Source: an uncultured Porphyromonadaceae bacterium
Lineage (GTDB): Bacteria; Bacteroidota; Bacteroidia; Bacteroidales; Muribaculaceae
NCBI GenBank assembly: GCA_947649495.1
Contig: CANSRU010000001.1
Coordinates: forward strand, 366,837-430,836
Reading direction: 5' to 3'
DNA: 64,000 nucleotides
The notes under the pieces are model-generated. The model made no database searches and was not told the origin of the DNA. It worked only from the letters and a program-made list of their open reading frames with translations. Below are positions 1 to 64,000 of this stretch, piece after piece. Both the position numbers and the translations under genes were made by a program. Numbering within the stretch: position 1 is the first letter of the stretch; each line of letters starts with the position of its first letter.

Positions 1-2868
1 GGATTCAACGTGTCAATTACCCCACCCTCATTCACCATTCCGTCAAACCTTGCCAACGGTTTCTACCGCATGCGCTACAAGGTGGACTGGAACAATATCG
101 ATGCAGGCGGCGATATCAACAGTTTCATATCAAACGGTGGTATAATTGTCGATGTGATGCTCAACGTTCACGGTGACTATTGCAACGTGACCAACGACAA
201 CCGCAACGGTGAAGTGCAAACCGCAACCGGTGAGACCCTCAACGGCTACCGTGCAGCTTTCGGACAACCGCTGAAAGTAAAGATGATTCCATCTAATGGA
301 TTTGAATACAGTGGTATACGTATACGCCATGGCTACAATCTTACCGGCGATTCACTCGTTCATGGTAATCCGCAATACCGCGATGTGATAATTTATGCCG
401 ATGAATTCGATGCTGAGGATTGCGTGACTATTCCCGCCGAATACATGGACGGTGACGTACTCATAGAAGGTCTGTTCGTGGAAGAAGGTGCCGGCGATGG
501 CCGCATGAAGGTGACATACAATGTGGTTCTTGATGAAAAGGTGATTCTCACCAAAACCATCAAGGTAACCAAGGGGAGCGAATGGCCCGACCATGGATTC
601 ACCAGCGAAGCCTCAAGCGTATACTATACCCTGAGTGCCAAACCATCGGAAGGTGTTGTGGAGAACGACACCGTGGTTGTGCTCAATCTCAAGCAGAACC
701 TGCCGTTCAAGACGAGCGTGGACTTCGCCAACGCCCGCTGGCACCATCTCGCCATCTCTTCATCCAAGAATTACATAGCCCACAGCTCCAGCAGCTATAT
801 AGGAATCGGCGCCACAACAACCGCCACACCCGCTGAATCGGACGAGAACGCACAGTGGGCGTTCATCGGTGACGTATTAAACGGATTCCAGATTGTGAAT
901 AAAGGCGCGGGCGAAGGCAAGATTCTGTCGTCAAACCACGACACATCAACCAACACGGGAGGCTCAACCTTCCCGGTGATGACCGCCACTCCCGTACCCT
1001 CCACCCACAACACTTACTGGGTTCCCACCAAGAGCAACGACATATCCGGAGCCAATGGGTTCTACCTCCACCAACTCGGCCAAACAAGCAACAAACTTAA
1101 CAAACGCGACGACAAACTCGCATACTGGACCGGAGGAGCAGATGCCGGCTCGACACTGGTAGTTACCGAACTTACAGGATATGCCGTAACGATAACCGCT
1201 CCGGCATCAAGCCACGGCACTCTTGAGGTGTTCGATGGCGAAGATGCTGTAAACAGCGGAAGCCGCGTGGATGAAGGTACTGTACTCACCATCGTGGCCA
1301 CACCCAACGCTTACTACTCAGTTACCGAAATCACTGTCAACGGCACTCCTATCGAAGCTGTGGATGGCGTCTACACCTACACCGTAGGCACAGAAGCCAT
1401 CACTGTGGCAGCGTCATTCCTGCGCGACCCCAACGCTCCGATAGAATACTGTATTCCCGAATACGCAGGTACCGGTTCAAGCCGTACCACAACCACCCGT
1501 ACCGACCGATACCTGAGAAACCTCGAAGTTACCGATGGAGTAAATTCGATAACGACAGAATCGTACGGCTCGACAAGCGGCCGTCAGGTATATAAGGACG
1601 AGACTTCAAAAATTCTCACCACCACGGCCGGCGCCACCATCTCATTGACAGTAAATGCTTCCATGTGGGCAATGCATAATTTCATATATGTAGACTTCAA
1701 TCTCGATGGCCTGGACAGCAATGACCGCGTAATGTACTCCGACGAAGCTGCGGGAACATTCACATTCACCATCCCCGCCAATCAAGCCCCCGGCACCTAC
1801 CGTGTGCGCCACATGATAGACTGGACAAACACCAACCCCTGTGAATTCGCGCAGGGTCAGGGAAGCGACAACGCAGAGGCCGTAACCGACTTCCTGCTTG
1901 TAATCGAAAGCCAGGAGCTCGCCGAACCCCGTACAGTAACCGTGATTTCAGCCAATGAAGCCCTCGGAACCGTGGCCATAACCGACCCCGCAACCGAAGA
2001 CTCAAGCGTTTCTACTACCCAGAAGGCAGTTACAGTAGAAGCCACCGCTGCCGACGACGCTGCATTCATGAACTGGACAGCCAATGGCGAAGTGGTTTCA
2101 ACCGAAACAACATATACCTACACCGGCGAGACCGACATTGAGCTCACAGCCAACTTCGGCTACACCGTGACCTACACCGTAGGCAGTGAGGGCAACGCCA
2201 TATTCTCAATCGATGGTGCCGGTGTGACCAGCGGCGATGTTGTGGCAGCAGGCTCTATGCTCACCATCACCGTAAGCCCTGTAACAGGCAAGGATGCTGA
2301 GGTTACTGTCAACGACCAGGCCGTGGCTCTTACAGGCAACACCTGCACCATACCGGTAGACGGCAACACTGTGATTAACGTTGCTTTCGTTAACGCCAAA
2401 TACGTCTTCAGCCTTACAGTTGAAGGTCAAGGTAACGTAGAAGTATGGACCGCAGGCACTGCAAAGGTGGCACCCTCAGGAACACAGTATCAGAATGGCG
2501 ACGAAGTTCCGGCCGAATCCTCACTCAAGCTTTACATCAAAGCTGCCGAAGGATGGAAATTCGAAAACGCCACTTATGACAAGGGTAACGGCTCTGCCGA
2601 TGAGATTACCAAATTACTGGATGTAACAGCCGACGGCTACGAAGGGTACCTATTCAAGGCTCTTGGCAAGACCACCGGCAACGCCATAATTTCAGTAACA
2701 TTCGTCCAGGACAGCACCTCAGGAATAATCGGCATAGGTATGGATCCCGCCGACGGACCGATTGAATACTTCAATCTCCAGGGTGTGCAGGTATCAGGCG
2801 AGAACCTTATCCCCGGATTCTACATCGTACGCCAGGGCGACAAGACCGCCAAGATCCTCGTGAAATAA
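1..2868 (+). CDS. Secreted GEVED/InlB-type repeat protein with C-terminal sorting domain (5' end outside window)
   Basis: The frame is open to the left edge of the window, so the GTG at 10 is probably internal and the N-terminus is missing. The visible 955 residues contain two GEVED-like segments, near the start (around YRMRYKVDWNN) and near residue 600 (around YRVRHMIDWTN). Several beta-rich repeats of the InlB/Listeria-Bacteroides type follow (VTVISANEALGTVAI, VTYTVGSEGNAIFSI). The last 35 residues carry IEYFNLQGVQV and end PGFYIVRQGDKTAKILVK, a C-terminal sorting domain typical of secreted Bacteroidales proteins. Role is inferred: a large extracellular or surface-attached protein. No catalytic motif was recognised. 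A strong hairpin terminator follows at 2893. Confidence 0.8.
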   Translation, partial: GFNVSITPPSFTIPSNLANGFYRMRYKVDWNNIDAGGDINSFISNGGIIVDVMLNVHGDYCNVTNDNRNGEVQTATGETLNGYRAAFGQPLKVKMIPSNGFEYSGIRIRHGYNLTGDSLVHGNPQYRDVIIYADEFDAEDCVTIPAEYMDGDVLIEGLFVEEGAGDGRMKVTYNVVLDEKVILTKTIKVTKGSEWPDHGFTSEASSVYYTLSAKPSEGVVENDTVVVLNLKQNLPFKTSVDFANARWHHLAISSSKNYIAHSSSSYIGIGATTTATPAESDENAQWAFIGDVLNGFQIVNKGAGEGKILSSNHDTSTNTGGSTFPVMTATPVPSTHNTYWVPTKSNDISGANGFYLHQLGQTSNKLNKRDDKLAYWTGGADAGSTLVVTELTGYAVTITAPASSHGTLEVFDGEDAVNSGSRVDEGTVLTIVATPNAYYSVTEITVNGTPIEAVDGVYTYTVGTEAITVAASFLRDPNAPIEYCIPEYAGTGSSRTTTTRTDRYLRNLEVTDGVNSITTESYGSTSGRQVYKDETSKILTTTAGATISLTVNASMWAMHNFIYVDFNLDGLDSNDRVMYSDEAAGTFTFTIPANQAPGTYRVRHMIDWTNTNPCEFAQGQGSDNAEAVTDFLLVIESQELAEPRTVTVISANEALGTVAITDPATEDSSVSTTQKAVTVEATAADDAAFMNWTANGEVVSTETTYTYTGETDIELTANFGYTVTYTVGSEGNAIFSIDGAGVTSGDVVAAGSMLTITVSPVTGKDAEVTVNDQAVALTGNTCTIPVDGNTVINVAFVNAKYVFSLTVEGQGNVEVWTAGTAKVAPSGTQYQNGDEVPAESSLKLYIKAAEGWKFENATYDKGNGSADEITKLLDVTADGYEGYLFKALGKTTGNAIISVTFVQDSTSGIIGIGMDPADGPIEYFNLQGVQVSGENLIPGFYIVRQGDKTAKILVK

Positions 2869-2892
2869 TCCAATCCATTATTTCCCCATAAC

Positions 2893-2930
2893 CAAGGGCA
2901 CCGCCGGTGTGGCGGTGCCCTTGTTGCATC
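2893..2930 (+). terminator. Hairpin terminator of the secreted repeat-protein gene
   Basis: A perfect 13-bp stem pairs 2893-2905 with 2911-2923 around a 5-nt loop, 25 nt after the stop codon. The T-tract behind it is poor (ttgcatcc), so termination efficiency is uncertain. Confidence 0.65.
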
Positions 2931-2950
2931 CATCCCCCACATATCTGTCC

Positions 2951-2978
2951 AATTGGCCTAATTGGTCTAATTGGCCCA
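2951..2978. repeat. Short tandem repeat, TAATTGGYC units
   Basis: About three 9-nt copies of an AATTGGCCT-like unit lie in tandem between two convergent genes and their terminators. The function is unknown and may be nil. Confidence 0.5.
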
Positions 2979-2988
2979 GCCTATCCGC

Positions 2989-3012
2989 AAAAAAGAGGGC
3001 AAAAATGCCCTC
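2989..3012 (-). terminator. Terminator of the permease gene (minus strand)
   Basis: Read on the minus strand, GAGGGCA pairs with TGCCCTC around a 4-nt loop and is followed directly by six T residues (2994 to 2989). It lies about 150 nt beyond the permease stop codon. Confidence 0.75.
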
Positions 3013-3164
3013 GTGTTCCGCCAACAATCCTGCCACCGCTGCTGCGCTTCCGCAGGCGGAAGCCGGACTGTAGCCGCGCACACAGTGCGCGGTACTCGCA
3101 ATTGATAAACCCTGCGTGCCCTTGGGTACGCCACCCCCTCCACTGATTCGCCTAACAGGCGTAC

Positions 3165-4049
3165 TTAAATTGTCGAGCCGGCAACAAGCAAAGCCAGACT
3201 GAGCAGCAGAATAGCGAGGTCGATGGCCTTAGCCCTGACATTACTCTCGCGGAGAACAATCACACCGAACAGAAACGGCACAATCACACTACCCCGCCTT
3301 ATCATCGACACCACCGATATCATTGAGCCATCAAGCGAGAGTGCATAGAAGTAGGCCACATCGGCCACTGTAAGAAATAGAGAGATGAGCGGGATGGTCC
3401 ACCTCCATGTGAACCGTACCGCCGACACCCGTGGCAGCGACTTCATTATAATAAGGATGGTCGCCGACATTATAATGCACTGGTAAAGCGAATACCAGGC
3501 CTGCACTTCGAGCGGACGGTAGAACTGGAGCAGATATTTATCGTAAAGCGCGCTCACCGCACCGGCCACGGCAGCTCCGATGGCCATCCACAGCCACCGG
3601 GAGTGTTTGAGCGAGAACCCCTCGCCTGCCCCAATCCTCGATATCAGATACAGCGATGCGAAACCCAGCAATATGCCCGACCACTGAAGCCAATTGAGGC
3701 TCTCGCCGAAAATAAGCACTGCCCCTACCAACACCATAACCGGCCGCGATGCATTGACCGGACCCTGTATGGTGAGCGGGAGATGTTTTATGGCGAAATA
3801 TCCGAGCAGCCACGACGTCAGCACTATAGCCGCCTTGACCATTATCAGGAGATGACCGGTCAGGTCGTTGCCGAAACCGAAATTTCCATCTGCCACACCC
3901 GACACAATCACCGGTGACATAAGCAATGTGCCGAACACAGTGTTAAGCAACAGCACCATCAAAACATTGTTTCCCCGCACCGAAAGTTTCTTCATCACAT
4001 CGTAGAAACCAAGGCACAAGGCTGACATCAACGCAAACGCAACCCACAT
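3165..4049 (-). CDS. EamA/DMT-superfamily permease
   Basis: The 294-residue product is almost entirely hydrophobic with about ten predicted membrane segments, arranged as two halves of roughly 140 residues. This is the usual plan of EamA drug/metabolite transporters. The glycine- and alanine-rich helices and the PVNASRPVMVLVGAVLIFGE stretch fit the family. The substrate cannot be read from the sequence. It lies 25 nt downstream of the alkyltransferase gene on the same strand and probably shares its promoter at 4618-4650. A minus-strand terminator follows at 2989-3012. Confidence 0.8.
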   Translation of the reverse strand: MWVAFALMSALCLGFYDVMKKLSVRGNNVLMVLLLNTVFGTLLMSPVIVSGVADGNFGFGNDLTGHLLIMVKAAIVLTSWLLGYFAIKHLPLTIQGPVNASRPVMVLVGAVLIFGESLNWLQWSGILLGFASLYLISRIGAGEGFSLKHSRWLWMAIGAAVAGAVSALYDKYLLQFYRPLEVQAWYSLYQCIIMSATILIIMKSLPRVSAVRFTWRWTIPLISLFLTVADVAYFYALSLDGSMISVVSMIRRGSVIVPFLFGVIVLRESNVRAKAIDLAILLLSLALLVAGSTI

Positions 4050-4074
4050 AACCTAAAAATCAACAACTATATAA

Positions 4075-4584
4075 TTAATCTTTCACTTCATGCCGCAGCA
4101 AATAATTCTTTGCATCCAATCCGCCACCATAGCCGGTGAGCGAACCTCCGCTCCCAATCACACGGTGACATGGCACAAGGATGGAAATCGGGTTGGCACC
4201 ATTGGCATTGGCCAAGGCCCTTACTGACCGGGGACTCCCGATGCGCCGCGCCATCTCACCATACGATACCGTGACGCCGTAAGGAATTGTCATCAACGAA
4301 CGCCAAACACGTTTCTGAAAATCAGTCCCGACATGCAACAACGGGACATCAAATTCGCGCCTCGCTCCCCTGAAATATTCATCAAGCTGCGCAACAGCCA
4401 TCGCCACCACCGGCGAAGTGCCCTCGACAAAGTCAGCATCGATATATCGGCTGATACGGGACAACACACGGCCATGGTGCGGCTCCACCCGCCAGTCGCA
4501 AAGGCATAACCGCCCGCCGTAAGAACCCAGCAACAGCTCCCCGCACGGCGAGTGGTAAGTCTTGATAATTATCTTATCTGCCAT
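4075..4584 (-). CDS. ogt: Methylated-DNA--[protein]-cysteine S-methyltransferase
   Basis: This suicide repair enzyme transfers the alkyl group from O6-alkylguanine to its own cysteine. The active-site ILVPCHRVIG motif is present, preceded by the DNA-binding FQKRVWRSLMTIPYG and SYGEMARRIG segments and followed by LTGYGGGLDAKNYLLRHE. All are characteristic of the Ogt/MGMT family, and the 169-residue length is normal. The start was chosen at 4584 (MADKIIIKTYHSP) rather than the upstream in-frame ATG at 4671. A perfect promoter lies between the two (-7 box 4618-4625), so the longer form would start upstream of its own transcript. Confidence 0.93.
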   Translation of the reverse strand: MADKIIIKTYHSPCGELLLGSYGGRLCLCDWRVEPHHGRVLSRISRYIDADFVEGTSPVVAMAVAQLDEYFRGARREFDVPLLHVGTDFQKRVWRSLMTIPYGVTVSYGEMARRIGSPRSVRALANANGANPISILVPCHRVIGSGGSLTGYGGGLDAKNYLLRHEVKD

Positions 4585-4617
4585 ATAAAAATCAAATGCT
4601 AACCGATTAAACAGCTG

Positions 4618-4650
4618 CAAAGATACGGATAAGTCAAGAACTATGCCAAA
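4618..4650 (-). promoter_or_regulatory. Promoter of ogt-permease operon
   Basis: On the minus strand TTTG (4650-4647) is separated by 21 nt from TATCTTTG (4625-4618), matching the Bacteroidetes -33/-7 consensus in full. Transcription would begin near 4611, leaving a short leader before the ATG at 4584. Confidence 0.8.
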
Positions 4651-4734
4651 TTTCCATGATTTTGCCGGCAAAATCTATTGTCATCAAGCCAATTAATCAA
4701 TAATACATGCTTGCATAGTCTTAACATGCGTGAG

Positions 4735-5943
4735 TTAAGGCATATTCAAGAAGTCACGGAGAGAAAGCATTTTGATACCGTTTTGGGTGTTTGGCGTCGA
4801 ATCGCGTAATGTGACAACCAACTTTTCATAGTTGTCGCCGATTGATTCGAGATTGCCAAACTCGCGGTCAGCCGTAGCTTTATCATAGACATTTACCGCA
4901 ACTTGAATGTACTTACGCTCACCGTCTTTTTCAGCTACAAAATCAATTTCTTTGTTCCTTGAAAGTACACCGACCTTTATGTCGTATCCATCTACTGACA
5001 GTTTATTGTAAACGGCATTCTCAAGAATTGCTCCGGTATCCATTGGCCGATAGCCTATGATTGAATTCCGAATACCTATGTCTTCGAAATAATATTTTTC
5101 ACCTATCTCAAAGAATTTCTTTCCCTCGATATCCCATCGCCGCACTTTATTAGTGATATAGGCATCGCAAATATAATCGGCATACGCCTGAACACTGTTT
5201 ACAGTACCCGATACACGTTGCGATTTTAGATAGTCGGATATGCGTTTTGCCGTAAAAATCTGTCCGGTATTATCGGCAAAGAAAAGCAGCAATCTTTGCA
5301 GGAAATCATTGTTGCGGATGGAATGCCGGCTTACGATGTCTCTGTAAACCAAAGCGTCGGTAATTCCGGTGAGATATTCATTCCATGTCTCACGTTGGGG
5401 CAGATTCCTCAAATATGGCATTCCTCCAAATCGCAAATATAGGTCTATGCTTTCATCTGAATCTTCAAGTGAATGAAACAGAAGAAACTCATCGTAACAA
5501 AGAGGATGCACTCTTATCTCTATGCTACGTCCGGCAAGCCGCGAGGCTATTTCAGAAGACAACATTGATGAATTGCTTCCTGTTACATATATGTCGTTCC
5601 GTTCATCAAGACATAGCGAACGAATAACCTTGTCAAAGTCCTCAATCTCCTGAATTTCATCAATAAATATATAGTTCATGGATGAATCTGACAGATGCAT
5701 GACAATTTCCTCGTTTAAATCTGACGCGCTTTTTATATGAGAAAAAGCAAAATCTTCGAGATTGATGCGAATGAAATTAGCAGTCGGCGATGACTGACGG
5801 AGTTTCGCCTCAACGGAATTTAATATACAGCTCTTCCCAACGCGCCGTTGCCCCGTCAGCACCTTTATCACACCTTTGCCCTCATATCTTAAAATCTTAT
5901 CAAGATAATTTGGCCTCGGGATATAGCCTGTTGTTTTAATCAT
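4735..5943 (-). CDS. AAA-family ATPase with DUF4143-type C-terminal domain
   Basis: This is a 402-residue P-loop protein. Walker A is TGQRRVGKS near residue 35 and Walker B is YIFIDEIQE near residue 95. The downstream region has DIYVTGSNSSMLS (sensor-like) and the C-terminal half has features of the DUF4143 nuclease-like domain (KEIDFVAEKDGERKYIQVAV, an EID/QV restriction-like core). Such AAA_14/DUF4143 proteins are widespread in Bacteroidetes and usually stand alone; the cellular role is not known. The start at 5943 is preferred because a perfect -7 box lies only 16 nt upstream at 5959-5966, so the ATG at 5970 would precede the transcript start. Confidence 0.85.
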   Translation of the reverse strand: MIKTTGYIPRPNYLDKILRYEGKGVIKVLTGQRRVGKSCILNSVEAKLRQSSPTANFIRINLEDFAFSHIKSASDLNEEIVMHLSDSSMNYIFIDEIQEIEDFDKVIRSLCLDERNDIYVTGSNSSMLSSEIASRLAGRSIEIRVHPLCYDEFLLFHSLEDSDESIDLYLRFGGMPYLRNLPQRETWNEYLTGITDALVYRDIVSRHSIRNNDFLQRLLLFFADNTGQIFTAKRISDYLKSQRVSGTVNSVQAYADYICDAYITNKVRRWDIEGKKFFEIGEKYYFEDIGIRNSIIGYRPMDTGAILENAVYNKLSVDGYDIKVGVLSRNKEIDFVAEKDGERKYIQVAVNVYDKATADREFGNLESIGDNYEKLVVTLRDSTPNTQNGIKMLSLRDFLNMP

Positions 5944-5958
5944 ACTCAAAACTTTTTG

Positions 5959-5991
5959 CAAATATACCAACCATTTTTAATATATCACAAA
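5959..5991 (-). promoter_or_regulatory. Promoter of the AAA ATPase gene
   Basis: Minus-strand TTTG (5991-5988), 21-nt spacer and TATATTTG (5966-5959) match the Bacteroidetes consensus exactly. The implied leader is only about 10 nt. Confidence 0.8.
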
Positions 5992-6157
5992 CAATTCAGC
6001 TAAAATATTTCTGAATATTATGTGCCACACTAAAGCCGATTTCTGCTTCCTCAAATATAAGAGCACTTGTAAATCAACGCAATACCAATAGATGTCCAAA
6101 ATTTGATACAATATTATCTATCCATTTTTAAGCCAAATGTAAACCACCCAATAAGTG

Positions 6158-6475
6158 TTATGTCTGATTTATCTGCCATTGCAGTTGCTTGGTTGAGCCA
6201 CTGCGGGATAGAATGCCCCGTGCTTTTAGGGATTTGATCACTCGGTCAATAGTGCGGGTGGATAAGCGGGTGGTGACAGCAAGTAGAGCTATGGAAATGC
6301 TGGGGTTGGCTATTATTGCTTTCAGCACAGCGGTTTCTTTCAGCGATAGACCTTCGGGAAGATTGTCTGAAACATCATTTTGAGGTTTCACAAACCCTGA
6401 AACATCATTTTGGTGTTTCTCACCTTGCCAACGGATATGAAGATAAATCCTACACCCTGACAACCAAAGCACCAA
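6158..6475 (-). pseudogene. Remnant of a RecG/AlbA-type HTH transcriptional regulator
   Basis: The 105-codon frame looks like the C-terminal tail of the large ATP-binding/HTH regulators common in Bacteroidetes. It has a low-complexity linker with two copies of QNDVSxF/QNDVSDN, coded by a 30-bp direct repeat at 6367-6424. A winged-helix segment follows (LKETAVLKAIIAN, TRLSTRTIDRVIKSLKARGILSRSGS). The upstream part of the family, including the AlbA/Schlafen domain, is missing, and the first 25 residues resemble no normal N-terminus. I read it as a decayed fragment. A free-standing small HTH protein is possible but less likely. Confidence 0.5.
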
Positions 6476-6512
6476 AATTCAACCGATATAAAGATAAGAA
6501 AATAAGATTGTT

Positions 6513-6544
6513 ATTGCAAGGCTCACAATTTAGCATTAATTTTG
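6513..6544 (+). promoter_or_regulatory. Promoter of the structured leader RNA
   Basis: TTG at 6514-6516, a 20-nt spacer and TAATTTTG at 6537-6544 make a full-consensus Bacteroidetes promoter. Transcription should start near 6551, about 360 nt before the first downstream start codon, so the transcript has a very long untranslated leader. Confidence 0.7.
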
Positions 6545-6550
6545 CGACTG

Positions 6551-6860
6551 CATATCGTCTGCCGAAGTCCGGTAAGGGCCAGTGGGCGGGAGCATAAAAT
6601 ATTTGAAAGCGTTTACTTAGCGTTTTTCTTGGCTTTTCGGAATCTCGCAAATTCTAAAGTTTGAGTCAAGAAAGCAGCAATGGTGAATGTCTTGTGGTAT
6701 GATATACCTCTGTCTTGAACCAGCATTTGATTGCCGGTTCGTCACTACGTATCATACAGCGTGAGACTTCGGCATTGCTCTTTCTACTCAAACGGGCAAT
6801 GCGAGAGCCTCGAAAAGCGGGAAGAGCAAAGAGTACGGATTCTCACGTTTTCTTTTTTGT
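6551..6860 (+). ncRNA. Structured leader RNA or rod-like small RNA of unknown family
   Basis: This is the only gene-free stretch over 300 bases (6476-6913). From 6633 to 6817 it folds as one long interrupted rod. Pairings are 6633-6639 with 6811-6817, 6643-6648 with 6801-6806, 6659-6666 with 6786-6793, 6669-6674 with 6780-6785, 6677-6682 with 6773-6778, 6685-6692 with 6764-6770, 6697-6704 with 6750-6757, and an apical hairpin 6717-6721 with 6736-6740. An internal bubble separates the last two stems. A competing hairpin and a U-rich tract follow (see 6760-6860). It could be an attenuator leader of the surface operon or an independent 6S-like rod RNA. I do not recognise a named family with confidence. 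Confidence 0.6.
6760..6860 (+). terminator. Alternative terminator-like hairpin in the leader
   Basis: CGTGAGA (6760-6766) pairs perfectly with TCTCACG (6841-6847), and GCTCTT (6777-6782) with AAGAGC (6822-6827). The outer stem is followed at once by a T-rich run, ttttcttttttgtt. These pairings use bases that the long rod also needs, so the two folds exclude each other. Confidence 0.5.
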
Positions 6861-6913
6861 TATAATCCTACACAGGAGAGTCCGGTAGAGTCTAAATCAT
6901 CGCCAAGTATCAA

Positions 6914-7420
6914 ATGGTAAAAAAATCTATCGCACTTCTCGCCGGGATGGCTTTAGCAGGGATTACGATGTGCGTCTATGGTAACATAACCCATATCGTG
7001 GTTTCAGGGACATCGGGAGAGAAACAAAACTTTGAATTATCAAGGTATAATCGAATAACCTTCGGGAACACGACCATGAGCCTGAGTTCTTCCGAAAACC
7101 CCGGAAACATTGTGGCTGAATTGCCATATGCCATGTTCAATCACATCGAGTTTTCGGATGAAGTGCTGTCAAGTATCGAAGAAATCTTATCGCCGGACGC
7201 GTCGCTGATTTATATTCCGGATGAAAATGCACTGGAGATAACGGCCGATTTATCAGAACCGTTCACTGTATGGATTCTAAATTCATCCGGAGCCATTATG
7301 TCACGCCTGAAAACCATGCCGGGAGAGAAATTATATCTCAAATCTTATACCCCGGGAATGTATATCGCAGTCGCCACAGCCAATAAAATCCAATTGACAA
7401 AAAAATTTATAATAAAATAA
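6914..7420 (+). CDS. Secreted protein with C-terminal sorting domain
   Basis: The 168-residue product has a lysine-led signal peptide (MVKKSIALLAGMALAGITMCVYG) and a small N-terminal beta module (HIVVSG ... FELSRYNRITFG). The last 80 residues resemble a secretion/sorting domain (ALEITADLSEPFTVWILNSSG, then LYLKSYTPGMYIAVAT and a basic FIIK end). It resembles a sorting domain with almost no passenger. It ends 6 nt before the next gene and is surely co-transcribed with it, and both share a similar N-terminal module. No enzymatic motif is present; a role in assembly or export of its large neighbour is speculation. Confidence 0.7.
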   Translation: MVKKSIALLAGMALAGITMCVYGNITHIVVSGTSGEKQNFELSRYNRITFGNTTMSLSSSENPGNIVAELPYAMFNHIEFSDEVLSSIEEILSPDASLIYIPDENALEITADLSEPFTVWILNSSGAIMSRLKTMPGEKLYLKSYTPGMYIAVATANKIQLTKKFIIK

Positions 7421-7426
7421 GCTCTG

Positions 7427-10400
7427 ATGAAGAAACAAACATTTATCAAGTCTATAATACTTGTCCTGATTTGCGGATTCGCATCCGCCGCATTAGCTTC
7501 GACCGACAAAGTGCTCCAAATATTCAAGAATGGGACTGTCGTGGAGGAATACAACCTTGAAGACATTGATTATATAGAAATAAACGATGTTATGAGCGCT
7601 CCATCAGGAGTCCATGCAAATACTGAGAAGCAAGGCATCACGATTACATGGGATGAAATAGAGGGCGCTACATATGATGTGTACCGTTCATCTGACAACA
7701 GCAACTTCAGTCTGCTTGCGACCGATATTACCGAAACAACATATACAGATGTACACCCTATTGCCGGCGCAAATTATTATAAAGTCAAAGCTGTAATTGA
7801 TGGTGTGTCGACCGGATTCTCGTCTGTAGTGGCAAGCACATGGGACAACGTATCAGAATCGGGGAATGGATTCTATATAGGCATCAATGGATTTAACAAC
7901 CGGTTGTATTCATATCCTATAATGTTTCTCTCCGATGATGCTCGCACCGGATTTGATTCATTTATCGATGGCCTTACACTTCTGGATGGAACAAGGCTAT
8001 ATAATGTCGTGGGAAAATCGATAGATGATCTTCAAGCTGCCACTTATCCTGAAAATTTAAGCGAAGTGGCAATTGTGACATTCACGGATGGACTGGACCG
8101 AGGCTCTTTGGACTGGACCGATGATTTCATGACTCTTACAGAATATCTGACATCGTTAAACAATCGGCTGACAAATGAGTTTGTCTCAGGCCAGAAAATT
8201 TCATCATATTCTGTAGGAGTATGCGGCGACGATGCAAAATACAATATCGCATCCTTCAGGAATAACCTTCAGAAGTTGGCGACTTCATCGAACAACGTCT
8301 TTGAAGTCAACAATATGGCCGAGGTAAACGAAGCATTCATGAATATTGCCAACTTTCTTAGCGAAACCAAATATATACAGACATTTCAAATGAAAATATA
8401 TGGATTGTCGCACAACGAGAAATCTCGATATACATTTGACAATGTAACAAGCCACAATTCATCAAAACAATATATTGAGGGAACATTCAATAGAAAGGAC
8501 CGCACTCTTACAGATATAAAGTATGTTGGCCTTACTTCGTCATCAGGTTCCGTAGTCACCGGTGAATTTGTGGAAGACTCGGAAACCGGAAGAAAAATGT
8601 ACATATTTAAATTTGAGAATCTTAAATCTCTTGATGGCACAGCCATTCCTGTCGACAACGTTCAGCACTGGTTCACCGAGGAAGGATATTGGAACCACGA
8701 TGAGGAATTCACATTCGATCCAGGAGATATCGGACTTGAGAAGATTAAGCGGTCGGCAGCCATAATTCTCAACCTGGACTGTTCCAGTTCGCTTGGTGAA
8801 GACGACTTCAAGTCCTTAAAAGAAAGTGCGAAATTGTTTATCAAAACAATTGTGGATAACGCCGTTGACACAAAAGAGGTTGCATCGGTCAGTCTCGATA
8901 GAACAGCCGTGACATTGCCTGCAGGTGGCACATCCACACTCAAAGCTACTGTCCTGCCTGTTACTGCACTCAAGAAAGATGTTAAATGGACTTCAACTAA
9001 TCCCGAAGTAGCCTCTGTCGATGAATCCGGCAAGATTACAGCCCACAAGCCCGGTACCGCAACAATTGTAGTAACGACTGTCGACGGTGGATTTACAGCT
9101 ACCTGTCAGGTAACCGTAGTAACTTATGTGGCAAATATAACACTCAACCATGGCTCAATGCAACTTTACAACGGTGATAATGCCACACTTTCCGTATCCG
9201 TACTTCCGGAAAATGCAAACAACAAGGAGGTTTCTTTCAACAGTTCGAATCCATCTGTGGCAAGTGTGGATGAGTTGGGAAATATTTCGGCAAAAACAGC
9301 CGGAGTTGCAACCATCACCGTGTCAGCTAAAGATGGTTCGGGAAAGTCAGCTACTTGTCAGGTAACAGTCCTGCAGCATGTCGCATCCGTGACATTAAGC
9401 AACAGTACGCTTACATTAGGCGTAGGAACACAACAGCAATTGTCAGCAACAGTCAATCCGGCCAATGCTTCTGATAAACAAGTGACATGGAAAACCTCCA
9501 ACGAATCTGTCGCGACCGTTGACATAAATGGTCTTGTATCAGCCGTTGGTAAAGGAACAGCACAGATAACCGCCACATCGCGGGAAGGCAACAAAACGGC
9601 TGTATGCAACATAGAAGTCAGACAATATGTAAATAGCATTACGATGAACAGCTCAATGCAACTTTACAACGGTGATAATGCCACACTTTCCGTATCCGTA
9701 CTTCCGGAAAATGCAAACAACAAGGAGGTTTCTTTCAACAGTTCGAATCCATCTGTGGCAAGTGTGGATGAGTTGGGAAATATTTCGGCAAAAACAGCCG
9801 GAGTTGCAACCATCACCGTGTCAGCTAAAGATGGTTCGGGAAAGTCAGCTACTTGTCAGGTAACAGTCCTGCAGCATGTCGCATCCGTGACATTAAGCAA
9901 CAGTACGCTTACATTAGGCGTAGGAACACAACAGCAATTGTCAGCAACAGTCAATCCGGCCAATGCTTCTGATAAACAAGTGACATGGAAAACCTCCAAC
10001 GAATCTGTCGCGACCGTTGACATAAATGGTCTTGTATCAGCCGTTGGTAAAGGAACAGCACAGATAACCGCCACATCGCGGGAAGGCAACAAAGCAGCTG
10101 TATGCAACATAGAAGTCAGACAATATGTAAATAGCATTACAATGGACCGGGCATCAGCATCACTTAACATTGGCGTCACTTTGCAACTGAACGCCACTGT
10201 CAATCCAGCTGATGCAAATGAAAAATCACTGTTATGGTCAAGTTCAAATGCATCAGTCGCATCGGTTTCTCAAAATGGACTTGTAAATGGACTCGCTACC
10301 GGAACCACCGTTATAACAGCCACATCAAAAGATGGTACGGCTGTAAAAGGGTCATGCACCATCACCGTAAAACAACCGGTGTCAGCCATTAGTCTGAATA

Positions 10401-11059
10401 ATTCCGCGATGAATCTGAATTTAGGCTCATCAGGGACTTTGACAGTTACAGTATCCCCAAGTAACGCATCTAACAAAAATTTCTCCGTCCGCAGCTCTGA
10501 CACATCCATTGCCACTGTGACCAAAAGCGGACAATCGGTAATAATAAGTGCCATCAGATTAGGTACTTCCAAAATAACAGTAACCTCAGAAGATGGCTCG
10601 CACGAAGCCACGTGCGATGTCACAGTTTCACTATCGACAACCCCGATAAACCTGGCATTGGCCGTGAAAAAGAGTGGAAAAAGATATTATATACCTCTTT
10701 CATCATATACCGCATCACTCACCACCGGATACACCAAGGAAGGTATAACACTTAGCTCCGGCTCCACATCGTTCATTCTGGCGTTTAATAATGCAACAAG
10801 CTCCGCAAAGACATTCAGTGAAGCGAACGCACTCGGAACCTTACCGACCCAAACTCAAGCCAACGTGATAGTCCAGAATTGGTCTTCGCTAAATACCGCA
10901 CTACAGACCTATGGAGGAACATCATTGGGCTCCAACTCTTACTGGACAAGTACCGAGAGTTCAACTTCAAGATCAGCTTATAGCTACTCATCTTCAGGCG
11001 TTGGAAGCGTAGCTGCCCAGCGTACCTGCTATGTAAGGTGCATAGTTGCCACCTTATAA
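7427..11059 (+). CDS. VWA / Ig-like (Big_2) surface protein with lectin-like C-terminus
   Basis: The 1210 residues begin with a signal peptide (1-25) and a short beta module (KVLQIFKNGTVVEEYNLEDIDYIEI). A fibronectin-III-like domain (about 60-138) is followed by a von Willebrand A-like region (about 142-480) with FTDGLD at 219-224 and a MIDAS-type DCSSS at 451-455. Seven bacterial Ig-like group 2 domains start near 486, 568, 652, 734, 818, 901 and 985; domains 4-5 are a near-exact copy of 2-3. The last 145 residues (YYIPLSSYT ... SNSYWTSTES ... CYVRCIVATL) resemble DUF1566/FISUMP-type lectin-fold domains. It is probably an adhesin. A strong terminator follows at 11091. Confidence 0.8.
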   Translation: MKKQTFIKSIILVLICGFASAALASTDKVLQIFKNGTVVEEYNLEDIDYIEINDVMSAPSGVHANTEKQGITITWDEIEGATYDVYRSSDNSNFSLLATDITETTYTDVHPIAGANYYKVKAVIDGVSTGFSSVVASTWDNVSESGNGFYIGINGFNNRLYSYPIMFLSDDARTGFDSFIDGLTLLDGTRLYNVVGKSIDDLQAATYPENLSEVAIVTFTDGLDRGSLDWTDDFMTLTEYLTSLNNRLTNEFVSGQKISSYSVGVCGDDAKYNIASFRNNLQKLATSSNNVFEVNNMAEVNEAFMNIANFLSETKYIQTFQMKIYGLSHNEKSRYTFDNVTSHNSSKQYIEGTFNRKDRTLTDIKYVGLTSSSGSVVTGEFVEDSETGRKMYIFKFENLKSLDGTAIPVDNVQHWFTEEGYWNHDEEFTFDPGDIGLEKIKRSAAIILNLDCSSSLGEDDFKSLKESAKLFIKTIVDNAVDTKEVASVSLDRTAVTLPAGGTSTLKATVLPVTALKKDVKWTSTNPEVASVDESGKITAHKPGTATIVVTTVDGGFTATCQVTVVTYVANITLNHGSMQLYNGDNATLSVSVLPENANNKEVSFNSSNPSVASVDELGNISAKTAGVATITVSAKDGSGKSATCQVTVLQHVASVTLSNSTLTLGVGTQQQLSATVNPANASDKQVTWKTSNESVATVDINGLVSAVGKGTAQITATSREGNKTAVCNIEVRQYVNSITMNSSMQLYNGDNATLSVSVLPENANNKEVSFNSSNPSVASVDELGNISAKTAGVATITVSAKDGSGKSATCQVTVLQHVASVTLSNSTLTLGVGTQQQLSATVNPANASDKQVTWKTSNESVATVDINGLVSAVGKGTAQITATSREGNKAAVCNIEVRQYVNSITMDRASASLNIGVTLQLNATVNPADANEKSLLWSSSNASVASVSQNGLVNGLATGTTVITATSKDGTAVKGSCTITVKQPVSAISLNNSAMNLNLGSSGTLTVTVSPSNASNKNFSVRSSDTSIATVTKSGQSVIISAIRLGTSKITVTSEDGSHEATCDVTVSLSTTPINLALAVKKSGKRYYIPLSSYTASLTTGYTKEGITLSSGSTSFILAFNNATSSAKTFSEANALGTLPTQTQANVIVQNWSSLNTALQTYGGTSLGSNSYWTSTESSTSRSAYSYSSSGVGSVAAQRTCYVRCIVATL
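9153..10140 (+). repeat. 490-bp tandem duplication inside the Ig-like protein gene
   Basis: Copy 1 (9153-9642) and copy 2 (9651-10140) are offset by 498 bp (166 codons). By eye they differ only near 9597-9599 versus 10095-10097 (aacggctg versus agcagctg). Each copy encodes two Big_2 domains, and the reading frame is preserved. Confidence 0.9.
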
Positions 11060-11090
11060 CCAACCTAATTAGAAGCTGAAATTCCCATAA

Positions 11091-11130
11091 GAGACTGCAC
11101 CACTTCTTTGTGATGCAGTCTCTTGTTTTT
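11091..11130 (+). terminator. Terminator of the surface-protein operon
   Basis: GAGACTGCA (11091-11099) pairs with TGCAGTCTC (11114-11122), extended inward by CAC/GTG, and is followed by ttgttttt. It lies 32 nt after the stop codon of the VWA/Ig-like gene. Confidence 0.85.
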
Positions 11131-11171
11131 GGGTTACATCACATCATCAATACTAATGTTGACAGCAACAC

Positions 11172-11205
11172 AAAGGAGCACAGCCGGTTGACTATGCTCC
11201 TTTTT
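11172..11205 (+). terminator. Second hairpin terminator
   Basis: AAAGGAGCA (11172-11180) pairs with TGCTCCTTT (11195-11203), and the T run extends to 11205. It may back up the preceding terminator, or act on the minus strand for the small convergent gene at 11257-11499. Confidence 0.55.
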
Positions 11206-11256
11206 AATCATTGGGGGTAATCGTTCTTACGGAATTCCGTACTTTTTGTTTCGGGG

Positions 11257-11499
11257 TCATTTGCCAAAGATGCCGCCGAACATCTGGGAGGCTTTTCCTT
11301 TGATTTCATCGATAGTGGATTCCACCTTGCCATCGCCATCAAGGTCGCCGAGAATATTGCCTTCTTTCAGTTTAGCCACAATCTCCGTAAACGACATCTT
11401 GGAGTGGTCAAATCCGCCCAGTTTCTCTGTTATCTGCTCTACATTGACAGAATCGCCTAACTTGTCCTTCAACTGGCTGATAATTTCATTGATTTCCAT
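11257..11499 (-). CDS. Small acidic protein with an EF-hand-like loop
   Basis: The 80-residue product has no signal peptide. Its first half is helical and amphipathic (NEIISQLKDKLGDSVNVEQI). The centre carries DLDGDGKVE, which matches a calcium-binding EF-hand or dockerin-type loop, and the glycine-rich tail is MFGGIFGK. It is not a recognised family with a known function. It lies about 90 nt downstream of dnaK on the same strand but behind a terminator-like hairpin, so it may be independently expressed or receive read-through. The reading is supported by consistent protein character and isolation from other frames. Confidence 0.65.
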   Translation of the reverse strand: MEINEIISQLKDKLGDSVNVEQITEKLGGFDHSKMSFTEIVAKLKEGNILGDLDGDGKVESTIDEIKGKASQMFGGIFGK

Positions 11500-11530
11500 A
11501 GAAAAGAAAAATTAAAGGTTATTAATTGGA

Positions 11531-11570
11531 AGATGCGGGACGCATCCCAATCGGGCGGCATCCCGCATCT
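11531..11570 (-). terminator. Hairpin downstream of dnaK
   Basis: AGATGCGGGA (11531-11540) pairs perfectly with TCCCGCATCT (11561-11570). On the minus strand it lies just after the dnaK stop. Only a weak T-rich stretch follows, so it may terminate partially or stabilise the mRNA 3' end. Confidence 0.55.
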
Positions 11571-11590
11571 GATTATTTTTATGATACCGT

Positions 11591-13495
11591 TTACTTCACT
11601 TCCTCGAAGTCAACGTCGGTTACACCGTCGCCGTTGCCGGGATTGGGTGTCGGGCCGGCCTGAGGTCCTGCCTGACCGCCCTGCTGAGCCTGAGCCTGGG
11701 CGTTGAGTATATCCTGCTGAGCGGCGCCGAACGCAGTCTCAATCTGCTTGATAGCGGCTTCGATACCTTCGATGTTCTGAGCCTTGTGAGCCTCCTTGAG
11801 AGCCGCGAGTGCAGTTTCGATAGGAGCTTTCTTGTCGGCAGGAATCTTGTCGCCAAGTTCGCTGAGCTGCTTTTCGGTCTGGAATATCAAAGCGTCGGCC
11901 TGATTGAGCTTGTCGATGCGCTCTTTCTCCTTGGCATCGGCAGCGGCATTGGCTTCAGCCTCATCCTTCATACGCTTGATTTCGGCATCGGTCAGACCGC
12001 TTGATGCCTCGATACGTATACTCTGTTCCTTGCCGGTGGCTTTATCCTTAGCCGAAACATTGAGGATACCGTTGGCATCGATTTCAAATGTAACCTCAAT
12101 CTGAGGAATGCCGCGGGGAGCGGGAGCAATACCGTCGAGGTGGAATTTACCGAGAGTCTTGTCATCCTTGGCCATGGGGCGCTCGCCCTGAAGCACATGG
12201 ATTTCAACAGAAGGCTGATTGTCGGCAGCAGTCGAGAATGTCTCGCTCTTGCGGGTAGGGATGGTGGTGTTTGCCTCGATAAGTTTGGTCATCACACCGC
12301 CAAGTGTCTCGATACCTACCGAAAGGGGAACCACGTCAAGAAGAAGCACATCCTTCACATCGCCTGAGAGCACGCCACCCTGAATGGCAGCACCCACAGC
12401 CACTACTTCGTCGGGATTGACACCCTTCGAAGGAGCCTTGCCGAAGAATTTCTCCACAATCTGCTGGATGGCGGGGATACGGGTCGAACCACCCACGAGT
12501 ATCACCTCGTCGATATCCTTTGCTGTCATGCCGGCATCTTTGAGAGCCTGCTCGCAAGGCACTATAGTTGCCTGAATCAACTTATCGGCGAGCTGTTCGA
12601 ACTTAGCGCGGGTAAGCGTCTTTACCAAGTGCTTTGGAATACCGTTGACAGGCATTATGTAAGGAAGGTTGATTTCGGTGCTTGTTGTGCTCGAAAGCTC
12701 AATCTTGGCCTTTTCGGCAGCCTCTTTAAGACGCTGGAGAGCCATCGGGTCCTGACGGAGATCCACACCCTCCTCTTTCTGGAATTCATCGGCAAGCCAA
12801 TCGATAATCACCTGGTCGAAATCATCGCCACCGAGGTGAGTGTCACCGTTGGTCGACTTAACTTCAAACACACCGTCGCCGAGCTCAAGAATAGAGATAT
12901 CAAAAGTACCGCCACCGAGGTCAAACACGGCTATCTTCTGGTCCTTATCGCTCTTATCGAGACCGTAGGCCAAAGCTGCTGCGGTAGGTTCGTTCACGAT
13001 ACGCTTCACGGTAAGGCCGGCAATCTCGCCTGCCTCTTTGGTAGCCTGACGCTGCGAATCGTTGAAGTAAGCCGGAACGGTAATCACAGCTTCAGTCACT
13101 GACTGGCCGAGATAATCCTCGGCGGTCTTCTTCATCTTCTGAAGAATCATTGCCGATATTTCCTGCGGGGTATATTCGCGGCCGTCAATATCAACACGCG
13201 GAGTATTGTTGGCGCCACACACCACTTTGTAGGGCACACGCTCTATCTCTTTGGTGACCTGATCGCAGGTCTCGCCCATGAAACGTTTGATGGAATAGAT
13301 GGTACGCTTGGGGTTGGTGATAGCCTGACGTTTGGCGGGATCACCCACCTTACGCTCGCCACCGTCGACGAACGCCACTACCGAAGGGGTAGTGTTGCGA
13401 CCCTCGCTGTTAGGAATCACAACGGGATCCTTACCCTCAAGTACTGCCACACATGAATTGGTTGTTCCAAGGTCAATACCTATAATTTTTCCCAT
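11591..13495 (-). CDS. dnaK: Molecular chaperone DnaK (Hsp70)
   Basis: This ATP-dependent cytosolic chaperone folds and disaggregates proteins with DnaJ and GrpE. The 634-residue product starts [18 protein letters not shown], the Hsp70 phosphate-1 loop. It has the [19 protein letters not shown] phosphate-2 motif, an [13 protein letters not shown] adenosine motif and the [18 protein letters not shown] linker into the substrate-binding domain. The tail is Gln/Gly/Pro-rich and ends DVDFEEVK, as in Bacteroidetes DnaK. No dnaJ or grpE is adjacent. No clear Bacteroidetes consensus promoter was found in the 235-bp upstream region. Confidence 0.98.
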
Positions 13496-13633
13496 AATAA
13501 AATAAGTTTATATGTTTATTGAATTTTGATTATTTACTGAATTATCTTCATGTCATAATAAAAACAAATATCATGCCAAAAAGGTTGACAACGACATTTC
13601 CCATTAGCCATCAACACTTTACAAAACAACAAC

Positions 13634-13651
13634 CATGTCAGGTCTGACATG
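13634..13651. promoter_or_regulatory. Palindromic operator-like site upstream of the sulfatase
   Basis: CATGTCAG-GT-CTGACATG is a perfect 8-bp inverted repeat with a 2-nt spacer. It ends 17 nt upstream of the -33 element at 13669, a typical position for an activator-binding site. The cognate regulator is not evident in the window. Confidence 0.5.
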
Positions 13652-13668
13652 TCAAATATGGCAGATTC

Positions 13669-13699
13669 TTTGGCATTAACTGCAAATTCATTATCTTCG
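13669..13699 (+). promoter_or_regulatory. Promoter of sulfatase gene 13731
   Basis: TTTG (13669-13672), 19-nt spacer and TATCTTCG (13692-13699) match the consensus with one mismatch in the -7 box. The implied transcript starts about 25 nt before the ATG. Confidence 0.65.
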
Positions 13700-13730
13700 C
13701 GATATCATTGAACACATTTAATCTACATCC

Positions 13731-15323
13731 ATGGACAACAACCGCCACAATCTTATCTCCGGCGCAGCCATCGGCCTTATCGCACTCCCGGCTTTCGGAG
13801 CGGCAAAAAAAGAGGCTCCGAAGGAACCGGTCAAACAACCCAACATAGTGTATATAATGACCGACGACCATACAGCCCAGATGATGAGCTGCTACGACCG
13901 CCGCTACATATCCACACCCAATCTCGACCGCATAGCCGCCGATGGGGTCAGATTTACCAACAGTTTTGTGGCCAACTCGCTGAGCGGACCGAGCCGCGCA
14001 TGCATGCTCACCGGCAAGCATAGCCACACCAATGGTTTCCGCTCCAACGAGACCGACGTGTTCGACGGCTCTCAGCCCACATTCCCCAAATACCTGCAAA
14101 AGGCAGGTTACCAGACCGCTATATTCGGCAAATGGCATCTTCACACACTCCCCACCGGATTCGACAAATGGGAAATTGTACCCGGCCAGGGCGACTACTA
14201 CAATCCGCAGTTCATACTCGAATCAGGCGATACCATAGTGCGGCACGGCTACCTGACAAACCTGATCACTGACCGCTCCCTGCAGTGGCTCGACAATGAG
14301 CGCGACACCACAAAGCCATTCTGTCTGCTGATACACCACAAAGCCATTCACCGCAACTGGCTTGCCGACACATGCGACCTCGACCTGTACGAAGACACCA
14401 CTTTCGCGCTCCCCGGCAACTTCTACGACGACTACGAAGGCCGTCAGGCTGCCAAGGAGCAGGAGATGTCCATTGCCAGCGCTCACGACATGGACATAGC
14501 CTACGATTGCAAGATTCTGATTCCCGGCCAACAGACCCGCCTGCGTCAGAGCTACGAGAATATGCTCAGCCGTATGGATTCAGCGCAACTCGCCAGATGG
14601 AACGCTCACTACGACCCGATAATAGCTGACTTCCGTAAAGCCGGTCTGTCGGGCGACTCGCTCACAGAATGGAAATTCCAGCGCTACATGCGCGACTACG
14701 CCAAAGTGGTGGCTTCGCTCGACCGCAATGTAGGCCGAGTGCTCGACTATCTCAAGGAGCACGACATGCTCGACAACACTCTTGTGGTCTACACTTCCGA
14801 CCAAGGATTCTACATGGGCGAGCACGGATGGTTTGACAAGCGTTTCATGTACGAGGAATCATTCCGCACACCGTTGGTAATGATGCTGCCCGATGGATTC
14901 AATGCCAAAGGCGATATAGGCCAGATGGTACAGAACATTGACTATGCCCCGACATTCCTCGACCTTGCCGGCGTAGAGATTCCTGCCGATATACAGGGCG
15001 TCTCTATAGTGCCGCTGCTAAAAGGGGAAAATCCTGCCGACTGGCGCGACAACCTTTACTATCACTTCCACGAGTATCCGGCCGAGCACGCAGTGAAGCG
15101 CCACTACGGGGTGCGCGACAGCAGCTACAAGCTCATTCACTTCTACAACGACATAGACCGTTGGGAACTCTTTGATCTTCAGAACGACCCCACTGAGATG
15201 CACAACATCTACGGACAGCCAGGAACAGAAGAGGTGACCCGCCGCATGATGAAGTTGCTCAAAAATGCACAGGAACAATACGATGACCCCATACGTTTCC
15301 AATATCCGATAAATGTGGATTGA
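13731..15323 (+). CDS. Sulfatase, serine-type formylglycine site
   Basis: This 530-residue arylsulfatase-family hydrolase has a short hydrophobic N-terminal segment consistent with export to the periplasm. The metal-binding start PNIVYIMTDDH (38-48) is followed by the sulfatase signature SGPSR at 85-89, so Ser85 is the predicted formylglycine residue. KWHLH, a TSDQGFYMGEHGW block and a C-terminal LFDLQNDPTEMHNIYG complete the family pattern. Serine-type enzymes need the radical-SAM maturase anSME, which is not in the window. The likely substrate is a sulfated host or dietary glycan, but specificity cannot be assigned. Confidence 0.92.
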   Translation: MDNNRHNLISGAAIGLIALPAFGAAKKEAPKEPVKQPNIVYIMTDDHTAQMMSCYDRRYISTPNLDRIAADGVRFTNSFVANSLSGPSRACMLTGKHSHTNGFRSNETDVFDGSQPTFPKYLQKAGYQTAIFGKWHLHTLPTGFDKWEIVPGQGDYYNPQFILESGDTIVRHGYLTNLITDRSLQWLDNERDTTKPFCLLIHHKAIHRNWLADTCDLDLYEDTTFALPGNFYDDYEGRQAAKEQEMSIASAHDMDIAYDCKILIPGQQTRLRQSYENMLSRMDSAQLARWNAHYDPIIADFRKAGLSGDSLTEWKFQRYMRDYAKVVASLDRNVGRVLDYLKEHDMLDNTLVVYTSDQGFYMGEHGWFDKRFMYEESFRTPLVMMLPDGFNAKGDIGQMVQNIDYAPTFLDLAGVEIPADIQGVSIVPLLKGENPADWRDNLYYHFHEYPAEHAVKRHYGVRDSSYKLIHFYNDIDRWELFDLQNDPTEMHNIYGQPGTEEVTRRMMKLLKNAQEQYDDPIRFQYPINVD

Positions 15324-15336
15324 AACTAACTACTAC

Positions 15337-15372
15337 AAAAAATCAGGCTCCGGTACCGGGGCCTGATTTTTT
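15337..15372. terminator. Bidirectional terminator between sulfatase and DHHW gene
   Basis: AAAAAATCAGGC (15337-15348) pairs with GCCTGATTTTTT (15361-15372), with an inner CCGG-TA-CCGG. The A run on one side and T run on the other make it a perfect symmetric terminator for two convergent genes. Confidence 0.95.
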
Positions 15373-15409
15373 GTATACGCTGTACAAGCCGTACTTATCA
15401 TATTATTGA

Positions 15410-16897
15410 CTATTCATCAGCCGTTTCATCAACAACGTCAGGGGCTGATTCCACCGGCACTTCTGCAACAGTGTCCTCTTCCGGTTCTGATTCTGCAACC
15501 ACCGGTTTGCCGGCGCTTTTCACCGTATCGGTCTTTACATCCTTTTTATGCTCGGCAGGAGTGGATGGGGCGGGCGTGAAACCCGATTGCGACAGATATT
15601 TGGTTATCTTTCCTGCTGCGGCCCCTGAATAAGCATTGAACACATTGAACACGGTAGCTATATCCGTTATCCCGTTGTCGGCCACATATTGTTTCAGATT
15701 CTTGGTGAAATAGCGGAAATCTATCACGTGCACCTCCTCAAACGAATAGAACATGTAGCCTGGAACGGCATTTCCATAACTGTCCTTTATTATTAGCAGG
15801 CGACGGCCGTTGTTGGTTCCTGTCTGCACCTTTGTCAGCTTCATGTCACCACCCATAAAGGTGCTGTAAGCTCCGCTGTTTCCATCCTTGAAATGATAGA
15901 AATATGGGCCTTTATGCGGCTTGCTCACGTTTGTTATATGATAGTCCTTGTTAAGTGTATATACTATATATGTGGTGTTGTAATCCACCGCCGAGGGCAC
16001 ATAATAATCGAAATCCTCAGGCGCATTCTTCACTGATATATCCTTTGAATAGCCGTACATGGAACCCACAAACCGCTTTACCGTGTGCTTGGTATAGGCA
16101 TCAAGCCCCCTGAATGGCACGCCTGCCGTTTTGGCAAGTTGCGCGGCGGCATAATATGCCCCCAATGGAGCCCAATGATGGTCAGTGCGCAGGTAAATAG
16201 GCTCACCGACATGCGCGGCAAGTGCCGAATAAGCATCGACCGGCCGCACACCCGAAAGCATCGACGCCACATGGTCTATGAACGGTTTCTGCGGGCGGGT
16301 ATGTTTCTTCGCGCTTTCGGGGCAATAGAATTCTATGGCCAGAGGCACCACCATGCTGTAGACATTCACACCGGGAAGCTCACTTTTAAGCCTGTTAAGC
16401 GCCGAAGCGTATGCCTTGCCGCCCGATGCACCGCCGCCAAACGCCATCAAAGCCCTGACATCATCGCCCGAGCCCACTATCATTATTCCCGCGTTGGCCA
16501 TCTTAGCCGTTCCATCCACCACCGGTATGGCTATCGAGTCGGCTGTTTCCTGCTCATCGCCATCGGCAATATCATCGTCACTCTCGGGAACAAACGGGTC
16601 GCCCTCGGCTGCAGTTGCATGAAATGTCACATTATTGCCGGTGCTGAGCTTCAAGGCATGGCGCAACTGCATGCTGAGCGACATGAAATCGTCGCGAAAC
16701 GGCTCGCTGTCGCTGAACCACGACGACAATTCGCCGGAATATGTATTATCAACCAATTTTTCGATTGTGAACTCCGGAAACTGAGCCAGATCGCGCTTCT
16801 CCAGTTCTGAATACCGGCTGCGGGGAAAACACAGCATAACCACCGTGAGCGCCACAAACGCCAGAGACACTATCGCTATATATATCTTGTGATGCAT
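15410..16897 (-). CDS. DHHW-family (AlgJ/AlgX-like) O-acetylation protein
   Basis: The 495-residue product has one N-terminal membrane anchor (KIYIAIVSLAFVALTVVMLCF) and a periplasmic domain. The RTDHHWAPLGAYYAA motif (Asp239-His240) defines the DHHW family related to AlgJ and AlgX, which transfer acetyl groups onto exopolysaccharide. KDSYGNAVPGY supplies a further conserved segment. Residues 90-130 form an acidic low-complexity insert, and the C-terminal 60 residues are Glu/Val/Pro-rich. The start was set at 16897 (MHHKIYIA), because the longer frame has no sensible signal. It is the last gene of a four-gene minus-strand operon with SGNH, MBOAT and a second DHHW protein. Confidence 0.85.
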   Translation of the reverse strand: MHHKIYIAIVSLAFVALTVVMLCFPRSRYSELEKRDLAQFPEFTIEKLVDNTYSGELSSWFSDSEPFRDDFMSLSMQLRHALKLSTGNNVTFHATAAEGDPFVPESDDDIADGDEQETADSIAIPVVDGTAKMANAGIMIVGSGDDVRALMAFGGGASGGKAYASALNRLKSELPGVNVYSMVVPLAIEFYCPESAKKHTRPQKPFIDHVASMLSGVRPVDAYSALAAHVGEPIYLRTDHHWAPLGAYYAAAQLAKTAGVPFRGLDAYTKHTVKRFVGSMYGYSKDISVKNAPEDFDYYVPSAVDYNTTYIVYTLNKDYHITNVSKPHKGPYFYHFKDGNSGAYSTFMGGDMKLTKVQTGTNNGRRLLIIKDSYGNAVPGYMFYSFEEVHVIDFRYFTKNLKQYVADNGITDIATVFNVFNAYSGAAAGKITKYLSQSGFTPAPSTPAEHKKDVKTDTVKSAGKPVVAESEPEEDTVAEVPVESAPDVVDETADE

Positions 16898-16919
16898 AAT
16901 GCTATATTTATATCTATGT

Positions 16920-18014
16920 TTACCTGTCGAGCATACGTGTAAGCCCCACTGCTGTAGAGGGGGTGTAGGCATGACTTATGTTATTGACAAACATTATGTC
17001 GGTTATTCCATTCTGCGCGGCATATTCCTTTATATTGCGGTTGAAATACCTGAAATCCACCACATGAATCTCCTCTACCGAAGCAAACAGGAAACTCGTC
17101 AGGGCATTGCCGAAACTATCCTTTATTATCATCAGTTTGCGTCCGTTGGGCACACCGGTTTGCACCTTTACCGTACGGGCATCACCACCCATAAACGTGC
17201 TGTAGGCGGCAACGCTGCCATCATTATAGTGCACGAAAAACTCCCCCTCCTTCGGCGGGTTCTCCCCTATCACACGCTGCTTCTTGCCAAGGCGATAGGT
17301 GATGTATGTCGTGGTATAGTCCACTCCCTGCGGCACATAGTACACAAACTCCTCAGGATGCCTCCTCACCGAGGCATCGCGCGAGAACCGGGCCATAGTG
17401 CCTACCCAGTCGTGCACCACCCGGGGCTCGTAATAATTCAACTGCAGGAACGGCAGCCCGGCTATACGGCAGAACTCCTCGGCCGCATAATATGCTCCAA
17501 GAGGGGCCCAATGATGGTCAGTGCGGGCATATATAGGCTCTCCGGCATGATCCCAGAGGGCGTCGTAGATATCTACCGGCACCACATCTCCATCGAGGTT
17601 ATCATATATCACATCTATGGCACGAGCCTGATCTATGGTACGTATCGGACTATCTTCCGGTTCATAGTAAGCTATGGCTATCGGAACCACCATGGAATAT
17701 ATGCGGACCGAATCATTAAACTCCCTACGGTAGCGGTTGATGGCCGCGGCATAATTCCCGCCATACACCGGAGCACCGCTGAACGTTGACATAGCCCTCA
17801 CCGTATATCCGGAATCCACCACTACTATACCGCGCGCACCTTTCCGCACCACCACCTCGGGGTCGGTGCATGGCTGCACATCGAGTGTGTCGGCGATATT
17901 TTCCACCACACTGTCTGTCTCCGCCTCGTCGGGATAGAAAGCCTGCGCATGTATAGCCGGTACACACATTAGAAACAGGAAGGCGGCATATATATTTCTT
18001 TTCATTCCAAGCAT
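16920..18014 (-). CDS. Second DHHW-family (AlgJ/AlgX-like) protein
   Basis: The 364-residue product has a cleavable signal peptide (MKRNIYAAFLFLMCVPAIHA). It is paralogous to the following gene: GGNYAAAINRYR, RTDHHWAPLGAYYAAEE (Asp166-His167) and KDSFGNALTSFLF align with its counterparts. It lacks the membrane anchor and acidic insert of its neighbour, so it is probably a soluble periplasmic or lipid-free partner. Starts at 18014 (MLGMKRN) and 18005 (MKRN) are both possible; 18005 leaves 12 nt after the MBOAT stop. Both sit directly downstream of the acyltransferase, as algJ follows algI. Confidence 0.85.
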   Translation of the reverse strand: MLGMKRNIYAAFLFLMCVPAIHAQAFYPDEAETDSVVENIADTLDVQPCTDPEVVVRKGARGIVVVDSGYTVRAMSTFSGAPVYGGNYAAAINRYRREFNDSVRIYSMVVPIAIAYYEPEDSPIRTIDQARAIDVIYDNLDGDVVPVDIYDALWDHAGEPIYARTDHHWAPLGAYYAAEEFCRIAGLPFLQLNYYEPRVVHDWVGTMARFSRDASVRRHPEEFVYYVPQGVDYTTTYITYRLGKKQRVIGENPPKEGEFFVHYNDGSVAAYSTFMGGDARTVKVQTGVPNGRKLMIIKDSFGNALTSFLFASVEEIHVVDFRYFNRNIKEYAAQNGITDIMFVNNISHAYTPSTAVGLTRMLDR

Positions 18015-18017
18015 AAA

Positions 18018-19469
18018 TCAGAAACGAGTGTATATGAACGGATTATTTGTGGCTCCGACAAGCAGTGCCACGCATGCCACAAGCAATACGACACTTACCG
18101 CGGCACGCCCCATAGCCAAAGTGGTATTACCCACCACTCCAAGTTTTCCGGCAATTTTATCGGCTGTGTTCTCCGCTATCGAACGCAATGGCATGCATAA
18201 CAGCAATGCCACTATCCATATCCAGAAATTGTCCATCAGGGCAGTTCGCTCCACAAGTCCGGAATCGGCCGGGGAGAAGCCGGCCATGGAGCTGAAAAGA
18301 AGCCCCATGGAATGGAAATCGTCGAAATAGAAAATACCCCATCCCACCACTATTATAAGCAGGCTGTAGAGATGCATAAACACCACAGGAACCTTATGCT
18401 GCACCGGAAGAATGTAACGTTTCTCTATCATCAGAATCAGACCGAAGTACAATCCCCACATTATAAAGTTCCAGCTTGCTCCATGCCACATTCCGGTAAG
18501 GAACCACACCGTAAGGATATTCAATGTCTGGTGGCGACGGTTGCCCCCCATAGGTATATAGGCATAGTCGCGGAAAAAACTTCCGAGCGACATGTGCCAC
18601 CTGCGCCAGAAATCGGTGATGGAACGGCTCACATACGGATGATTGAAATTCTCATTGAAGTGGAATCCAAGACAGCGCCCCATTCCAATGGCCATGTCGG
18701 AATATCCCGAGAAATCGAAATATATCTGCAATGTGAAAGCTATGATACCGATCCATGCTCCGGATGTAGAAAGATTGTCGATATTCTTCACCAGGAAAAG
18801 CTCGACAATTTCCGACATTATGTTGGCCACAATCACCTTTTTCGATAATCCTATAAGAAAACGGTACGACCCTTCGGCCACATCCCGGGCATTTACCCTG
18901 CGGTTATGAATCTCTTTGGCCACTGTACCGTATCTCACTATAGGCCCTGCTATAAGTTGCGGGAACATAGCTATATACAGCAGCAGGTCAAAATAATTTT
19001 TCAATGCGGGCGACTCTCTTCTATAGACATCCACGAGATATGAAATGGACTGGAACGTATAGAAACTGATACCTATGGGAAGCGCCAACCGAGGTACATC
19101 CACCTCCATCCCAAATCCGCCGAGAGTGTCGGCAAAAAATCCCAGATACTTGAACGTAGCCAATATGGCAAGGTCCAGGACCAGCCCTATGGCAAGCCAT
19201 ATCTTGGCTCCCCACGAACGGCAATGCGATATGCCCACTCCGGCCACATAGTTTATGAGCACGCACACGAGCATAAGGAATATATATACCGGCTCTCCCC
19301 ACGAGTAAAACAGCAGGGAAAAAAGCATCAGCACCACATTGCGCACCGTCATCGACGGATGCAGCGGATCGGTGGTCAGTTTGCGCTTATCTATAACAGC
19401 AGCTATCAGATAGGCTATTATAAAAGCGGGGATAAATACAAAAATAAAGAGCAAGTCGGAAAAGACCAT
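18018..19469 (-). CDS. MBOAT O-acyltransferase, AlgI-like
   Basis: This membrane-bound O-acyltransferase moves acetyl groups across the membrane for polysaccharide O-acetylation. The 483-residue protein has about ten to twelve membrane helices. Family marks are LPIGISFYTFQSISYLVDVYR, DFWRRWHMSLGSFFRDY with IPMGGNR, and the catalytic-histidine segment LTGMWHGASWNFIMWG. It starts 2 nt after the SGNH gene ends and is followed within 3 nt by the DHHW gene, so the four genes form one translation-coupled unit. The acceptor polymer is unknown; a capsule or exopolysaccharide is most likely. Confidence 0.92.
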   Translation of the reverse strand: MVFSDLLFIFVFIPAFIIAYLIAAVIDKRKLTTDPLHPSMTVRNVVLMLFSLLFYSWGEPVYIFLMLVCVLINYVAGVGISHCRSWGAKIWLAIGLVLDLAILATFKYLGFFADTLGGFGMEVDVPRLALPIGISFYTFQSISYLVDVYRRESPALKNYFDLLLYIAMFPQLIAGPIVRYGTVAKEIHNRRVNARDVAEGSYRFLIGLSKKVIVANIMSEIVELFLVKNIDNLSTSGAWIGIIAFTLQIYFDFSGYSDMAIGMGRCLGFHFNENFNHPYVSRSITDFWRRWHMSLGSFFRDYAYIPMGGNRRHQTLNILTVWFLTGMWHGASWNFIMWGLYFGLILMIEKRYILPVQHKVPVVFMHLYSLLIIVVGWGIFYFDDFHSMGLLFSSMAGFSPADSGLVERTALMDNFWIWIVALLLCMPLRSIAENTADKIAGKLGVVGNTTLAMGRAAVSVVLLVACVALLVGATNNPFIYTRF

Positions 19470-19471
19470 TG

Positions 19472-20266
19472 TTATCTCTTGTTGTTTATTAAATTATACT
19501 GTTCTATTATGTATCGGGCAAGCATTCTGGCTCCATATTCGTTGGTATGGTTGCCATCGTAGGTCGTGGCCGGGGAAGTAACACGTCCGTCTACTCCGCT
19601 TCCCTCATCCTGACGTATCACATCTACGCCAAGTTCCTTTCCACTCCGTTCTATTATATTGCCGGCGCGGGTAATGCGCGATTGAGGCACCGACTTCATG
19701 TGGAATGGCGTAAGAAGCACTATCCTCGCATCGGGATAGGATTTACGCAACAATGCACAGCAAAAGCCCACGGCCTCACCAAGCCTTACGACTTCAGACG
19801 GCTTCCTGACTGCCATCACAGAATCTGATGAAAAAGCATCCGTAAGAGACTCCAAAGCCCGCGGGCGCTTTTTTGTGAACCAGGCATCGTTTGCCCCTGC
19901 CGAGATGAATATAAGGGTAGGAACCGGTTGAATCCCCGCGGAGACATCCTGTGCCAAACGCACTATCTGGTTGTATATCACATTATCATCGCCTATCACA
20001 CCTATATTTTCTGATGGATTGGTTTTCGTACGGCCTGTGTTGGTCCATGTAGCCCCGCTGCGGGCATAGCTCCGGCATGATTCGGGCGCGTATTCCTTCA
20101 AGAACCAGTAGTTCCACCCGCGCGGTTTTGAGCAATCGTCGCCACCGATCCATGTATTGGAATCGCCAAGCATCACCACATGCTCACCGACGGGCCCGCC
20201 ACCCCCGGCAAGAGCCGGAAATACAGACAACACACATATCAGCAACGCAACGTATATTTTATTCAT
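19472..20266 (-). CDS. SGNH/GDSL-family hydrolase, secreted
   Basis: The 264-residue product starts with a signal peptide (MNKIYVALLICVLSVFPALA). It shows the SGNH blocks in order: VMLGDSNTW with nucleophile Ser36, ISAGANDAWF (block III) and a C-terminal YDGNHTNEYG carrying the Asp-x-x-His pair. As first gene of the O-acetylation operon it probably acts on the same polymer, either as an acetylesterase or as an acetyl-transfer partner like AlgX. The start at 20266 fits the perfect promoter at 20290-20321; the upstream ATG at 20320 would lie inside that promoter. Confidence 0.85.
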   Translation of the reverse strand: MNKIYVALLICVLSVFPALAGGGGPVGEHVVMLGDSNTWIGGDDCSKPRGWNYWFLKEYAPESCRSYARSGATWTNTGRTKTNPSENIGVIGDDNVIYNQIVRLAQDVSAGIQPVPTLIFISAGANDAWFTKKRPRALESLTDAFSSDSVMAVRKPSEVVRLGEAVGFCCALLRKSYPDARIVLLTPFHMKSVPQSRITRAGNIIERSGKELGVDVIRQDEGSGVDGRVTSPATTYDGNHTNEYGARMLARYIIEQYNLINNKR

Positions 20267-20289
20267 ATCAAGCACGATATTTTGGCTTG

Positions 20290-20321
20290 CAAAGGTAAGC
20301 CAATTTGAATTTGTGGACAAA
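20290..20321 (-). promoter_or_regulatory. Promoter of the O-acetylation operon
   Basis: Minus-strand TTTG (20321-20318), 20-nt spacer and TACCTTTG (20297-20290). It is a full match to the Bacteroidetes consensus, 24 nt upstream of the SGNH start codon. Confidence 0.85.
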
Positions 20322-20338
20322 CCTTAATATGCTTATTT

Positions 20339-20370
20339 TTTGATTAAACACGCGGAAAATATTAACTTTG
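20339..20370 (+). promoter_or_regulatory. Promoter of the GH29 gene
   Basis: TTTG (20339-20342), 20-nt spacer and TAACTTTG (20363-20370). It is a full consensus match, 24 nt upstream of the ATG at 20395, and divergent from the O-acetylation operon promoter with 17 nt between their -33 elements. Confidence 0.85.
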
Positions 20371-20394
20371 ACACGTACCATAAACTACATTGAC

Positions 20395-22158
20395 ATGAAA
20401 ACATCCATAGCCGCTATACTCTCGCTTGCCGCTCTCATGCCGCAGGCGCATGAAAAATACGTCAAGGAACTTACATTCCCGGAGGGGACAACCGCTCAGC
20501 AGAAAATAGATATGGCCTCGCGTCTTGTGCCCGATGAACGGCAACTAGCATGGCAGGACCGCGAACTCACAGCATTCCTTCATTTCGGCATGAACACATT
20601 CACCGGCCGCGAATGGGGCGATGGAAAAGAATCGCCCGCACTGTTCAATCCACTTTCGCTCGACACCGACCAATGGGTGCGTGTGCTGAAAGACGCCGGA
20701 TTCAAAATGGTGATTCTGACAGCCAAGCATCACGACGGCTTCTGCCTTTGGCCCACCGCCACAACATCCCACTCGGTAGCTTCGTCGCCCTGGCGCGATG
20801 GAGCGGGCGACGTGGTGGCCGACCTGCGGCGCTCATGCGACAAATATGGCATGAAACTCGGCATATACCTTTCGCCTTGGGACCGCAACGCCGATTGTTA
20901 CGGCGACTCCCCCCGCTACAATGATATGTTTGTGGCTCAGCTGACCGAGTTGCTGACAAATTATGGCAAAATTGACGAAGTGTGGTTTGACGGAGCGTGC
21001 GGCGAAGGCCCCAACGGTAAACGTCAGGAATACGACTGGCTTCGTTTCCGCAAAGTGATGAAAGACCTGCAACCCGATGCTGTGCTCGCCATTACCGGCG
21101 ACGATGTACGCTGGGTGGGCAATGAGGGCGGACGCGGACGCGAAACGGAATGGAGCGTCACCCCACTCGTGCCCAGCATCTATTCATACTCCGATTCCGT
21201 AAATAACGCACTTGGAATAGACGCTATTTCGAAAGACCTCGGTAGCCGTGAACTTGTGGAAAAAGCCGACAGACTTTACTGGTGGCCGTCGGAAGTGGAT
21301 GTCTCGATTCGTCCGGGATGGTTTTACCACGACGACCAGGAGCCTCACACCCTCGCCCAGCTTTCCGACATCTACCTCCAGTCGGTGGGACGCAACTCAG
21401 TGCTTCTCCTCAACATTCCTCCCGACCGCACCGGACGCATCAACAAGAAAGACGAGACCCGGCTCATGGAACTGCGCCGGTGGATTGACACCAACTTCTC
21501 GACAAACCTCATCAACTGTCCCGATTCGGCAATAAACGCAGTGATACTCGAAGAGGATATAACAAAAGGGCAACGGGTAGAGCGGTTTGAAGTCCTTGCC
21601 CTTACAGACTCCGTGTGGAAACCCGTGAGCCAAGGCACGACAATCGGTAAAAAACGCATATTGACATTCCCGGAAATCAAAGCCGACTCCCTGAAACTTA
21701 ACATTCTGTCGTCGCGCGGCACTCCGCACGCACGCCTGGCATCGGCCCACCATATCACCCGGCCGGGCGAGGTGAAGAAATTCAAATCCGCATATCCCAC
21801 GCTCACATCCGCCGACTGGAAACATAGCGTTTCTACCGGACGCACGCCGTCATATACCATCGACATGCTTTCACCGCAGACCGTAGCGGGATTCATCTAC
21901 ACGCCCCCTGTATCTGAAAAATCCACCGAGGGCGCGATGTTCAGATACCGTGTCGAAATCAGCACCGTGGGCAAGCGATGGCGTGAAGTTCCGGTAAACG
22001 GAGAGTTCGGCAACATCAAAGCCAACCCCATTCCGCAGCAGATAATTTTCGACCAACCGGTCAAAGCCCGGTTCATACGGATAACATGCACCGAGACAAC
22101 CGGACCGAAACTCAATCCAGCCGATAACCAGATAACCATTCTCGCCCCAAAGGAATAA
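20395..22158 (+). CDS. Alpha-L-fucosidase, GH29
   Basis: This 587-residue secreted glycosidase probably removes terminal L-fucose from host mucin or dietary glycans. The GH29 barrel starts near residue 50 with FLHFGMNTFTGREWG. It continues with ILTAKHHDGFCLWP, GIYLSPWDRN and KIDEVWFDGACGEG, where Asp199 is the predicted nucleophile. The early GREWG and the C-terminal discoidin-like beta domain (about 460-585) suggest the subfamily specific for linked fucose, which is inference. The start at 20395 (MKTSIAAILSLAALMPQAH) gives a signal peptide and fits the promoter. The YjbR gene begins 4 nt after it. Confidence 0.92.
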   Translation: MKTSIAAILSLAALMPQAHEKYVKELTFPEGTTAQQKIDMASRLVPDERQLAWQDRELTAFLHFGMNTFTGREWGDGKESPALFNPLSLDTDQWVRVLKDAGFKMVILTAKHHDGFCLWPTATTSHSVASSPWRDGAGDVVADLRRSCDKYGMKLGIYLSPWDRNADCYGDSPRYNDMFVAQLTELLTNYGKIDEVWFDGACGEGPNGKRQEYDWLRFRKVMKDLQPDAVLAITGDDVRWVGNEGGRGRETEWSVTPLVPSIYSYSDSVNNALGIDAISKDLGSRELVEKADRLYWWPSEVDVSIRPGWFYHDDQEPHTLAQLSDIYLQSVGRNSVLLLNIPPDRTGRINKKDETRLMELRRWIDTNFSTNLINCPDSAINAVILEEDITKGQRVERFEVLALTDSVWKPVSQGTTIGKKRILTFPEIKADSLKLNILSSRGTPHARLASAHHITRPGEVKKFKSAYPTLTSADWKHSVSTGRTPSYTIDMLSPQTVAGFIYTPPVSEKSTEGAMFRYRVEISTVGKRWREVPVNGEFGNIKANPIPQQIIFDQPVKARFIRITCTETTGPKLNPADNQITILAPKE

Positions 22159-22162
22159 TGAG

Positions 22163-22522
22163 ATGATGGACATCGAATCTTTCCGTGAATATTGTCTGTC
22201 GCTCGGAGACGTATCGGAGAAAATGCCGTTCGGCAAATTTGCACGGCGTTACGATTCTATCCTCGCATTCTATGTGTGCGGACACATGTTCTGTTTCATC
22301 GATATCGACAATTTCACGTGTGCCGACATCAAATCCACACCTGAAGAAATAGCTGAACTCCGCGCCAACCACACATCGCTCGGCAATCCCATAAACCGCA
22401 GTCTGCGTCACTGGATAAAGATTCATTTCGGCGGTGACATATCCACGGAGCAGCTTCTTCGTCTCGTGAAACGAGCCTATGACATAGTATTGAAGCAATA
22501 TTCACCACATCCAAAATCATAA
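22163..22522 (+). CDS. MmcQ/YjbR-family protein
   Basis: The 119-residue product matches the small MmcQ/YjbR family with the cyclin-like CyaY fold. It shows the N-terminal FREYCLSLGDVSEKMPFG, then FYVCGHMFCFIDID, and ends with HWIKIHFGGDISTEQLLRLVKRAYDIV. Proteins of this family have been suggested to bind DNA, but the physiological role is undefined. It starts 4 nt after the fucosidase stop codon and is probably co-transcribed. The alternative start one codon later is equally possible. No clear terminator separates it from the methylmalonyl-CoA operon. Confidence 0.85.
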   Translation: MMDIESFREYCLSLGDVSEKMPFGKFARRYDSILAFYVCGHMFCFIDIDNFTCADIKSTPEEIAELRANHTSLGNPINRSLRHWIKIHFGGDISTEQLLRLVKRAYDIVLKQYSPHPKS

Positions 22523-22591
22523 TTCCCCGCCATAGACCTGCCTGTGGCCAAACTTTAAGCACACTCGGGCACATTAATTAATAATATTTGC

Positions 22592-22599
22592 TAAATTTG
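22592..22599 (+). promoter_or_regulatory. Possible -7 element for the methylmalonyl-CoA operon
   Basis: TAAATTTG matches the -7 consensus, about 67 nt before the epimerase ATG. No good -33 TTTG is found at the expected distance, so support is partial. Confidence 0.4.
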
Positions 22600-22665
22600 C
22601 ACATTGATACGTGTGTGCATATCACAGACAATAAACATAAACCATAACATAAACATCAATTTACA

Positions 22666-23085
22666 ATGGACATTTCCCACATTGAACATGTTGGTATCGC
22701 CGTAACCTCTCTCGAGGAAGCGATTCCGTTCTACGAAAACATGCTTGGCCTTAAATGTTTTGCCATCGAAGAAGTTGCTGACCAGAAAGTCCGCACCGCA
22801 TTCTTCAAAGTCGGACAGACCAAAATCGAACTTCTCGAAGCCACTGCTGACGACAGCGCTATAGCCAAATTCATCGCCAACAACGGTGGCCGCGGAGGTA
22901 TACAGCACATAGCATTCGCTATAGAAGACGGTGTGGCCAACGCTCTTGCCGAAGTTGAGAGCAAAGGTGGCCGTCTCATCGACAAAGCCCCCCGCAAAGG
23001 TGCTGAAGGTCTTAACATCGCATTCCTTCACCCGAAATCGACCTGCGGCACACTCGTTGAACTCTGCGAGGACCCCAACAAATAA
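22666..23085 (+). CDS. mce: Methylmalonyl-CoA epimerase
   Basis: The enzyme interconverts (2R)- and (2S)-methylmalonyl-CoA in the succinate-to-propionate route. The 139-residue product is a VOC-fold protein. Its metal ligands are visible in HVGIAV (start), the central QHIAFAI and the C-terminal GTLVELCE. Its length and near-complete VOC pattern are normal. It is the first gene of the operon with the decarboxylase subunits, 44 nt upstream of the carboxyltransferase gene, which fixes its function by context. Confidence 0.95.
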
Positions 23086-23129
23086 TCAAACTCACTCATT
23101 TTCGCATAACTGACTATTACTTACAAACA

Positions 23130-24683
23130 ATGAGTAACCAGCTTGAAAAAGTACAGGAGCTTATTGCCCTGCGCAATGAAGCCCGCCTTGGTGGCGGCGA
23201 GAAAGCCATCCAGAAGCAGCACGAACGCGGTAAATACACCGCCCGCGAACGTATAGCCCAACTCCTCGACGAAGGTTCGTTTGAGGAGATTGACATGTTT
23301 GTACGTCACCGCTGCCACAACTTCGGTCAAGAAAAGAAGAGCTTCCTTGGCGACGGTGTAGTAACCGGCTACGGAACTATCGACGGCCGTCTCGTCTACG
23401 TATTCGCACAAGACTTCACCGTGTTCGGTGGCTCTCTCAGCGAGACAATGGCTCAGAAAATCTGCAAAATCATGGATATGGCCATGAAGATGGGCGCCCC
23501 GGTAATCGGTCTCAACGACTCGGGTGGCGCACGTATCCAGGAAGGCATCAACGCTTTGGCCGGATATGCTGAGATTTTTCAGCGCAACATCCTCGCCTCA
23601 GGCGTAATTCCCCAGATATCAGCCATCCTCGGTCCCTGCGCCGGCGGTGCGGTATATTCACCCGCGCTCACCGACTTCACCATTATGACCAAGGGTATAT
23701 CCTACATGTTCCTCACCGGCCCGAAAGTGGTGAAAACCGTTACCGGCGAAGATGTGACCCAGGATGCACTCGGTGGCGCTGAAGTACACTCGTCGAAGAG
23801 CGGTGTGGCTCACTTCGCGGCCGAAGATGGAGAGGACTGCCTCAAAATCATACGCAAACTCTTCAGCTACATTCCTCAGAACAATCTTGAGGAACCCCCG
23901 TTGGTGGAATGCAACGACCCCATCGACCGTCTGGAGGATTCCCTCAACGACATAATCCCCGACTCCGCTACACGCCCCTACGACATGTACGAGGTAATCG
24001 GCGCTATAATCGACAATGGCGAATTCCTTGAAGTGCAGCGCAACTATGCCAAGAACCTCATAGTAGGTTTCGCCCGCTTCAACGGTCAGGCTGTAGGTAT
24101 CGTGGCCAATCAGCCCAAATATCTCGCAGGCGTGCTCGACAGCAACGCATCGCGCAAGGGCGCACGCTTCGTCCGTTTCTGCGACGCTTTCAACATTCCG
24201 TTGGTAACACTCGTCGATGTGCCCGGATTCCTCCCCGGCACCGGACAGGAATACAATGGTGTGATTCTCCATGGTGCGAAACTGCTTTACGCCTACGGCG
24301 AGGCTACCGTGCCCAAGGTGACAGTGACACTCCGCAAGAGCTACGGTGGCAGCCACATTGTGATGAGCTGTAAGCAGCTCCGCGGCGACATGAACTACGC
24401 ATGGCCCACAGCGGAAATCGCCGTGATGGGTGGCGCCGGCGCAGTGGAAGTGCTCTATGCCAAAGAAGCTAAAGCATCTGAAGATCCGGCTGCCGTGCTC
24501 AAAGAAAAGGAAGCAGAATACAACAAACTGTTCTGCAACCCCTACAATGCAGCACGCTATGGCTATATCGACGATGTAATTGAGCCCCGCAACACCCGCT
24601 TCCGCGTGATACGCGCTCTCCAGCAGCTCGCCACAAAGAAGGTGACCAACCCCGCCAAGAAGCACGGTAACATTCCATTATAA
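23130..24683 (+). CDS. mmdA: Methylmalonyl-CoA decarboxylase alpha subunit (carboxyltransferase)
   Basis: This 517-residue carboxyltransferase moves CO2 from methylmalonyl-CoA to the biotin carrier, giving propionyl-CoA. Family motifs are [33 protein letters not shown], the acyl-CoA loop [16 protein letters not shown] and the C-terminal [14 protein letters not shown] with [13 protein letters not shown]. The same family includes propionyl-CoA carboxylase beta subunits. Here the neighbouring Na+ pump subunits argue for the decarboxylase. Codon use is typical of a highly expressed gene. Confidence 0.93.
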
Positions 24684-24708
24684 TTTCAGTCAACGAGATT
24701 ACAAGTTT

Positions 24709-25629
24709 ATGAAAAAGAAACTATTACTACTGCTCGTGGCTGTGGTGGCATGCGCCACTGTAGTATCGGCACAAGGTCGCCGCGGACTGCGCATCAACGA
24801 AGTGATGGTGCAGAACGACAGTAACTTTGTAGACGACTACGGATGCCATTCGGCTTGGGTGGAGCTGTTCAACTCCACCTTCGCGCCACTCGAAATCTCG
24901 AGCGTGTATATCACTAACGATAAGAACAACCCCAAGAAGTATCCCGTGCCCCTGGGCGATGTGAACACCGAGATACCCTCGCGCCAGCACATCATTTTCT
25001 GGGCCGACGGCCAACCCGCACGCGGCACATTCCACATGAACTTCGAGTTGATTCCCGGACAGGACAACTGGATTGGCGTGTACGATGCCGACGGCCTCAC
25101 ACTCATTGACGAGGTGACTATCCCGGCATCGCTTCTCCCCAACACCACATACGCCCGCAAGGCCGACGGTGAGGGCGAAGGCGCCGAAGCATGGGAAGTG
25201 CGCGACGGCAACGGCGACAAGTATGTGACCCCTTCGAGCAACAACATCATCAAGGATACCAACTCAAAGGTGGAGATGTTCTCCGAACAGGATGAAAACG
25301 GCTTTGCCATGACCATCATGGCCATGGGCATAGTGTTCTCGGCACTTCTCCTGCTTTGCATCTGCTTCTATATAATAAGCAAGATTGGAGAGCGCGTGTC
25401 GAAACACAACAAAGCCAAGTCGCATGGAGCCAAACTGCGTGAGCTTGCCAAAGAGGAACGTCCCGAACACGACTCGGGCGAGGAGATTGCGGCAATCGCA
25501 ATGGCTCTGCACGAGCATCTCGACACCCACGACCAGGAAAACACCATACTCACCATCAACAAAGTGAAACGTGCCTACTCACCCTGGAGCTCGAAAATAT
25601 ACGGTCTGCGCGAAGTTCCCCGCCGATAG
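24709..25629 (+). CDS. Decarboxylase gamma subunit (OadG-like) with N-terminal lamin-tail-like domain
   Basis: The 306-residue protein has a signal peptide (MKKKLLLLLVAVVACATVVSA). A 150-residue extracytoplasmic domain resembles a lamin-tail domain (LRINEVMVQNDSNFVDDYG, WVELFNST, HIIFWADGQ). One membrane helix (about 198-224) leads into a basic, then acidic, cytoplasmic tail. The membrane/tail part corresponds to the OadG gamma subunit that holds the Na+-pumping decarboxylase together. Ordinary OadG proteins are only about 80-100 residues, so the outer domain is an addition. The position between alpha and biotin carrier subunits supports the assignment. Confidence 0.8.
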   Translation: MKKKLLLLLVAVVACATVVSAQGRRGLRINEVMVQNDSNFVDDYGCHSAWVELFNSTFAPLEISSVYITNDKNNPKKYPVPLGDVNTEIPSRQHIIFWADGQPARGTFHMNFELIPGQDNWIGVYDADGLTLIDEVTIPASLLPNTTYARKADGEGEGAEAWEVRDGNGDKYVTPSSNNIIKDTNSKVEMFSEQDENGFAMTIMAMGIVFSALLLLCICFYIISKIGERVSKHNKAKSHGAKLRELAKEERPEHDSGEEIAAIAMALHEHLDTHDQENTILTINKVKRAYSPWSSKIYGLREVPRR

Positions 25630-25680
25630 ACCATATCCTTTCACACATTAATTATATTAAAGTTTATCATTAACACGACA

Positions 25681-26115
25681 ATGAAAGAATATAAATATAA
25701 AATCAATGGCAACACCTACAAAGTAGCCGTAGGAGACATTGACAACAACGTTGCCCAGGTGGAAGTCAACGGTATTCCCTACAAAGTGGAACTTGACTCG
25801 GCCAAGAAGCCGGTAACCGTAGTATCAGCCCCGCGTCCATCGGCCGCTCCCCGCACCGAGACCGGAGCGAAAGTGATAGCCAAACCTGCAGCTACCGGAA
25901 CAGGCGCACAGGTGAAGGCTCCGCTGCCCGGCACCGTGCTCTCTGTAGCCGTGAAGGTTGGCGATACAGTGAAAGCATCCGATACTGTAGTGGTGCTCGA
26001 GGCCATGAAGATGGAAAATGCCATCCATGCAGGCCGCGACGGCGTTATCACAGCCGTAAACGTAGCCCCCGGCGATGCTGTGCTTGAAGGTGCGCCTCTG
26101 GTATCAATAAATTAA
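25681..26115 (+). CDS. Biotin carboxyl carrier subunit of methylmalonyl-CoA decarboxylase
   Basis: The 144-residue protein carries the carboxyl group between the carboxyltransferase and the membrane decarboxylase. The C-terminal biotinyl domain (about 78-144) contains EAMKMEN, with Lys110 as the biotinylated residue, flanked by KAPLPGTVLSV and GDAVLEGAPLV. The middle is an Ala/Pro-rich flexible linker (about 48-78), and the N-terminus is a small beta domain. It sits 51 nt after the gamma subunit gene and 21 nt before the beta subunit gene. Confidence 0.93.
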   Translation: MKEYKYKINGNTYKVAVGDIDNNVAQVEVNGIPYKVELDSAKKPVTVVSAPRPSAAPRTETGAKVIAKPAATGTGAQVKAPLPGTVLSVAVKVGDTVKASDTVVVLEAMKMENAIHAGRDGVITAVNVAPGDAVLEGAPLVSIN

Positions 26116-26136
26116 TCGATAAAAAGCTCATAGATT

Positions 26137-27294
26137 ATGCAATTTAGCGATTTCTTACTTTCTAATCTCGAGCAGTTCTGGCACTTGACGGGCTTCTATA
26201 ATGCCACATGGGAGCACTTCGTCATGCTTGCCGTAGGTCTGTTCTTCATCTGGCTCGCCATAAAGAAAGACTTCGAACCGATGCTGCTCGTGCCTATAGG
26301 CTTCGGTATGCTCATAGGCAATATTCCGTTCAACGCCACTGCCGGACTTGAGATAGGCATCTACGAGGAAGGCTCTGTGCTCAACATCCTTTACAATGGT
26401 GTAAGCGCAGGCTGGTATCCTCCCCTTATCTTCCTTGGCATCGGTGCCATGACAGATTTCTCGGCTCTTATAGCCAATCCCAAGCTCATGCTCATAGGTG
26501 CAGCCGCCCAATTCGGTATCTTCGGTGCCTATATGGTGGCGCTGCTTCTCGGCTTCGCACCCGACCAGGCCGGTGCCATAGCTATTATCGGCGGCGCCGA
26601 CGGCCCCACTGCCATATTCCTTTCGTCGAAACTCGCGCCCAACCTCATGGGTGCCATAGCAGTTTCGGCCTATTCATATATGGCACTCGTGCCGGTTATC
26701 CAGCCACCGTTGATGCGCCTGTTCACCACCAAGAAAGAGCGTCTGATAAAGATGCGTCCGGCCCGCGCCGTGTCGCAGAACGAGAAAATCATATTCCCCA
26801 TCGTGGGTCTGCTTCTCACCTGCTTCGTGGTTCCTTCCGGTCTGCCTCTTCTCGGCATGCTGTTCTTCGGCAACCTGCTGCGTGAATGCGGTGTGTGCAA
26901 CCGTCTGGCCAAAACAGCCAGCAATGCCCTCACCGACATTGTAACCATTCTTCTTGGTATGACTGTCGGTGCATCCACCCAGGCTTCAGAGTTCCTCACC
27001 GCCCAGACCATCGGCATTTTCGCACTCGGATTCATGGCATTCATCATAGCATCGTCGTCGGGCGTGCTGTTTGTGAAGCTGTTCAACCTTGTGCTTCCCG
27101 CCAACAAGAAAATCAATCCCCTCATTGGCAATGCCGGCGTTTCGGCTGTACCGATGTCGGCACGAATCTCCAACAACCTCGGTCTGGAGTATGATCCGTC
27201 CAACTATCTGCTCATGCACGCCATGGGTCCCAACGTAGCCGGTGTAATAGGCTCGGCTGTGGCTGCCGGTGTGCTTCTCGGATTCCTGGCCTGA
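26137..27294 (+). CDS. Sodium-translocating decarboxylase beta subunit
   Basis: This 385-residue integral membrane protein decarboxylates carboxybiotin and exports Na+. Several helices and the hallmark GGADGPTAIFLSSKLAPNL segment are present, along with NPLIGNAGVSAVPMSARI and the C-terminal MHAMGPNVAGVIGSAVAAG. These are diagnostic of the OadB/MmdB/GcdB family. With mmdA, the biotin carrier and the gamma subunit it completes the pump that couples propionate formation to a sodium gradient. It is the last gene before a strong terminator. Confidence 0.95.
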   Translation: MQFSDFLLSNLEQFWHLTGFYNATWEHFVMLAVGLFFIWLAIKKDFEPMLLVPIGFGMLIGNIPFNATAGLEIGIYEEGSVLNILYNGVSAGWYPPLIFLGIGAMTDFSALIANPKLMLIGAAAQFGIFGAYMVALLLGFAPDQAGAIAIIGGADGPTAIFLSSKLAPNLMGAIAVSAYSYMALVPVIQPPLMRLFTTKKERLIKMRPARAVSQNEKIIFPIVGLLLTCFVVPSGLPLLGMLFFGNLLRECGVCNRLAKTASNALTDIVTILLGMTVGASTQASEFLTAQTIGIFALGFMAFIIASSSGVLFVKLFNLVLPANKKINPLIGNAGVSAVPMSARISNNLGLEYDPSNYLLMHAMGPNVAGVIGSAVAAGVLLGFLA

Positions 27295-27344
27295 TCTGCC
27301 TGAAAAGAGAAATTACTACTCTACATTATTACTATTCAACCCTG

Positions 27345-27380
27345 CGGGGCGCATTTTTCAATAAAAAATGCGCCCCGTTT
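27345..27380 (+). terminator. Terminator of the methylmalonyl-CoA decarboxylase operon
   Basis: CGGGGCGCATTTTT (27345-27358) pairs perfectly over 14 bp with 27364-27377 around a 5-nt loop, followed by ttt. It lies 50 nt after the beta subunit stop. Confidence 0.9.
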
Positions 27381-27513
27381 GTAAATGTAACACACTTGTA
27401 ACCGGATTCCAAAAACCTAAATATTAACTTCGCGTTATTATATTGGGATTTGATTTTAAGCACTGTCGAAATGGCTTTGCATTTCCTCCTTACTTAACAA
27501 ACACGACCTCACT

Positions 27514-27867
27514 ATGATAACAGAAAAGGTGATTGACACCCTATACAAGACCTACAAAGACCGTCCGGCAAGCGCCGATGAACTTGATATCGCCCTGCTT
27601 TTTGAAAATCTGATGGACACTCACGAGATAGCAATTGACGATGAAGCACATCTGATTATAAACAGCATACCGGTAGGCTCTCCGTTCCACAGATTGTCGC
27701 TCAACCGCATCCATGCCATTGTGGAATTCGAAAATAAAATCGCCATAGTGCTGCACTCGTCCATAATATTTCTAAACAAGAAAGATTCAAGATCGCACAT
27801 ACACATCCGCCAGCATAAACCCTCGCTGATGGACAAATTATTCAACAGGCTGTCGCCAGATGCCTGA
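27514..27867 (+). CDS. Hypothetical protein
   Basis: The 117-residue product is not a family I recognise. It has no signal peptide or membrane helix. The N-terminal half is helical and acidic (EKVIDTLYKTYKDRPASADEL). The second half has alternating hydrophobic strands (IHAIVEFENKIAIVLHSSIIFLN), and the C-terminus is basic with a His-rich patch (RSHIHIRQHKPSL). It stands alone between two terminators, so it is a single-gene transcript. A gene reading is supported by the matching terminator directly downstream and by the lack of any competing frame. Confidence 0.7.
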   Translation: MITEKVIDTLYKTYKDRPASADELDIALLFENLMDTHEIAIDDEAHLIINSIPVGSPFHRLSLNRIHAIVEFENKIAIVLHSSIIFLNKKDSRSHIHIRQHKPSLMDKLFNRLSPDA

Positions 27868-27899
27868 AATATCACCTATATTCCTGTAGAAAATTATAC

Positions 27900-27927
27900 G
27901 CGGCTACTTTCCGGCAGCCGCTTTTTT
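27900..27927 (+). terminator. Terminator of the hypothetical gene, overlapping the convergent gene's 3' end
   Basis: GCGGCT (27900-27905) pairs with AGCCGC (27916-27921), followed by six T residues. It overlaps the last codons of the convergent transferase gene. Confidence 0.7.
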
Positions 27928-29709
27928 CTGCCCCGCATCAAAATGATATCCCTCAGAGGTTATACGCTCTTTTCTGACATAGCGATGATTGAGCATATCC
28001 CTCTCCGGACGGTAAAACGGAGTTTCGATACCGCATAACCCCAACACAATCTGACCGAAATTGTCCATCATGCCGGGCGTTGACGCCGCCCGGCGCAAAG
28101 CAGCAGCCTTATCAGCATATCCGTCCATAAAAGAATCGGACATCCACACCATGAACGGAATCCGATATTGTCTGTCGAGCCACGACGAATCGCCGGGCGC
28201 AGGATTGTTACGCGACTTTATTTCACATAAATCCCACATATCTTCCCCATGATCCGAAAAATAAAACATCACCGTGGGACGTTCGCGCCAATGCTCGATT
28301 ATTGCATAGAGAATTGAATCGTTGTACAATGTCGCATTATCGTAAGCGGCAATTTCGGCACGATGCTTATCTGTGAGCCAAGGTCGCTCCACAGTGATAT
28401 CTGAAGCGCTGAAATGCGGCGGGCCGCTGTAACGTGACTTATAGGGAAAATGTTGCCCCCACAGATGATAGAATACAGCTCTCCGGCCGCCCTGCTCGCG
28501 CGGCGACAAAGAGCCATGCACATAGTCCAGAAACTCGCCGTCGAGGGGGAACATTTTATCTGATACGCCATCGTAAACATGCTCCATATTGACCGAAGCA
28601 TACAGCATGCTACCCAGACCGATATTGAAGTTGGAATCGGCACACTGATTATCGTACCAGTATATATTCCAACCCGCTTTCTTCAACAGAACCGGAAAAT
28701 ACACGCTGTCATACCACTTTTCGCCGGCCGAAATATCGTTGAGGTTCATCATATTGCGAATGGATGGCGTGGTGAAATTGGCCGTTGACAACATATCTGA
28801 AAACACCACAAGCCTGCCCTGTTCCAATTCATCGGTAAGCCGGGGATTCACATCCAGATAGTAGCCATAAAGTGAGCAATGGGCTCTTATGAACGACTCA
28901 CCGATGACCACAACCACATTAAAATCATTGCCTGAGGGGGACGCACACGGTACCTCCAGCGCCTCAAGTTGGGATTCAGACCACCGGTCGAAATCTGCCA
29001 TCTGCAGTGTGACACTTTTATACAGATACACCATCTTTGACACCGGATCGCTGAACCGCATCTCCGTAGCCCTAATCAGATGCTGATTCTCCGGACTTAC
29101 CCCTTCCCACAACTGAAAATCAGCATAGTTATCCATAAGGGCCATACGCAATATCGAGCTGAAATGCACACATCCGTAAATCAATACCGACAGCATAATG
29201 ACAGCCGTCGCACACACCCCCACTCGGCAACGTGCAATCAGCAACAGCAACTTGCTGAAAAGGAAAGCCCCCGATGCCACTACCACAACCGTGGCAAGAT
29301 AGACTAAAATGACTTTTACACAAAAGTATTGTGCCAGGAATCCCTTTATCTCATAGAGGTCAGTCTCCAATATCAGTGCCAGCGAAGATGGCACTACCGG
29401 CATGCCGGTAGCCGCTATCGAACCGACTTCCACTGCCGCCCACAGCGACATTATAGAAATCACAGTCCATTTCACCGCGTTCACAACCATACTGTGCTTT
29501 CTTACGGCATACAATATGGCACAGAACACATAAGCCAAGAACACGCTCTGCAACCCTGCATAAGCCAGAAAGCGGAATATTCGACCATGTTCCACCGCTA
29601 CAAAACAAAGCGGAGTTATGGCTCCGAGCAGTACAACGGCAACAAAAAAGACGGAATTGGCGATAACCGGAGCCATAATGGCACGGCATATTACATTAAG
29701 TCGACGCAT
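27904..29709 (-). CDS. Phosphoethanolamine transferase-like membrane enzyme (EptA/sulfatase fold)
   Basis: The 601-residue protein has five N-terminal membrane helices (about 10-185) and a periplasmic alkaline-phosphatase-superfamily domain. VVVIGESFIRAHCSLYGYY gives the first metal ligand. LSTANFTTPSIRNMMN holds the predicted nucleophile threonine, and FYFSDHGEDMWD and HLWGQHFPY hold later ligands. This is the plan of EptA/CptA-type enzymes that add phosphoethanolamine to lipid A or surface glycans. The acceptor cannot be determined here. It is a single minus-strand gene, separated from rplT by that operon's terminator. Confidence 0.82.
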   Translation of the reverse strand: MRRLNVICRAIMAPVIANSVFFVAVVLLGAITPLCFVAVEHGRIFRFLAYAGLQSVFLAYVFCAILYAVRKHSMVVNAVKWTVISIMSLWAAVEVGSIAATGMPVVPSSLALILETDLYEIKGFLAQYFCVKVILVYLATVVVVASGAFLFSKLLLLIARCRVGVCATAVIMLSVLIYGCVHFSSILRMALMDNYADFQLWEGVSPENQHLIRATEMRFSDPVSKMVYLYKSVTLQMADFDRWSESQLEALEVPCASPSGNDFNVVVVIGESFIRAHCSLYGYYLDVNPRLTDELEQGRLVVFSDMLSTANFTTPSIRNMMNLNDISAGEKWYDSVYFPVLLKKAGWNIYWYDNQCADSNFNIGLGSMLYASVNMEHVYDGVSDKMFPLDGEFLDYVHGSLSPREQGGRRAVFYHLWGQHFPYKSRYSGPPHFSASDITVERPWLTDKHRAEIAAYDNATLYNDSILYAIIEHWRERPTVMFYFSDHGEDMWDLCEIKSRNNPAPGDSSWLDRQYRIPFMVWMSDSFMDGYADKAAALRRAASTPGMMDNFGQIVLGLCGIETPFYRPERDMLNHRYVRKERITSEGYHFDAGQKKAAAGK

Positions 29710-29749
29710 AATCTATATCAGAACTCACGCAAAGGCAATCATTGAAAAT

Positions 29750-29795
29750 AAATAAAATCGGATACTTCACCCTTACGGGATGCTGTATCCGATTT
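29750..29795 (-). terminator. Terminator of the thrS-infC-rpmI-rplT operon
   Basis: On the minus strand AAATCGGATAC (29795-29785) pairs perfectly with GTATCCGATTT (29765-29755), followed by a TATTTATTTT tract. It lies about 30 nt beyond the rplT stop. Confidence 0.88.
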
Positions 29796-29825
29796 ATAGT
29801 ACGTTAAAAAAACGCGCGGTGATAT

Positions 29826-30176
29826 TTACGCACCTTTCACCTTGTCAACGATAGCCTTGAAAGCGGCGGGATTGTTGAGGGCGAGGTCAGCAAGCACCTT
29901 ACGGTTGATTTCGATACCCGACTTGTGGATAAGGCCCATAAGTTTGGAGTAAGAAAGATCTTCCATACGTGCAGCAGCGTTGATACGCTGAATCCAAAGT
30001 GCACGGAAGTTGCGTTTTTTATCTTTGCGGTCACGATATGCATAGGTGAGACCTTTTTCCCAAGTGTTCTTGGCAACGGTCCACACATTGCGGCGGCAAC
30101 CGAAATAACCACGGGTGAGTTTTAAGATTTTCTTTCTGCGAGCTCTTGAAGCTACATGATTTACTGATCTTGGCAT
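29826..30176 (-). CDS. rplT: 50S ribosomal protein L20
   Basis: The 116-residue product is L20: a basic N-terminal arm [19 protein letters not shown] followed by [16 protein letters not shown] and the globular part with [25 protein letters not shown]. It binds 23S rRNA early in 50S assembly. It is the last gene of the thrS-infC-rpmI-rplT cluster. The 115-nt gap after rpmI is unusually wide for this operon and may hold control or processing signals, though none was clear to me. Confidence 0.98.
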
Positions 30177-30291
30177 TTTGATAAATGATTTTTGAAAGTT
30201 AGCGGCTAATGCTCTTGAGTGCTAAACATTCGGTTAGTAAAAATGAATATAAAATCACGAATTAAATGTGAGATATCGAGAAAGCCCGTGC

Positions 30292-30489
30292 TTACTTCAT
30301 TCCCAGAAGGGACTTAACGCTGCTTTCGTCAACCTTGGCCACCAAAGAGAAATGAGTAAGGTTACGCTTTTGCTTTTTGGTTTTCTTGGTGAGAATGTGG
30401 CTCTTGAAAGCGTGTTTTCTCTTGATCTTTCCTGATCCGGTAAGGGCGAACCTCTTTTTGGCACCGGAATTAGTCTTAATCTTAGGCAT
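30292..30489 (-). CDS. rpmI: 50S ribosomal protein L35
   Basis: The 65-residue, highly basic protein has the L35 pattern: [31 protein letters not shown] and a C-terminal [11 protein letters not shown]. It lies between infC and rplT in the standard order, 51 nt after infC. Confidence 0.98.
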
Positions 30490-30540
30490 TTGAGTTACTT
30501 TTAAAAATTTTAATTCGAGTTATATCTGAGATTGTCTCTC

Positions 30541-31119
30541 TTATTTCTTTTTAGGAGTGAGCATGATGGTCATGCGCTTGCCTTCAAGCACCGGCATCTG
30601 CTCGACTTTTCCATAGTCTTCCAGATCGTTGGCGAAACGGAGCAGAAGCACTTCACCCTGTTCCTTGAACAGGATTGAACGACCGCGGAAGAACACATAG
30701 GCTTTCACTTTCGCGCCTTCCTGCAGGAATCCCATTGCATGCTTGAGTTTGAAGTTATAGTCGTGGTCGTCGGTCTGGGGTCCGAACCTTATCTCCTTTA
30801 CCACAACTTTAGTAGCTTTGGCTTTCTGTTCCTTCTGATGCTTTTTCTGCTGATAGAGGAATTTCTGGTAGTCGAGAATCTTGCATACCGGAGGCGCTGC
30901 ATTGGGAGAAATCTCAATGAGGTCAAGACCGAGGTCGTCGGCAATACGTATAGCCTCCTGAATGGAATATACACCAGTTTCCACGTTATCACCTACCAGA
31001 CGCACCTCGCGGGCACGTATACGGTCGTTGATAGCATACTGGTCTTTAGGGGCATTAGGCCCCCGGCGTTGCGGGCCATTGTTACGTCGCGGCCCGGGAA
31101 TAAACGGTTTTTTCTCCAT
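30541..31119 (-). CDS. infC: Translation initiation factor IF-3
   Basis: The 192-residue IF-3 binds the 30S subunit and checks start-codon pairing. After a Pro/Arg-rich extension of about 25 residues, the N-domain begins [16 protein letters not shown]. The linker and C-domain follow with [18 protein letters not shown], the basic [33 protein letters not shown] and [15 protein letters not shown]. The start codon is a normal ATG, not the rare AUU used for autocontrol in E. coli. It begins 9 nt after the thrS stop. Confidence 0.98.
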
Positions 31120-31128
31120 TCAGTGGGG

Positions 31129-33066
31129 TTATTGATTTATCATTTCTTCGACTTCTTTAGCCAAATTCGCTGCAAAGGTAGCAATTTTCATTGTACCTTT
31201 ATCACCTTCGCCCTGTTTTCTTACAGAAATTTCTTCATTTTCTGCTTCTTTTTCACCGACAATGAGCAAATAAGGTATTCGCTTGAGTTCGTTGTCGCGA
31301 ATTTTCTTACCGATTTTCTCATTGCGGTCGTCGACGATGGTGCGCACATCAGCGGCATTAAGTTCCGATGCCACACGATAAGCGTAGTCGTTGTACTTCT
31401 CGCTTATAGGGAGAACAACGGCCTGGTCGGGAGCCAACCAAAGCGGGAAGCGGCCGGCGGTGTGCTCAAGCAACACAGCCACGAAACGTTCCATCGAACC
31501 GAACGGAGCACGGTGTATCATCACCGGACGATGCTTCTGGTTATCAGAACCGGTATATTCGAGCTGGAAGCGTTCGGGAAGATTGTAGTCAACCTGGATG
31601 GTACCCAACTGCCAACGGCGGCCTATGGCATCCTTAACCATGAAATCGAGCTTAGGTCCATAGAATGCAGCTTCGCCGAGCTCTTTGCGGGCCTTGAGGC
31701 CTTTTTCCTCGCAGGCTTCTATAATGGCGTTCTCAGCGAGATGCCAGTTTTCATCGCTACCTATATATTTCTCCTTGTTATTGGGGTCGCGCAGTGAAAT
31801 CTGTGCCTCGAAATTATCAAACTTGAGTGCCTTGAAGATATAGAATATAATATCCATCACCTTGAGGAATTCATCCTTAATCTGATCGGGGGCACAGTAA
31901 ATATGGGCATCGTCCTGCGTAAATCCACGCACTCGGGTCAGGCCATGGAGCTCACCGCTCTGCTCGTAACGGTAAACGGTACCGAACTCGGCCAAACGCA
32001 ATGGAAGGTCGCGGTAGCTGCGGGGCAAAGCACGGAATATCTCGCAGTGGTGCGGACAGTTCATCGGTTTGAGCAGATACTCCTCGCCCTCCTCCGGAGT
32101 GTGTATAGGCTGGAATGAATCTTTACCATACTTGGCATAGTGGCCTGAGGTAACGTAAAGGTTCTTGTTGCCGATATGCGGAGTGATTACCTGCTGGTAA
32201 CCATATTGTTTCTGGATTTTGCGGAGGAACTGCTCGAGACGGTCGCGCAAAGCGGCTCCCTTAGGCAACCATAGAGGCAGACCTGCACCGACATTCTGTG
32301 AGAATGCAAAGAGTTCCATCTCCTTGCCGAGCTTGCGGTGGTCGCGTTTCTTGGCCTCCTCAATCACCTGCAGATATTCATCGAGCATTTTCTGCTTGGG
32401 GAAAGTTATGCCATATACACGTACGAGCTGATTGCGCTTCTCATCGCCACGCCAATAAGCTCCGGCAAGCGACATCACCTTTACAGCCTTGATAGGAGCG
32501 GTGTTGGGGATATGCGGACCACGGCAAAGGTCGGTGAACGAACCCTGTGTATAAGTGGTTATATGGCCATCCTCAAGTTCGCTTATAAGCTCACACTTAT
32601 ATTCCTCGCCACGGTCGCCGAACAGCTTGAGAGCGTCGTCCTTGCTGATATCGGCACGCACTATGGCCTGCTTCTCACGCGCGAGTTCCAGCATCTTTTT
32701 CTCGATTTTAGGGAAATCGGCAGCTGTGATGGTGTGTTCTCCGGGATCGATATCGTAATAGAAACCATTTTCAATAGCCGGACCGATACCGAACTTCACA
32801 CCGGGATAGAGCTCCTGAAGAGCCTCGGCCAAAAGGTGAGCCGAACTGTGCCAGAAAGCATGCTTGCCTTCCGGATCGTCCCACTTGAACAATTTTATGC
32901 TTGCATCCTCATCGATGGGGCGGGTCAAGTCCCACTCCTGCTCGTTGACCGATGCAGCGAGCACATCCTGCGCCAAACGCGGACTGATACTTTCGGCTAT
33001 CTGAAGCGGAGTTATTCCGCCTTCAAATTGCTTAACCGAACCGTCGGGAAATGTAATATTTATCAT
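31129..33066 (-). CDS. thrS: Threonyl-tRNA synthetase
   Basis: The 645-residue class II synthetase charges tRNA-Thr. An N-terminal TGS domain (about 1-60) is followed by the editing domain with [17 protein letters not shown] (HxxxH) and by the catalytic core with motif 2 ([28 protein letters not shown]) and motif 3 ([19 protein letters not shown]). The anticodon-binding domain ends the protein. It is the first gene of the infC-rpmI-rplT operon. The promoter probably lies at 33132-33164. Confidence 0.98.
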
Positions 33067-33131
33067 CGTATATCAAATTATTAATCATGCACGACACCCC
33101 GGCGCCGGACGCTCCGAGGCTAAAAGCTCCG

Positions 33132-33164
33132 CAAATTTAGCTTATTTATTTGATTCCCGCACAA
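33132..33164 (-). promoter_or_regulatory. Probable promoter of thrS operon
   Basis: On the minus strand TTG (33164-33162), 22-nt spacer and TAAATTTG (33139-33132). The -7 box is a perfect match and the spacing slightly long. A second -7-like TATCTTTG lies further upstream at 33235-33228 without a good -33. Confidence 0.55.
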
Positions 33165-33330
33165 TTCGACACACATAAATACACTCATTTTCAAAACACA
33201 CATAAAACACATGAAAAAATCCTATGGCAAAGATAGTATCAACACAACCCGACAATACTGTAAATTCACACTTTTGTATAAAAGCAACGATAAAATCGTG
33301 CGCAATCCCACCGAAAAACATCATGCAGCA

Positions 33331-33753
33331 TCAATGCGCAGTGATTTTGAACACCACGGGGCGCGTGCCGTCGGGGCAGCACACTATCTTCGCGGCTTGC
33401 CCATCGGAATTCATGCACAGGTCCTTTTCAGAATTCCCGATTGCCGTTCTGACATACGGCTCCAGAACCCGCCAGGCCTTAGAGCAAAACTGCCGGTCGT
33501 CGGCCAACCGTGATATGTTGCCTGCCGTAACAGATATTTTCTGACCGACTTTAAAGCGGGGGCAACGTCCGGCCTCAGGATCGTCGAGATAACGGCATTG
33601 CAAATCGCTGTAGCATTCACAGCGCAACACCTCCACAGTGCAACCGCGACGCAAACCGCCATCCCTGGCCACTGCCGCCAACACCTTAGCCGGATTGACC
33701 AACATGGCCAATGCCGAGAATCCGGTTATCTTGAAAAATTGCCTACGGTCCAT
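33331..33753 (-). CDS. TIGR04076-family cysteine-rich protein with Tat-like signal
   Basis: The 140-residue product begins MDRRQFFKITGFSALAMLVNPA, an RR-x-FFK twin-arginine-like signal. The rest matches the TIGR04076 family: TVEVLRCECYSDLQCRY, CPRFKVGQKI, FCSKAWRVLEPYV and the closing CCPDGTRPVVFKI. Eight cysteines, several in CxC or CC arrangement, suggest metal or iron-sulfur binding. That is inference; the family function is unknown to me. The start at 33753 was chosen because it begins the signal peptide and a -7 box (33775-33782) lies just upstream. Confidence 0.8.
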   Translation of the reverse strand: MDRRQFFKITGFSALAMLVNPAKVLAAVARDGGLRRGCTVEVLRCECYSDLQCRYLDDPEAGRCPRFKVGQKISVTAGNISRLADDRQFCSKAWRVLEPYVRTAIGNSEKDLCMNSDGQAAKIVCCPDGTRPVVFKITAH

Positions 33754-33774
33754 CAGATATATTCTTCTTATTTG

Positions 33775-33782
33775 CAAAAGTA
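33775..33782 (-). promoter_or_regulatory. -7 element of the TIGR04076 gene
   Basis: Minus-strand TACTTTTG is a perfect -7 match, 22 nt before the ATG at 33753. The -33 region is AT-rich without a clear TTG. Confidence 0.45.
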
Positions 33783-33809
33783 ATAATTTTCCGGAATGGA
33801 TAAAATTAT

Positions 33810-33817
33810 TACTTTTG
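33810..33817 (+). promoter_or_regulatory. -7 element of the GH27 gene
   Basis: TACTTTTG lies 15 nt before the ATG at 33832 and mirrors the divergent -7 element at 33775-33782. The -33 position holds only a TTTT run. Confidence 0.5.
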
Positions 33818-33831
33818 TTAAAACTCTTGAC

Positions 33832-35445
33832 ATGAACCGACACATCGCAATAGGCTTTATTGCCGCAATAGCATCCACATGCCTGGCTGCAACCGACACC
33901 CCGACCATGGGATGGAGCTCGTGGAACACATACCGCGTCAACATATCCGACTCACTCATAATGCGACAGGCCGACGCACTGGTGAAAACAGGGCTCGACA
34001 GCGCAGGCTACAGATATATAAACATAGACGACGGTTATTTCGGCGGAAGAGACAGCGTCAGCGGACAGTTGAAGTTTCACCCGCAGCGTTTCCCCAATGG
34101 GCTGAAACCGGTGGTGGACCACATACATTCGCTCGGACTTAAAGCCGGAATATACAGCGACGCAGGCATGAATACATGCGGACATTTCTGGGACAAGGAT
34201 TCTTTGGGGCAGAATGTGGGGCTTTACGGCCACGATGATACAGACTGTGCCATGATGTTCGGCGAGCTTGGCTTCGATTTCATAAAAGTGGATTTCTGCG
34301 GAGGCGATGCCAGGCAAAACCAACAGAAACTTGACCTTGACCCGGAGAAACGTTACCGCGAGATACGCGCGGCTATAGACCGCACCGGGCGCAAGGATGT
34401 GAGACTCAATGTGTGCCGATGGAACTATCCCGGCACATGGGTGAGCGAGGTGGCATCGTCGTGGCGCACCACCTCCGACATATCTTGCTCGTGGAATTCG
34501 ATAAAAAGTATAATAAACGAGAATCTATATCTGTCGGCATACGCCGGCAACGGCAAATTCAACGACATGGACATGCTCGAGGTGGGACGTGGCCTTACGC
34601 CGGAGGAGGAGCAGACACATTTCGGAATGTGGTGCATGATGGCTTCCCCGCTGCTTATAGGGTGCGACCTTACTTCACTCAATGAACAGACCCTGTCGCT
34701 GCTGAAAAACCGTAATCTCATAGAACTCAACCAAGACCGCGCAGGGCAACAGGCATACGTGGCAAAGGCAGATATGGGCAGATATATACTTGTGCGCGAC
34801 GTGGTGGCCCGCGATTCCGTGTGGAGGGCATTGGCATTTTACAACCCCACCGATTCGACCGCATGGATGGATATTGATTTTGCCGATATTCAGCTTGGAG
34901 GCAAAGTGAACGTCTTAGACCTGATTTCAGGCTCACAATCCGGGCCTATGTCAGATTCCATATCGGCCTGCGTGCCACCTCATGGAGTGAGGCTTTTCCG
35001 GCTGACAGGCGAAAAACGGCTTATGCGTACACGCTATGAGGCCGAAACAGCATTCATACCCACTTATCAGGAACTGGCGAATCCGATTGCCCTTAACACC
35101 GGCTACTACAAAGCCGACGGCACTTGCAGCGGAGGCATGATTGCCACACAGCTCGGAGGAGACCCCGACAACCGTCTTGAATGGAATGAGGTGATATGCC
35201 CTGAAGATGGACTCTACACCTTATATATAAAGTGTCTGTCGCCGGTACCGGAGTGCTCGGCTCCGGAGCGGCGGAAAATTCACATAAGCGTCAACGGCGA
35301 AACATCAAACGAGTTCACCGCCGAAGGCCATTGCGTAATTTTCCTGACCACAAAGATGCGAAAAGGCAAGAACCGGATAGTACTGTCGAATCCCGATGCT
35401 CCCATGCCCGACATCGACTACATGGACATATTCCCACAACACTGA
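33832..35445 (+). CDS. Alpha-galactosidase, GH27, with C-terminal carbohydrate-binding domain
   Basis: The 537-residue secreted enzyme removes terminal alpha-galactose. After a signal peptide (MNRHIAIGFIAAIASTCLAA) the GH27 barrel starts TPTMGWSSWNTY. YINIDDGYFGGRD, DFIKVDFCGGD with nucleophile Asp154, and FNDMDMLEVG with acid/base Asp247 are diagnostic. A beta-sandwich (about 290-390) and a CBM35/CBM6-like domain (about 395-535, beginning RYEAETAFI) follow. The start at 33832 agrees with the -7 box. The substrate may be plant galactosides or host glycans. Confidence 0.92.
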   Translation: MNRHIAIGFIAAIASTCLAATDTPTMGWSSWNTYRVNISDSLIMRQADALVKTGLDSAGYRYINIDDGYFGGRDSVSGQLKFHPQRFPNGLKPVVDHIHSLGLKAGIYSDAGMNTCGHFWDKDSLGQNVGLYGHDDTDCAMMFGELGFDFIKVDFCGGDARQNQQKLDLDPEKRYREIRAAIDRTGRKDVRLNVCRWNYPGTWVSEVASSWRTTSDISCSWNSIKSIINENLYLSAYAGNGKFNDMDMLEVGRGLTPEEEQTHFGMWCMMASPLLIGCDLTSLNEQTLSLLKNRNLIELNQDRAGQQAYVAKADMGRYILVRDVVARDSVWRALAFYNPTDSTAWMDIDFADIQLGGKVNVLDLISGSQSGPMSDSISACVPPHGVRLFRLTGEKRLMRTRYEAETAFIPTYQELANPIALNTGYYKADGTCSGGMIATQLGGDPDNRLEWNEVICPEDGLYTLYIKCLSPVPECSAPERRKIHISVNGETSNEFTAEGHCVIFLTTKMRKGKNRIVLSNPDAPMPDIDYMDIFPQH

Positions 35446-35460
35446 CTAAATTTGTAAATA

Positions 35461-35877
35461 ATGAGATTCAAATCAAAGATAAGCTACAGTCTCGCGGCGC
35501 TGTTCGTGGCGTTGTTCATCGCAATAATAGCGATATACGTGATGATGGATGTGCGGTGGGCTCTTAAAATAATGATATTCCTACCCATACTCCCATCCAT
35601 AGCATTAGTTGTCGACATATATCTGCATACATATTACACTATAGAGGGCGCCACCTTATATATTAAAGGTGGCGTGCTGGTCAATCTTAAAATTCCGATA
35701 CGTAACATAACGGCCATCTCCCGCTCCGGTTCATGGCTTTCATCGCCGGCACTGTCCACCGACAGAATTAAAATCAGCTATAACAAACGCTCCTCAGTGC
35801 TCATATCGCCTGAGAGCACCGAGGAGTTCGTCAATATGCTGCTGACGGTCAATCCCGCCATAGCCGTGAATATCTGA
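35461..35877 (+). CDS. Bacterial PH-domain membrane protein
   Basis: The 138-residue product has two N-terminal membrane helices (about 8-28 and 34-55). They are followed by a bacterial pleckstrin-homology domain (YYTIEGATLYIKGG, IPIRNITAISRSGS, SPALSTDRIKISY, VLISPESTEEFVNML), the usual pattern of small Bacteroidetes PH-domain proteins. Function is unknown; such proteins may sense or organise membranes. It starts 15 nt after the GH27 gene and is likely co-transcribed with it. Confidence 0.78.
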   Translation: MRFKSKISYSLAALFVALFIAIIAIYVMMDVRWALKIMIFLPILPSIALVVDIYLHTYYTIEGATLYIKGGVLVNLKIPIRNITAISRSGSWLSSPALSTDRIKISYNKRSSVLISPESTEEFVNMLLTVNPAIAVNI

Positions 35878-35881
35878 ACGG

Positions 35882-36766
35882 CTATTTATCGTCTTCGTTG
35901 TAGTCCGTCTCCATCAGATCGTGTTTCAATTCCTTGCTGTCCAATCCGGGCATTGCCACTCCGGTAGTGGCGGCAAGTGCTTTCATAGGGTTAAGCATGT
36001 GTTGCTTCTTGGCACGCAGATGCTTTTTGCGCTCGGTCTTTATGAAGTCGTGGTTACCGGGAATCGGCTCTATATTCTCCACGGCATTGACAAGGCCTGA
36101 AATCTCAAATCGGTATTCCCCACCATCGGTCTCAGCCTCCATTATCAGACCGGGAAGACCATAAAGCTGCCATGGCCCCTCCTGTACCGGGATTTCGGGA
36201 GCGAACCACGCTGTCCAGCGGCGACCATGATAATCGGCCACCGCCTGCTGGCATTCGTAGCCCATGACAGTCTTTATCGAATCGCCCATCTCCCACTGAA
36301 TCTCGTCCATGGGGACTGTGTAGGTGAACTCCTCGGTGAAAATCATGTCGTAGACTGTCATCTCACCCTTGTCGGCATGTTTATACACCTGAAACAGCTG
36401 CCCTTTGGTGGGTATGTCGAGCTTTCCCTTGTCCAGATTTATGGATGTTATGGCTCCATTGGCTCCACGCTTTACAGCACCACCCTTCTCCATGGCCGAC
36501 AACACCATGCCACGGTACATATCCTCCCCGCCTGGCTGCGCGCGGAGCGAATCGATGAACTGGGTCTTGATGTCGTAAAAACGCGACTCACCGTTGCCTA
36601 TCTGAAGTATGAAATCGCTCGTGCGCGCTACGTCCTCACCCTTCATGCTCGTGGTGATGTAATGATAACGGTATTGCGCTTTCATCACCGATTTGGGATA
36701 ATCGGCGGCAACTGCCACGGCAGCCACTGCGGCGCATAGAAACATGGACAACAATCTGATTTTCAT
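35882..36766 (-). CDS. GLPGLI-family protein
   Basis: The 294-residue product has a signal peptide (MKIRLLSMFLCAAVAAVAVAA) and contains the name-giving LYGLPGLIMEAE motif near residue 205. WTAWFAPEIPVQEGPW directly precedes that motif, as in the family. GLPGLI proteins are common in Bacteroidetes next to TonB-dependent receptors and have no proven function. Its start codon overlaps the stop of the receptor gene by ATGA (36763-36766), which indicates translational coupling. It converges on the PH-domain gene with 4 nt between stops and no visible terminator. Confidence 0.9.
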   Translation of the reverse strand: MKIRLLSMFLCAAVAAVAVAADYPKSVMKAQYRYHYITTSMKGEDVARTSDFILQIGNGESRFYDIKTQFIDSLRAQPGGEDMYRGMVLSAMEKGGAVKRGANGAITSINLDKGKLDIPTKGQLFQVYKHADKGEMTVYDMIFTEEFTYTVPMDEIQWEMGDSIKTVMGYECQQAVADYHGRRWTAWFAPEIPVQEGPWQLYGLPGLIMEAETDGGEYRFEISGLVNAVENIEPIPGNHDFIKTERKKHLRAKKQHMLNPMKALAATTGVAMPGLDSKELKHDLMETDYNEDDK

Positions 36767-39375
36767 TTTTTGATGTATATGGTTATTAAAAATTCGCGAC
36801 CCCGCAGACTGCTCGACCGTTCCATTACCGACAGGGTGCCGTAAGTGGAATAGGAGTATGTCCGGTGATTCAATATATTGGTGACGGATGCCGTAAGATC
36901 TATCTTGCGGTTGATGGAATAGGTAAGATTGGCATCAACCATCACCATGTTCTTATAGCGGTGTGCCTCTATGGCATTACGATAATATTCGCCACTCGCG
37001 GTAAACCTCAGTTTGTCGACAGGTGTGGCTGTCAACGAGAAATAGTGTGAATAGTTGTCGGTATGACGGGTGGGCATATCGGTCATGGCAAGAGACATCC
37101 GGGCAAAATTGAAGCGGTATGACCAGTTGACATAATCCGATATCCGGCCGCTGATGCCGGGCGAGAGTGTCAAGGTGCGGCTACGGTAATCGACCGACTC
37201 ACCCTGCGACAGCACATTGTTGTGGCTTGTGGCATACGAACCGCTCACACCTACCGTCCCGCCCATGAAATCGAGCGATTTATTTGCCGCCACATAGACA
37301 TTGGTGCTCTGCGAACGGCTTGGCTGAGCGTGGTAGGAATAAATTATATAATCGCCCGCTATGGTCTGCGCGCTTCCATATTTTGATTTATTCCACGAGT
37401 GCAATGCCCGCATGTTGACAAACCATCCCTTGGCCGGATAGCGGTACTGATAGTTTAGCGACACCGACTGGCCGGAGGTTGAATAATAGTCGTCGACACC
37501 GGCCTGAAAAGTCCGGTAGTCTGACAATGTAAGATACTCGTGGATGTTATGAAGCGATGCCGGAGAGCGGCGAGCCGAACCATTAAGAGTAAGATCCATG
37601 CGAGGTGTGATTTTCCACCGCATGCTTAGCGACGGAGAGGCGAAAAGTTCCGTGCGGTTTTTCAGCCCCGCGCTGAAAAAATAAGTGTAGAAATTGAGCG
37701 GCACTTTCAGTGTCAGCTCTATGCGACGGTGATTCCATTCGAGCTTAGGCGATGCGAACACGCGGAAATAGTCGGTGGTGAGCGCACCATCGCCTGCGAG
37801 GCCGGGCATGTCGGTATCAGACACGCCAAAAAGTCCGGTGGTGAGACGGCGGAAATAACCGCCCAGCCCTGCTTCGAGCGACACGAGGAAACGTTTAACC
37901 ACAAATCCATACGATGCACGTTCGTCTGTAAAAAACGCACGCTGGCCTATGCGCTGCCCGTATATATCGCCGCTATTATCCACACTTAGCCGCTCGGGCA
38001 TGGATTCCCAGCGGTTTATACTGGAAAATGTCACCAGATGTTTTCCACCATATCTCTTTATTATCTTAAGGCTGTTGGTCACGTCATGGCTTGGAGTGCG
38101 GGCTTCCTGAGTGTTGGTCAAGGAGCCGGAAGTGGCAAGGGTAAGGTCGTTCCAACCGAGATTGAAGCTGAGTGTATTGTTGAGAAAGTATGTTTTCTCG
38201 TTGACCTCGTAGCTAAACATGCCTGTCAGGGCATTGTAATGCTCCAACGAGTTTTTACGCTCGGAAATAACCCTGTCGCCCGACTCGAGAAAATATGTGG
38301 TGGTGGCCGACGACAATGCTGTTGTGCGGTCGTTGACATAATCAATCTGCGCCTTGAACTCGCCTCCCCACTTGTTTTTCCACAGATGGCTCGACGAAAA
38401 CAGCCACGAGCGGTTCATCAATGTGCGGCTGCGTTTCAAGCCGGGCACTGATGGCGTGGCGAGACTGAGATAACCCTGCAAGTCATCGCCGCTGCCCACC
38501 GCGCTGAAATTCATGAGCTGTGCATTCAGACTGCTGCCGGTGTTGTCGGCGCCTGCGGTGGTAAGCATCTGATATCGTCCTGAAAGCATCATGGCAAACA
38601 GATCGCCTTTCCACAAGGCGCCTTCCGGCTGCATGGAATATCCGCCGCCGAAATTGCCGTGGGCCACCAAAGTGGCTTTGGCACGCGACTTCATTTTCAA
38701 ATTTATAGCGGCCTGGTCGGAGAAACTCAATCCTCGCAACACCTGCATGGGCTGATGGTTCTCGAGCACTTCCACCGACCCCACATCGGTATGGTCGATG
38801 TTTTTCGTGGCCAGGCCATATTTGCCTCCGAGCAAATCATTGCCCTCGATATAGAATTTGTTTATATCCGTACCCTGATACTGTATACGTCCACTTTTAT
38901 CCACCTCCACTCCGGGCATGCGGTTAAGTACATCGCCAATGTTGCGGTCCTGTTTCTGAGAAAACGATGCGACATCGTAAGTAACCGTATCGCCATTCTC
39001 ACGTATCCGGGCTGCGGTCACCGCCACCTCCTTAAGGGTTGTGGTCTTAGGCGAGAGGATGATTTCAACTTTCGACACGGCGGTGTCGACCGGCATTGAT
39101 TTCTTAGCATATCCTATCATTGACACCTCAAGGGTCACAGCATCGGCAGGCACTGTCTTCAACACGAACGTGCCCTCTTTCGACGTGGATGTAAAGCGTT
39201 TTATCTTACCCTTGGCATCGAGCAACTTCACACTTGCTCCCGGCACAGCTCCCCCATCTATCGAATCGGTCACCGTGCCCGACAAGACAATCCGCCCGGC
39301 TGCAACCGGTGCACATCCCGCCAGTATCAATATCGCTGCAAGTAAACGAAGTAACATGTGTAAATTTTTCAACAT
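36763..39375 (-). CDS. TonB-dependent receptor-like outer membrane protein
   Basis: The 870-residue product has a hydrophobic export signal ending LAGC, which could be a lipobox. A carboxypeptidase-regulatory-like domain (about 35-110: LSGTVTDSIDGGAVPGASVKL) and a plug domain (RIRENGDTVTYDVASF, IGDVLNRMPGVEVDKSGRIQYQG) follow. A long beta-barrel ends in an aromatic-poor FLITIYIKK. The plug class (N-terminal extension, no obvious TonB box) is that of the outer-membrane beta-barrel family often paired with GLPGLI proteins. The substrate is unknown. A start at 39357 is also possible. The leader holds a G9 tract on the coding strand (39427-39435). Confidence 0.87.
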   Translation of the reverse strand: MLKNLHMLLRLLAAILILAGCAPVAAGRIVLSGTVTDSIDGGAVPGASVKLLDAKGKIKRFTSTSKEGTFVLKTVPADAVTLEVSMIGYAKKSMPVDTAVSKVEIILSPKTTTLKEVAVTAARIRENGDTVTYDVASFSQKQDRNIGDVLNRMPGVEVDKSGRIQYQGTDINKFYIEGNDLLGGKYGLATKNIDHTDVGSVEVLENHQPMQVLRGLSFSDQAAINLKMKSRAKATLVAHGNFGGGYSMQPEGALWKGDLFAMMLSGRYQMLTTAGADNTGSSLNAQLMNFSAVGSGDDLQGYLSLATPSVPGLKRSRTLMNRSWLFSSSHLWKNKWGGEFKAQIDYVNDRTTALSSATTTYFLESGDRVISERKNSLEHYNALTGMFSYEVNEKTYFLNNTLSFNLGWNDLTLATSGSLTNTQEARTPSHDVTNSLKIIKRYGGKHLVTFSSINRWESMPERLSVDNSGDIYGQRIGQRAFFTDERASYGFVVKRFLVSLEAGLGGYFRRLTTGLFGVSDTDMPGLAGDGALTTDYFRVFASPKLEWNHRRIELTLKVPLNFYTYFFSAGLKNRTELFASPSLSMRWKITPRMDLTLNGSARRSPASLHNIHEYLTLSDYRTFQAGVDDYYSTSGQSVSLNYQYRYPAKGWFVNMRALHSWNKSKYGSAQTIAGDYIIYSYHAQPSRSQSTNVYVAANKSLDFMGGTVGVSGSYATSHNNVLSQGESVDYRSRTLTLSPGISGRISDYVNWSYRFNFARMSLAMTDMPTRHTDNYSHYFSLTATPVDKLRFTASGEYYRNAIEAHRYKNMVMVDANLTYSINRKIDLTASVTNILNHRTYSYSTYGTLSVMERSSSLRGREFLITIYIKK

Positions 39376-39426
39376 GCAAATTAAGTATAAAAATTCCACA
39401 TCCCGACACTAACGCACCCATTTTCA

Positions 39427-39435
39427 CCCCCCCCC
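39427..39435 (-). repeat. Homopolymer G9 tract in the receptor gene leader
   Basis: Nine consecutive C on the plus strand (G9 on the coding strand) lie between the -7 element at 39485-39492 and the start codon at 39375. Such tracts can change length by slippage. Confidence 0.6.
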
Positions 39436-39484
39436 ATCATTTAACTATATTTAACATCATACAATCATATTTCAAATCCATCGC

Positions 39485-39492
39485 CAAAGATA
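39485..39492 (-). promoter_or_regulatory. -7 element of the receptor-GLPGLI operon
   Basis: Minus-strand TATCTTTG is a perfect -7 match about 110 nt upstream of the start. The -33 region lacks a clear TTG. Confidence 0.45.
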
Positions 39493-39593
39493 AAATTATG
39501 AAGTAGCTGAACTTCTTTCTGCCGCAGCCATGCCTGTAATCCTGTTACGATGGCAACACATGAGTTAAAACAGACCATGGTGGCAACGCGGAA

Positions 39594-41690
39594 TCAGCGT
39601 GCGGCGGCTTTTGAGGTCTGCACGTCGGCATCGCCATCGATAAGGCGTGTGGCACGGCGTTTTTGCTTACCCCATTGCAGATTGTAACTGATTTTGAGCA
39701 CCGGCATTTTTTCAATGTTCTTGCCACGCATGGTGTACTTATTGGAATTATACTCGCTCAACAGTTGCGAGCCGTAACTGTAGCGGGCAAAAGGCATGAG
39801 CATACCGGCCATGAACTGAAATGGGCCATGCTGGTATTGTAGTGCGACGACACCTATCTTTTCGCCATGTTCGATGGTCTCGCCCCATAACTCCCCTCCT
39901 CGGTTCTCATATTGAAAGAGGAGTGTCCAGTTCCAGTGCATGGCCATGAGAGTGACATCGCCGCTCCATCCATTGTAGATATGGGTATAGCCACGACCAT
40001 TGGATTTCTGATGCGAGAAGCGCAACGAACCTTCAACATTGAGCCATCCGGGCACTATGACCACCTGCGGCGACAGGGTAATCTCCCAACGGGTGAAAGC
40101 ACCGCCATTGTCGTAGGAGGTGACGAGCTTGTCGCCATGCCACTGCATGAACGGAGTAACTGCATCGACACTTCTGCCCCAACGGGCGTAGAGGGAACCT
40201 TCGATACGGGGGAATGAATAATTGTAGTAAGCCGACACGCGATAGTTAGCGTACGGACGGAGATTGGGATTGCCTACCCGATACTGAAAGCCATCGATCT
40301 GCTGCGGAACGGCATTGGTCTGACTCAATGTGGGTGCGGTGGTCCAGGTCTGGAAATACATGCGGTAGTGCGCTGCGTCGCAGAAACGGTAGGATGCGGT
40401 GAAGCGTGGACGCCATGACCATGTGTGGCTGGAAGTGCCGCTTTCGTGAGAGGCGATGTCGATGAACTGCGCCCCCATGCCGCCGGTAAGGTTGACGCGG
40501 CCTACGCGCTGGAAGTATTCGCCAAAGATATATATGCGGTCTTGTGTCTGATGGAATACGGCGTTGCCGAGATTGCGGTATGTGGAACGGTTGCGGTTGG
40601 CCGAATAGCTTGCCCCGGCTGTGAACTTGGAACGATTCCACTGCTTGATGTAGTTTATTTCGGCCCGGTAAGCCTGATTATGGTCACGTATATCCGTGGA
40701 TACGTCGGTAAGCTTCATGCCCTGACCGGGGATGCGTTCGAGATAGCGGTGTAGATTGTCACCCGCAACGTAGCTCATGGAAGCGCTTGCCACAAGTGTC
40801 TGTTTGCGCGGTAGTTTGCGCTCGAAATAGGCACTTGCCCACGGAGTGGTACTCTGTGACATAGAATAGTCCGTAAGAGCGATATCATCGGAACCGTCGC
40901 TGAGTGACATCAATCCATGATAGCAAGTGCCGTTGTTCATGTCACGCGTGAATCCGGCACCAATCCACACGGTGGCCTTGTCGGGGTCGATGTAGGAGTA
41001 GCCCACGGAGGGGGTTATGAAATCACCGCTTACGTATCCGCCAAGCGGCTTTTCATCGCGGGTGAGCGATGAGCCGTCGGCATAGGTGAAGCGCTCGCTG
41101 TATTCGCGGTACATGTCGAGTTTATGCGAGAGCTTGCCGTAAGCGCCGAGCGTGAACTGCGACTTTCCGAAATTGAGCTGTAGGTCGGCATTGTAATTGC
41201 CCCACGGCTGTGTGAGCGCCTGCATGGCCGAGAGCATCACGGCACCGCCGCTGTCGGGGTTGGAAACGATGAAATTGATTACCGCCACAGCATCGCCGTA
41301 ACGCAACCCGGGATTCTCAATATACTCCACGCGTTTGACCGACTGCGGCAATATGGCCTTGACCTGTGCAATAGTGGCTTCGTGGCCGTTGATGCGCAAC
41401 TGAACATCCTGTCCGGCGGTGCGTATGGTCTCCATAACGGTGTTGACCGAAAGCGACGGTATGAGCATGTTGCCGAGCAGTGTCATGGCATTGGTGGACT
41501 GCTCCACGGCAGAAGCTGCGGGGTAGTACACGTCCATATCGGGGCGTCGGATAACTTTGGCTGCTTGCACAACCACTTCCTGTAATTGAATGTCGGTAGA
41601 TACGGAATCGGCCGGAGCCTGTGCTGAGGTACTTACTATAGATGAAACGGCGGTCGCAGTGACCAATAGGAAACGGAAGGTTGGTATCAT
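39594..41690 (-). CDS. Outer-membrane beta-barrel/TonB-receptor-like protein without N-terminal extension
   Basis: The 698-residue product starts with a signal peptide (MIPTFRFLLVTATAVSSIVSTSAQA). It goes straight into a plug-like domain (IQLQEVVVQAAKVIRRPDMDVYY, LRINGHEATIAQVKAILPQSVKRVEYIENPGLRYGDAVAVINFIV) and then a barrel. The carboxypeptidase-like domain of its neighbour is absent. The VEYIENPGLRYG signature belongs to the outer-membrane beta-barrel family (OMP_b-brl_3). The last 20 residues are basic and lack the usual terminal aromatic. It is separated from the neighbouring receptor by about 220 nt on the same strand. The substrate is unknown. Confidence 0.85.
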   Translation of the reverse strand: MIPTFRFLLVTATAVSSIVSTSAQAPADSVSTDIQLQEVVVQAAKVIRRPDMDVYYPAASAVEQSTNAMTLLGNMLIPSLSVNTVMETIRTAGQDVQLRINGHEATIAQVKAILPQSVKRVEYIENPGLRYGDAVAVINFIVSNPDSGGAVMLSAMQALTQPWGNYNADLQLNFGKSQFTLGAYGKLSHKLDMYREYSERFTYADGSSLTRDEKPLGGYVSGDFITPSVGYSYIDPDKATVWIGAGFTRDMNNGTCYHGLMSLSDGSDDIALTDYSMSQSTTPWASAYFERKLPRKQTLVASASMSYVAGDNLHRYLERIPGQGMKLTDVSTDIRDHNQAYRAEINYIKQWNRSKFTAGASYSANRNRSTYRNLGNAVFHQTQDRIYIFGEYFQRVGRVNLTGGMGAQFIDIASHESGTSSHTWSWRPRFTASYRFCDAAHYRMYFQTWTTAPTLSQTNAVPQQIDGFQYRVGNPNLRPYANYRVSAYYNYSFPRIEGSLYARWGRSVDAVTPFMQWHGDKLVTSYDNGGAFTRWEITLSPQVVIVPGWLNVEGSLRFSHQKSNGRGYTHIYNGWSGDVTLMAMHWNWTLLFQYENRGGELWGETIEHGEKIGVVALQYQHGPFQFMAGMLMPFARYSYGSQLLSEYNSNKYTMRGKNIEKMPVLKISYNLQWGKQKRRATRLIDGDADVQTSKAAAR

Positions 41691-41917
41691 GTCTTATTAC
41701 GATTATTTACACCCCTTAGACGAATAGCGGATTAATTTGGTTACAAACGGGCAATTTTTTTGCGTAGCGGGGCAGTGTTAAAAGTGTATTTATTTCGCAG
41801 TGCGATGGATGGGACAAGCAACCTTTTGGAGAGATACATTGTTGTAATACTGAAACAATCTATAAAACGCTTGTTTGAAATTTCTTAATTACTAATTACT
41901 CTTTTATTATCTAAATT

Positions 41918-43213
41918 ATGAATACAGCTCCTCTTCAAGGAATCAAGGTAGTGGACTTCACCGCCGTACAATCAGGCCCCTCATGTACACAAATGCTCGC
42001 ATGGCTCGGTGCCGAGGTAATCAAAATCGAACGTCCCGGCTCAGGCGATGCGACCCGTAAGGAACTCCAGTTCCTCCCCGACGAACCAAGCTACTACTTC
42101 CTCCAGCTCAACAGCGACAAGAAGTCGCTCACTCTCGATGCCGCCACACCCGACGGAAAAGAAATATTGACCAAACTTATAAAAGAAGCCGATATATTTG
42201 TTGAGAATCTCCACCCGGGAGCCATGGACAAGCTTGGATTCAGCTGGGAAGTGGTTCATCAACTGAATCCACGCTGTATCTACGGTACCATCAAGGGATT
42301 CCCGCTCTCGTCAAAATTCAAGGACCTTAAAGCATACGAGCCTATAGCCCAGGTTACATCAGGCGCCGCATCAACCACCGGATGGTGGGAAGGCCCCGAC
42401 AATGTGCCGACACAAAGCGGCGCGGCTCTCGGCGACTCCAACTCAGGCATGCACCTGCTCATCGGTCTGCTTGCTGCACTCATGCAGCGCGAACGCACCG
42501 GCGAGGGTTCCTATGTATATCAGTCGATGCACAACGCTTCGCTGAATCTTTGCCGTATAAAGACCCGCGACCAGCTCACACTCGACCGCATAGGCTACCT
42601 CACCCAGTTCCCGCAGTATCCTAACGAAAAGTTTGCCGACTACGTACCGCGTTCGGGCAACCAGGAGGGTTCAGGTGTGCTTGGCTGGACTTATAAATGT
42701 AAAAACTGGGCCACAGACCCCAACGATTATGTATACGTGATTCTCCAGCGCGATGCCAAGAGCTTCGAGAAAGCATGTAAGGCTCTCGGATTCGAGGACT
42801 GGCTCACCAATCCCGACTTCAACACCGCCGATGCACGCGACCGCAACAAGCAGGCGATATACAAACGTATCGAAGCATGGACAATAACCAAGGATAAATA
42901 TGAGGTAACCGAACTTCTTTCGGCCGCAGCCGTGCCTGTGGGTCCGGTAATTTCCACCAAGGAGCTTATGAACGACCAGTCGCTCTACGATGGCAACACA
43001 TTGGTTAAAATAAACCAGGGTGGCAAGATAGGTGAATTTGTCACTGTCGGCTGTCCCTTCACCATATCCAACTATCAACCTACCTACGGCCCATGTCCTA
43101 CTCTTGGTGGCAACACTACCGAAGTGCTCTCTTCACTCGGATATACCGCCGAACAGATTGCCTCTTTCGCCAAGAACGGAACAACAGCTCCCCTTGCCGA
43201 CGGACAGATGTAA
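41918..43213 (+). CDS. frc: Formyl-CoA:oxalate CoA-transferase
   Basis: This class III CoA-transferase passes CoA from formyl-CoA to oxalate. The 431-residue product follows the Oxalobacter FRC sequence as I recall it. It has IKVVDFTAVQSGPSCTQML with Gln18, IKIERPGSGDATR, GAALGDSNSGMHL with catalytic Asp173, and VPRSGNQEGSGVLGW as the glycine loop. C-terminal AAAVPVGPVISTKEL and LGGNTTEVL segments complete the family. A gene for oxalyl-CoA decarboxylase follows, so the two form the oxalate cycle. A terminator-like hairpin separates them. No consensus promoter was found in the 227-bp upstream region. Confidence 0.93.
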   Translation: MNTAPLQGIKVVDFTAVQSGPSCTQMLAWLGAEVIKIERPGSGDATRKELQFLPDEPSYYFLQLNSDKKSLTLDAATPDGKEILTKLIKEADIFVENLHPGAMDKLGFSWEVVHQLNPRCIYGTIKGFPLSSKFKDLKAYEPIAQVTSGAASTTGWWEGPDNVPTQSGAALGDSNSGMHLLIGLLAALMQRERTGEGSYVYQSMHNASLNLCRIKTRDQLTLDRIGYLTQFPQYPNEKFADYVPRSGNQEGSGVLGWTYKCKNWATDPNDYVYVILQRDAKSFEKACKALGFEDWLTNPDFNTADARDRNKQAIYKRIEAWTITKDKYEVTELLSAAAVPVGPVISTKELMNDQSLYDGNTLVKINQGGKIGEFVTVGCPFTISNYQPTYGPCPTLGGNTTEVLSSLGYTAEQIASFAKNGTTAPLADGQM

Positions 43214-43247
43214 TCCCAAAGCATCCACTATCTCTCTATATATATCC

Positions 43248-43310
43248 GAACCGGCCGGCGCTATTCCGGCAATTCACTGACGGACAGATTGCACCGGCCG
43301 GTTCATTTTT
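43248..43310 (+). terminator. Intergenic terminator between frc and oxc
   Basis: GAACCGGCCGG (43248-43258) pairs perfectly with CCGGCCGGTTC (43294-43304), followed by ATTTTT. The 35-nt loop is long. It would lower or regulate expression of oxc relative to frc, unless oxc has its own promoter. Confidence 0.7.
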
Positions 43311-43346
43311 AATCCATATCACCTATTTATTTACATAGATTATATC

Positions 43347-45086
43347 ATGTCTACAACAAATACCACCCCCGCCACACCTCAAACCGCACCGCAATATCCG
43401 GAGCAGGTTACAGGTATGTATATATTGGCCAAGGCCTTGAAAAACATCGGTATCGATACAATGTACGGCCTTGTGGGCATTCCTGTTACAGAATTTGCCT
43501 ACCTGGCTCAGATGGAGGGCATACGGTTTGTCGGTTTCCGCCACGAACAGCAGGCCGGTATGGCTGCCGCAACCCACGGATTTCTCACTAAGAAACCGGG
43601 CGTGCTGCTTACCGTGTCGTCACTCGGATTTATGAACGGTCTTACCGCCACCGCTAATGCCACCGTCAACTGTTACCCGATGATTCAGATTTCTGGTTCA
43701 AGCGTGCGCGAACCGATAGACCTCGATCAGGGCACCTACGAAGGACTTGATCAGCTCAACGTAGCCAAAGGCCTTGTAAAAGCTGCCTATCGCGTGAATA
43801 AACCCGAGGATATCCCGACAGCGGTGACCCGCGCATACCGCGCTGCCATATCTGGACGGCCCGGTGGTGTATATCTTGACGTGACAACTCCCTGTCTCGG
43901 TGCGGTAATGGACAAAGCTGATGCCGACAAGCTGTTCTTCCAGCCCGTAGATCCATGTCCGGCAATGATTCCTTCGGATGAATCGGTGGAACGTGCCGTG
44001 CAGTTGCTCGCCTCCGCAAAACGCCCTGCCATACTTCTCGGTAAAGGCGCCGCTTACGCTCAGGTCGACGACAAAATAAAGCAACTTGTCGAATCGACAG
44101 GCATACCTTTCTATCCGATGTCTATGGCCAAAGGATTATTGCCCGACAATCACCCGCTGAGTGCAATCTCCGCTCGAAGCACAATCATGGAGCAGGCCGA
44201 TGTGGTGATGCTTATCGGAGCACGCCTCAACTGGTTACTCTCCCGTGGACATGGCAAATGGAATCCCGACGGCAAGTTCATACAACTTGAGATTGATCCG
44301 AAAGAGATTGACTGCAACCGTCCGATTGCCGCACCGGTGGTAGGCGATATAGAAAGCTCGCTCGATGCCATTCTCGCAAAACTCAAAGATGTCAAGATGA
44401 GCATGGATCCCGCATGGGTATCGGGCATTCAGGCTGAAAGCAAGGTCAAAAACGCCAAGTTCCTCGAACGCCTGCAACCGCAGACCGTTCCTATGACACA
44501 TTGGAGCGCGCTCGGTTCTGTAAAAAAGGTGCTTGAGGCCAATCCCGACGTGATATTGATAAATGAAGGTGCCAACACTCTCGATGACACCCGCGATTCT
44601 GTTGACATGTTCCTGCCTCGTCACCGCATAGACTGCGCCACATGGGCCATTATGGGCATGGGCATGGGCTCGATGATTGGAGCCGCGGTAGCCACCGGCA
44701 AAAGCGTAGTGGCAGTGGAAGGCGACAGTGCCTTCGGCTTCTCCGGCATGGATTTCAGCACAGCCTGCCGGTTCAATCTGCCTGTTACAGTAGTGATTTT
44801 CAACAATGGAGGTATCTATAACGGTATCGGTGTAAACCCGAGCGACAACGGCGACCCTGCCCCGACCACCCTCGATGTGAAGGCTCGTTACGATAAACTC
44901 GGCGACGCATTCGGTGCCCAGACCTATTATGTAACCACACCGGCTGAACTATTCACAGCACTTACCGAAGCGATAGCTTCGAAGAAACCCTGTCTGATTG
45001 ATGTACAGCTCGCTGCCGATTCCGGCAAGGAAAGCGGTCACATAGGTTTCCTCAATCCCGCCACGCTGATTCCGTTCACAGTCTAA
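43347..45086 (+). CDS. oxc: Oxalyl-CoA decarboxylase
   Basis: This thiamin-diphosphate enzyme splits oxalyl-CoA into formyl-CoA and CO2. The 579-residue product has GIPVTEFAYLAQMEGIRFVGFRHEQQAGMAAA with ThDP glutamate Glu67. Tyr131-Glu132 lie in GTYEGLDQL, corresponding to the Tyr120/Glu121 pair reported for the Oxalobacter enzyme. It also has the ThDP motif EGDSAFGFSGMDFSTAC...FNNGG and a C-terminal ESGHIGFLNP with the substrate-loop serine. The N-terminus carries a 15-residue Thr/Pro-rich extension. With frc it makes a formyl-CoA-driven oxalate cycle that produces formate and CO2 and consumes a proton. Confidence 0.95.
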   Translation: MSTTNTTPATPQTAPQYPEQVTGMYILAKALKNIGIDTMYGLVGIPVTEFAYLAQMEGIRFVGFRHEQQAGMAAATHGFLTKKPGVLLTVSSLGFMNGLTATANATVNCYPMIQISGSSVREPIDLDQGTYEGLDQLNVAKGLVKAAYRVNKPEDIPTAVTRAYRAAISGRPGGVYLDVTTPCLGAVMDKADADKLFFQPVDPCPAMIPSDESVERAVQLLASAKRPAILLGKGAAYAQVDDKIKQLVESTGIPFYPMSMAKGLLPDNHPLSAISARSTIMEQADVVMLIGARLNWLLSRGHGKWNPDGKFIQLEIDPKEIDCNRPIAAPVVGDIESSLDAILAKLKDVKMSMDPAWVSGIQAESKVKNAKFLERLQPQTVPMTHWSALGSVKKVLEANPDVILINEGANTLDDTRDSVDMFLPRHRIDCATWAIMGMGMGSMIGAAVATGKSVVAVEGDSAFGFSGMDFSTACRFNLPVTVVIFNNGGIYNGIGVNPSDNGDPAPTTLDVKARYDKLGDAFGAQTYYVTTPAELFTALTEAIASKKPCLIDVQLAADSGKESGHIGFLNPATLIPFTV

Positions 45087-45170
45087 ACCCCGCAACGAGG
45101 TTTACGATGTGCAACTACAACTAACCTCTCTCCTCTTAATCCCTTTTTCTAACCTATATTCTCTACAGAT

Positions 45171-46142
45171 ATGTTACACATTATTCTATACGCCATCGTA
45201 CCTATCGTGGTAATCATGCTGGCCGGATTCATATCGGGAAAGAAAGGTGTGTTCAGCGGCGATGATGCCAAGAAATTCAATAAAGTGGTTCTTGACTTCG
45301 CGTTACCGGCAGCCTTGTTTGTCTCCATAGTTCAATCGACACGCGAAATGCTTTATCACGACTTGAAGCTGTCCATAATATCACTGGTAGTAATCATGGC
45401 GTGCTTCATGCTGGTATATTTCATTTTTGCAAAGTGCTTCAAGGGCAATACGGGCGCCGACGGTGCCATAGCGGCCCTCATCAATGGCTCTCCTACCATA
45501 GGCTTCCTCGGATTTGCTGTGCTTGAACCTATTTTCGGCACAACTCCGGCAGTAGCTCTTGTGGTGGCCATTGTAGGCATCGTGGTAAACGCAGTAGGCA
45601 TACCGGTAGGACTATCGCTGCTTAATGCGTCGCTCGAAAAGCAAGGCACAGCACGAACCGGCAAAAAGGAAAGCGCGTGGGTTCCTGTAATCAACGCCTT
45701 GAAACAACCGGTGGCATGGGCCCCTATCTTAGCCGTGATATGGGTACTTGCAGGCATACCATGGCCGGAATATCTCAGTCCGTCGTTTGACCTTATGGCC
45801 AAAGCCAATGCGTCTATGGCTGTTTTCTCAGCCGGTATAACCCTATCGGCAATCCAGTTCAAAATCAATTGGCAAGGCATACTCGGCAGCATACTGAAAC
45901 TTATAGTCATGCCGGCTGCCGCACTGATCATAGGCCTGTTGTTCCACATGGATCCGCTTAATCTGAAAATGCTCGTGGTGGCATGTGCCCTTCCCCCGGC
46001 ATTCTCCGGCATTATAATCGCCGACGAATACGACACTTATGTAGCTACCGGAACGTCATCGCTTACCCTCAGCGTAATATTGTTCATCGGATTCTGTCCT
46101 CTCTGGATATGGATTACCGACCTGGCATTGAATGCATTCTAA
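45171..46142 (+). CDS. AEC-family carrier, candidate oxalate/formate transporter
   Basis: The 323-residue membrane protein has about ten helices and the auxin-efflux/malate-carrier pattern: MLAGFISGKKGVFSGDDAKKFNKVVLDFALPAALF, NGSPTIGFLGFAVLEP, and a second half with SAGITLSAIQFKINWQ and ACALPPAFSGIIIADEY. Members of this family export or exchange organic acids such as malate. Position directly after oxc suggests oxalate uptake or oxalate/formate exchange, the job of OxlT in Oxalobacter, but OxlT is an unrelated MFS protein. The transport role is inference from context. Confidence 0.85.
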   Translation: MLHIILYAIVPIVVIMLAGFISGKKGVFSGDDAKKFNKVVLDFALPAALFVSIVQSTREMLYHDLKLSIISLVVIMACFMLVYFIFAKCFKGNTGADGAIAALINGSPTIGFLGFAVLEPIFGTTPAVALVVAIVGIVVNAVGIPVGLSLLNASLEKQGTARTGKKESAWVPVINALKQPVAWAPILAVIWVLAGIPWPEYLSPSFDLMAKANASMAVFSAGITLSAIQFKINWQGILGSILKLIVMPAAALIIGLLFHMDPLNLKMLVVACALPPAFSGIIIADEYDTYVATGTSSLTLSVILFIGFCPLWIWITDLALNAF

Positions 46143-46164
46143 CATTTGAATTTTAACCATAGAC

Positions 46165-46209
46165 AAATCCCGCCGTGGATAGGCAGAAGTTGACTCCATG
46201 GCGGGATTT
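46165..46209 (+). promoter_or_regulatory. Stem-loop between the AEC carrier and the PFOR gene
   Basis: A 14-bp stem (46165-46178 with 46196-46209, one G-T wobble) encloses a 17-nt loop. It buries the in-frame ATG at 46198 and ends 15 nt before the next ATG at 46225. No T-tract follows, so it is not a plain intrinsic terminator. It may protect the upstream mRNA end or modulate translation. Confidence 0.6.
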
Positions 46210-46224
46210 CACACACCGCAAAAC

Positions 46225-49200
46225 ATGTCTGCACCGAACCGAACACAAGTGATGGACGGCTGCACAGCAGCCGCACATGTGGCCTACGCACTGAGCGAGG
46301 TCGCGACCATTTATCCTATAACACCCATTGCATCCATGGGCGACACCGCCGGGAAATGGACACTTGCTGGCCGCAAGAATCTGTTCGGCACCCCCCTCTC
46401 CATCAAAGAGATGGAAAGTGAACTCGGTGCTGCCGGTGCTACCCATGGAGCACTTTCGGCCGGAGCATTCGCAACTACGTTCACAGCCTCGCAGGGGCTT
46501 ATGCTGATGATTCCCAACATGTACAAGATTGCGGGTGAACTTCTCCCCGGGGTGTTTCATGTAGGCACACGGTCACTGGCAACCCATGCCCTGTCAATAT
46601 TCGGCGACCATCAGGACATAATGGCATGTCGCGCCACAGGATTCACTTTTATTGCATCGGCTTCTGTCCAGGAAACCATGGATCTTGCTTTGGTTGCCCA
46701 CGTAGCAGCCATCGAGGGGTCGCTCCCTGTAGTGCATTTCTTTGACGGATGGCGGACTTCCAATGAGCTGGCATCAATTGACGTTATTCCATACGAATTG
46801 ATGCGTCCACTTGTCAATTGGGACAAGGTTAAGGCGTTTCGCGACAGGGCTATGAATCCGGAGCACCCCGAACTTAGAGGTTCGGCACAGAACTCCGATG
46901 TTTATTTCCAGAACCGTGAGGCTGCGAATATTTTTTACAATGCCTTCCCGGAAATCGTACAACAGACCATGGATAAAGTGGCTGCCATAACCGGTCGCCA
47001 ATATCATCTTGTGGATTACCACGGTGCTGCCGATGCTACCGATGTGATAGTAACAATGGGATCATCAGGCGAAGTTGTGGAGGAAACCGTCGATTATCTT
47101 AATGAAAATGGCTACAAAACAGGGGTGATAAAAATTCGCCTTTACCGTCCCTTCCCTACCGAAGCTCTGCTTAAGGCACTTCCCGACACTGTAAAGCGGA
47201 TAGCCGTACTCGACCGCACAAAAGAGCCGGGCGCACCGGGAGAACCCTTATATCTCGACGTGGCGTCGGCCATACTCTCGGCTGGTCGGGACATAAAAGT
47301 GATAGGAGGCCGCTACGGGCTGTCGAGCAAGGAATTCAATCCATTGATGGCCAAAGCTGTGTTCGATGAATTGCAATCCACATCGCCCCGCCACGGCTTC
47401 ACCGTTGGTATTACCGACGATGTCACCGGCTTGTCGCTGGACTTATCTGGTTCTCATTTCATAGATACCGCTCCCGAAACCATACAAAGTATATTTTACG
47501 GAATGGGGAGCGACGGCACAGTGGGAGCGACAAAACAGACCGCATCCATAATATCTGAAGCAGCCGGGCTCCACACTCAGGCTTTTTTCAATTATTCGGC
47601 AAAGAAATCGGGTGGCTACACAATATCCCAACTCCGATTCTCGCCCAATCCGATACGCGCGGGATACTCGATAATCGAAGCCGATTATATCGGATGCAAC
47701 AAGGATGTGTATGTGCGCCGTTTCGAACTGCTCGACAAAATAAAGGATAATGGAATTTTCGTACTGAACTCATCGTGGACCGCCGACGACATGGAATCTC
47801 GCCTCCCTGCATCTCTGCGCAGGAAGATTGCAGAACGACATGTCAGGTTCTACAACATAGATGCCCGCGCTCTTGCCAGGAAATCGGGACTCGGCGTACG
47901 GATAAACACTATAATGGCTACCGTGTTCATGTATCTGATGAAGGATACCTTACCCTTCGACAAATGCTTGGACCAATACAAACAGACTGTCACCGATACA
48001 TACATGCACGAAGGCGGCGATGTGGTGAAACGCAATATCGCAGCTATGGAAAGTGCCGTGACAGAAATTAAAGAAATACAATATCCCGCATCATGGGCCG
48101 TGGCAACCGATAGCGCCACCACGGTCAGCGATGACATACCGGCATTTATAAAGGATGTGGCCGAGCCATGTCTGAAATTGTTGGGTAATAATCTGCCGGT
48201 ATCAGCTTTCAGTCCCGACGGGACTATGCCTATGGGTACCACGGCCTATGAAAAGCGGCGTATTGCTGATTTTATACCTCAATGGACTGCACAGAAATGT
48301 GTGCAATGTACGGAATGCTCCCTTGTGTGCGCACACGCGGCCATACGACCATTTCTCCTTTCGCAGGAAGAAACGGCAAAAGCGCCCGACAGCCTTGTAT
48401 CCGTGCCGGCACATGGCGGTGACAAACTCCGACCCTACCGTTACCGCATACAAGTATATCCTGAAGATTGCACCGGATGTGGCTCCTGTGCCACTATCTG
48501 TCCGGGCAAAGCACTCGATATGGTGCCTGCCGAAACGATAATGGACCAACAGATACCATTGCTCGATTATATCCAACGGAATGTCACCATCAAAGACAAT
48601 CTGTTGCCGCGCACCTCCATCAACGGCTCTCAGTTCCACCAACCTCTGCTGCAATTCTCAGGAGCCTGCGGCGGATGCGGAGAAACACCCTATATAAAAC
48701 TCCTCACTCAGCTTTTCGGCGAACGCATGCTGATAGCCAACGCCACCGGCTGCAGCTCGATATGGGGAGCCAACTTCCCAAGCAACGCATACTGTACCGA
48801 CCGGCATGGACACGGCCCTGCATGGGGAAATTCACTGTTTGAGGACAATGCGGAATATGGCTACGGCATGGCATGTGCCATAGACACAAGGAGAAGCAGA
48901 TTGCGCTCCATTGCCGAATCATTGGCCGGCGACAGCGCAATGCCCGATAATGTAACCTCAGCGGCGGCAGCGTGGGTGTCGGCATTCAACGACCCTATAA
49001 AATCGGCCGAGACAGGCAAGAGCTTAGTTGAGACATTAAAAAGCCAACAGGATATAGCTGAGAAGTACCGTGAAATAATAGACCGTTCCGACCTGCTTAC
49101 TAAAAAATCCATCTGGGCGGTTGGCGGCGACGGATGGGCCTACGACATTGGATTTGCCGGTTTAGACCATGTATTGGCACAGAACATCGACATCAACATA

Positions 49201-49761
49201 CTTGTGATGGATACCGAATGTTATTCCAATACTGGCGGACAGACATCAAAAGCCACTCCGCTTGGTGCCGTGATGAAATATGCTGCCGATGGCAAACGGA
49301 CTTATAAGAAGGATCTCGGACGAATGATGATGACCTACGGCAACATCTACGTTGCCTCAATATCGCTCGGCGCCGATTACATGCAGGCCATCAAAGCTCT
49401 TGCCGAAGCTGAGGCTTATCCAGGCCCATCGATAGTGATAGCCTATTGCCCCTGTATCAACCATGGCATACGCGCAGGCATGAGCCATGCCATTGTGGAA
49501 GAAAAACTCGCTGTAAAAGCCGGATATTGGCCACTCTACCGATTTAATCCGGCGCTGACAGCCGACGGACAGAATCCGCTCATCGTGGACTCCCCGGCTC
49601 CCGATGGCTCGCTTATCCCATTCATTAACGGAGAGGATCGATACGCCGACCTCAGGATGGTCGACCCCAAGGAAGCCGACATACTGCAACCCGCGCTCCG
49701 CTCACGCCTAAACAAAATATACTCCATCATAACATCGCATAGCCGGCAGAATATTTTCTGA
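46225..49761 (+). CDS. nifJ: Pyruvate:ferredoxin (flavodoxin) oxidoreductase, single chain
   Basis: The 1178-residue homodimeric-type PFOR normally converts pyruvate plus CoA to acetyl-CoA and CO2 and reduces ferredoxin. Domains in order: pyrimidine-binding (YPITPIASMGD, FTASQGLMLMIPNMYKI, FHVGTRSLATHALSIFGDHQD), domain II, the gamma-like GSSGEVVEETVDYL, and a two-cluster ferredoxin domain. Its motifs are CVQCTECSLVCAH (from about 692; the usual CPH proline is Ala) and CTGCGSCATICPG (about 749). CGGCGETPY (about 815) binds the proximal cluster, and GGDGWAYDIGFAGLDHVL binds ThDP. The start at 46225 (MSAPNRTQV) was preferred over 46198, which is buried in a hairpin. Confidence 0.92.
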   Translation: MSAPNRTQVMDGCTAAAHVAYALSEVATIYPITPIASMGDTAGKWTLAGRKNLFGTPLSIKEMESELGAAGATHGALSAGAFATTFTASQGLMLMIPNMYKIAGELLPGVFHVGTRSLATHALSIFGDHQDIMACRATGFTFIASASVQETMDLALVAHVAAIEGSLPVVHFFDGWRTSNELASIDVIPYELMRPLVNWDKVKAFRDRAMNPEHPELRGSAQNSDVYFQNREAANIFYNAFPEIVQQTMDKVAAITGRQYHLVDYHGAADATDVIVTMGSSGEVVEETVDYLNENGYKTGVIKIRLYRPFPTEALLKALPDTVKRIAVLDRTKEPGAPGEPLYLDVASAILSAGRDIKVIGGRYGLSSKEFNPLMAKAVFDELQSTSPRHGFTVGITDDVTGLSLDLSGSHFIDTAPETIQSIFYGMGSDGTVGATKQTASIISEAAGLHTQAFFNYSAKKSGGYTISQLRFSPNPIRAGYSIIEADYIGCNKDVYVRRFELLDKIKDNGIFVLNSSWTADDMESRLPASLRRKIAERHVRFYNIDARALARKSGLGVRINTIMATVFMYLMKDTLPFDKCLDQYKQTVTDTYMHEGGDVVKRNIAAMESAVTEIKEIQYPASWAVATDSATTVSDDIPAFIKDVAEPCLKLLGNNLPVSAFSPDGTMPMGTTAYEKRRIADFIPQWTAQKCVQCTECSLVCAHAAIRPFLLSQEETAKAPDSLVSVPAHGGDKLRPYRYRIQVYPEDCTGCGSCATICPGKALDMVPAETIMDQQIPLLDYIQRNVTIKDNLLPRTSINGSQFHQPLLQFSGACGGCGETPYIKLLTQLFGERMLIANATGCSSIWGANFPSNAYCTDRHGHGPAWGNSLFEDNAEYGYGMACAIDTRRSRLRSIAESLAGDSAMPDNVTSAAAAWVSAFNDPIKSAETGKSLVETLKSQQDIAEKYREIIDRSDLLTKKSIWAVGGDGWAYDIGFAGLDHVLAQNIDINILVMDTECYSNTGGQTSKATPLGAVMKYAADGKRTYKKDLGRMMMTYGNIYVASISLGADYMQAIKALAEAEAYPGPSIVIAYCPCINHGIRAGMSHAIVEEKLAVKAGYWPLYRFNPALTADGQNPLIVDSPAPDGSLIPFINGEDRYADLRMVDPKEADILQPALRSRLNKIYSIITSHSRQNIF

Positions 49762-49770
49762 AACAAAAAA

Positions 49771-49820
49771 CTCCGGCTGAAGTGATGTCAGGCATTGACA
49801 CATCCTCAGCCGGAGCTTTA
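49771..49820 (+). terminator. Terminator of the PFOR gene
   Basis: CTCCGGCTGA (49771-49780) pairs perfectly with TCAGCCGGAG (49806-49815), followed by ctttatt. It starts 10 nt after the stop codon. Confidence 0.85.
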
Positions 49821-49916
49821 TTCTACCGCTCCGTAACATTCGGCGGATAATCAGTCACCCGGTGGCTAATAATAGTCAACAAAACCAACTGTTGATAACC
49901 CACGCTTGTCTGACAC

Positions 49917-49949
49917 AAAAAATAGGCCGCCTCGTAGTGAAGCGACCTA
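49917..49949 (-). terminator. Terminator of the rubrerythrin gene
   Basis: On the minus strand TAGGTCGC (49949-49942) pairs with GCGGCCTA (49930-49923; one G-T wobble), followed by T6 (49922-49917 read on the minus strand). Confidence 0.75.
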
Positions 49950-49972
49950 ATGTCAGGTGAAACAACCTATTG

Positions 49973-50554
49973 TCAATAGTTATTCTTTTTACGTTCGAAA
50001 TATCCACGTTCCTTACCGCAAACAGGACATTTTCCGGGAGCCGATTTGCCACGATGGATATATCCGCATTCACGGCACTGCCAGATTTCCTCCTCATCGT
50101 CTGAGAACACAGTTCCCGATTCAACGCGCTCGAGAAGTTTCAGATAGCGCTCCTCATGCCCTTGCTCTACCGATGCAACAAGTTTGAAATGATTGGCGAT
50201 ACGGGGAAACCCTTCCTCTTTCGCCACACGTGCGAATTCAAGATACATATCGGCCCATTCCTCATGCTCTCCGGCAGCTGCCTCACGGAGATTACGTGCG
50301 GTATCGCCTACCGGACCCGCCGGATAAGAGGCTGTGATTTCAAGCATGCCCTCATCAAGGAAGCTGAAAAAGCCTTTTGCATGGCTGTATTCCTGTTCAG
50401 CTGTTTCCAAGAATATTGCAGCTATCTGTTCGTAACCTTCATTCTTAGCCACTTCAGCAAAAATGGTGTAACGGCCACGGGCTTGCGATTCCCCGGCAAA
50501 CGACTTAAGCAGATTTTTTTCGGTCTGCGTACCTTTTATACTTTTTTCGCTCAT
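49973..50554 (-). CDS. rbr: Rubrerythrin
   Basis: This non-haem iron peroxidase scavenges hydrogen peroxide in anaerobes. The 193-residue product has the di-iron four-helix bundle with paired ExxH/E ligands ([70 protein letters not shown]). The C-terminal rubredoxin-like domain has [10 protein letters not shown] and [12 protein letters not shown]. The length is standard. It is a monocistronic minus-strand gene next to PFOR, an oxygen-sensitive enzyme, but transcribed toward it, so linkage is not proof of joint control. Confidence 0.97.
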
Positions 50555-50649
50555 AAAATTTATAGTTTTAACTACACATTACAACATAGCAAACATGTCA
50601 ATTGTTCTCCCGGCATGCCGTTTTTTAGAACCATTCAGTAAAAAATAGT

Positions 50650-50657
50650 TACTTTTG
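50650..50657 (+). promoter_or_regulatory. -7 element of the U32 gene
   Basis: TACTTTTG lies 27 nt before the ATG at 50684. The -33 region holds a T6 run (50621-50626) instead of a clear TTG. Confidence 0.5.
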
Positions 50658-50683
50658 CATACTGATACACCTATATAATATAT

Positions 50684-52519
50684 ATGAACCCACCACGCCC
50701 TATCGAACTGCTCGCCCCGGCACGTAATGCCGAAATCGCCATCGAAGCCATAAAACACGGTGCTGACGCCATATACATGGGAGCCGTGAGCCATGGCGCG
50801 AGGTCGGCCGCCGGCAACAGCATCTCCGACATTGCCCGCGTAGTGGAATATGCCCACCGATATCTGGTCAAGGTATATGTTACTGTCAATACAATAGTAT
50901 ACAATCACGAAACCGAATCCGTGCGTCGTCTCATCCACGAATTGTATCATGCAGGAGTTGACGCACTCATTGTTCAGGACATGTCCATACTTCGCATGGA
51001 CATTCCCCCCATCTCTCTCCATGCGAGCACCCAATGCGACATCCGTACGGTGGCAAAAGCCGAATTTCTTGCCCGTGCCGGATTTTCCCAACTGGTGCTG
51101 GCACGCGAGCTCAGTCTTGAAGAGATGGCAGAGATACACAGCCGCGTGGATGTGCCGCTGGAAGCTTTTGTCCATGGTGCGTTGTGCGTGAGCTACAGTG
51201 GCGACTGTCAGGCTGGCTACGCCACCATGGGGCGTAGTGCCAACCGGGGAGAATGTCCGCAGATATGCCGCCACAAATTCGACCTTACCGATGCTTCGGG
51301 TAAAAAACTTATTGAGGGAAAACATCTGTTGTCGTTGCGCGATCTCAACCGCTCGGCCCACCTCGAAGCAATGATGAAGGCAGGAATCTCATCCTTCAAG
51401 ATAGAGGGGCGCCTAAAGGATGCCGCATACGTAAAAAATGTGGTTGCCGCCTACCGACAGCTTATCGATGGAATTATAGATGCCAATCCAGAACTGTACC
51501 GCCGCGCCTCCATAGGGCATACCTCATTGTCGTTCACACCCGACCTCGACAAGAGCTTCAACCGCGGATACACCGATTATTTCACATCCGGCCCACGTCC
51601 GACGGTAAAAATGGCATCCATCGACACTCCTAAATGGATTGGCCAACCGGTTGGGAAAGTAATATCGTCCTCACACCGGGGCGTGAAAGTGCGACTTTCA
51701 ACTCCGGTGGCCAATGGCGACGGACTCGGATACTTCAACGACATGCACCTTTTCCAGGGATTCCGGGTGAACCGCATAGATAACGACATCATACACCCTG
51801 TGCAACCGCTTGCAATCACGCCCGGCACAACCCTCTACCGCAACCACGACCATATCCACAGCGGCATGATGGAGTCGGACACCGCTCGACGCACAATCGA
51901 CATCAGCTTCATGCTGCGTCCCATTCCCCATGGGGCAGCTCTTGACATATCTGACTGCCATGGACATAGTGCATCGGTATCCATTGCAATCGATATGGAC
52001 AAAGCCCGCACACCTCAGAACGATGCGCGACGCGATGTCCTGACAAAAACCGGCGACACCATATATTCGGTCAAGTCCATTTCCGACACTCTCGGACAAG
52101 TGTTCATTCCCAAATCCACACTTGCGTCACTGCGTCGCGAAGCAATCTCAGCATTGGAAAAATCAATCCGGGCATCGTATAGCTACGACTACCGCCGTAA
52201 AGAAGATAAATCAGCGGTATTGCCAAGCGCCCAACTCACATACCACGACAACATAGCCAACGGCATAGCCGGGACATTCTACCGCGACCATGGCGCACAA
52301 TCCATAGCCCCCGCCATTGAAACATCTTCTGAAAAACCGGAAAGCGGCAGGTGCGTGATGACCACCCGATATTGCCTGCGACGTGAGATGAACCGATGCC
52401 GGCGCACTCCTGAAGGAGCACTGTGGCCCGACGAACTCTACCTGCAGTCAGGTCCAATGAAACTACGTCTTACTTTCGACTGCACCAACTGCCGCATGCA
52501 CGTGCACACCACAAAATAG
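50684..52519 (+). CDS. Peptidase U32-family protein, TrhP/YegQ-like with DUF3656-type C-terminus
   Basis: The 611-residue product begins PIELLAPARNAEIAIEAIKHGADAIYMG, the start of the U32 'collagenase-like' barrel. It carries the family signature EAFVHGALCVSYSGDC and cysteines in RGECPQICRHKF, which form an iron-sulfur-like site. The C-terminal 200 residues match the long, DUF3656-containing branch. In E. coli TrhP (YegQ) takes part in 5-hydroxyuridine formation in tRNA wobble positions, and RlhA acts on 23S rRNA. RNA hydroxylation is therefore more likely than proteolysis, but which RNA is not decided here. It is monocistronic; the galE promoter follows. Confidence 0.85.
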   Translation: MNPPRPIELLAPARNAEIAIEAIKHGADAIYMGAVSHGARSAAGNSISDIARVVEYAHRYLVKVYVTVNTIVYNHETESVRRLIHELYHAGVDALIVQDMSILRMDIPPISLHASTQCDIRTVAKAEFLARAGFSQLVLARELSLEEMAEIHSRVDVPLEAFVHGALCVSYSGDCQAGYATMGRSANRGECPQICRHKFDLTDASGKKLIEGKHLLSLRDLNRSAHLEAMMKAGISSFKIEGRLKDAAYVKNVVAAYRQLIDGIIDANPELYRRASIGHTSLSFTPDLDKSFNRGYTDYFTSGPRPTVKMASIDTPKWIGQPVGKVISSSHRGVKVRLSTPVANGDGLGYFNDMHLFQGFRVNRIDNDIIHPVQPLAITPGTTLYRNHDHIHSGMMESDTARRTIDISFMLRPIPHGAALDISDCHGHSASVSIAIDMDKARTPQNDARRDVLTKTGDTIYSVKSISDTLGQVFIPKSTLASLRREAISALEKSIRASYSYDYRRKEDKSAVLPSAQLTYHDNIANGIAGTFYRDHGAQSIAPAIETSSEKPESGRCVMTTRYCLRREMNRCRRTPEGALWPDELYLQSGPMKLRLTFDCTNCRMHVHTTK

Positions 52520-52525
52520 TTTTTA

Positions 52526-52557
52526 TTGGCGATTTTTCAGTTTTTATGCTAACTTTG
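52526..52557 (+). promoter_or_regulatory. Promoter of galE
   Basis: TTG (52526-52528), 21-nt spacer and TAACTTTG (52550-52557), 31 nt upstream of the galE ATG. It sits between the U32 stop and galE and supports the start at 52588. Confidence 0.75.
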
Positions 52558-52587
52558 CCACATAATGTTCATATTGTTATCAGAAAC

Positions 52588-53625
52588 ATGAAAAAGGATA
52601 GAATTCTTGTAACCGGCGGCACCGGATACATCGGCTCGCACACAGTGGTCGAGCTGCAGAACGCCGGTTATCCGGTAGTGATAATCGACAATCTCTCCAA
52701 CTCAAGCCGCGATGTGCTCGACGGCATCGAACGCATCACCGGACAGCGTCCCGATTTTGTGGAGGCAGACTGCACCGATATCAATGCGCTGAAAAAACTT
52801 TTCTCCGATTATCCCGGCATAAAAGGCATCATCAACTTCGCGGCAAGCAAAGCCGTGGGCGAATCTGTGCAGAAACCTATCCTTTACTATCGTAACAACC
52901 TCAACACATTGCTCAACCTTCTCGACCTTATGACGCCGAATGATGTGAAAGGCATTGTGTTCTCATCATCGTGCACAGTCTACGGCGAGCCCGACGAAAA
53001 TCCGGTCACCGAACAGTCGCCCATAAAGAAAGCTACATCGCCCTACGGCAACACTAAGCAGATATCGGAAGAGATAATCACCGATGTAATCAACTCAGGT
53101 GCGCCGTTCAAGAGCGTGATTCTCCGTTATTTCAACCCCGTAGGAGCCCATCCATCGGCAGAAATCGGAGAGCTGCCCAACGGTGTACCTCAGAATCTCA
53201 TCCCATATCTCACACAGACCGCAATGGGCATACGCAAGGAGCTCAGCGTGTTTGGCGATGACTACGACACCCCCGACGGTTCTTGCATACGCGACTACAT
53301 CAATGTGGTTGACCTCGCGAAAGCACATGTCATTGCCGTGCAGCGCATGCTTGAGGACAAGAGCGACGAACAGATTGAAATATTCAATCTCGGAACAGGC
53401 CGCGGAACATCTGTGCTCGAGCTCATCAACACGTTTGAAAGCGCAACCGGCGTTAAAGTTCCGCACAAGATTGTCGGACGCCGTGAAGGAGACATTGAGA
53501 AAGTATGGGCCAATCCAGAACATGCCAATAAAGTGCTCGGATGGACCGCCGGCTCAACTCTTGAGGACACCATGCGGTCGGCATGGGCATGGCAATGCAA
53601 GCTGCGTGAACGCGGCATAATGTAA
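52588..53625 (+). CDS. galE: UDP-glucose 4-epimerase
   Basis: The 345-residue extended SDR enzyme interconverts UDP-glucose and UDP-galactose (and possibly the N-acetyl forms) in the cytosol. The NAD site is VTGGTGYIGSHT. SSSCTVYGEP and the catalytic tyrosine-lysine pair in SPYGNTKQ are present. YFNPVGAHPS, DGSCIRDYINVVDLAKAH and the C-terminal LGWTAGSTLEDTMRSAWAWQ complete the GalE pattern. The start at 52588 follows the promoter at 52526-52557; the longer frame would overlap the previous gene by 97 nt. It supplies sugars for the surface glycans discussed elsewhere in the window. Confidence 0.96.
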   Translation: MKKDRILVTGGTGYIGSHTVVELQNAGYPVVIIDNLSNSSRDVLDGIERITGQRPDFVEADCTDINALKKLFSDYPGIKGIINFAASKAVGESVQKPILYYRNNLNTLLNLLDLMTPNDVKGIVFSSSCTVYGEPDENPVTEQSPIKKATSPYGNTKQISEEIITDVINSGAPFKSVILRYFNPVGAHPSAEIGELPNGVPQNLIPYLTQTAMGIRKELSVFGDDYDTPDGSCIRDYINVVDLAKAHVIAVQRMLEDKSDEQIEIFNLGTGRGTSVLELINTFESATGVKVPHKIVGRREGDIEKVWANPEHANKVLGWTAGSTLEDTMRSAWAWQCKLRERGIM

Positions 53626-53640
53626 CGTCCGTCCGCGCCC

Positions 53641-54858
53641 ATGAAATTTATCCGTCTGCTCATCACCTTCTGCGCCATGACCGTGCTTTTTCAGGTCAAG
53701 GCGCAGTCTGTTTGTCTCACTACGGCAACCGACACCATAGCGCCAGCCAAAGTGTCGCTGCTCACATGCGCCCCGGGCCGACAGATTTATGAACTCGAAG
53801 GCCACACCGGATTGAGGCTGCAATGGGAGGGAAACGACATGGTGGCCAACTGGGGTCTTTTCGACTTCAACTCACCAAATTTCGTTTACCGTTTCGTGAA
53901 AGGTGAAACAGATTATTGCGCCGGAATTTGCCCGACGCCATATTTCATACATCAATACGAATCAGACGGACGGCGCGTTACCGAACAGGCACTTGCCCTG
54001 ACACCGGCACAAGCCATGGATGTGATATCGCTTGTGCTTGAGAATATAAAGCCTGAAAACCGTGTATACCGTTACAACTATGTGCTTGACAACTGCGCCA
54101 CCCGACCGCTTGCCATAATAGAAAAAGCAATTGGCGACACAATCACCCTTGGCACAGATTCTTGCGCCACACGGCTCGCCAAAACATTCCGCGGAGTGAT
54201 GCGGCATTACCACACCAATTATCCGTGGTATCAGTTTGGCATAGACCTCGCCCTCGGATACGGACTTGACAGGGCGATAACATCGCGCGAAGTGGCTTTC
54301 GCACCACGCTCACTGCAAATCATGGTTGAAGATGCCACTATTCCCGGTCCTGATGGAAAGCCCATTCCACTTGTCACCGAGACTTCAATATTGTCGCCCG
54401 GAGCGCCCGACGGCATACCTGACAGTGCCACCCCCTGGTATCTGACACCGCTTGCAGCCATGTGGACGCTATTTGCATTTGCCGCCATCATCACCATTTA
54501 CGATTGGCGTCACCGCAAAGTCAGCCGATGGTTTGACACAATATTATATACGGCTTACGGCTTGACCGGATGTGTCATAGCCTTTCTGGTATTTGTTTCA
54601 GTTCACGAAGCCTCGTCGCCAAACCATCTGATTCTCTGGCTTAACCCATTGTTACTCATCATCCCGGTTAGCATCTGGTTATCGCGGCGTATCACACGCT
54701 ATATTCTGATGATGAATCTCGTGGCCATTGCCATCTACGCATCAGCCTGCTGCTTCAGCGCCACATGGGTCAATGCAGCTTTCATTCCCATGATATTATG
54801 CGATACCATCCGCTCAATCAATTTCATATTAACCTCCAACCACATCAAAAGAAAATGA
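53641..54858 (+). CDS. DUF4105 / Lnb N-terminal periplasmic-domain protein
   Basis: The 405-residue product has a signal peptide (MKFIRLLITFCAMTVLFQVKAQS) and a periplasmic DUF4105 domain (LLTCAPGRQIYELEGHTGLRLQW, NWGLFDFNSPNFVYRFVKGETDYC, YNYVLDNCATRPLAIIEK). About four C-terminal membrane helices follow (residues 275-400). The conserved His-Gly context and the DNCATR cysteine are the marks of this family, which I recall includes the Bacteroides lipoprotein N-acyltransferase Lnb. That would make it the third lipoprotein-maturation enzyme, but this is by similarity only. It overlaps the next gene by ATGA (54855-54858). Confidence 0.8.
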   Translation: MKFIRLLITFCAMTVLFQVKAQSVCLTTATDTIAPAKVSLLTCAPGRQIYELEGHTGLRLQWEGNDMVANWGLFDFNSPNFVYRFVKGETDYCAGICPTPYFIHQYESDGRRVTEQALALTPAQAMDVISLVLENIKPENRVYRYNYVLDNCATRPLAIIEKAIGDTITLGTDSCATRLAKTFRGVMRHYHTNYPWYQFGIDLALGYGLDRAITSREVAFAPRSLQIMVEDATIPGPDGKPIPLVTETSILSPGAPDGIPDSATPWYLTPLAAMWTLFAFAAIITIYDWRHRKVSRWFDTILYTAYGLTGCVIAFLVFVSVHEASSPNHLILWLNPLLLIIPVSIWLSRRITRYILMMNLVAIAIYASACCFSATWVNAAFIPMILCDTIRSINFILTSNHIKRK

Positions 54859-56444
54859 CTGACAAACGGCTTTACTACCGATGGATTTACAGCATAATCG
54901 CTTCTCTTGCCACCACATTGGGAGCCACCGCGCAGACATCTGTGGAACGGCCGGCAATAGTGGTCGGAATTACGGTTGAAGGACTGTCTGATGAATATCT
55001 CGACATACTCCAACCATACTTCACTGAGGGCGGATTTAAAAAATTGATGCGCGCAGGTGCTTACCTTTCGTCAGTAGCTTATGGTCCCGGCATAGACCCT
55101 GCCGCCGCCACAGCAATGATATACACCGGGGCCTCCCCTATGGTCAACGGCATACCGGCGGCTCACATCTACAACGTTGAGACCAACACCACCCGCCACA
55201 TTCTATACGACCCATCCAAGATGGGCAACTTCACCGACGAGACATACTCTCCGGTTGCAATCAAAGTGTCAACTCTTGCCGATGAAGTACGTGTGGACTC
55301 CGATGGCGATGGATATGTATATTCCGTAGCGCCACAACCTCATCAGGCCATAATTGCCGCCGGGCATGCCGCCAACGGAGCATACTGGCTGAACGGACAC
55401 ACCGGCAACTGGGCCACATCCACTTATTATCCCGAACTTAACCCGGCGGTGAACAACCGCAATTACCGCTCTCCACTGTCCTTGCGGATTGACACCATGC
55501 AATGGACCCCGGCCATACCGATGGAAGCATTTCCGCTTCTGTCGCGTAACCAACGGCGCAAACCTTTCAAGCACACATACCCCCGCAAACAGCTTGACAG
55601 CTACTCCAGATTCCGTTCGTCGGCCCTGGGCAATGCCGAAGTCACAGCGCTTGGACTTGACATAATAAACACATCCGGATTAGGAAAAGACGCGGCCATC
55701 GACATGCTGTCGCTCGCCTATTCGGTAGATCCCGCCGTTACATCCACCACCGGTTCCAAAGCTGAAACCATAGACTCATACATACGGCTCGACCGCGAGC
55801 TCGCCAAACTATTTGACGCGCTTGAGAAAACAGCCGGACGCAATGGCTACACCGTGTTCGTGGCAGGCATACCCTCGGCCACCCGCACACGTACCGATAA
55901 TTCACGATGGCGAATACCTTCAGGCCAATTTTCAGTAAAAAAAGCCAACTCACTGCTCGACATGTACCTCATGGCTGTGCATGGCAATGGCGATTGGGTA
56001 CTCGGATACTTTGACAAACAGTTCTACCTCAACCGCAAGCTGATAAAAGACCGCGGTCTGGATTTAGCTGCATTCCGCGGAGAGGTAGCCGATTTCCTCG
56101 CCCGCATGAGCGGAGTGAGTGGCGTACACACCATTGACGACATCATAGCATCGCGTGCCGGCGACTATCCACAGGCGCTGAAACGCAACACTTCAGTGCC
56201 ACATGCAGGCGATGTGTTCATTGAGATAAACCCGGGTTGGGAAATAACCGACGATGGTTCCGGTTCATCACCAGTCACCGAACAGTCGGCACCCGCCATA
56301 TATCCGGTGTTCCTTATGGGGCCACAGGTTGGCATATTGCGTATAGACACCCCCACCGATGCCCGCTCAATAGCCCCGACAGTAGCCAAGGCTTTGCACA
56401 TTCGCTCGCCCAACGCGGCTTCGCTTCCGCCAGTTCAGCTATAA
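54855..56444 (+). CDS. Alkaline-phosphatase-superfamily protein, secreted
   Basis: The 529-residue product has a signal peptide (MTDKRLYYRWIYSIIASLATTLGATA). Its N-terminal part VVGITVEGLSDEYLDILQPYFTEGGFKKLMRAG resembles PafA and nucleotide-pyrophosphatase-type phosphatases. IDPAAATAMIYTGASPMVNGIPA holds the probable nucleophile threonine. Unlike canonical PafA, the later metal-ligand histidines are hard to place, and the C-terminal half (VFVAGIPSATRTRT) looks diverged. The activity may be altered. The start codon overlaps the Lnb-like gene's stop codon (ATGA), so the two are translationally coupled. It is followed 42 nt later by the sulfatase gene. Confidence 0.75.
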   Translation: MTDKRLYYRWIYSIIASLATTLGATAQTSVERPAIVVGITVEGLSDEYLDILQPYFTEGGFKKLMRAGAYLSSVAYGPGIDPAAATAMIYTGASPMVNGIPAAHIYNVETNTTRHILYDPSKMGNFTDETYSPVAIKVSTLADEVRVDSDGDGYVYSVAPQPHQAIIAAGHAANGAYWLNGHTGNWATSTYYPELNPAVNNRNYRSPLSLRIDTMQWTPAIPMEAFPLLSRNQRRKPFKHTYPRKQLDSYSRFRSSALGNAEVTALGLDIINTSGLGKDAAIDMLSLAYSVDPAVTSTTGSKAETIDSYIRLDRELAKLFDALEKTAGRNGYTVFVAGIPSATRTRTDNSRWRIPSGQFSVKKANSLLDMYLMAVHGNGDWVLGYFDKQFYLNRKLIKDRGLDLAAFRGEVADFLARMSGVSGVHTIDDIIASRAGDYPQALKRNTSVPHAGDVFIEINPGWEITDDGSGSSPVTEQSAPAIYPVFLMGPQVGILRIDTPTDARSIAPTVAKALHIRSPNAASLPPVQL

Positions 56445-56486
56445 TTCTCAATATCACAACACAACAAATACAACCAAACACAACAC

Positions 56487-58019
56487 ATGGACAAGGAACA
56501 ACTCCTTTTATTGCTCGGAGGTGCCATTGCCCTCACTCCAAATACTGCCAAAGCCGCCGACCAGAAGCCAAACATATTATATATAATGTGCGACGATATG
56601 GGCTACGGCGACCTCGGTTGCTACGGACAACCGTATATATCCACCCCCAACATCGACTCATTGGCCAGACAGGGCATGCGCTTCACCCAAGCCTATGCCG
56701 GAAGTCCGGTCAGCGCACCCTCGCGCGCCTCTTTTATGACAGGACAGCACTCCGGCCACTGCGAAGTGCGCGGCAACAAAGAATACTGGCCCGACACACC
56801 CGTTGTTAAATACGGCGACAACGAAGATTTTTCAATTGTAGGCCAGCACCCTTACGATTCCGCCCACGTGGTGCTGCCGGAAATATTCAAGGACAGGGGC
56901 TATACCACCGGGATGTTCGGGAAATGGGCCGGTGGATACGAAGGCTCCCACTCCGTTCCCGAAACGCGGGGAATCGATGAATTTTTCGGATACATCTGCC
57001 AGTTCCAGGCTCATCTGTACTACCCCAACTTCCTCAACCGCTTCAGCCGGCAAAAAGGCGACACCGCCACAGTCAGGATAGTGATGGACGAGAACATCAA
57101 ATACCCCATGTCAGGCCCCGACTACTATAAACGGCCACAATACTCGGCCGATATAATCCACCGGAAAGCCATGGAATGGATTGATGGGCAGAATGGCGAA
57201 AAACCATTTTTCGGCATTCTCACATACACGTTGCCGCATGCCGAGCTCGTGCAGCCCGACGACTCGATAGTTGACGGATACCGCAAGCGGTTCACCGACG
57301 ATAAGGACTGGCCCGGTCAGCCATGGTCGCGTTACAATGCCACTACCCACACACATGCCCAGTTCGCTGCCATGATCACACGTCTTGACAGCTATGTGGG
57401 CGACATTATGCGCCTGCTCAAGGAGAAAGGACTTGATAAAAACACTATTGTGGTGTTCACCAGCGACAACGGCCCCCACGAAGAGGGTGGCGCCGACCCT
57501 GAATTTTTCGGGCGCGACGGCAAGCTCCGCGGTCTAAAGCGTCAGATTCACGAAGGTGGCATACGCGTACCCTTCATTGTCAGCTGGCCAGGGAAAATAC
57601 AGGCCGGAGCCGAGCAGCATATACCTGTGGCTTTCTACGACATAATGCCCACATTCTGCGAACTTATAGGAATATCGGAATTCCCCGGTAAATACGCCAA
57701 TCCACGGTTGGAAACCGATTACTTCGACGGCATTTCTTTTGCCCCGGCCCTTCTCGGTCAGCCACAGGATAAAGTTCACGATTTCCTTTACTGGGAGTTC
57801 AACGAGACCGACCAGATTGGTGTTCGCCAAGGCCCTTGGAAGCTCATAGTAAAAAAAGGAGTGCCCCAACTCTACAATCTCGACACAGACATTCACGAAG
57901 ATTATGATGTGGCTACCGAACATCCGGACGTGGTTAACCGTTTACTCCACGTGGTGCACTCGCAACACACCCCCAATCCACATTTTTCTGTAACTCTCCC
58001 GCCCGTACCAAAGCAATAA
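56487..58019 (+). CDS. Arylsulfatase, serine-type formylglycine site
   Basis: The 510-residue sulfatase has a hydrophobic N-terminus (LLLLLGGAIALTPNTAKAA) and the family start PNILYIMCDDMGYGDLGCYG. The signature is SAPSR at 76-80, so Ser76 is the predicted formylglycine. FGKWAGGYEG, VVFTSDNGPHEEGGADPEFF with RDGKLRGLKRQIHEGGIRVPFI, and the C-terminal NLDTDIHEDYDVATEHP match arylsulfatase A-type enzymes. The serine form requires anSME, absent from the window. It is not a close copy of the sulfatase at 13731. The preferred sulfated glycan is unknown. Confidence 0.92.
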   Translation: MDKEQLLLLLGGAIALTPNTAKAADQKPNILYIMCDDMGYGDLGCYGQPYISTPNIDSLARQGMRFTQAYAGSPVSAPSRASFMTGQHSGHCEVRGNKEYWPDTPVVKYGDNEDFSIVGQHPYDSAHVVLPEIFKDRGYTTGMFGKWAGGYEGSHSVPETRGIDEFFGYICQFQAHLYYPNFLNRFSRQKGDTATVRIVMDENIKYPMSGPDYYKRPQYSADIIHRKAMEWIDGQNGEKPFFGILTYTLPHAELVQPDDSIVDGYRKRFTDDKDWPGQPWSRYNATTHTHAQFAAMITRLDSYVGDIMRLLKEKGLDKNTIVVFTSDNGPHEEGGADPEFFGRDGKLRGLKRQIHEGGIRVPFIVSWPGKIQAGAEQHIPVAFYDIMPTFCELIGISEFPGKYANPRLETDYFDGISFAPALLGQPQDKVHDFLYWEFNETDQIGVRQGPWKLIVKKGVPQLYNLDTDIHEDYDVATEHPDVVNRLLHVVHSQHTPNPHFSVTLPPVPKQ

Positions 58020-58062
58020 CGCAAAATTCGAGCATGTTACACCGTATCTCGCACTTTTTCAC

Positions 58063-58070
58063 TAAATTTG
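58063..58070 (+). promoter_or_regulatory. -7 element of secA
   Basis: TAAATTTG, a perfect -7 match, lies 69 nt before the secA ATG. A convincing -33 element is not seen. Confidence 0.45.
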
Positions 58071-58138
58071 CATTCAATTTGGCTGAAGTAACACCTTTGG
58101 CCAACATCTGTATATAATAACACAACCATCACAGCAAT

Positions 58139-61100
58139 ATGTCATTCAACTCTTTTTTAAGTAAAATATTCGGCAACAAGTCGCAGCGTGACTTGAAAGA
58201 AATACGTCCCATAATTAACAAAATCAAAGCTCTCGAACAGCAGATGAAGGAGCTTACGCCTGATGGTCTGCGCCGGCAGATTGACGATGTGCGAGCCGAC
58301 ATCAAGGCTGCCATAAAGGCCGACGAAGATGCAGCCGCACAGAAACGTGTAGAGATTGAAAATCTGCCTTTCGACCGTCGCCAGCCACTTTGGGATGAGA
58401 TAGACCACCACGAGAAAAACATACTCGACATAATCGAGGAGAAACTTGAGGAACATCTTCCCGTGGTGTTTGCAGCACTGCGCGAAACTGCCGCCCGTTT
58501 TGCCGCCAACCCCACGGTTGAGGTCACCGCCACACAGCTCGACCGCGACCTTGCGGCCGCAGGCAAGGACTTCCTCACCATCGAAGGCGACAAGGCCATA
58601 TACAAGAACCACTGGATAGCCGGAGGCAACGAGATTACATGGGACATGGTACACTACGATGTACAGCTCATAGGCGGTGTGGTTCTGCAGCAGGGAAAAA
58701 TCGCCGAGATGGCCACCGGTGAGGGCAAGACCCTCGTGGCCACACTCCCGGTATTCCTCCGCTCCCTGTCAGGACGCGGCGTCCATGTGGTGACTGTCAA
58801 CGACTACCTGTCGAAACGTGACTCCGAATGGATGGGACCGCTATATATGTTCCACGGTTCAACTGTGGACTGCATCGACAAACACGAGCCCAACACACCT
58901 GCCCGTCGTGCAGCTTATAACTGCGATATCACTTTCGGAACAAACAACGAATTCGGCTTCGACTATCTCCGCGACAACATGGCTATGTCGCCGGCCGACA
59001 TGGTACAGCGCAAACACTACTACGCCATTGTCGACGAGGTTGACTCAGTGCTTATTGACGATGCCCGTACTCCGCTCATCATATCCGGTCCGGTACCCAA
59101 AGGCGACGACCAGCTTTTCATGGAATACCGTCCGAACGTGGAGAAAGTGGTTCAGGCACAGCGCCGTCTGGTGACCCAGATTCTTTCGGAAGCCAAGACA
59201 AAACTCGCATCCGACGACAAGGATGTGCGCAAGGAGGGAGCTTTGCTTCTGTTCCGTGCCTACAAAGGTCTGCCCAAAAACAGCGCTCTCATCCGCTTCC
59301 TCAGTCAGGAAGGTATGAAGAACATACTTCTCGAAACCGAGGCCTATTACCTTCAGGACAACTCGCGCGAGATGCCGAAGGCCACCGAGCCACTGTATTT
59401 CGTGATTGACGAAAAGAACCGTAGCGTGGAACTTACCGACAAAGGTATTGACGAACTTACCGGTACAAGTTCCGACCCGCAGTTCTTCGTTCTGCCCGAC
59501 ATCGCATCACAGCTGTCTGAAACAGAAACCATAACCGATGCCGCTGAACGCCAGCAACGCAAGGACGATCTGATGCAGAACTATGCAGTGAAAGCCGAAC
59601 GCGTGCACACAGTGACTCAATTACTCAAAGCCTACACCCTTTTTGAAAAGGATGTGGAATATGTGATTGACGACAACAAGATTAAGATTGTTGATGAACA
59701 GACTGGCCGTATAATGGAAGGCCGCCGCTACTCCGATGGTCTGCACCAGGCCATCGAAGCCAAGGAAGGTGTGAAAGTGGAAGCTGCCACTCAGACATTC
59801 GCCACAATCACCCTCCAGAACTATTTCCGTATGTACCACCGTCTGGCAGGTATGACCGGTACAGCCGAGACTGAGGCCGGTGAGTTCTGGGACATATACA
59901 AACTTGATGTGGTGACAATCCCCACAAACCGTCCGGTGGCCCGAATAGACATGAAGGACCGCGTGTTCAAGACAAAGAAAGAGAAATACGCAGCCGTAAT
60001 CGACGAGATACAGCGTCTTGTGGCCGAGGGACGTCCGGTGCTTGTCGGCACCACATCAGTGGAGATATCCGAATTACTGAGCCGAATGCTCACCATGCGC
60101 CACATACCTCACAATGTGCTCAATGCCAAACTGCACCAGAAAGAGGCCGACATCGTGGCTCTCGCAGGTAAAGCCGGAACAGTGACCATCGCCACCAACA
60201 TGGCCGGCCGAGGCACTGACATCAAGCTTCCAAAAGAGGTGAAAGATGCCGGAGGTCTTGCCATAATAGGTACTGAGCGCCACGAATCGCGTCGTGTCGA
60301 CCGCCAGTTGCGCGGACGTTCCGGACGTCAGGGCGACCCGGGGTCGTCTGTGTTCTACGTATCGTTTGAGGATCAGCTGATGCGCCTGTTCGTAACTGAC
60401 AAGGTTATGAAGATGCTTGACCGCTTCGGACTCGAAGAGGGCGAGATGATAGAGTCAAAACTCATTGACAATGCCATTGAGAATGCCCAGAAACGCGTGG
60501 AGGAAAATAACTTCGGCATACGTAAACGCCTGCTTGAGTACGACGATGTTATGAACAAGCAGCGTGCCTACATATACACACGCCGCCACCATGCGTTGCT
60601 CGGCGAACGCATCGGTATAGACATAGCCAACATGTTCTATGACGTTATTGAGAATCTCGTCAACAACTACGATGCACCCACCGACTACGACGAACTCTCG
60701 CTCGAACTGTTCAAGATACTCACCATCGAGACACCGTTCACTGCCGAGCAGTTCCGCAACATGGCCAAGGAAGATGTAATCAATGAAATACACGCCGCCG
60801 CTATCGAAGCTTTCGACAGAAAGAGCGCAAGAATCACCGAAATAGCACAGCCGGTAATCAAAGACTGCGTAGACAACCGCGCCATGGAAGGACAGATTAT
60901 CGTTCCTCTCACCGACGGTAAACGTATGTTCCACCTGCGTGCTGATTTGCGTCAGGCTTACGATACTGATTGCAAATCCATTGTAAAGGAATGGCACAAA
61001 GCCATACTGCTCGTAACTATTGACGAACTCTGGAAAGAACATCTGCGTGAACTCGACCAGTTACGCCAATCGGTGCAGAATGCATCCTACGAGCAGAAAG

Positions 61101-61483
61101 ACCCGTTGGTAATCTACAAGGTAGAGTCGTTCCATCTATTCGAGCAGATGCTCAATTCGCTCAACGTGAAAGTTGTATCGGCACTGATGCGCGGACAGAT
61201 CTACATTCCGCAGCAACAGCAGCAGTCGTCGGAAAGCGAGCAGCATAAAGCGGCTCCCGAAGTACAGCGCGCCATGCCCGAACGCCGCAACGACTATTCA
61301 CAGTATCGCACATCCAAGGAAGAAGTGCCGGGGGCTGATGCCAACCGTGCCGCAGCTTCGGCCCGCCAGGGAGAACAGCAGCGCCCGCAACCGGTGAAAG
61401 TCGGACCGAAAGTGGGACGCAACGACCCATGCCCGTGCGGTAGCGGTAAAAAGTTCAAGAACTGCCACGGACGTGGAATGTAA
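58139..61483 (+). CDS. secA: Preprotein translocase ATPase SecA
   Basis: This 1114-residue motor drives protein export through SecYEG. The DEAD-motor NBD1 has [17 protein letters not shown] (Walker A) and [24 protein letters not shown] (Walker B), with [18 protein letters not shown] between them. NBD2 contains [17 protein letters not shown] and [16 protein letters not shown]. The C-terminal tail is Gln/Ala-rich and ends in the zinc-binding [17 protein letters not shown]. At about 1100 residues it is longer than the E. coli protein (901), as is normal for Bacteroidetes, owing to insertions near residues 80-170 and in the helical domains. Confidence 0.98.
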
Positions 61484-61547
61484 CCCAATCCATATCTAAA
61501 AAACAGTTCATTTAGACCAATCATAAAACATTTATTTGTAACGACAC

Positions 61548-62453
61548 ATGAACAAGAAAAACATTTATATAATAGCCGGTGTATTGGCAGTGTTATTGTT
61601 AGGTGCCATTGCATTTGGTGTGAAACAGGTGGCATCGTTGAAGCAGGACCTCGCGGCAGCCAATGATGAGAAAGAGCAGCTGCGGCTCACCAACGAACAG
61701 TTAGCGCTGTCCAACGAGTACGATGCCATTAACGCCGAGTTCGCACAATATGAGAATCAGGCCGTGAGACTTGCCGACGACCCAATCGTAGCCAAATATA
61801 CTGCCGCCAAAAACAAAGTGGAACAATTGATTAAGGAACTGAATTCCGAAAAAGTCAAAAGTTCAAAACGCATAAAGGAACTTCAGGACGAGATAGCGAC
61901 CCTGAGGGGACTTTTGCGCCACTACATAGCTCAGGTAGACTCGCTTGGCCGTGAAAATGCAGGGTTGAAGGCTGAAAATGCAGAAATCCGCACACGCAAC
62001 GAGCAACTATCGTCGCAAGTAGCTGAAGTGACAAGCAAGAATCAGACCCTCAATGAGCGTATGACCTTAGCCGAGAAACTGAATGTCACCGGAGTTACCC
62101 TCACTCCGCTCAAAGGCAACGGAAAGAATGAAAAGAATATTACAAAGGCTAAACAGCTGAAAGTAACATTCACCATCCCGCAAAACAATTCTACACCCGT
62201 GGGGAGCAAGACCATATTCCTGCGCATAGTCAACCCCGAGGGGTCTTTGCTTGGAAATGCCGGGTCATTCCCGTTTGAAGGTGGAAGCGTGCCGTGCACT
62301 GCCAAGAAAACAATAGAATACGAAGGTCAGGAGATGGCCGGAGTAACCATTTACTGGGACGTGAACACCACGCTTAATCCGGGCGACTACACCGTAGAAC
62401 TGTTTGCCGACAATTATCGGCTGGCATCCAGACACTTTACTTTGAAAAAATAA
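61548..62453 (+). CDS. Membrane-anchored coiled-coil protein
   Basis: The 301-residue product has one N-terminal membrane helix (IYIIAGVLAVLLLGAIAFGV). A long coiled coil follows from about 28 to 180 with heptads rich in Leu, Glu and Lys (NDEKEQLRLTNEQLALSNEYD, VDSLGRENAGLKAENAEI). The C-terminal 110-residue beta domain (LKVTFTIPQNNSTPVG, FLRIVNPEGSLLG, YWDVNTTLNPGDYTVELFADN) resembles an Ig-like/TMS fold. No enzyme motif is seen. Such proteins occur widely in Bacteroidetes without assigned function. It is 65 nt downstream of secA and 22 nt upstream of the mgtC-like gene. Confidence 0.7.
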   Translation: MNKKNIYIIAGVLAVLLLGAIAFGVKQVASLKQDLAAANDEKEQLRLTNEQLALSNEYDAINAEFAQYENQAVRLADDPIVAKYTAAKNKVEQLIKELNSEKVKSSKRIKELQDEIATLRGLLRHYIAQVDSLGRENAGLKAENAEIRTRNEQLSSQVAEVTSKNQTLNERMTLAEKLNVTGVTLTPLKGNGKNEKNITKAKQLKVTFTIPQNNSTPVGSKTIFLRIVNPEGSLLGNAGSFPFEGGSVPCTAKKTIEYEGQEMAGVTIYWDVNTTLNPGDYTVELFADNYRLASRHFTLKK

Positions 62454-62475
62454 ACAAAGAACCCGGTTCATAAAC

Positions 62476-63201
62476 ATGACCGATATACTGAAGGCTATAT
62501 ACGACAGTGTGAACACCGTGGAAGTCACCACGGTGTCCACTATCTATAAACTCGTGCTCAGCATGCTTCTGGGTAGCTGTGTAGGGCTTGAACGCAAACG
62601 CAAGGGACAGATAGCCGGCGTGCGCACATTCGCCCTCATATCCATGGGTGCCGCATTGGCCATGGTGCTGTCCATATATGTCCCTCAGGAATATCTCGGA
62701 CTGAAAAACGGCGACCCCGGGCGTATTGCCGCTCAGGTGGTGACCGGCGTCGGATTCCTCGGAGCCGGAGCCATAATACAGAGCAAGGGATCGGTACGTG
62801 GCCTTACCACGGCCGCGGGTATATGGATGGTAGCCACTCTCGGCATGGCCATAGGTGTGGGTTTGTACGTCATATCCATTGTGGCCACCGCTCTCATCAT
62901 TGTGACACTCGTAAGCATAGAGCGTCTCGAGCATAAGATACATATCGGTGGTGAATCGCGCATAATAAGGCTTAAGATTATGGAGGTGGTAACCGACATC
63001 GAGGCCTACCGCACCTGCTTGCGCAACCACAATGTGGATTTGGTTAACGTGTATGTGGAATATGACTATACCGATCCATCCACCCGCCTCAATCTCGTAA
63101 CATTGTCGCGCGAGACAACTGATTTCATCTCAGTGTTCGATGACCTGAGAAAAATCCGTCCAACAGCGGCCATATCCCTGGCCAATCAAGTCACCATATA
63201 A
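62476..63201 (+). CDS. MgtC/SapB-family membrane protein
   Basis: The 241-residue product has an N-terminal MgtC domain of four or five helices (ILSMLLGSCVGLERKRKGQ approximately, then GVRTFALISMGAALAM and VTGVGFLGAGAIIQSKGSVRGLTTAAGIWMVATLGMAIGVG). An ACT-like C-terminal domain of about 90 residues follows. The GxERKRKGQxAGVRTF pattern is diagnostic. Family members influence Mg2+ homeostasis and membrane potential but are not proven transporters. It is followed 3 nt later by the antiporter gene, and the pairing of two ion-related membrane proteins suggests one unit. Confidence 0.87.
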   Translation: MTDILKAIYDSVNTVEVTTVSTIYKLVLSMLLGSCVGLERKRKGQIAGVRTFALISMGAALAMVLSIYVPQEYLGLKNGDPGRIAAQVVTGVGFLGAGAIIQSKGSVRGLTTAAGIWMVATLGMAIGVGLYVISIVATALIIVTLVSIERLEHKIHIGGESRIIRLKIMEVVTDIEAYRTCLRNHNVDLVNVYVEYDYTDPSTRLNLVTLSRETTDFISVFDDLRKIRPTAAISLANQVTI

Positions 63202-63204
63202 ACA

Positions 63205-64000
63205 ATGATTCTGCACACAATTATGCTGGCTGCGGTCAACGCCCCGGCCATCGATGTCGAGAGCCTGATAAGCGACCTCGCGTTCATACTCATACTTGGT
63301 GCCGTAACCACCTTGTTTTTCAAATGGATAAAACAGCCGGTGGTGCTCGGATACATAGTGGCAGGCTTTCTTGCCAGTCCACATTTCGTATATCTGCCAT
63401 CGGTTACCACTGAAAGCAACATTGAATTCTGGGCTCAGATAGGCATCGTGGTTCTATTGTTCTCGCTGGGACTTGAATTCAGCTTTAAAAAACTGCTCAA
63501 TGCCGGAGGCTCGGCAGTGGTTACAGCACTTATAATTGTGGTCGGAATGATGTGCGCGGGATTTGCCATCGGACATCTGCTCGGGTTCTCAAACATCAAC
63601 AGCCTTTTCCTTGGCGGAATGCTTTCCATGTCGTCCACCACTATTATAATCAAGGCTTTCAACGACCTGAACCTAAGTCACAAGAAATTTGCATCACAGG
63701 TATTCGCTGTGCTGATTGTCGAGGATCTGTTTGCCGTGCTGATGATGGTTATCCTGTCGTCGATAGCATTGAACAACAGTGTAGAGGGTGTCGAGATGCT
63801 CAAAAGTGTAAGCAAACTCATATTTTTCCTCATAATGTGGTTTGCTGTCGGCACATTCCTGTTGCCCACGATTCTCAACAAAAACCGTAGATTCCTCAAT
63901 TCTGAGACATTGCTCATCGTCTCCATGGGACTTTGTCTCGGAATGGCGGTATTCTCCGTTTACTGTGGATTCTCACTTGCCCTCGGAGCGTTTGTAATGG
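63205..64000 (+). CDS. KefB-type cation:proton antiporter (3' end outside window)
   Basis: The frame runs off the right edge, so the visible 265 residues are the N-terminal half. They contain the CPA2 pattern: FILILGAVTTLFFKWIKQPVVLGYIVAGF, the LGLEFSFKKLL motif, GMLSMSSTTIIIKAF and VLIVEDLFAVLMM, followed by further helices. Members exchange Na+ or K+ for H+. It starts 3 nt after the MgtC-like gene. Any regulatory TrkA-N domain would lie beyond the window. Confidence 0.88.
   Translation, partial: MILHTIMLAAVNAPAIDVESLISDLAFILILGAVTTLFFKWIKQPVVLGYIVAGFLASPHFVYLPSVTTESNIEFWAQIGIVVLLFSLGLEFSFKKLLNAGGSAVVTALIIVVGMMCAGFAIGHLLGFSNINSLFLGGMLSMSSTTIIIKAFNDLNLSHKKFASQVFAVLIVEDLFAVLMMVILSSIALNNSVEGVEMLKSVSKLIFFLIMWFAVGTFLLPTILNKNRRFLNSETLLIVSMGLCLGMAVFSVYCGFSLALGAFVM

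Follow-up and report, generated by a model that had tools for sequence, protein, structure and literature searches.

The window, the whole 64,000 nt stretch of Muribaculaceae DNA analysed here, contains upstream of an operon what is well supported, by comparison of homologues, as a conserved cis-acting leader RNA with two states. The comparison reveals two alternative folds that exclude one another, complementarity between two hairpin loops, a further pairing with bases downstream of the putative terminator, and a constant position at the head of genes. We consider it probable that the RNA is a cis-acting transcription attenuator of ~310 nt, with its own promoter and ending just before the operon. 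The best reading of the anatomy is that state B, comprising separate hairpins, would terminate transcription, and that state A, a single long rod, would allow the polymerase to read through. The existence of a homologous family, the H1 hairpin in state B, the complementary loops and the pairing past the terminator go beyond an earlier sequence-only reading of this DNA, which had proposed a rod that excludes a terminator. The features are itemized in Table 1.

Table 1. Elements of the leader RNA and adjoining genes, in window positions
Feature	Position	Strand	Composition	Basis
Bacteroidales-type promoter, TTG-N20-TAATTTTG	6514..6544	+	TTG 6514-6516, 20 nt spacer, TAATTTTG 6537-6544	Sequence; TAnnTTTG upstream of homologues
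5′ variable domain of leader, from putative transcript start	6551..6602	+		Mostly folds apart from rod; weakly conserved
Rod (state A)	6605..6852	+	6605-6612/6845-6852, 6622-6649/6800-6827, 6659-6665/6787-6793, 6677-6692/6764-6778; 59 pairs	Covariation
H1, 5′ hairpin of state B	6609..6690	+	6609-6616/6683-6690, 6626-6633/6665-6672, 6639-6642/6652-6655; 20 pairs	
H1 loop	6643..6649	+	UCUCGCA	Complementary to H3 loop
H2, apical hairpin, sequence-variable, predicted in both states	6697..6757	+		Constrained folds of window; variable alignment columns
H3, putative terminator hairpin of state B	6759..6858	+	6759-6766/6841-6848, 6775-6784/6820-6829, 6795-6797/6807-6809; T-run 6848-6858; 20 pairs	
H3 loop, partner of H1 loop	6800..6806	+	UGCGAGA	Loop complementarity; rod helix 4
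Terminator 3′ arm segment, partner of H3 5′ arm or post-terminator element	6840..6844	+	UUCUC	Partner-shuffle score; tree-null columns
Post-terminator element, partner of 6840-6844	6876..6880	+	GAGAG	Partner-shuffle score; supporting columns
First downstream gene, T9SS type A sorting domain	6914..7420	+	168 aa	NCBIfam TIGR04183, 29.1 bits, cut-off 23
Second downstream gene, Big_2 repeats	7427..11059	+	1210 aa	Pfam Big_2, 373 bits, 7 stretches

The promoter had been recognized from the sequence, and the comparison bears it out. An exact TAnnTTTG lies upstream of 65 of 110 homologues, against 3.1 expected from shuffling, at a distance from the rod of 71-76 nt (quartiles). The TTG located 20-26 nt further upstream is present in just 24 of these 65. 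The transcript is predicted to start near 6551 and to end near 6858. Its first segment, the 5′ variable domain, aligns poorly among homologues. The sorting domain of the first gene scores above the NCBIfam cut-off and below that of Pfam. The description of the downstream genes as a surface-protein operon thus holds in the window, where a T9SS sorting domain and Big_2 repeats are encoded, but across the family this is merely one of many types of downstream gene. Just upstream of the promoter, on the opposite strand, a short frame (6161-6475, -) has similarity to a winged-helix domain for DNA binding (Pfam HTH_24, just above cut-off), and is possibly a gene remnant. Beyond it lies an AAA_14/DUF4143 ATPase gene (4738-5970, -); similar ATPases were seen by eye near the copies of the RNA in L040 and L051.

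The fold of state A is far more stable than expected from composition. The MFE of 6551-6913 has a z-score of -6.4, with none of 100 shuffled sequences as stable, and that of 6610-6862 a z-score of -7.8 (0 of 200 shuffles). The rod of stacked stems placed at 6633-6817 by the sequence-only reading is upheld. Among 35 aligned copies 92.9% of the cells of the rod are paired, and 34 of the 59 base pairs exhibit compensatory change. The covariation of the rod in these copies is 0.442, compared with 0.205 ± 0.007 in a shuffle test that is blind to kinship. Every slid register lowers the paired fraction to 36-50%, and helix 4 is fully paired in all 35 copies.

Covariation was also measured against a tree-based null, in which substitutions were moved along a FastTree phylogeny of 110 copies using our own R-scape-like script, with 40 null alignments and a fitted tail. 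Eighteen column pairs are significant at E < 0.05, comprising 13 from three helices of the rod, one from the terminator, and four neighbouring or indirect pairs that are mostly non-standard. The sequence-only reading had held that covarying stems among homologues would support a real RNA; by this test three rod helices and one terminator pair do covary, as expected of a cis-acting structured leader. The basal stem of the rod exhibits no significant covariation in the tree-null test, and several of its pairs are near-invariant. Since this stem pairs with the T-run as well, the sequence leaves room for the rod itself to have a terminating role.

In state B the same RNA forms two hairpins, H1 and H3, in place of the rod. 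H1 is 93.0% paired, with nine of its 20 pairs compensated (counts that are blind to kinship). H3 corresponds to the competing hairpin that had been read as 6760-6766 paired with 6841-6847, extended by one base pair and with its inner stem defined. In H3 97.8% of the cells are paired and five of the 20 pairs are compensated, a count matched by 17 of 500 shuffles; its covariation is 0.200 compared with 0.147 ± 0.007 for shuffled alignments in a kinship-blind comparison. The terminator pair that is significant in the tree-null test is 6764-6843 (E = 0.015). The remainder of the terminator stem has no significant covariation in that test, and several of its pairs are near-invariant. The T-rich run that had been noted after the hairpin comprises ten T in eleven bases, and in the family consensus it lies directly 3′ to the H3 stem, as expected for an intrinsic terminator.

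An ATG lies inside the H3 loop (6799), and ribosome-mediated attenuation via a leader peptide starting there has been considered. Of the 108 rows that are not gapped at this column 100 have the ATG, and in 92 of 110 rows a frame of eight or more codons follows, yet the lengths from the ATG to the terminator arm are divided 46/42/20 over the three phases, so that no reading frame is conserved. Moreover a stop codon precedes the arm in 22 of 100, and eight of 108 rows have no ATG. We regard such a peptide as scarcely credible.

As had been suggested from the sequence of the window, the two folds share bases. These lie in five segments (6764-6766, 6775-6778, 6820-6821, 6824-6827 and 6845-6848), so the two conserved folds are mutually exclusive, as expected for a transcription attenuator. 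Nucleotide 6764 is the clearest case. Its partner is 6692 in state A and 6843 in state B, and the triples observed at 6692/6764/6843 in 110 copies are CGC (39), UAU (36), UGC (20) and others (15). Both pairings are thus retained in the 95 copies carrying one of the first three triples, despite the changes of letter. The dual pairing of this nucleotide is the strongest single argument that selection has probably acted on both folds.

In 103 of 109 homologues the H1 loop is the perfect complement of the H3 loop. When partners are shuffled (without regard to kinship) the mean is 43.5 and the maximum 57. The loop pairs fall into ten sequence types, two of which account for 90 copies. In constrained folds of state B 89% of the bases of the H1 loop and 97% of those of the H3 loop are unpaired, and the seven base pairs that the loops can form are those of helix 4 of the rod. 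Copies within this one genome differ in their loop pair, with H1 loops such as UCUCGCA, CUUCGCA and UCUGGUA each accompanied by its own complement. The natural reading is that a loop–loop contact would start a strand exchange converting two hairpins into one rod, the order of these events being presumed. One copy in the same genome (L039:6831-6936, C8), ahead of a gene encoding 2160 aa, has an intact 3′ half, but its 5′ half is degenerate and its loops do not match; this copy may be locked in a single state.

A further pairing involves sequence downstream of the terminator. The five bases immediately ahead of the ACGY of the terminator (6840-6844 in the window) match an element located ~20-50 nt downstream. 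Over 106 loci the score with the native partner is 818, compared with 626 ± 22 for 1000 shuffles of partners (maximum 697; a kinship-blind test). The arm and the element change together, as in TTCCC/GGGAA, CTCTC/GAGAG, CACCC/GGGTG and ATCCC/GGGAT. The post-terminator columns are among the best partners in the tree-null test, yet none attains E < 0.05. If bases beyond the T-run take part in pairing, read-through transcripts would be of importance. The post-terminator element itself is transcribed too late to affect the first termination decision.

This pairing bears on a different kind of control, at the level of translation or mRNA stability, whereby the T-run would be merely part of a helix, and pairing ahead of the start codon would govern access of the ribosome. 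The element changes with its partner shortly upstream of the start codon, and the matched 5-mer falls within a predicted hairpin loop at 19 of 69 loci, compared with 9% of random positions; a hairpin around the element is only suggested by these predictions. However, the retention of the T-run right after the H3 stem in the family consensus argues against translational control, and the distance of >30 nt that separates the element from the start codon in the window is long for an ordinary Shine–Dalgarno sequence. We therefore give this explanation little credence.

Calculated energies favour the rod. In 98 of 106 copies its energy is no more than 1 kcal/mol above the minimum, and in 103 it is more stable than state B, which lies a median of 18 kcal/mol higher than the rod; four of the 110 copies had too few constraint pairs and were omitted. 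During transcription H1 is predicted to form first. In nascent transcripts of the window ending at 6692-6755, H1 is predicted to be fully formed, with a pairing probability of about 1.0. At equilibrium the rod is predicted to displace H1 as soon as transcription has reached 6806, ahead of synthesis of the terminator arm, and helix 4 of the rod is present in the minimum before the terminator arm in 106 of 110 copies. Since the rod wins at equilibrium before the terminator arm is made, termination requires H1 to outlast the equilibrium, whether by kinetics or by a bound factor, and for this reason the default direction of the switch is uncertain.

In the mechanism we propose for the attenuator, the 5′ part would fold as H1 during transcription. 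The 3′ part could fold as H3, running straight into the T-run and so leading to termination. Alternatively the loops of H1 and H3 would pair and the hairpins would swap strands to form the long rod, excluding the terminator so that transcription continues into the operon. Once the polymerase has passed, the element ahead of the start codon could pair with the freed terminator arm, and might lock the rod. The ratio of termination to read-through would be set by something that holds H1 closed or alters the time of the exchange. That H3 terminates and the rod antiterminates is inferred, as are the sequence of these steps and the presence of a signal from outside.

The position of the RNA in other loci is consistent with an attenuator. 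Among 120 hits, 113 loci were scorable, and in 111 of these the gene that follows has the same orientation, as for a cis-acting leader with its gene directly downstream, with a median distance to the next start codon of 62 nt (≤205 nt in 101 of 111); a simple gene caller was used, and related loci are among those counted. On the upstream side the neighbouring gene has the same orientation in 66 loci and the opposite one in 40. The conditional termination put forward in the sequence-only reading thus gains support from the homologues, in which both exclusive folds are conserved and compensated.

Over the element the RNA matches no Rfam family. A search of Rfam 15 at the gathering threshold gave no match in the window, and none over the element in ten loci containing relatives, in agreement with the lack of a confident match in the sequence-only reading; at a relaxed threshold the sole match was a weak one to mir-33 (E = 4.8). 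A literature search found no description of this RNA family among the matches listed. A DNA search revealed diverged copies in this genome and in others, 29 of 61 genomes including its own. For wider searches a covariance model of the 3′ half of the element, R1, was used. In its own genome this finds 11 copies at E < 1e-12, in addition to a weak match and an echo on the reverse strand. Matches at E ≤ 1e-3 occur in 52 of 295 sampled Bacteroidales genomes (its own included), and at E < 1e-10 in 26. In a phylum-wide sample the same genome alone was matched (1 of 296, at E ≤ 1e-5); at this level of sensitivity the family thus seems restricted to Bacteroidales. Copies have diverged to about 70% identity with the structure retained. 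Named isolates that carry the RNA (88-104 bits) include Paraprevotella xylaniphila YIT 11841, Xylanibacter rodentium PROD, Palleniella muris and Bacteroides sp. GM023. It also occurs on contigs of genomes labelled Firmicutes, Lachnospiraceae or Eubacteriales (L100, L117, L140 and L143), labels that likely reflect contamination of assembled bins.

The RNA can lie on accessory DNA, with a copy at 74.5 bits on the Phocaeicola dorei plasmid pBdorCL06T03-4 (L205:6142-6248). A similar short match is found on a plasmid of Phocaeicola vulgatus. No match was found to phage records by blastn. An exact-pattern search located five IMG/VR contigs, three with a strong copy, one with a weak match and one with none. 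Two copies on virus-labelled contigs (L228:531-639 and L229:11423-11530) lie ahead of multi-gene clusters that by eye resemble defence or accessory operons.

A long rod-like fold is shared with 6S RNA, and the sequence-only reading had raised a 6S-like small RNA as an alternative. A free-standing RNA of this kind, or else a mobile inverted-repeat element, would account for the rod shape, the promoter and the T-run, and for the dispersal of copies, including the strong one on a plasmid and the three on virus-labelled contigs. Against this the element is restricted in its orientation and in its distance to the next gene, the sequence past the T-run co-varies with the terminator, and structure is kept at the divergence noted above. 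The element has no match to an Rfam model for 6S RNA, does not stand alone as a gene, is two-state, and is present in many copies per genome at a fixed position before genes. We find either form of this explanation very improbable.

The genes downstream of the RNA are varied. BspA-type leucine-rich repeats are the commonest, with LRR_5 in five of 101 first genes and 16 of 102 later genes. Others encode outer-membrane barrels, Big_2, DUF6175, T9SS sorting domains, BACON and restriction/modification enzymes, and there are ThsB-like and caspase-like hits, FHA and kinase domains, and Cys-rich peptides with radical-SAM genes (from the 25 commonest families per scan, with PADLOC names denoting similarity alone). 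At one locus a SAM-II riboswitch (L054:10234-10292) lies near a copy of the RNA, just upstream of what by eye is a methionine adenosyltransferase gene.

This variety is relevant to the possibility of a metabolite or second-messenger riboswitch, in which a conserved core would bind a small molecule and favour one fold. Two exclusive folds with a terminator are a usual output of a riboswitch, and a general signal would fit the 11 strong copies before different genes in one genome. However, the downstream genes have no evident common pathway. Furthermore, much of the conserved sequence is paired in one state or in the other, and an unsystematic look noted no separate conserved pocket. We consider a riboswitch unlikely.

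The RNA might instead recruit a processive antitermination factor, in the way known for LoaP, RfaH or UpxY, which would cause the polymerase to ignore terminators along an accessory operon. Some of the downstream operons are long and related to surface or defence functions, and a gene of the UpxY family (above the NCBIfam cut-off) is the first in two operons of Paraprevotella-labelled loci (L132 and L144). But UpxY is not required, since it is absent above the cut-off from 10 of the 26 genomes with strong copies of the RNA (E < 1e-10). Its presence in the other 16, compared with 172 of 295 overall, amounts to no co-occurrence, and UpxY was rejected as an obligate partner. LoaP is reported to use a leader RNA hairpin together with a leader terminator, its element being a small UNCG hairpin (PMC12691694), compared with a rod of 250 nt here. 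The leaders of NusG-paralogue operons (the dfn leader of LoaP and the capsule leaders of UpxY in Bacteroides) are similar in placing a terminator-bearing RNA before accessory operons. On balance we judge processive antitermination to be improbable.

The attenuator we favour has its closest relatives among terminator/antiterminator leaders, which include riboswitch, T-box and protein-controlled attenuators. It shares with them its own promoter, a position before an operon, and two exclusive folds of which one has an intrinsic terminator. It differs in having no known ligand or factor, in the opposition of two loop-complementary hairpins to one long rod, in the extra partner past the terminator, and in the unrelated downstream genes. 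To our knowledge the two-hairpin-versus-rod arrangement is unusual among attenuators. In the antisense pairs CopA and CopT complementary hairpin loops can start strand exchange into a long duplex; the complementary loops are in common, whereas here both hairpins are within one molecule. Because the output logic is familiar we call the RNA a variant of the terminator/antiterminator leader, yet the element matches no Rfam family and no published description was found in our searches. HMP2_1881 is reported as a 108-bp candidate RNA, one of 13 finds that were all expressed, which is predominantly from Bacteroidetes and commonly near radical-SAM domains (Fremin and Bhatt 2021, PMC8040213). Judged by this description it might be a piece of the leader family.

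Tentatively, intramolecular kissing-loop strand exchange could gate transcription, which would make this a new class of RNA. It would act as a general-purpose gate before accessory operons across Bacteroidales, including those for adhesins, restriction and other defence genes and modified peptides, with copy-specific loops causing each RNA to pair with itself. The two-partner base and the co-changing loop pairs would make the mechanism directly testable by a few compensatory changes. If true, a large and widespread regulatory RNA would be added to a major group of gut bacteria, and one common kind of control point would be predicted for many of their surface and defence genes.
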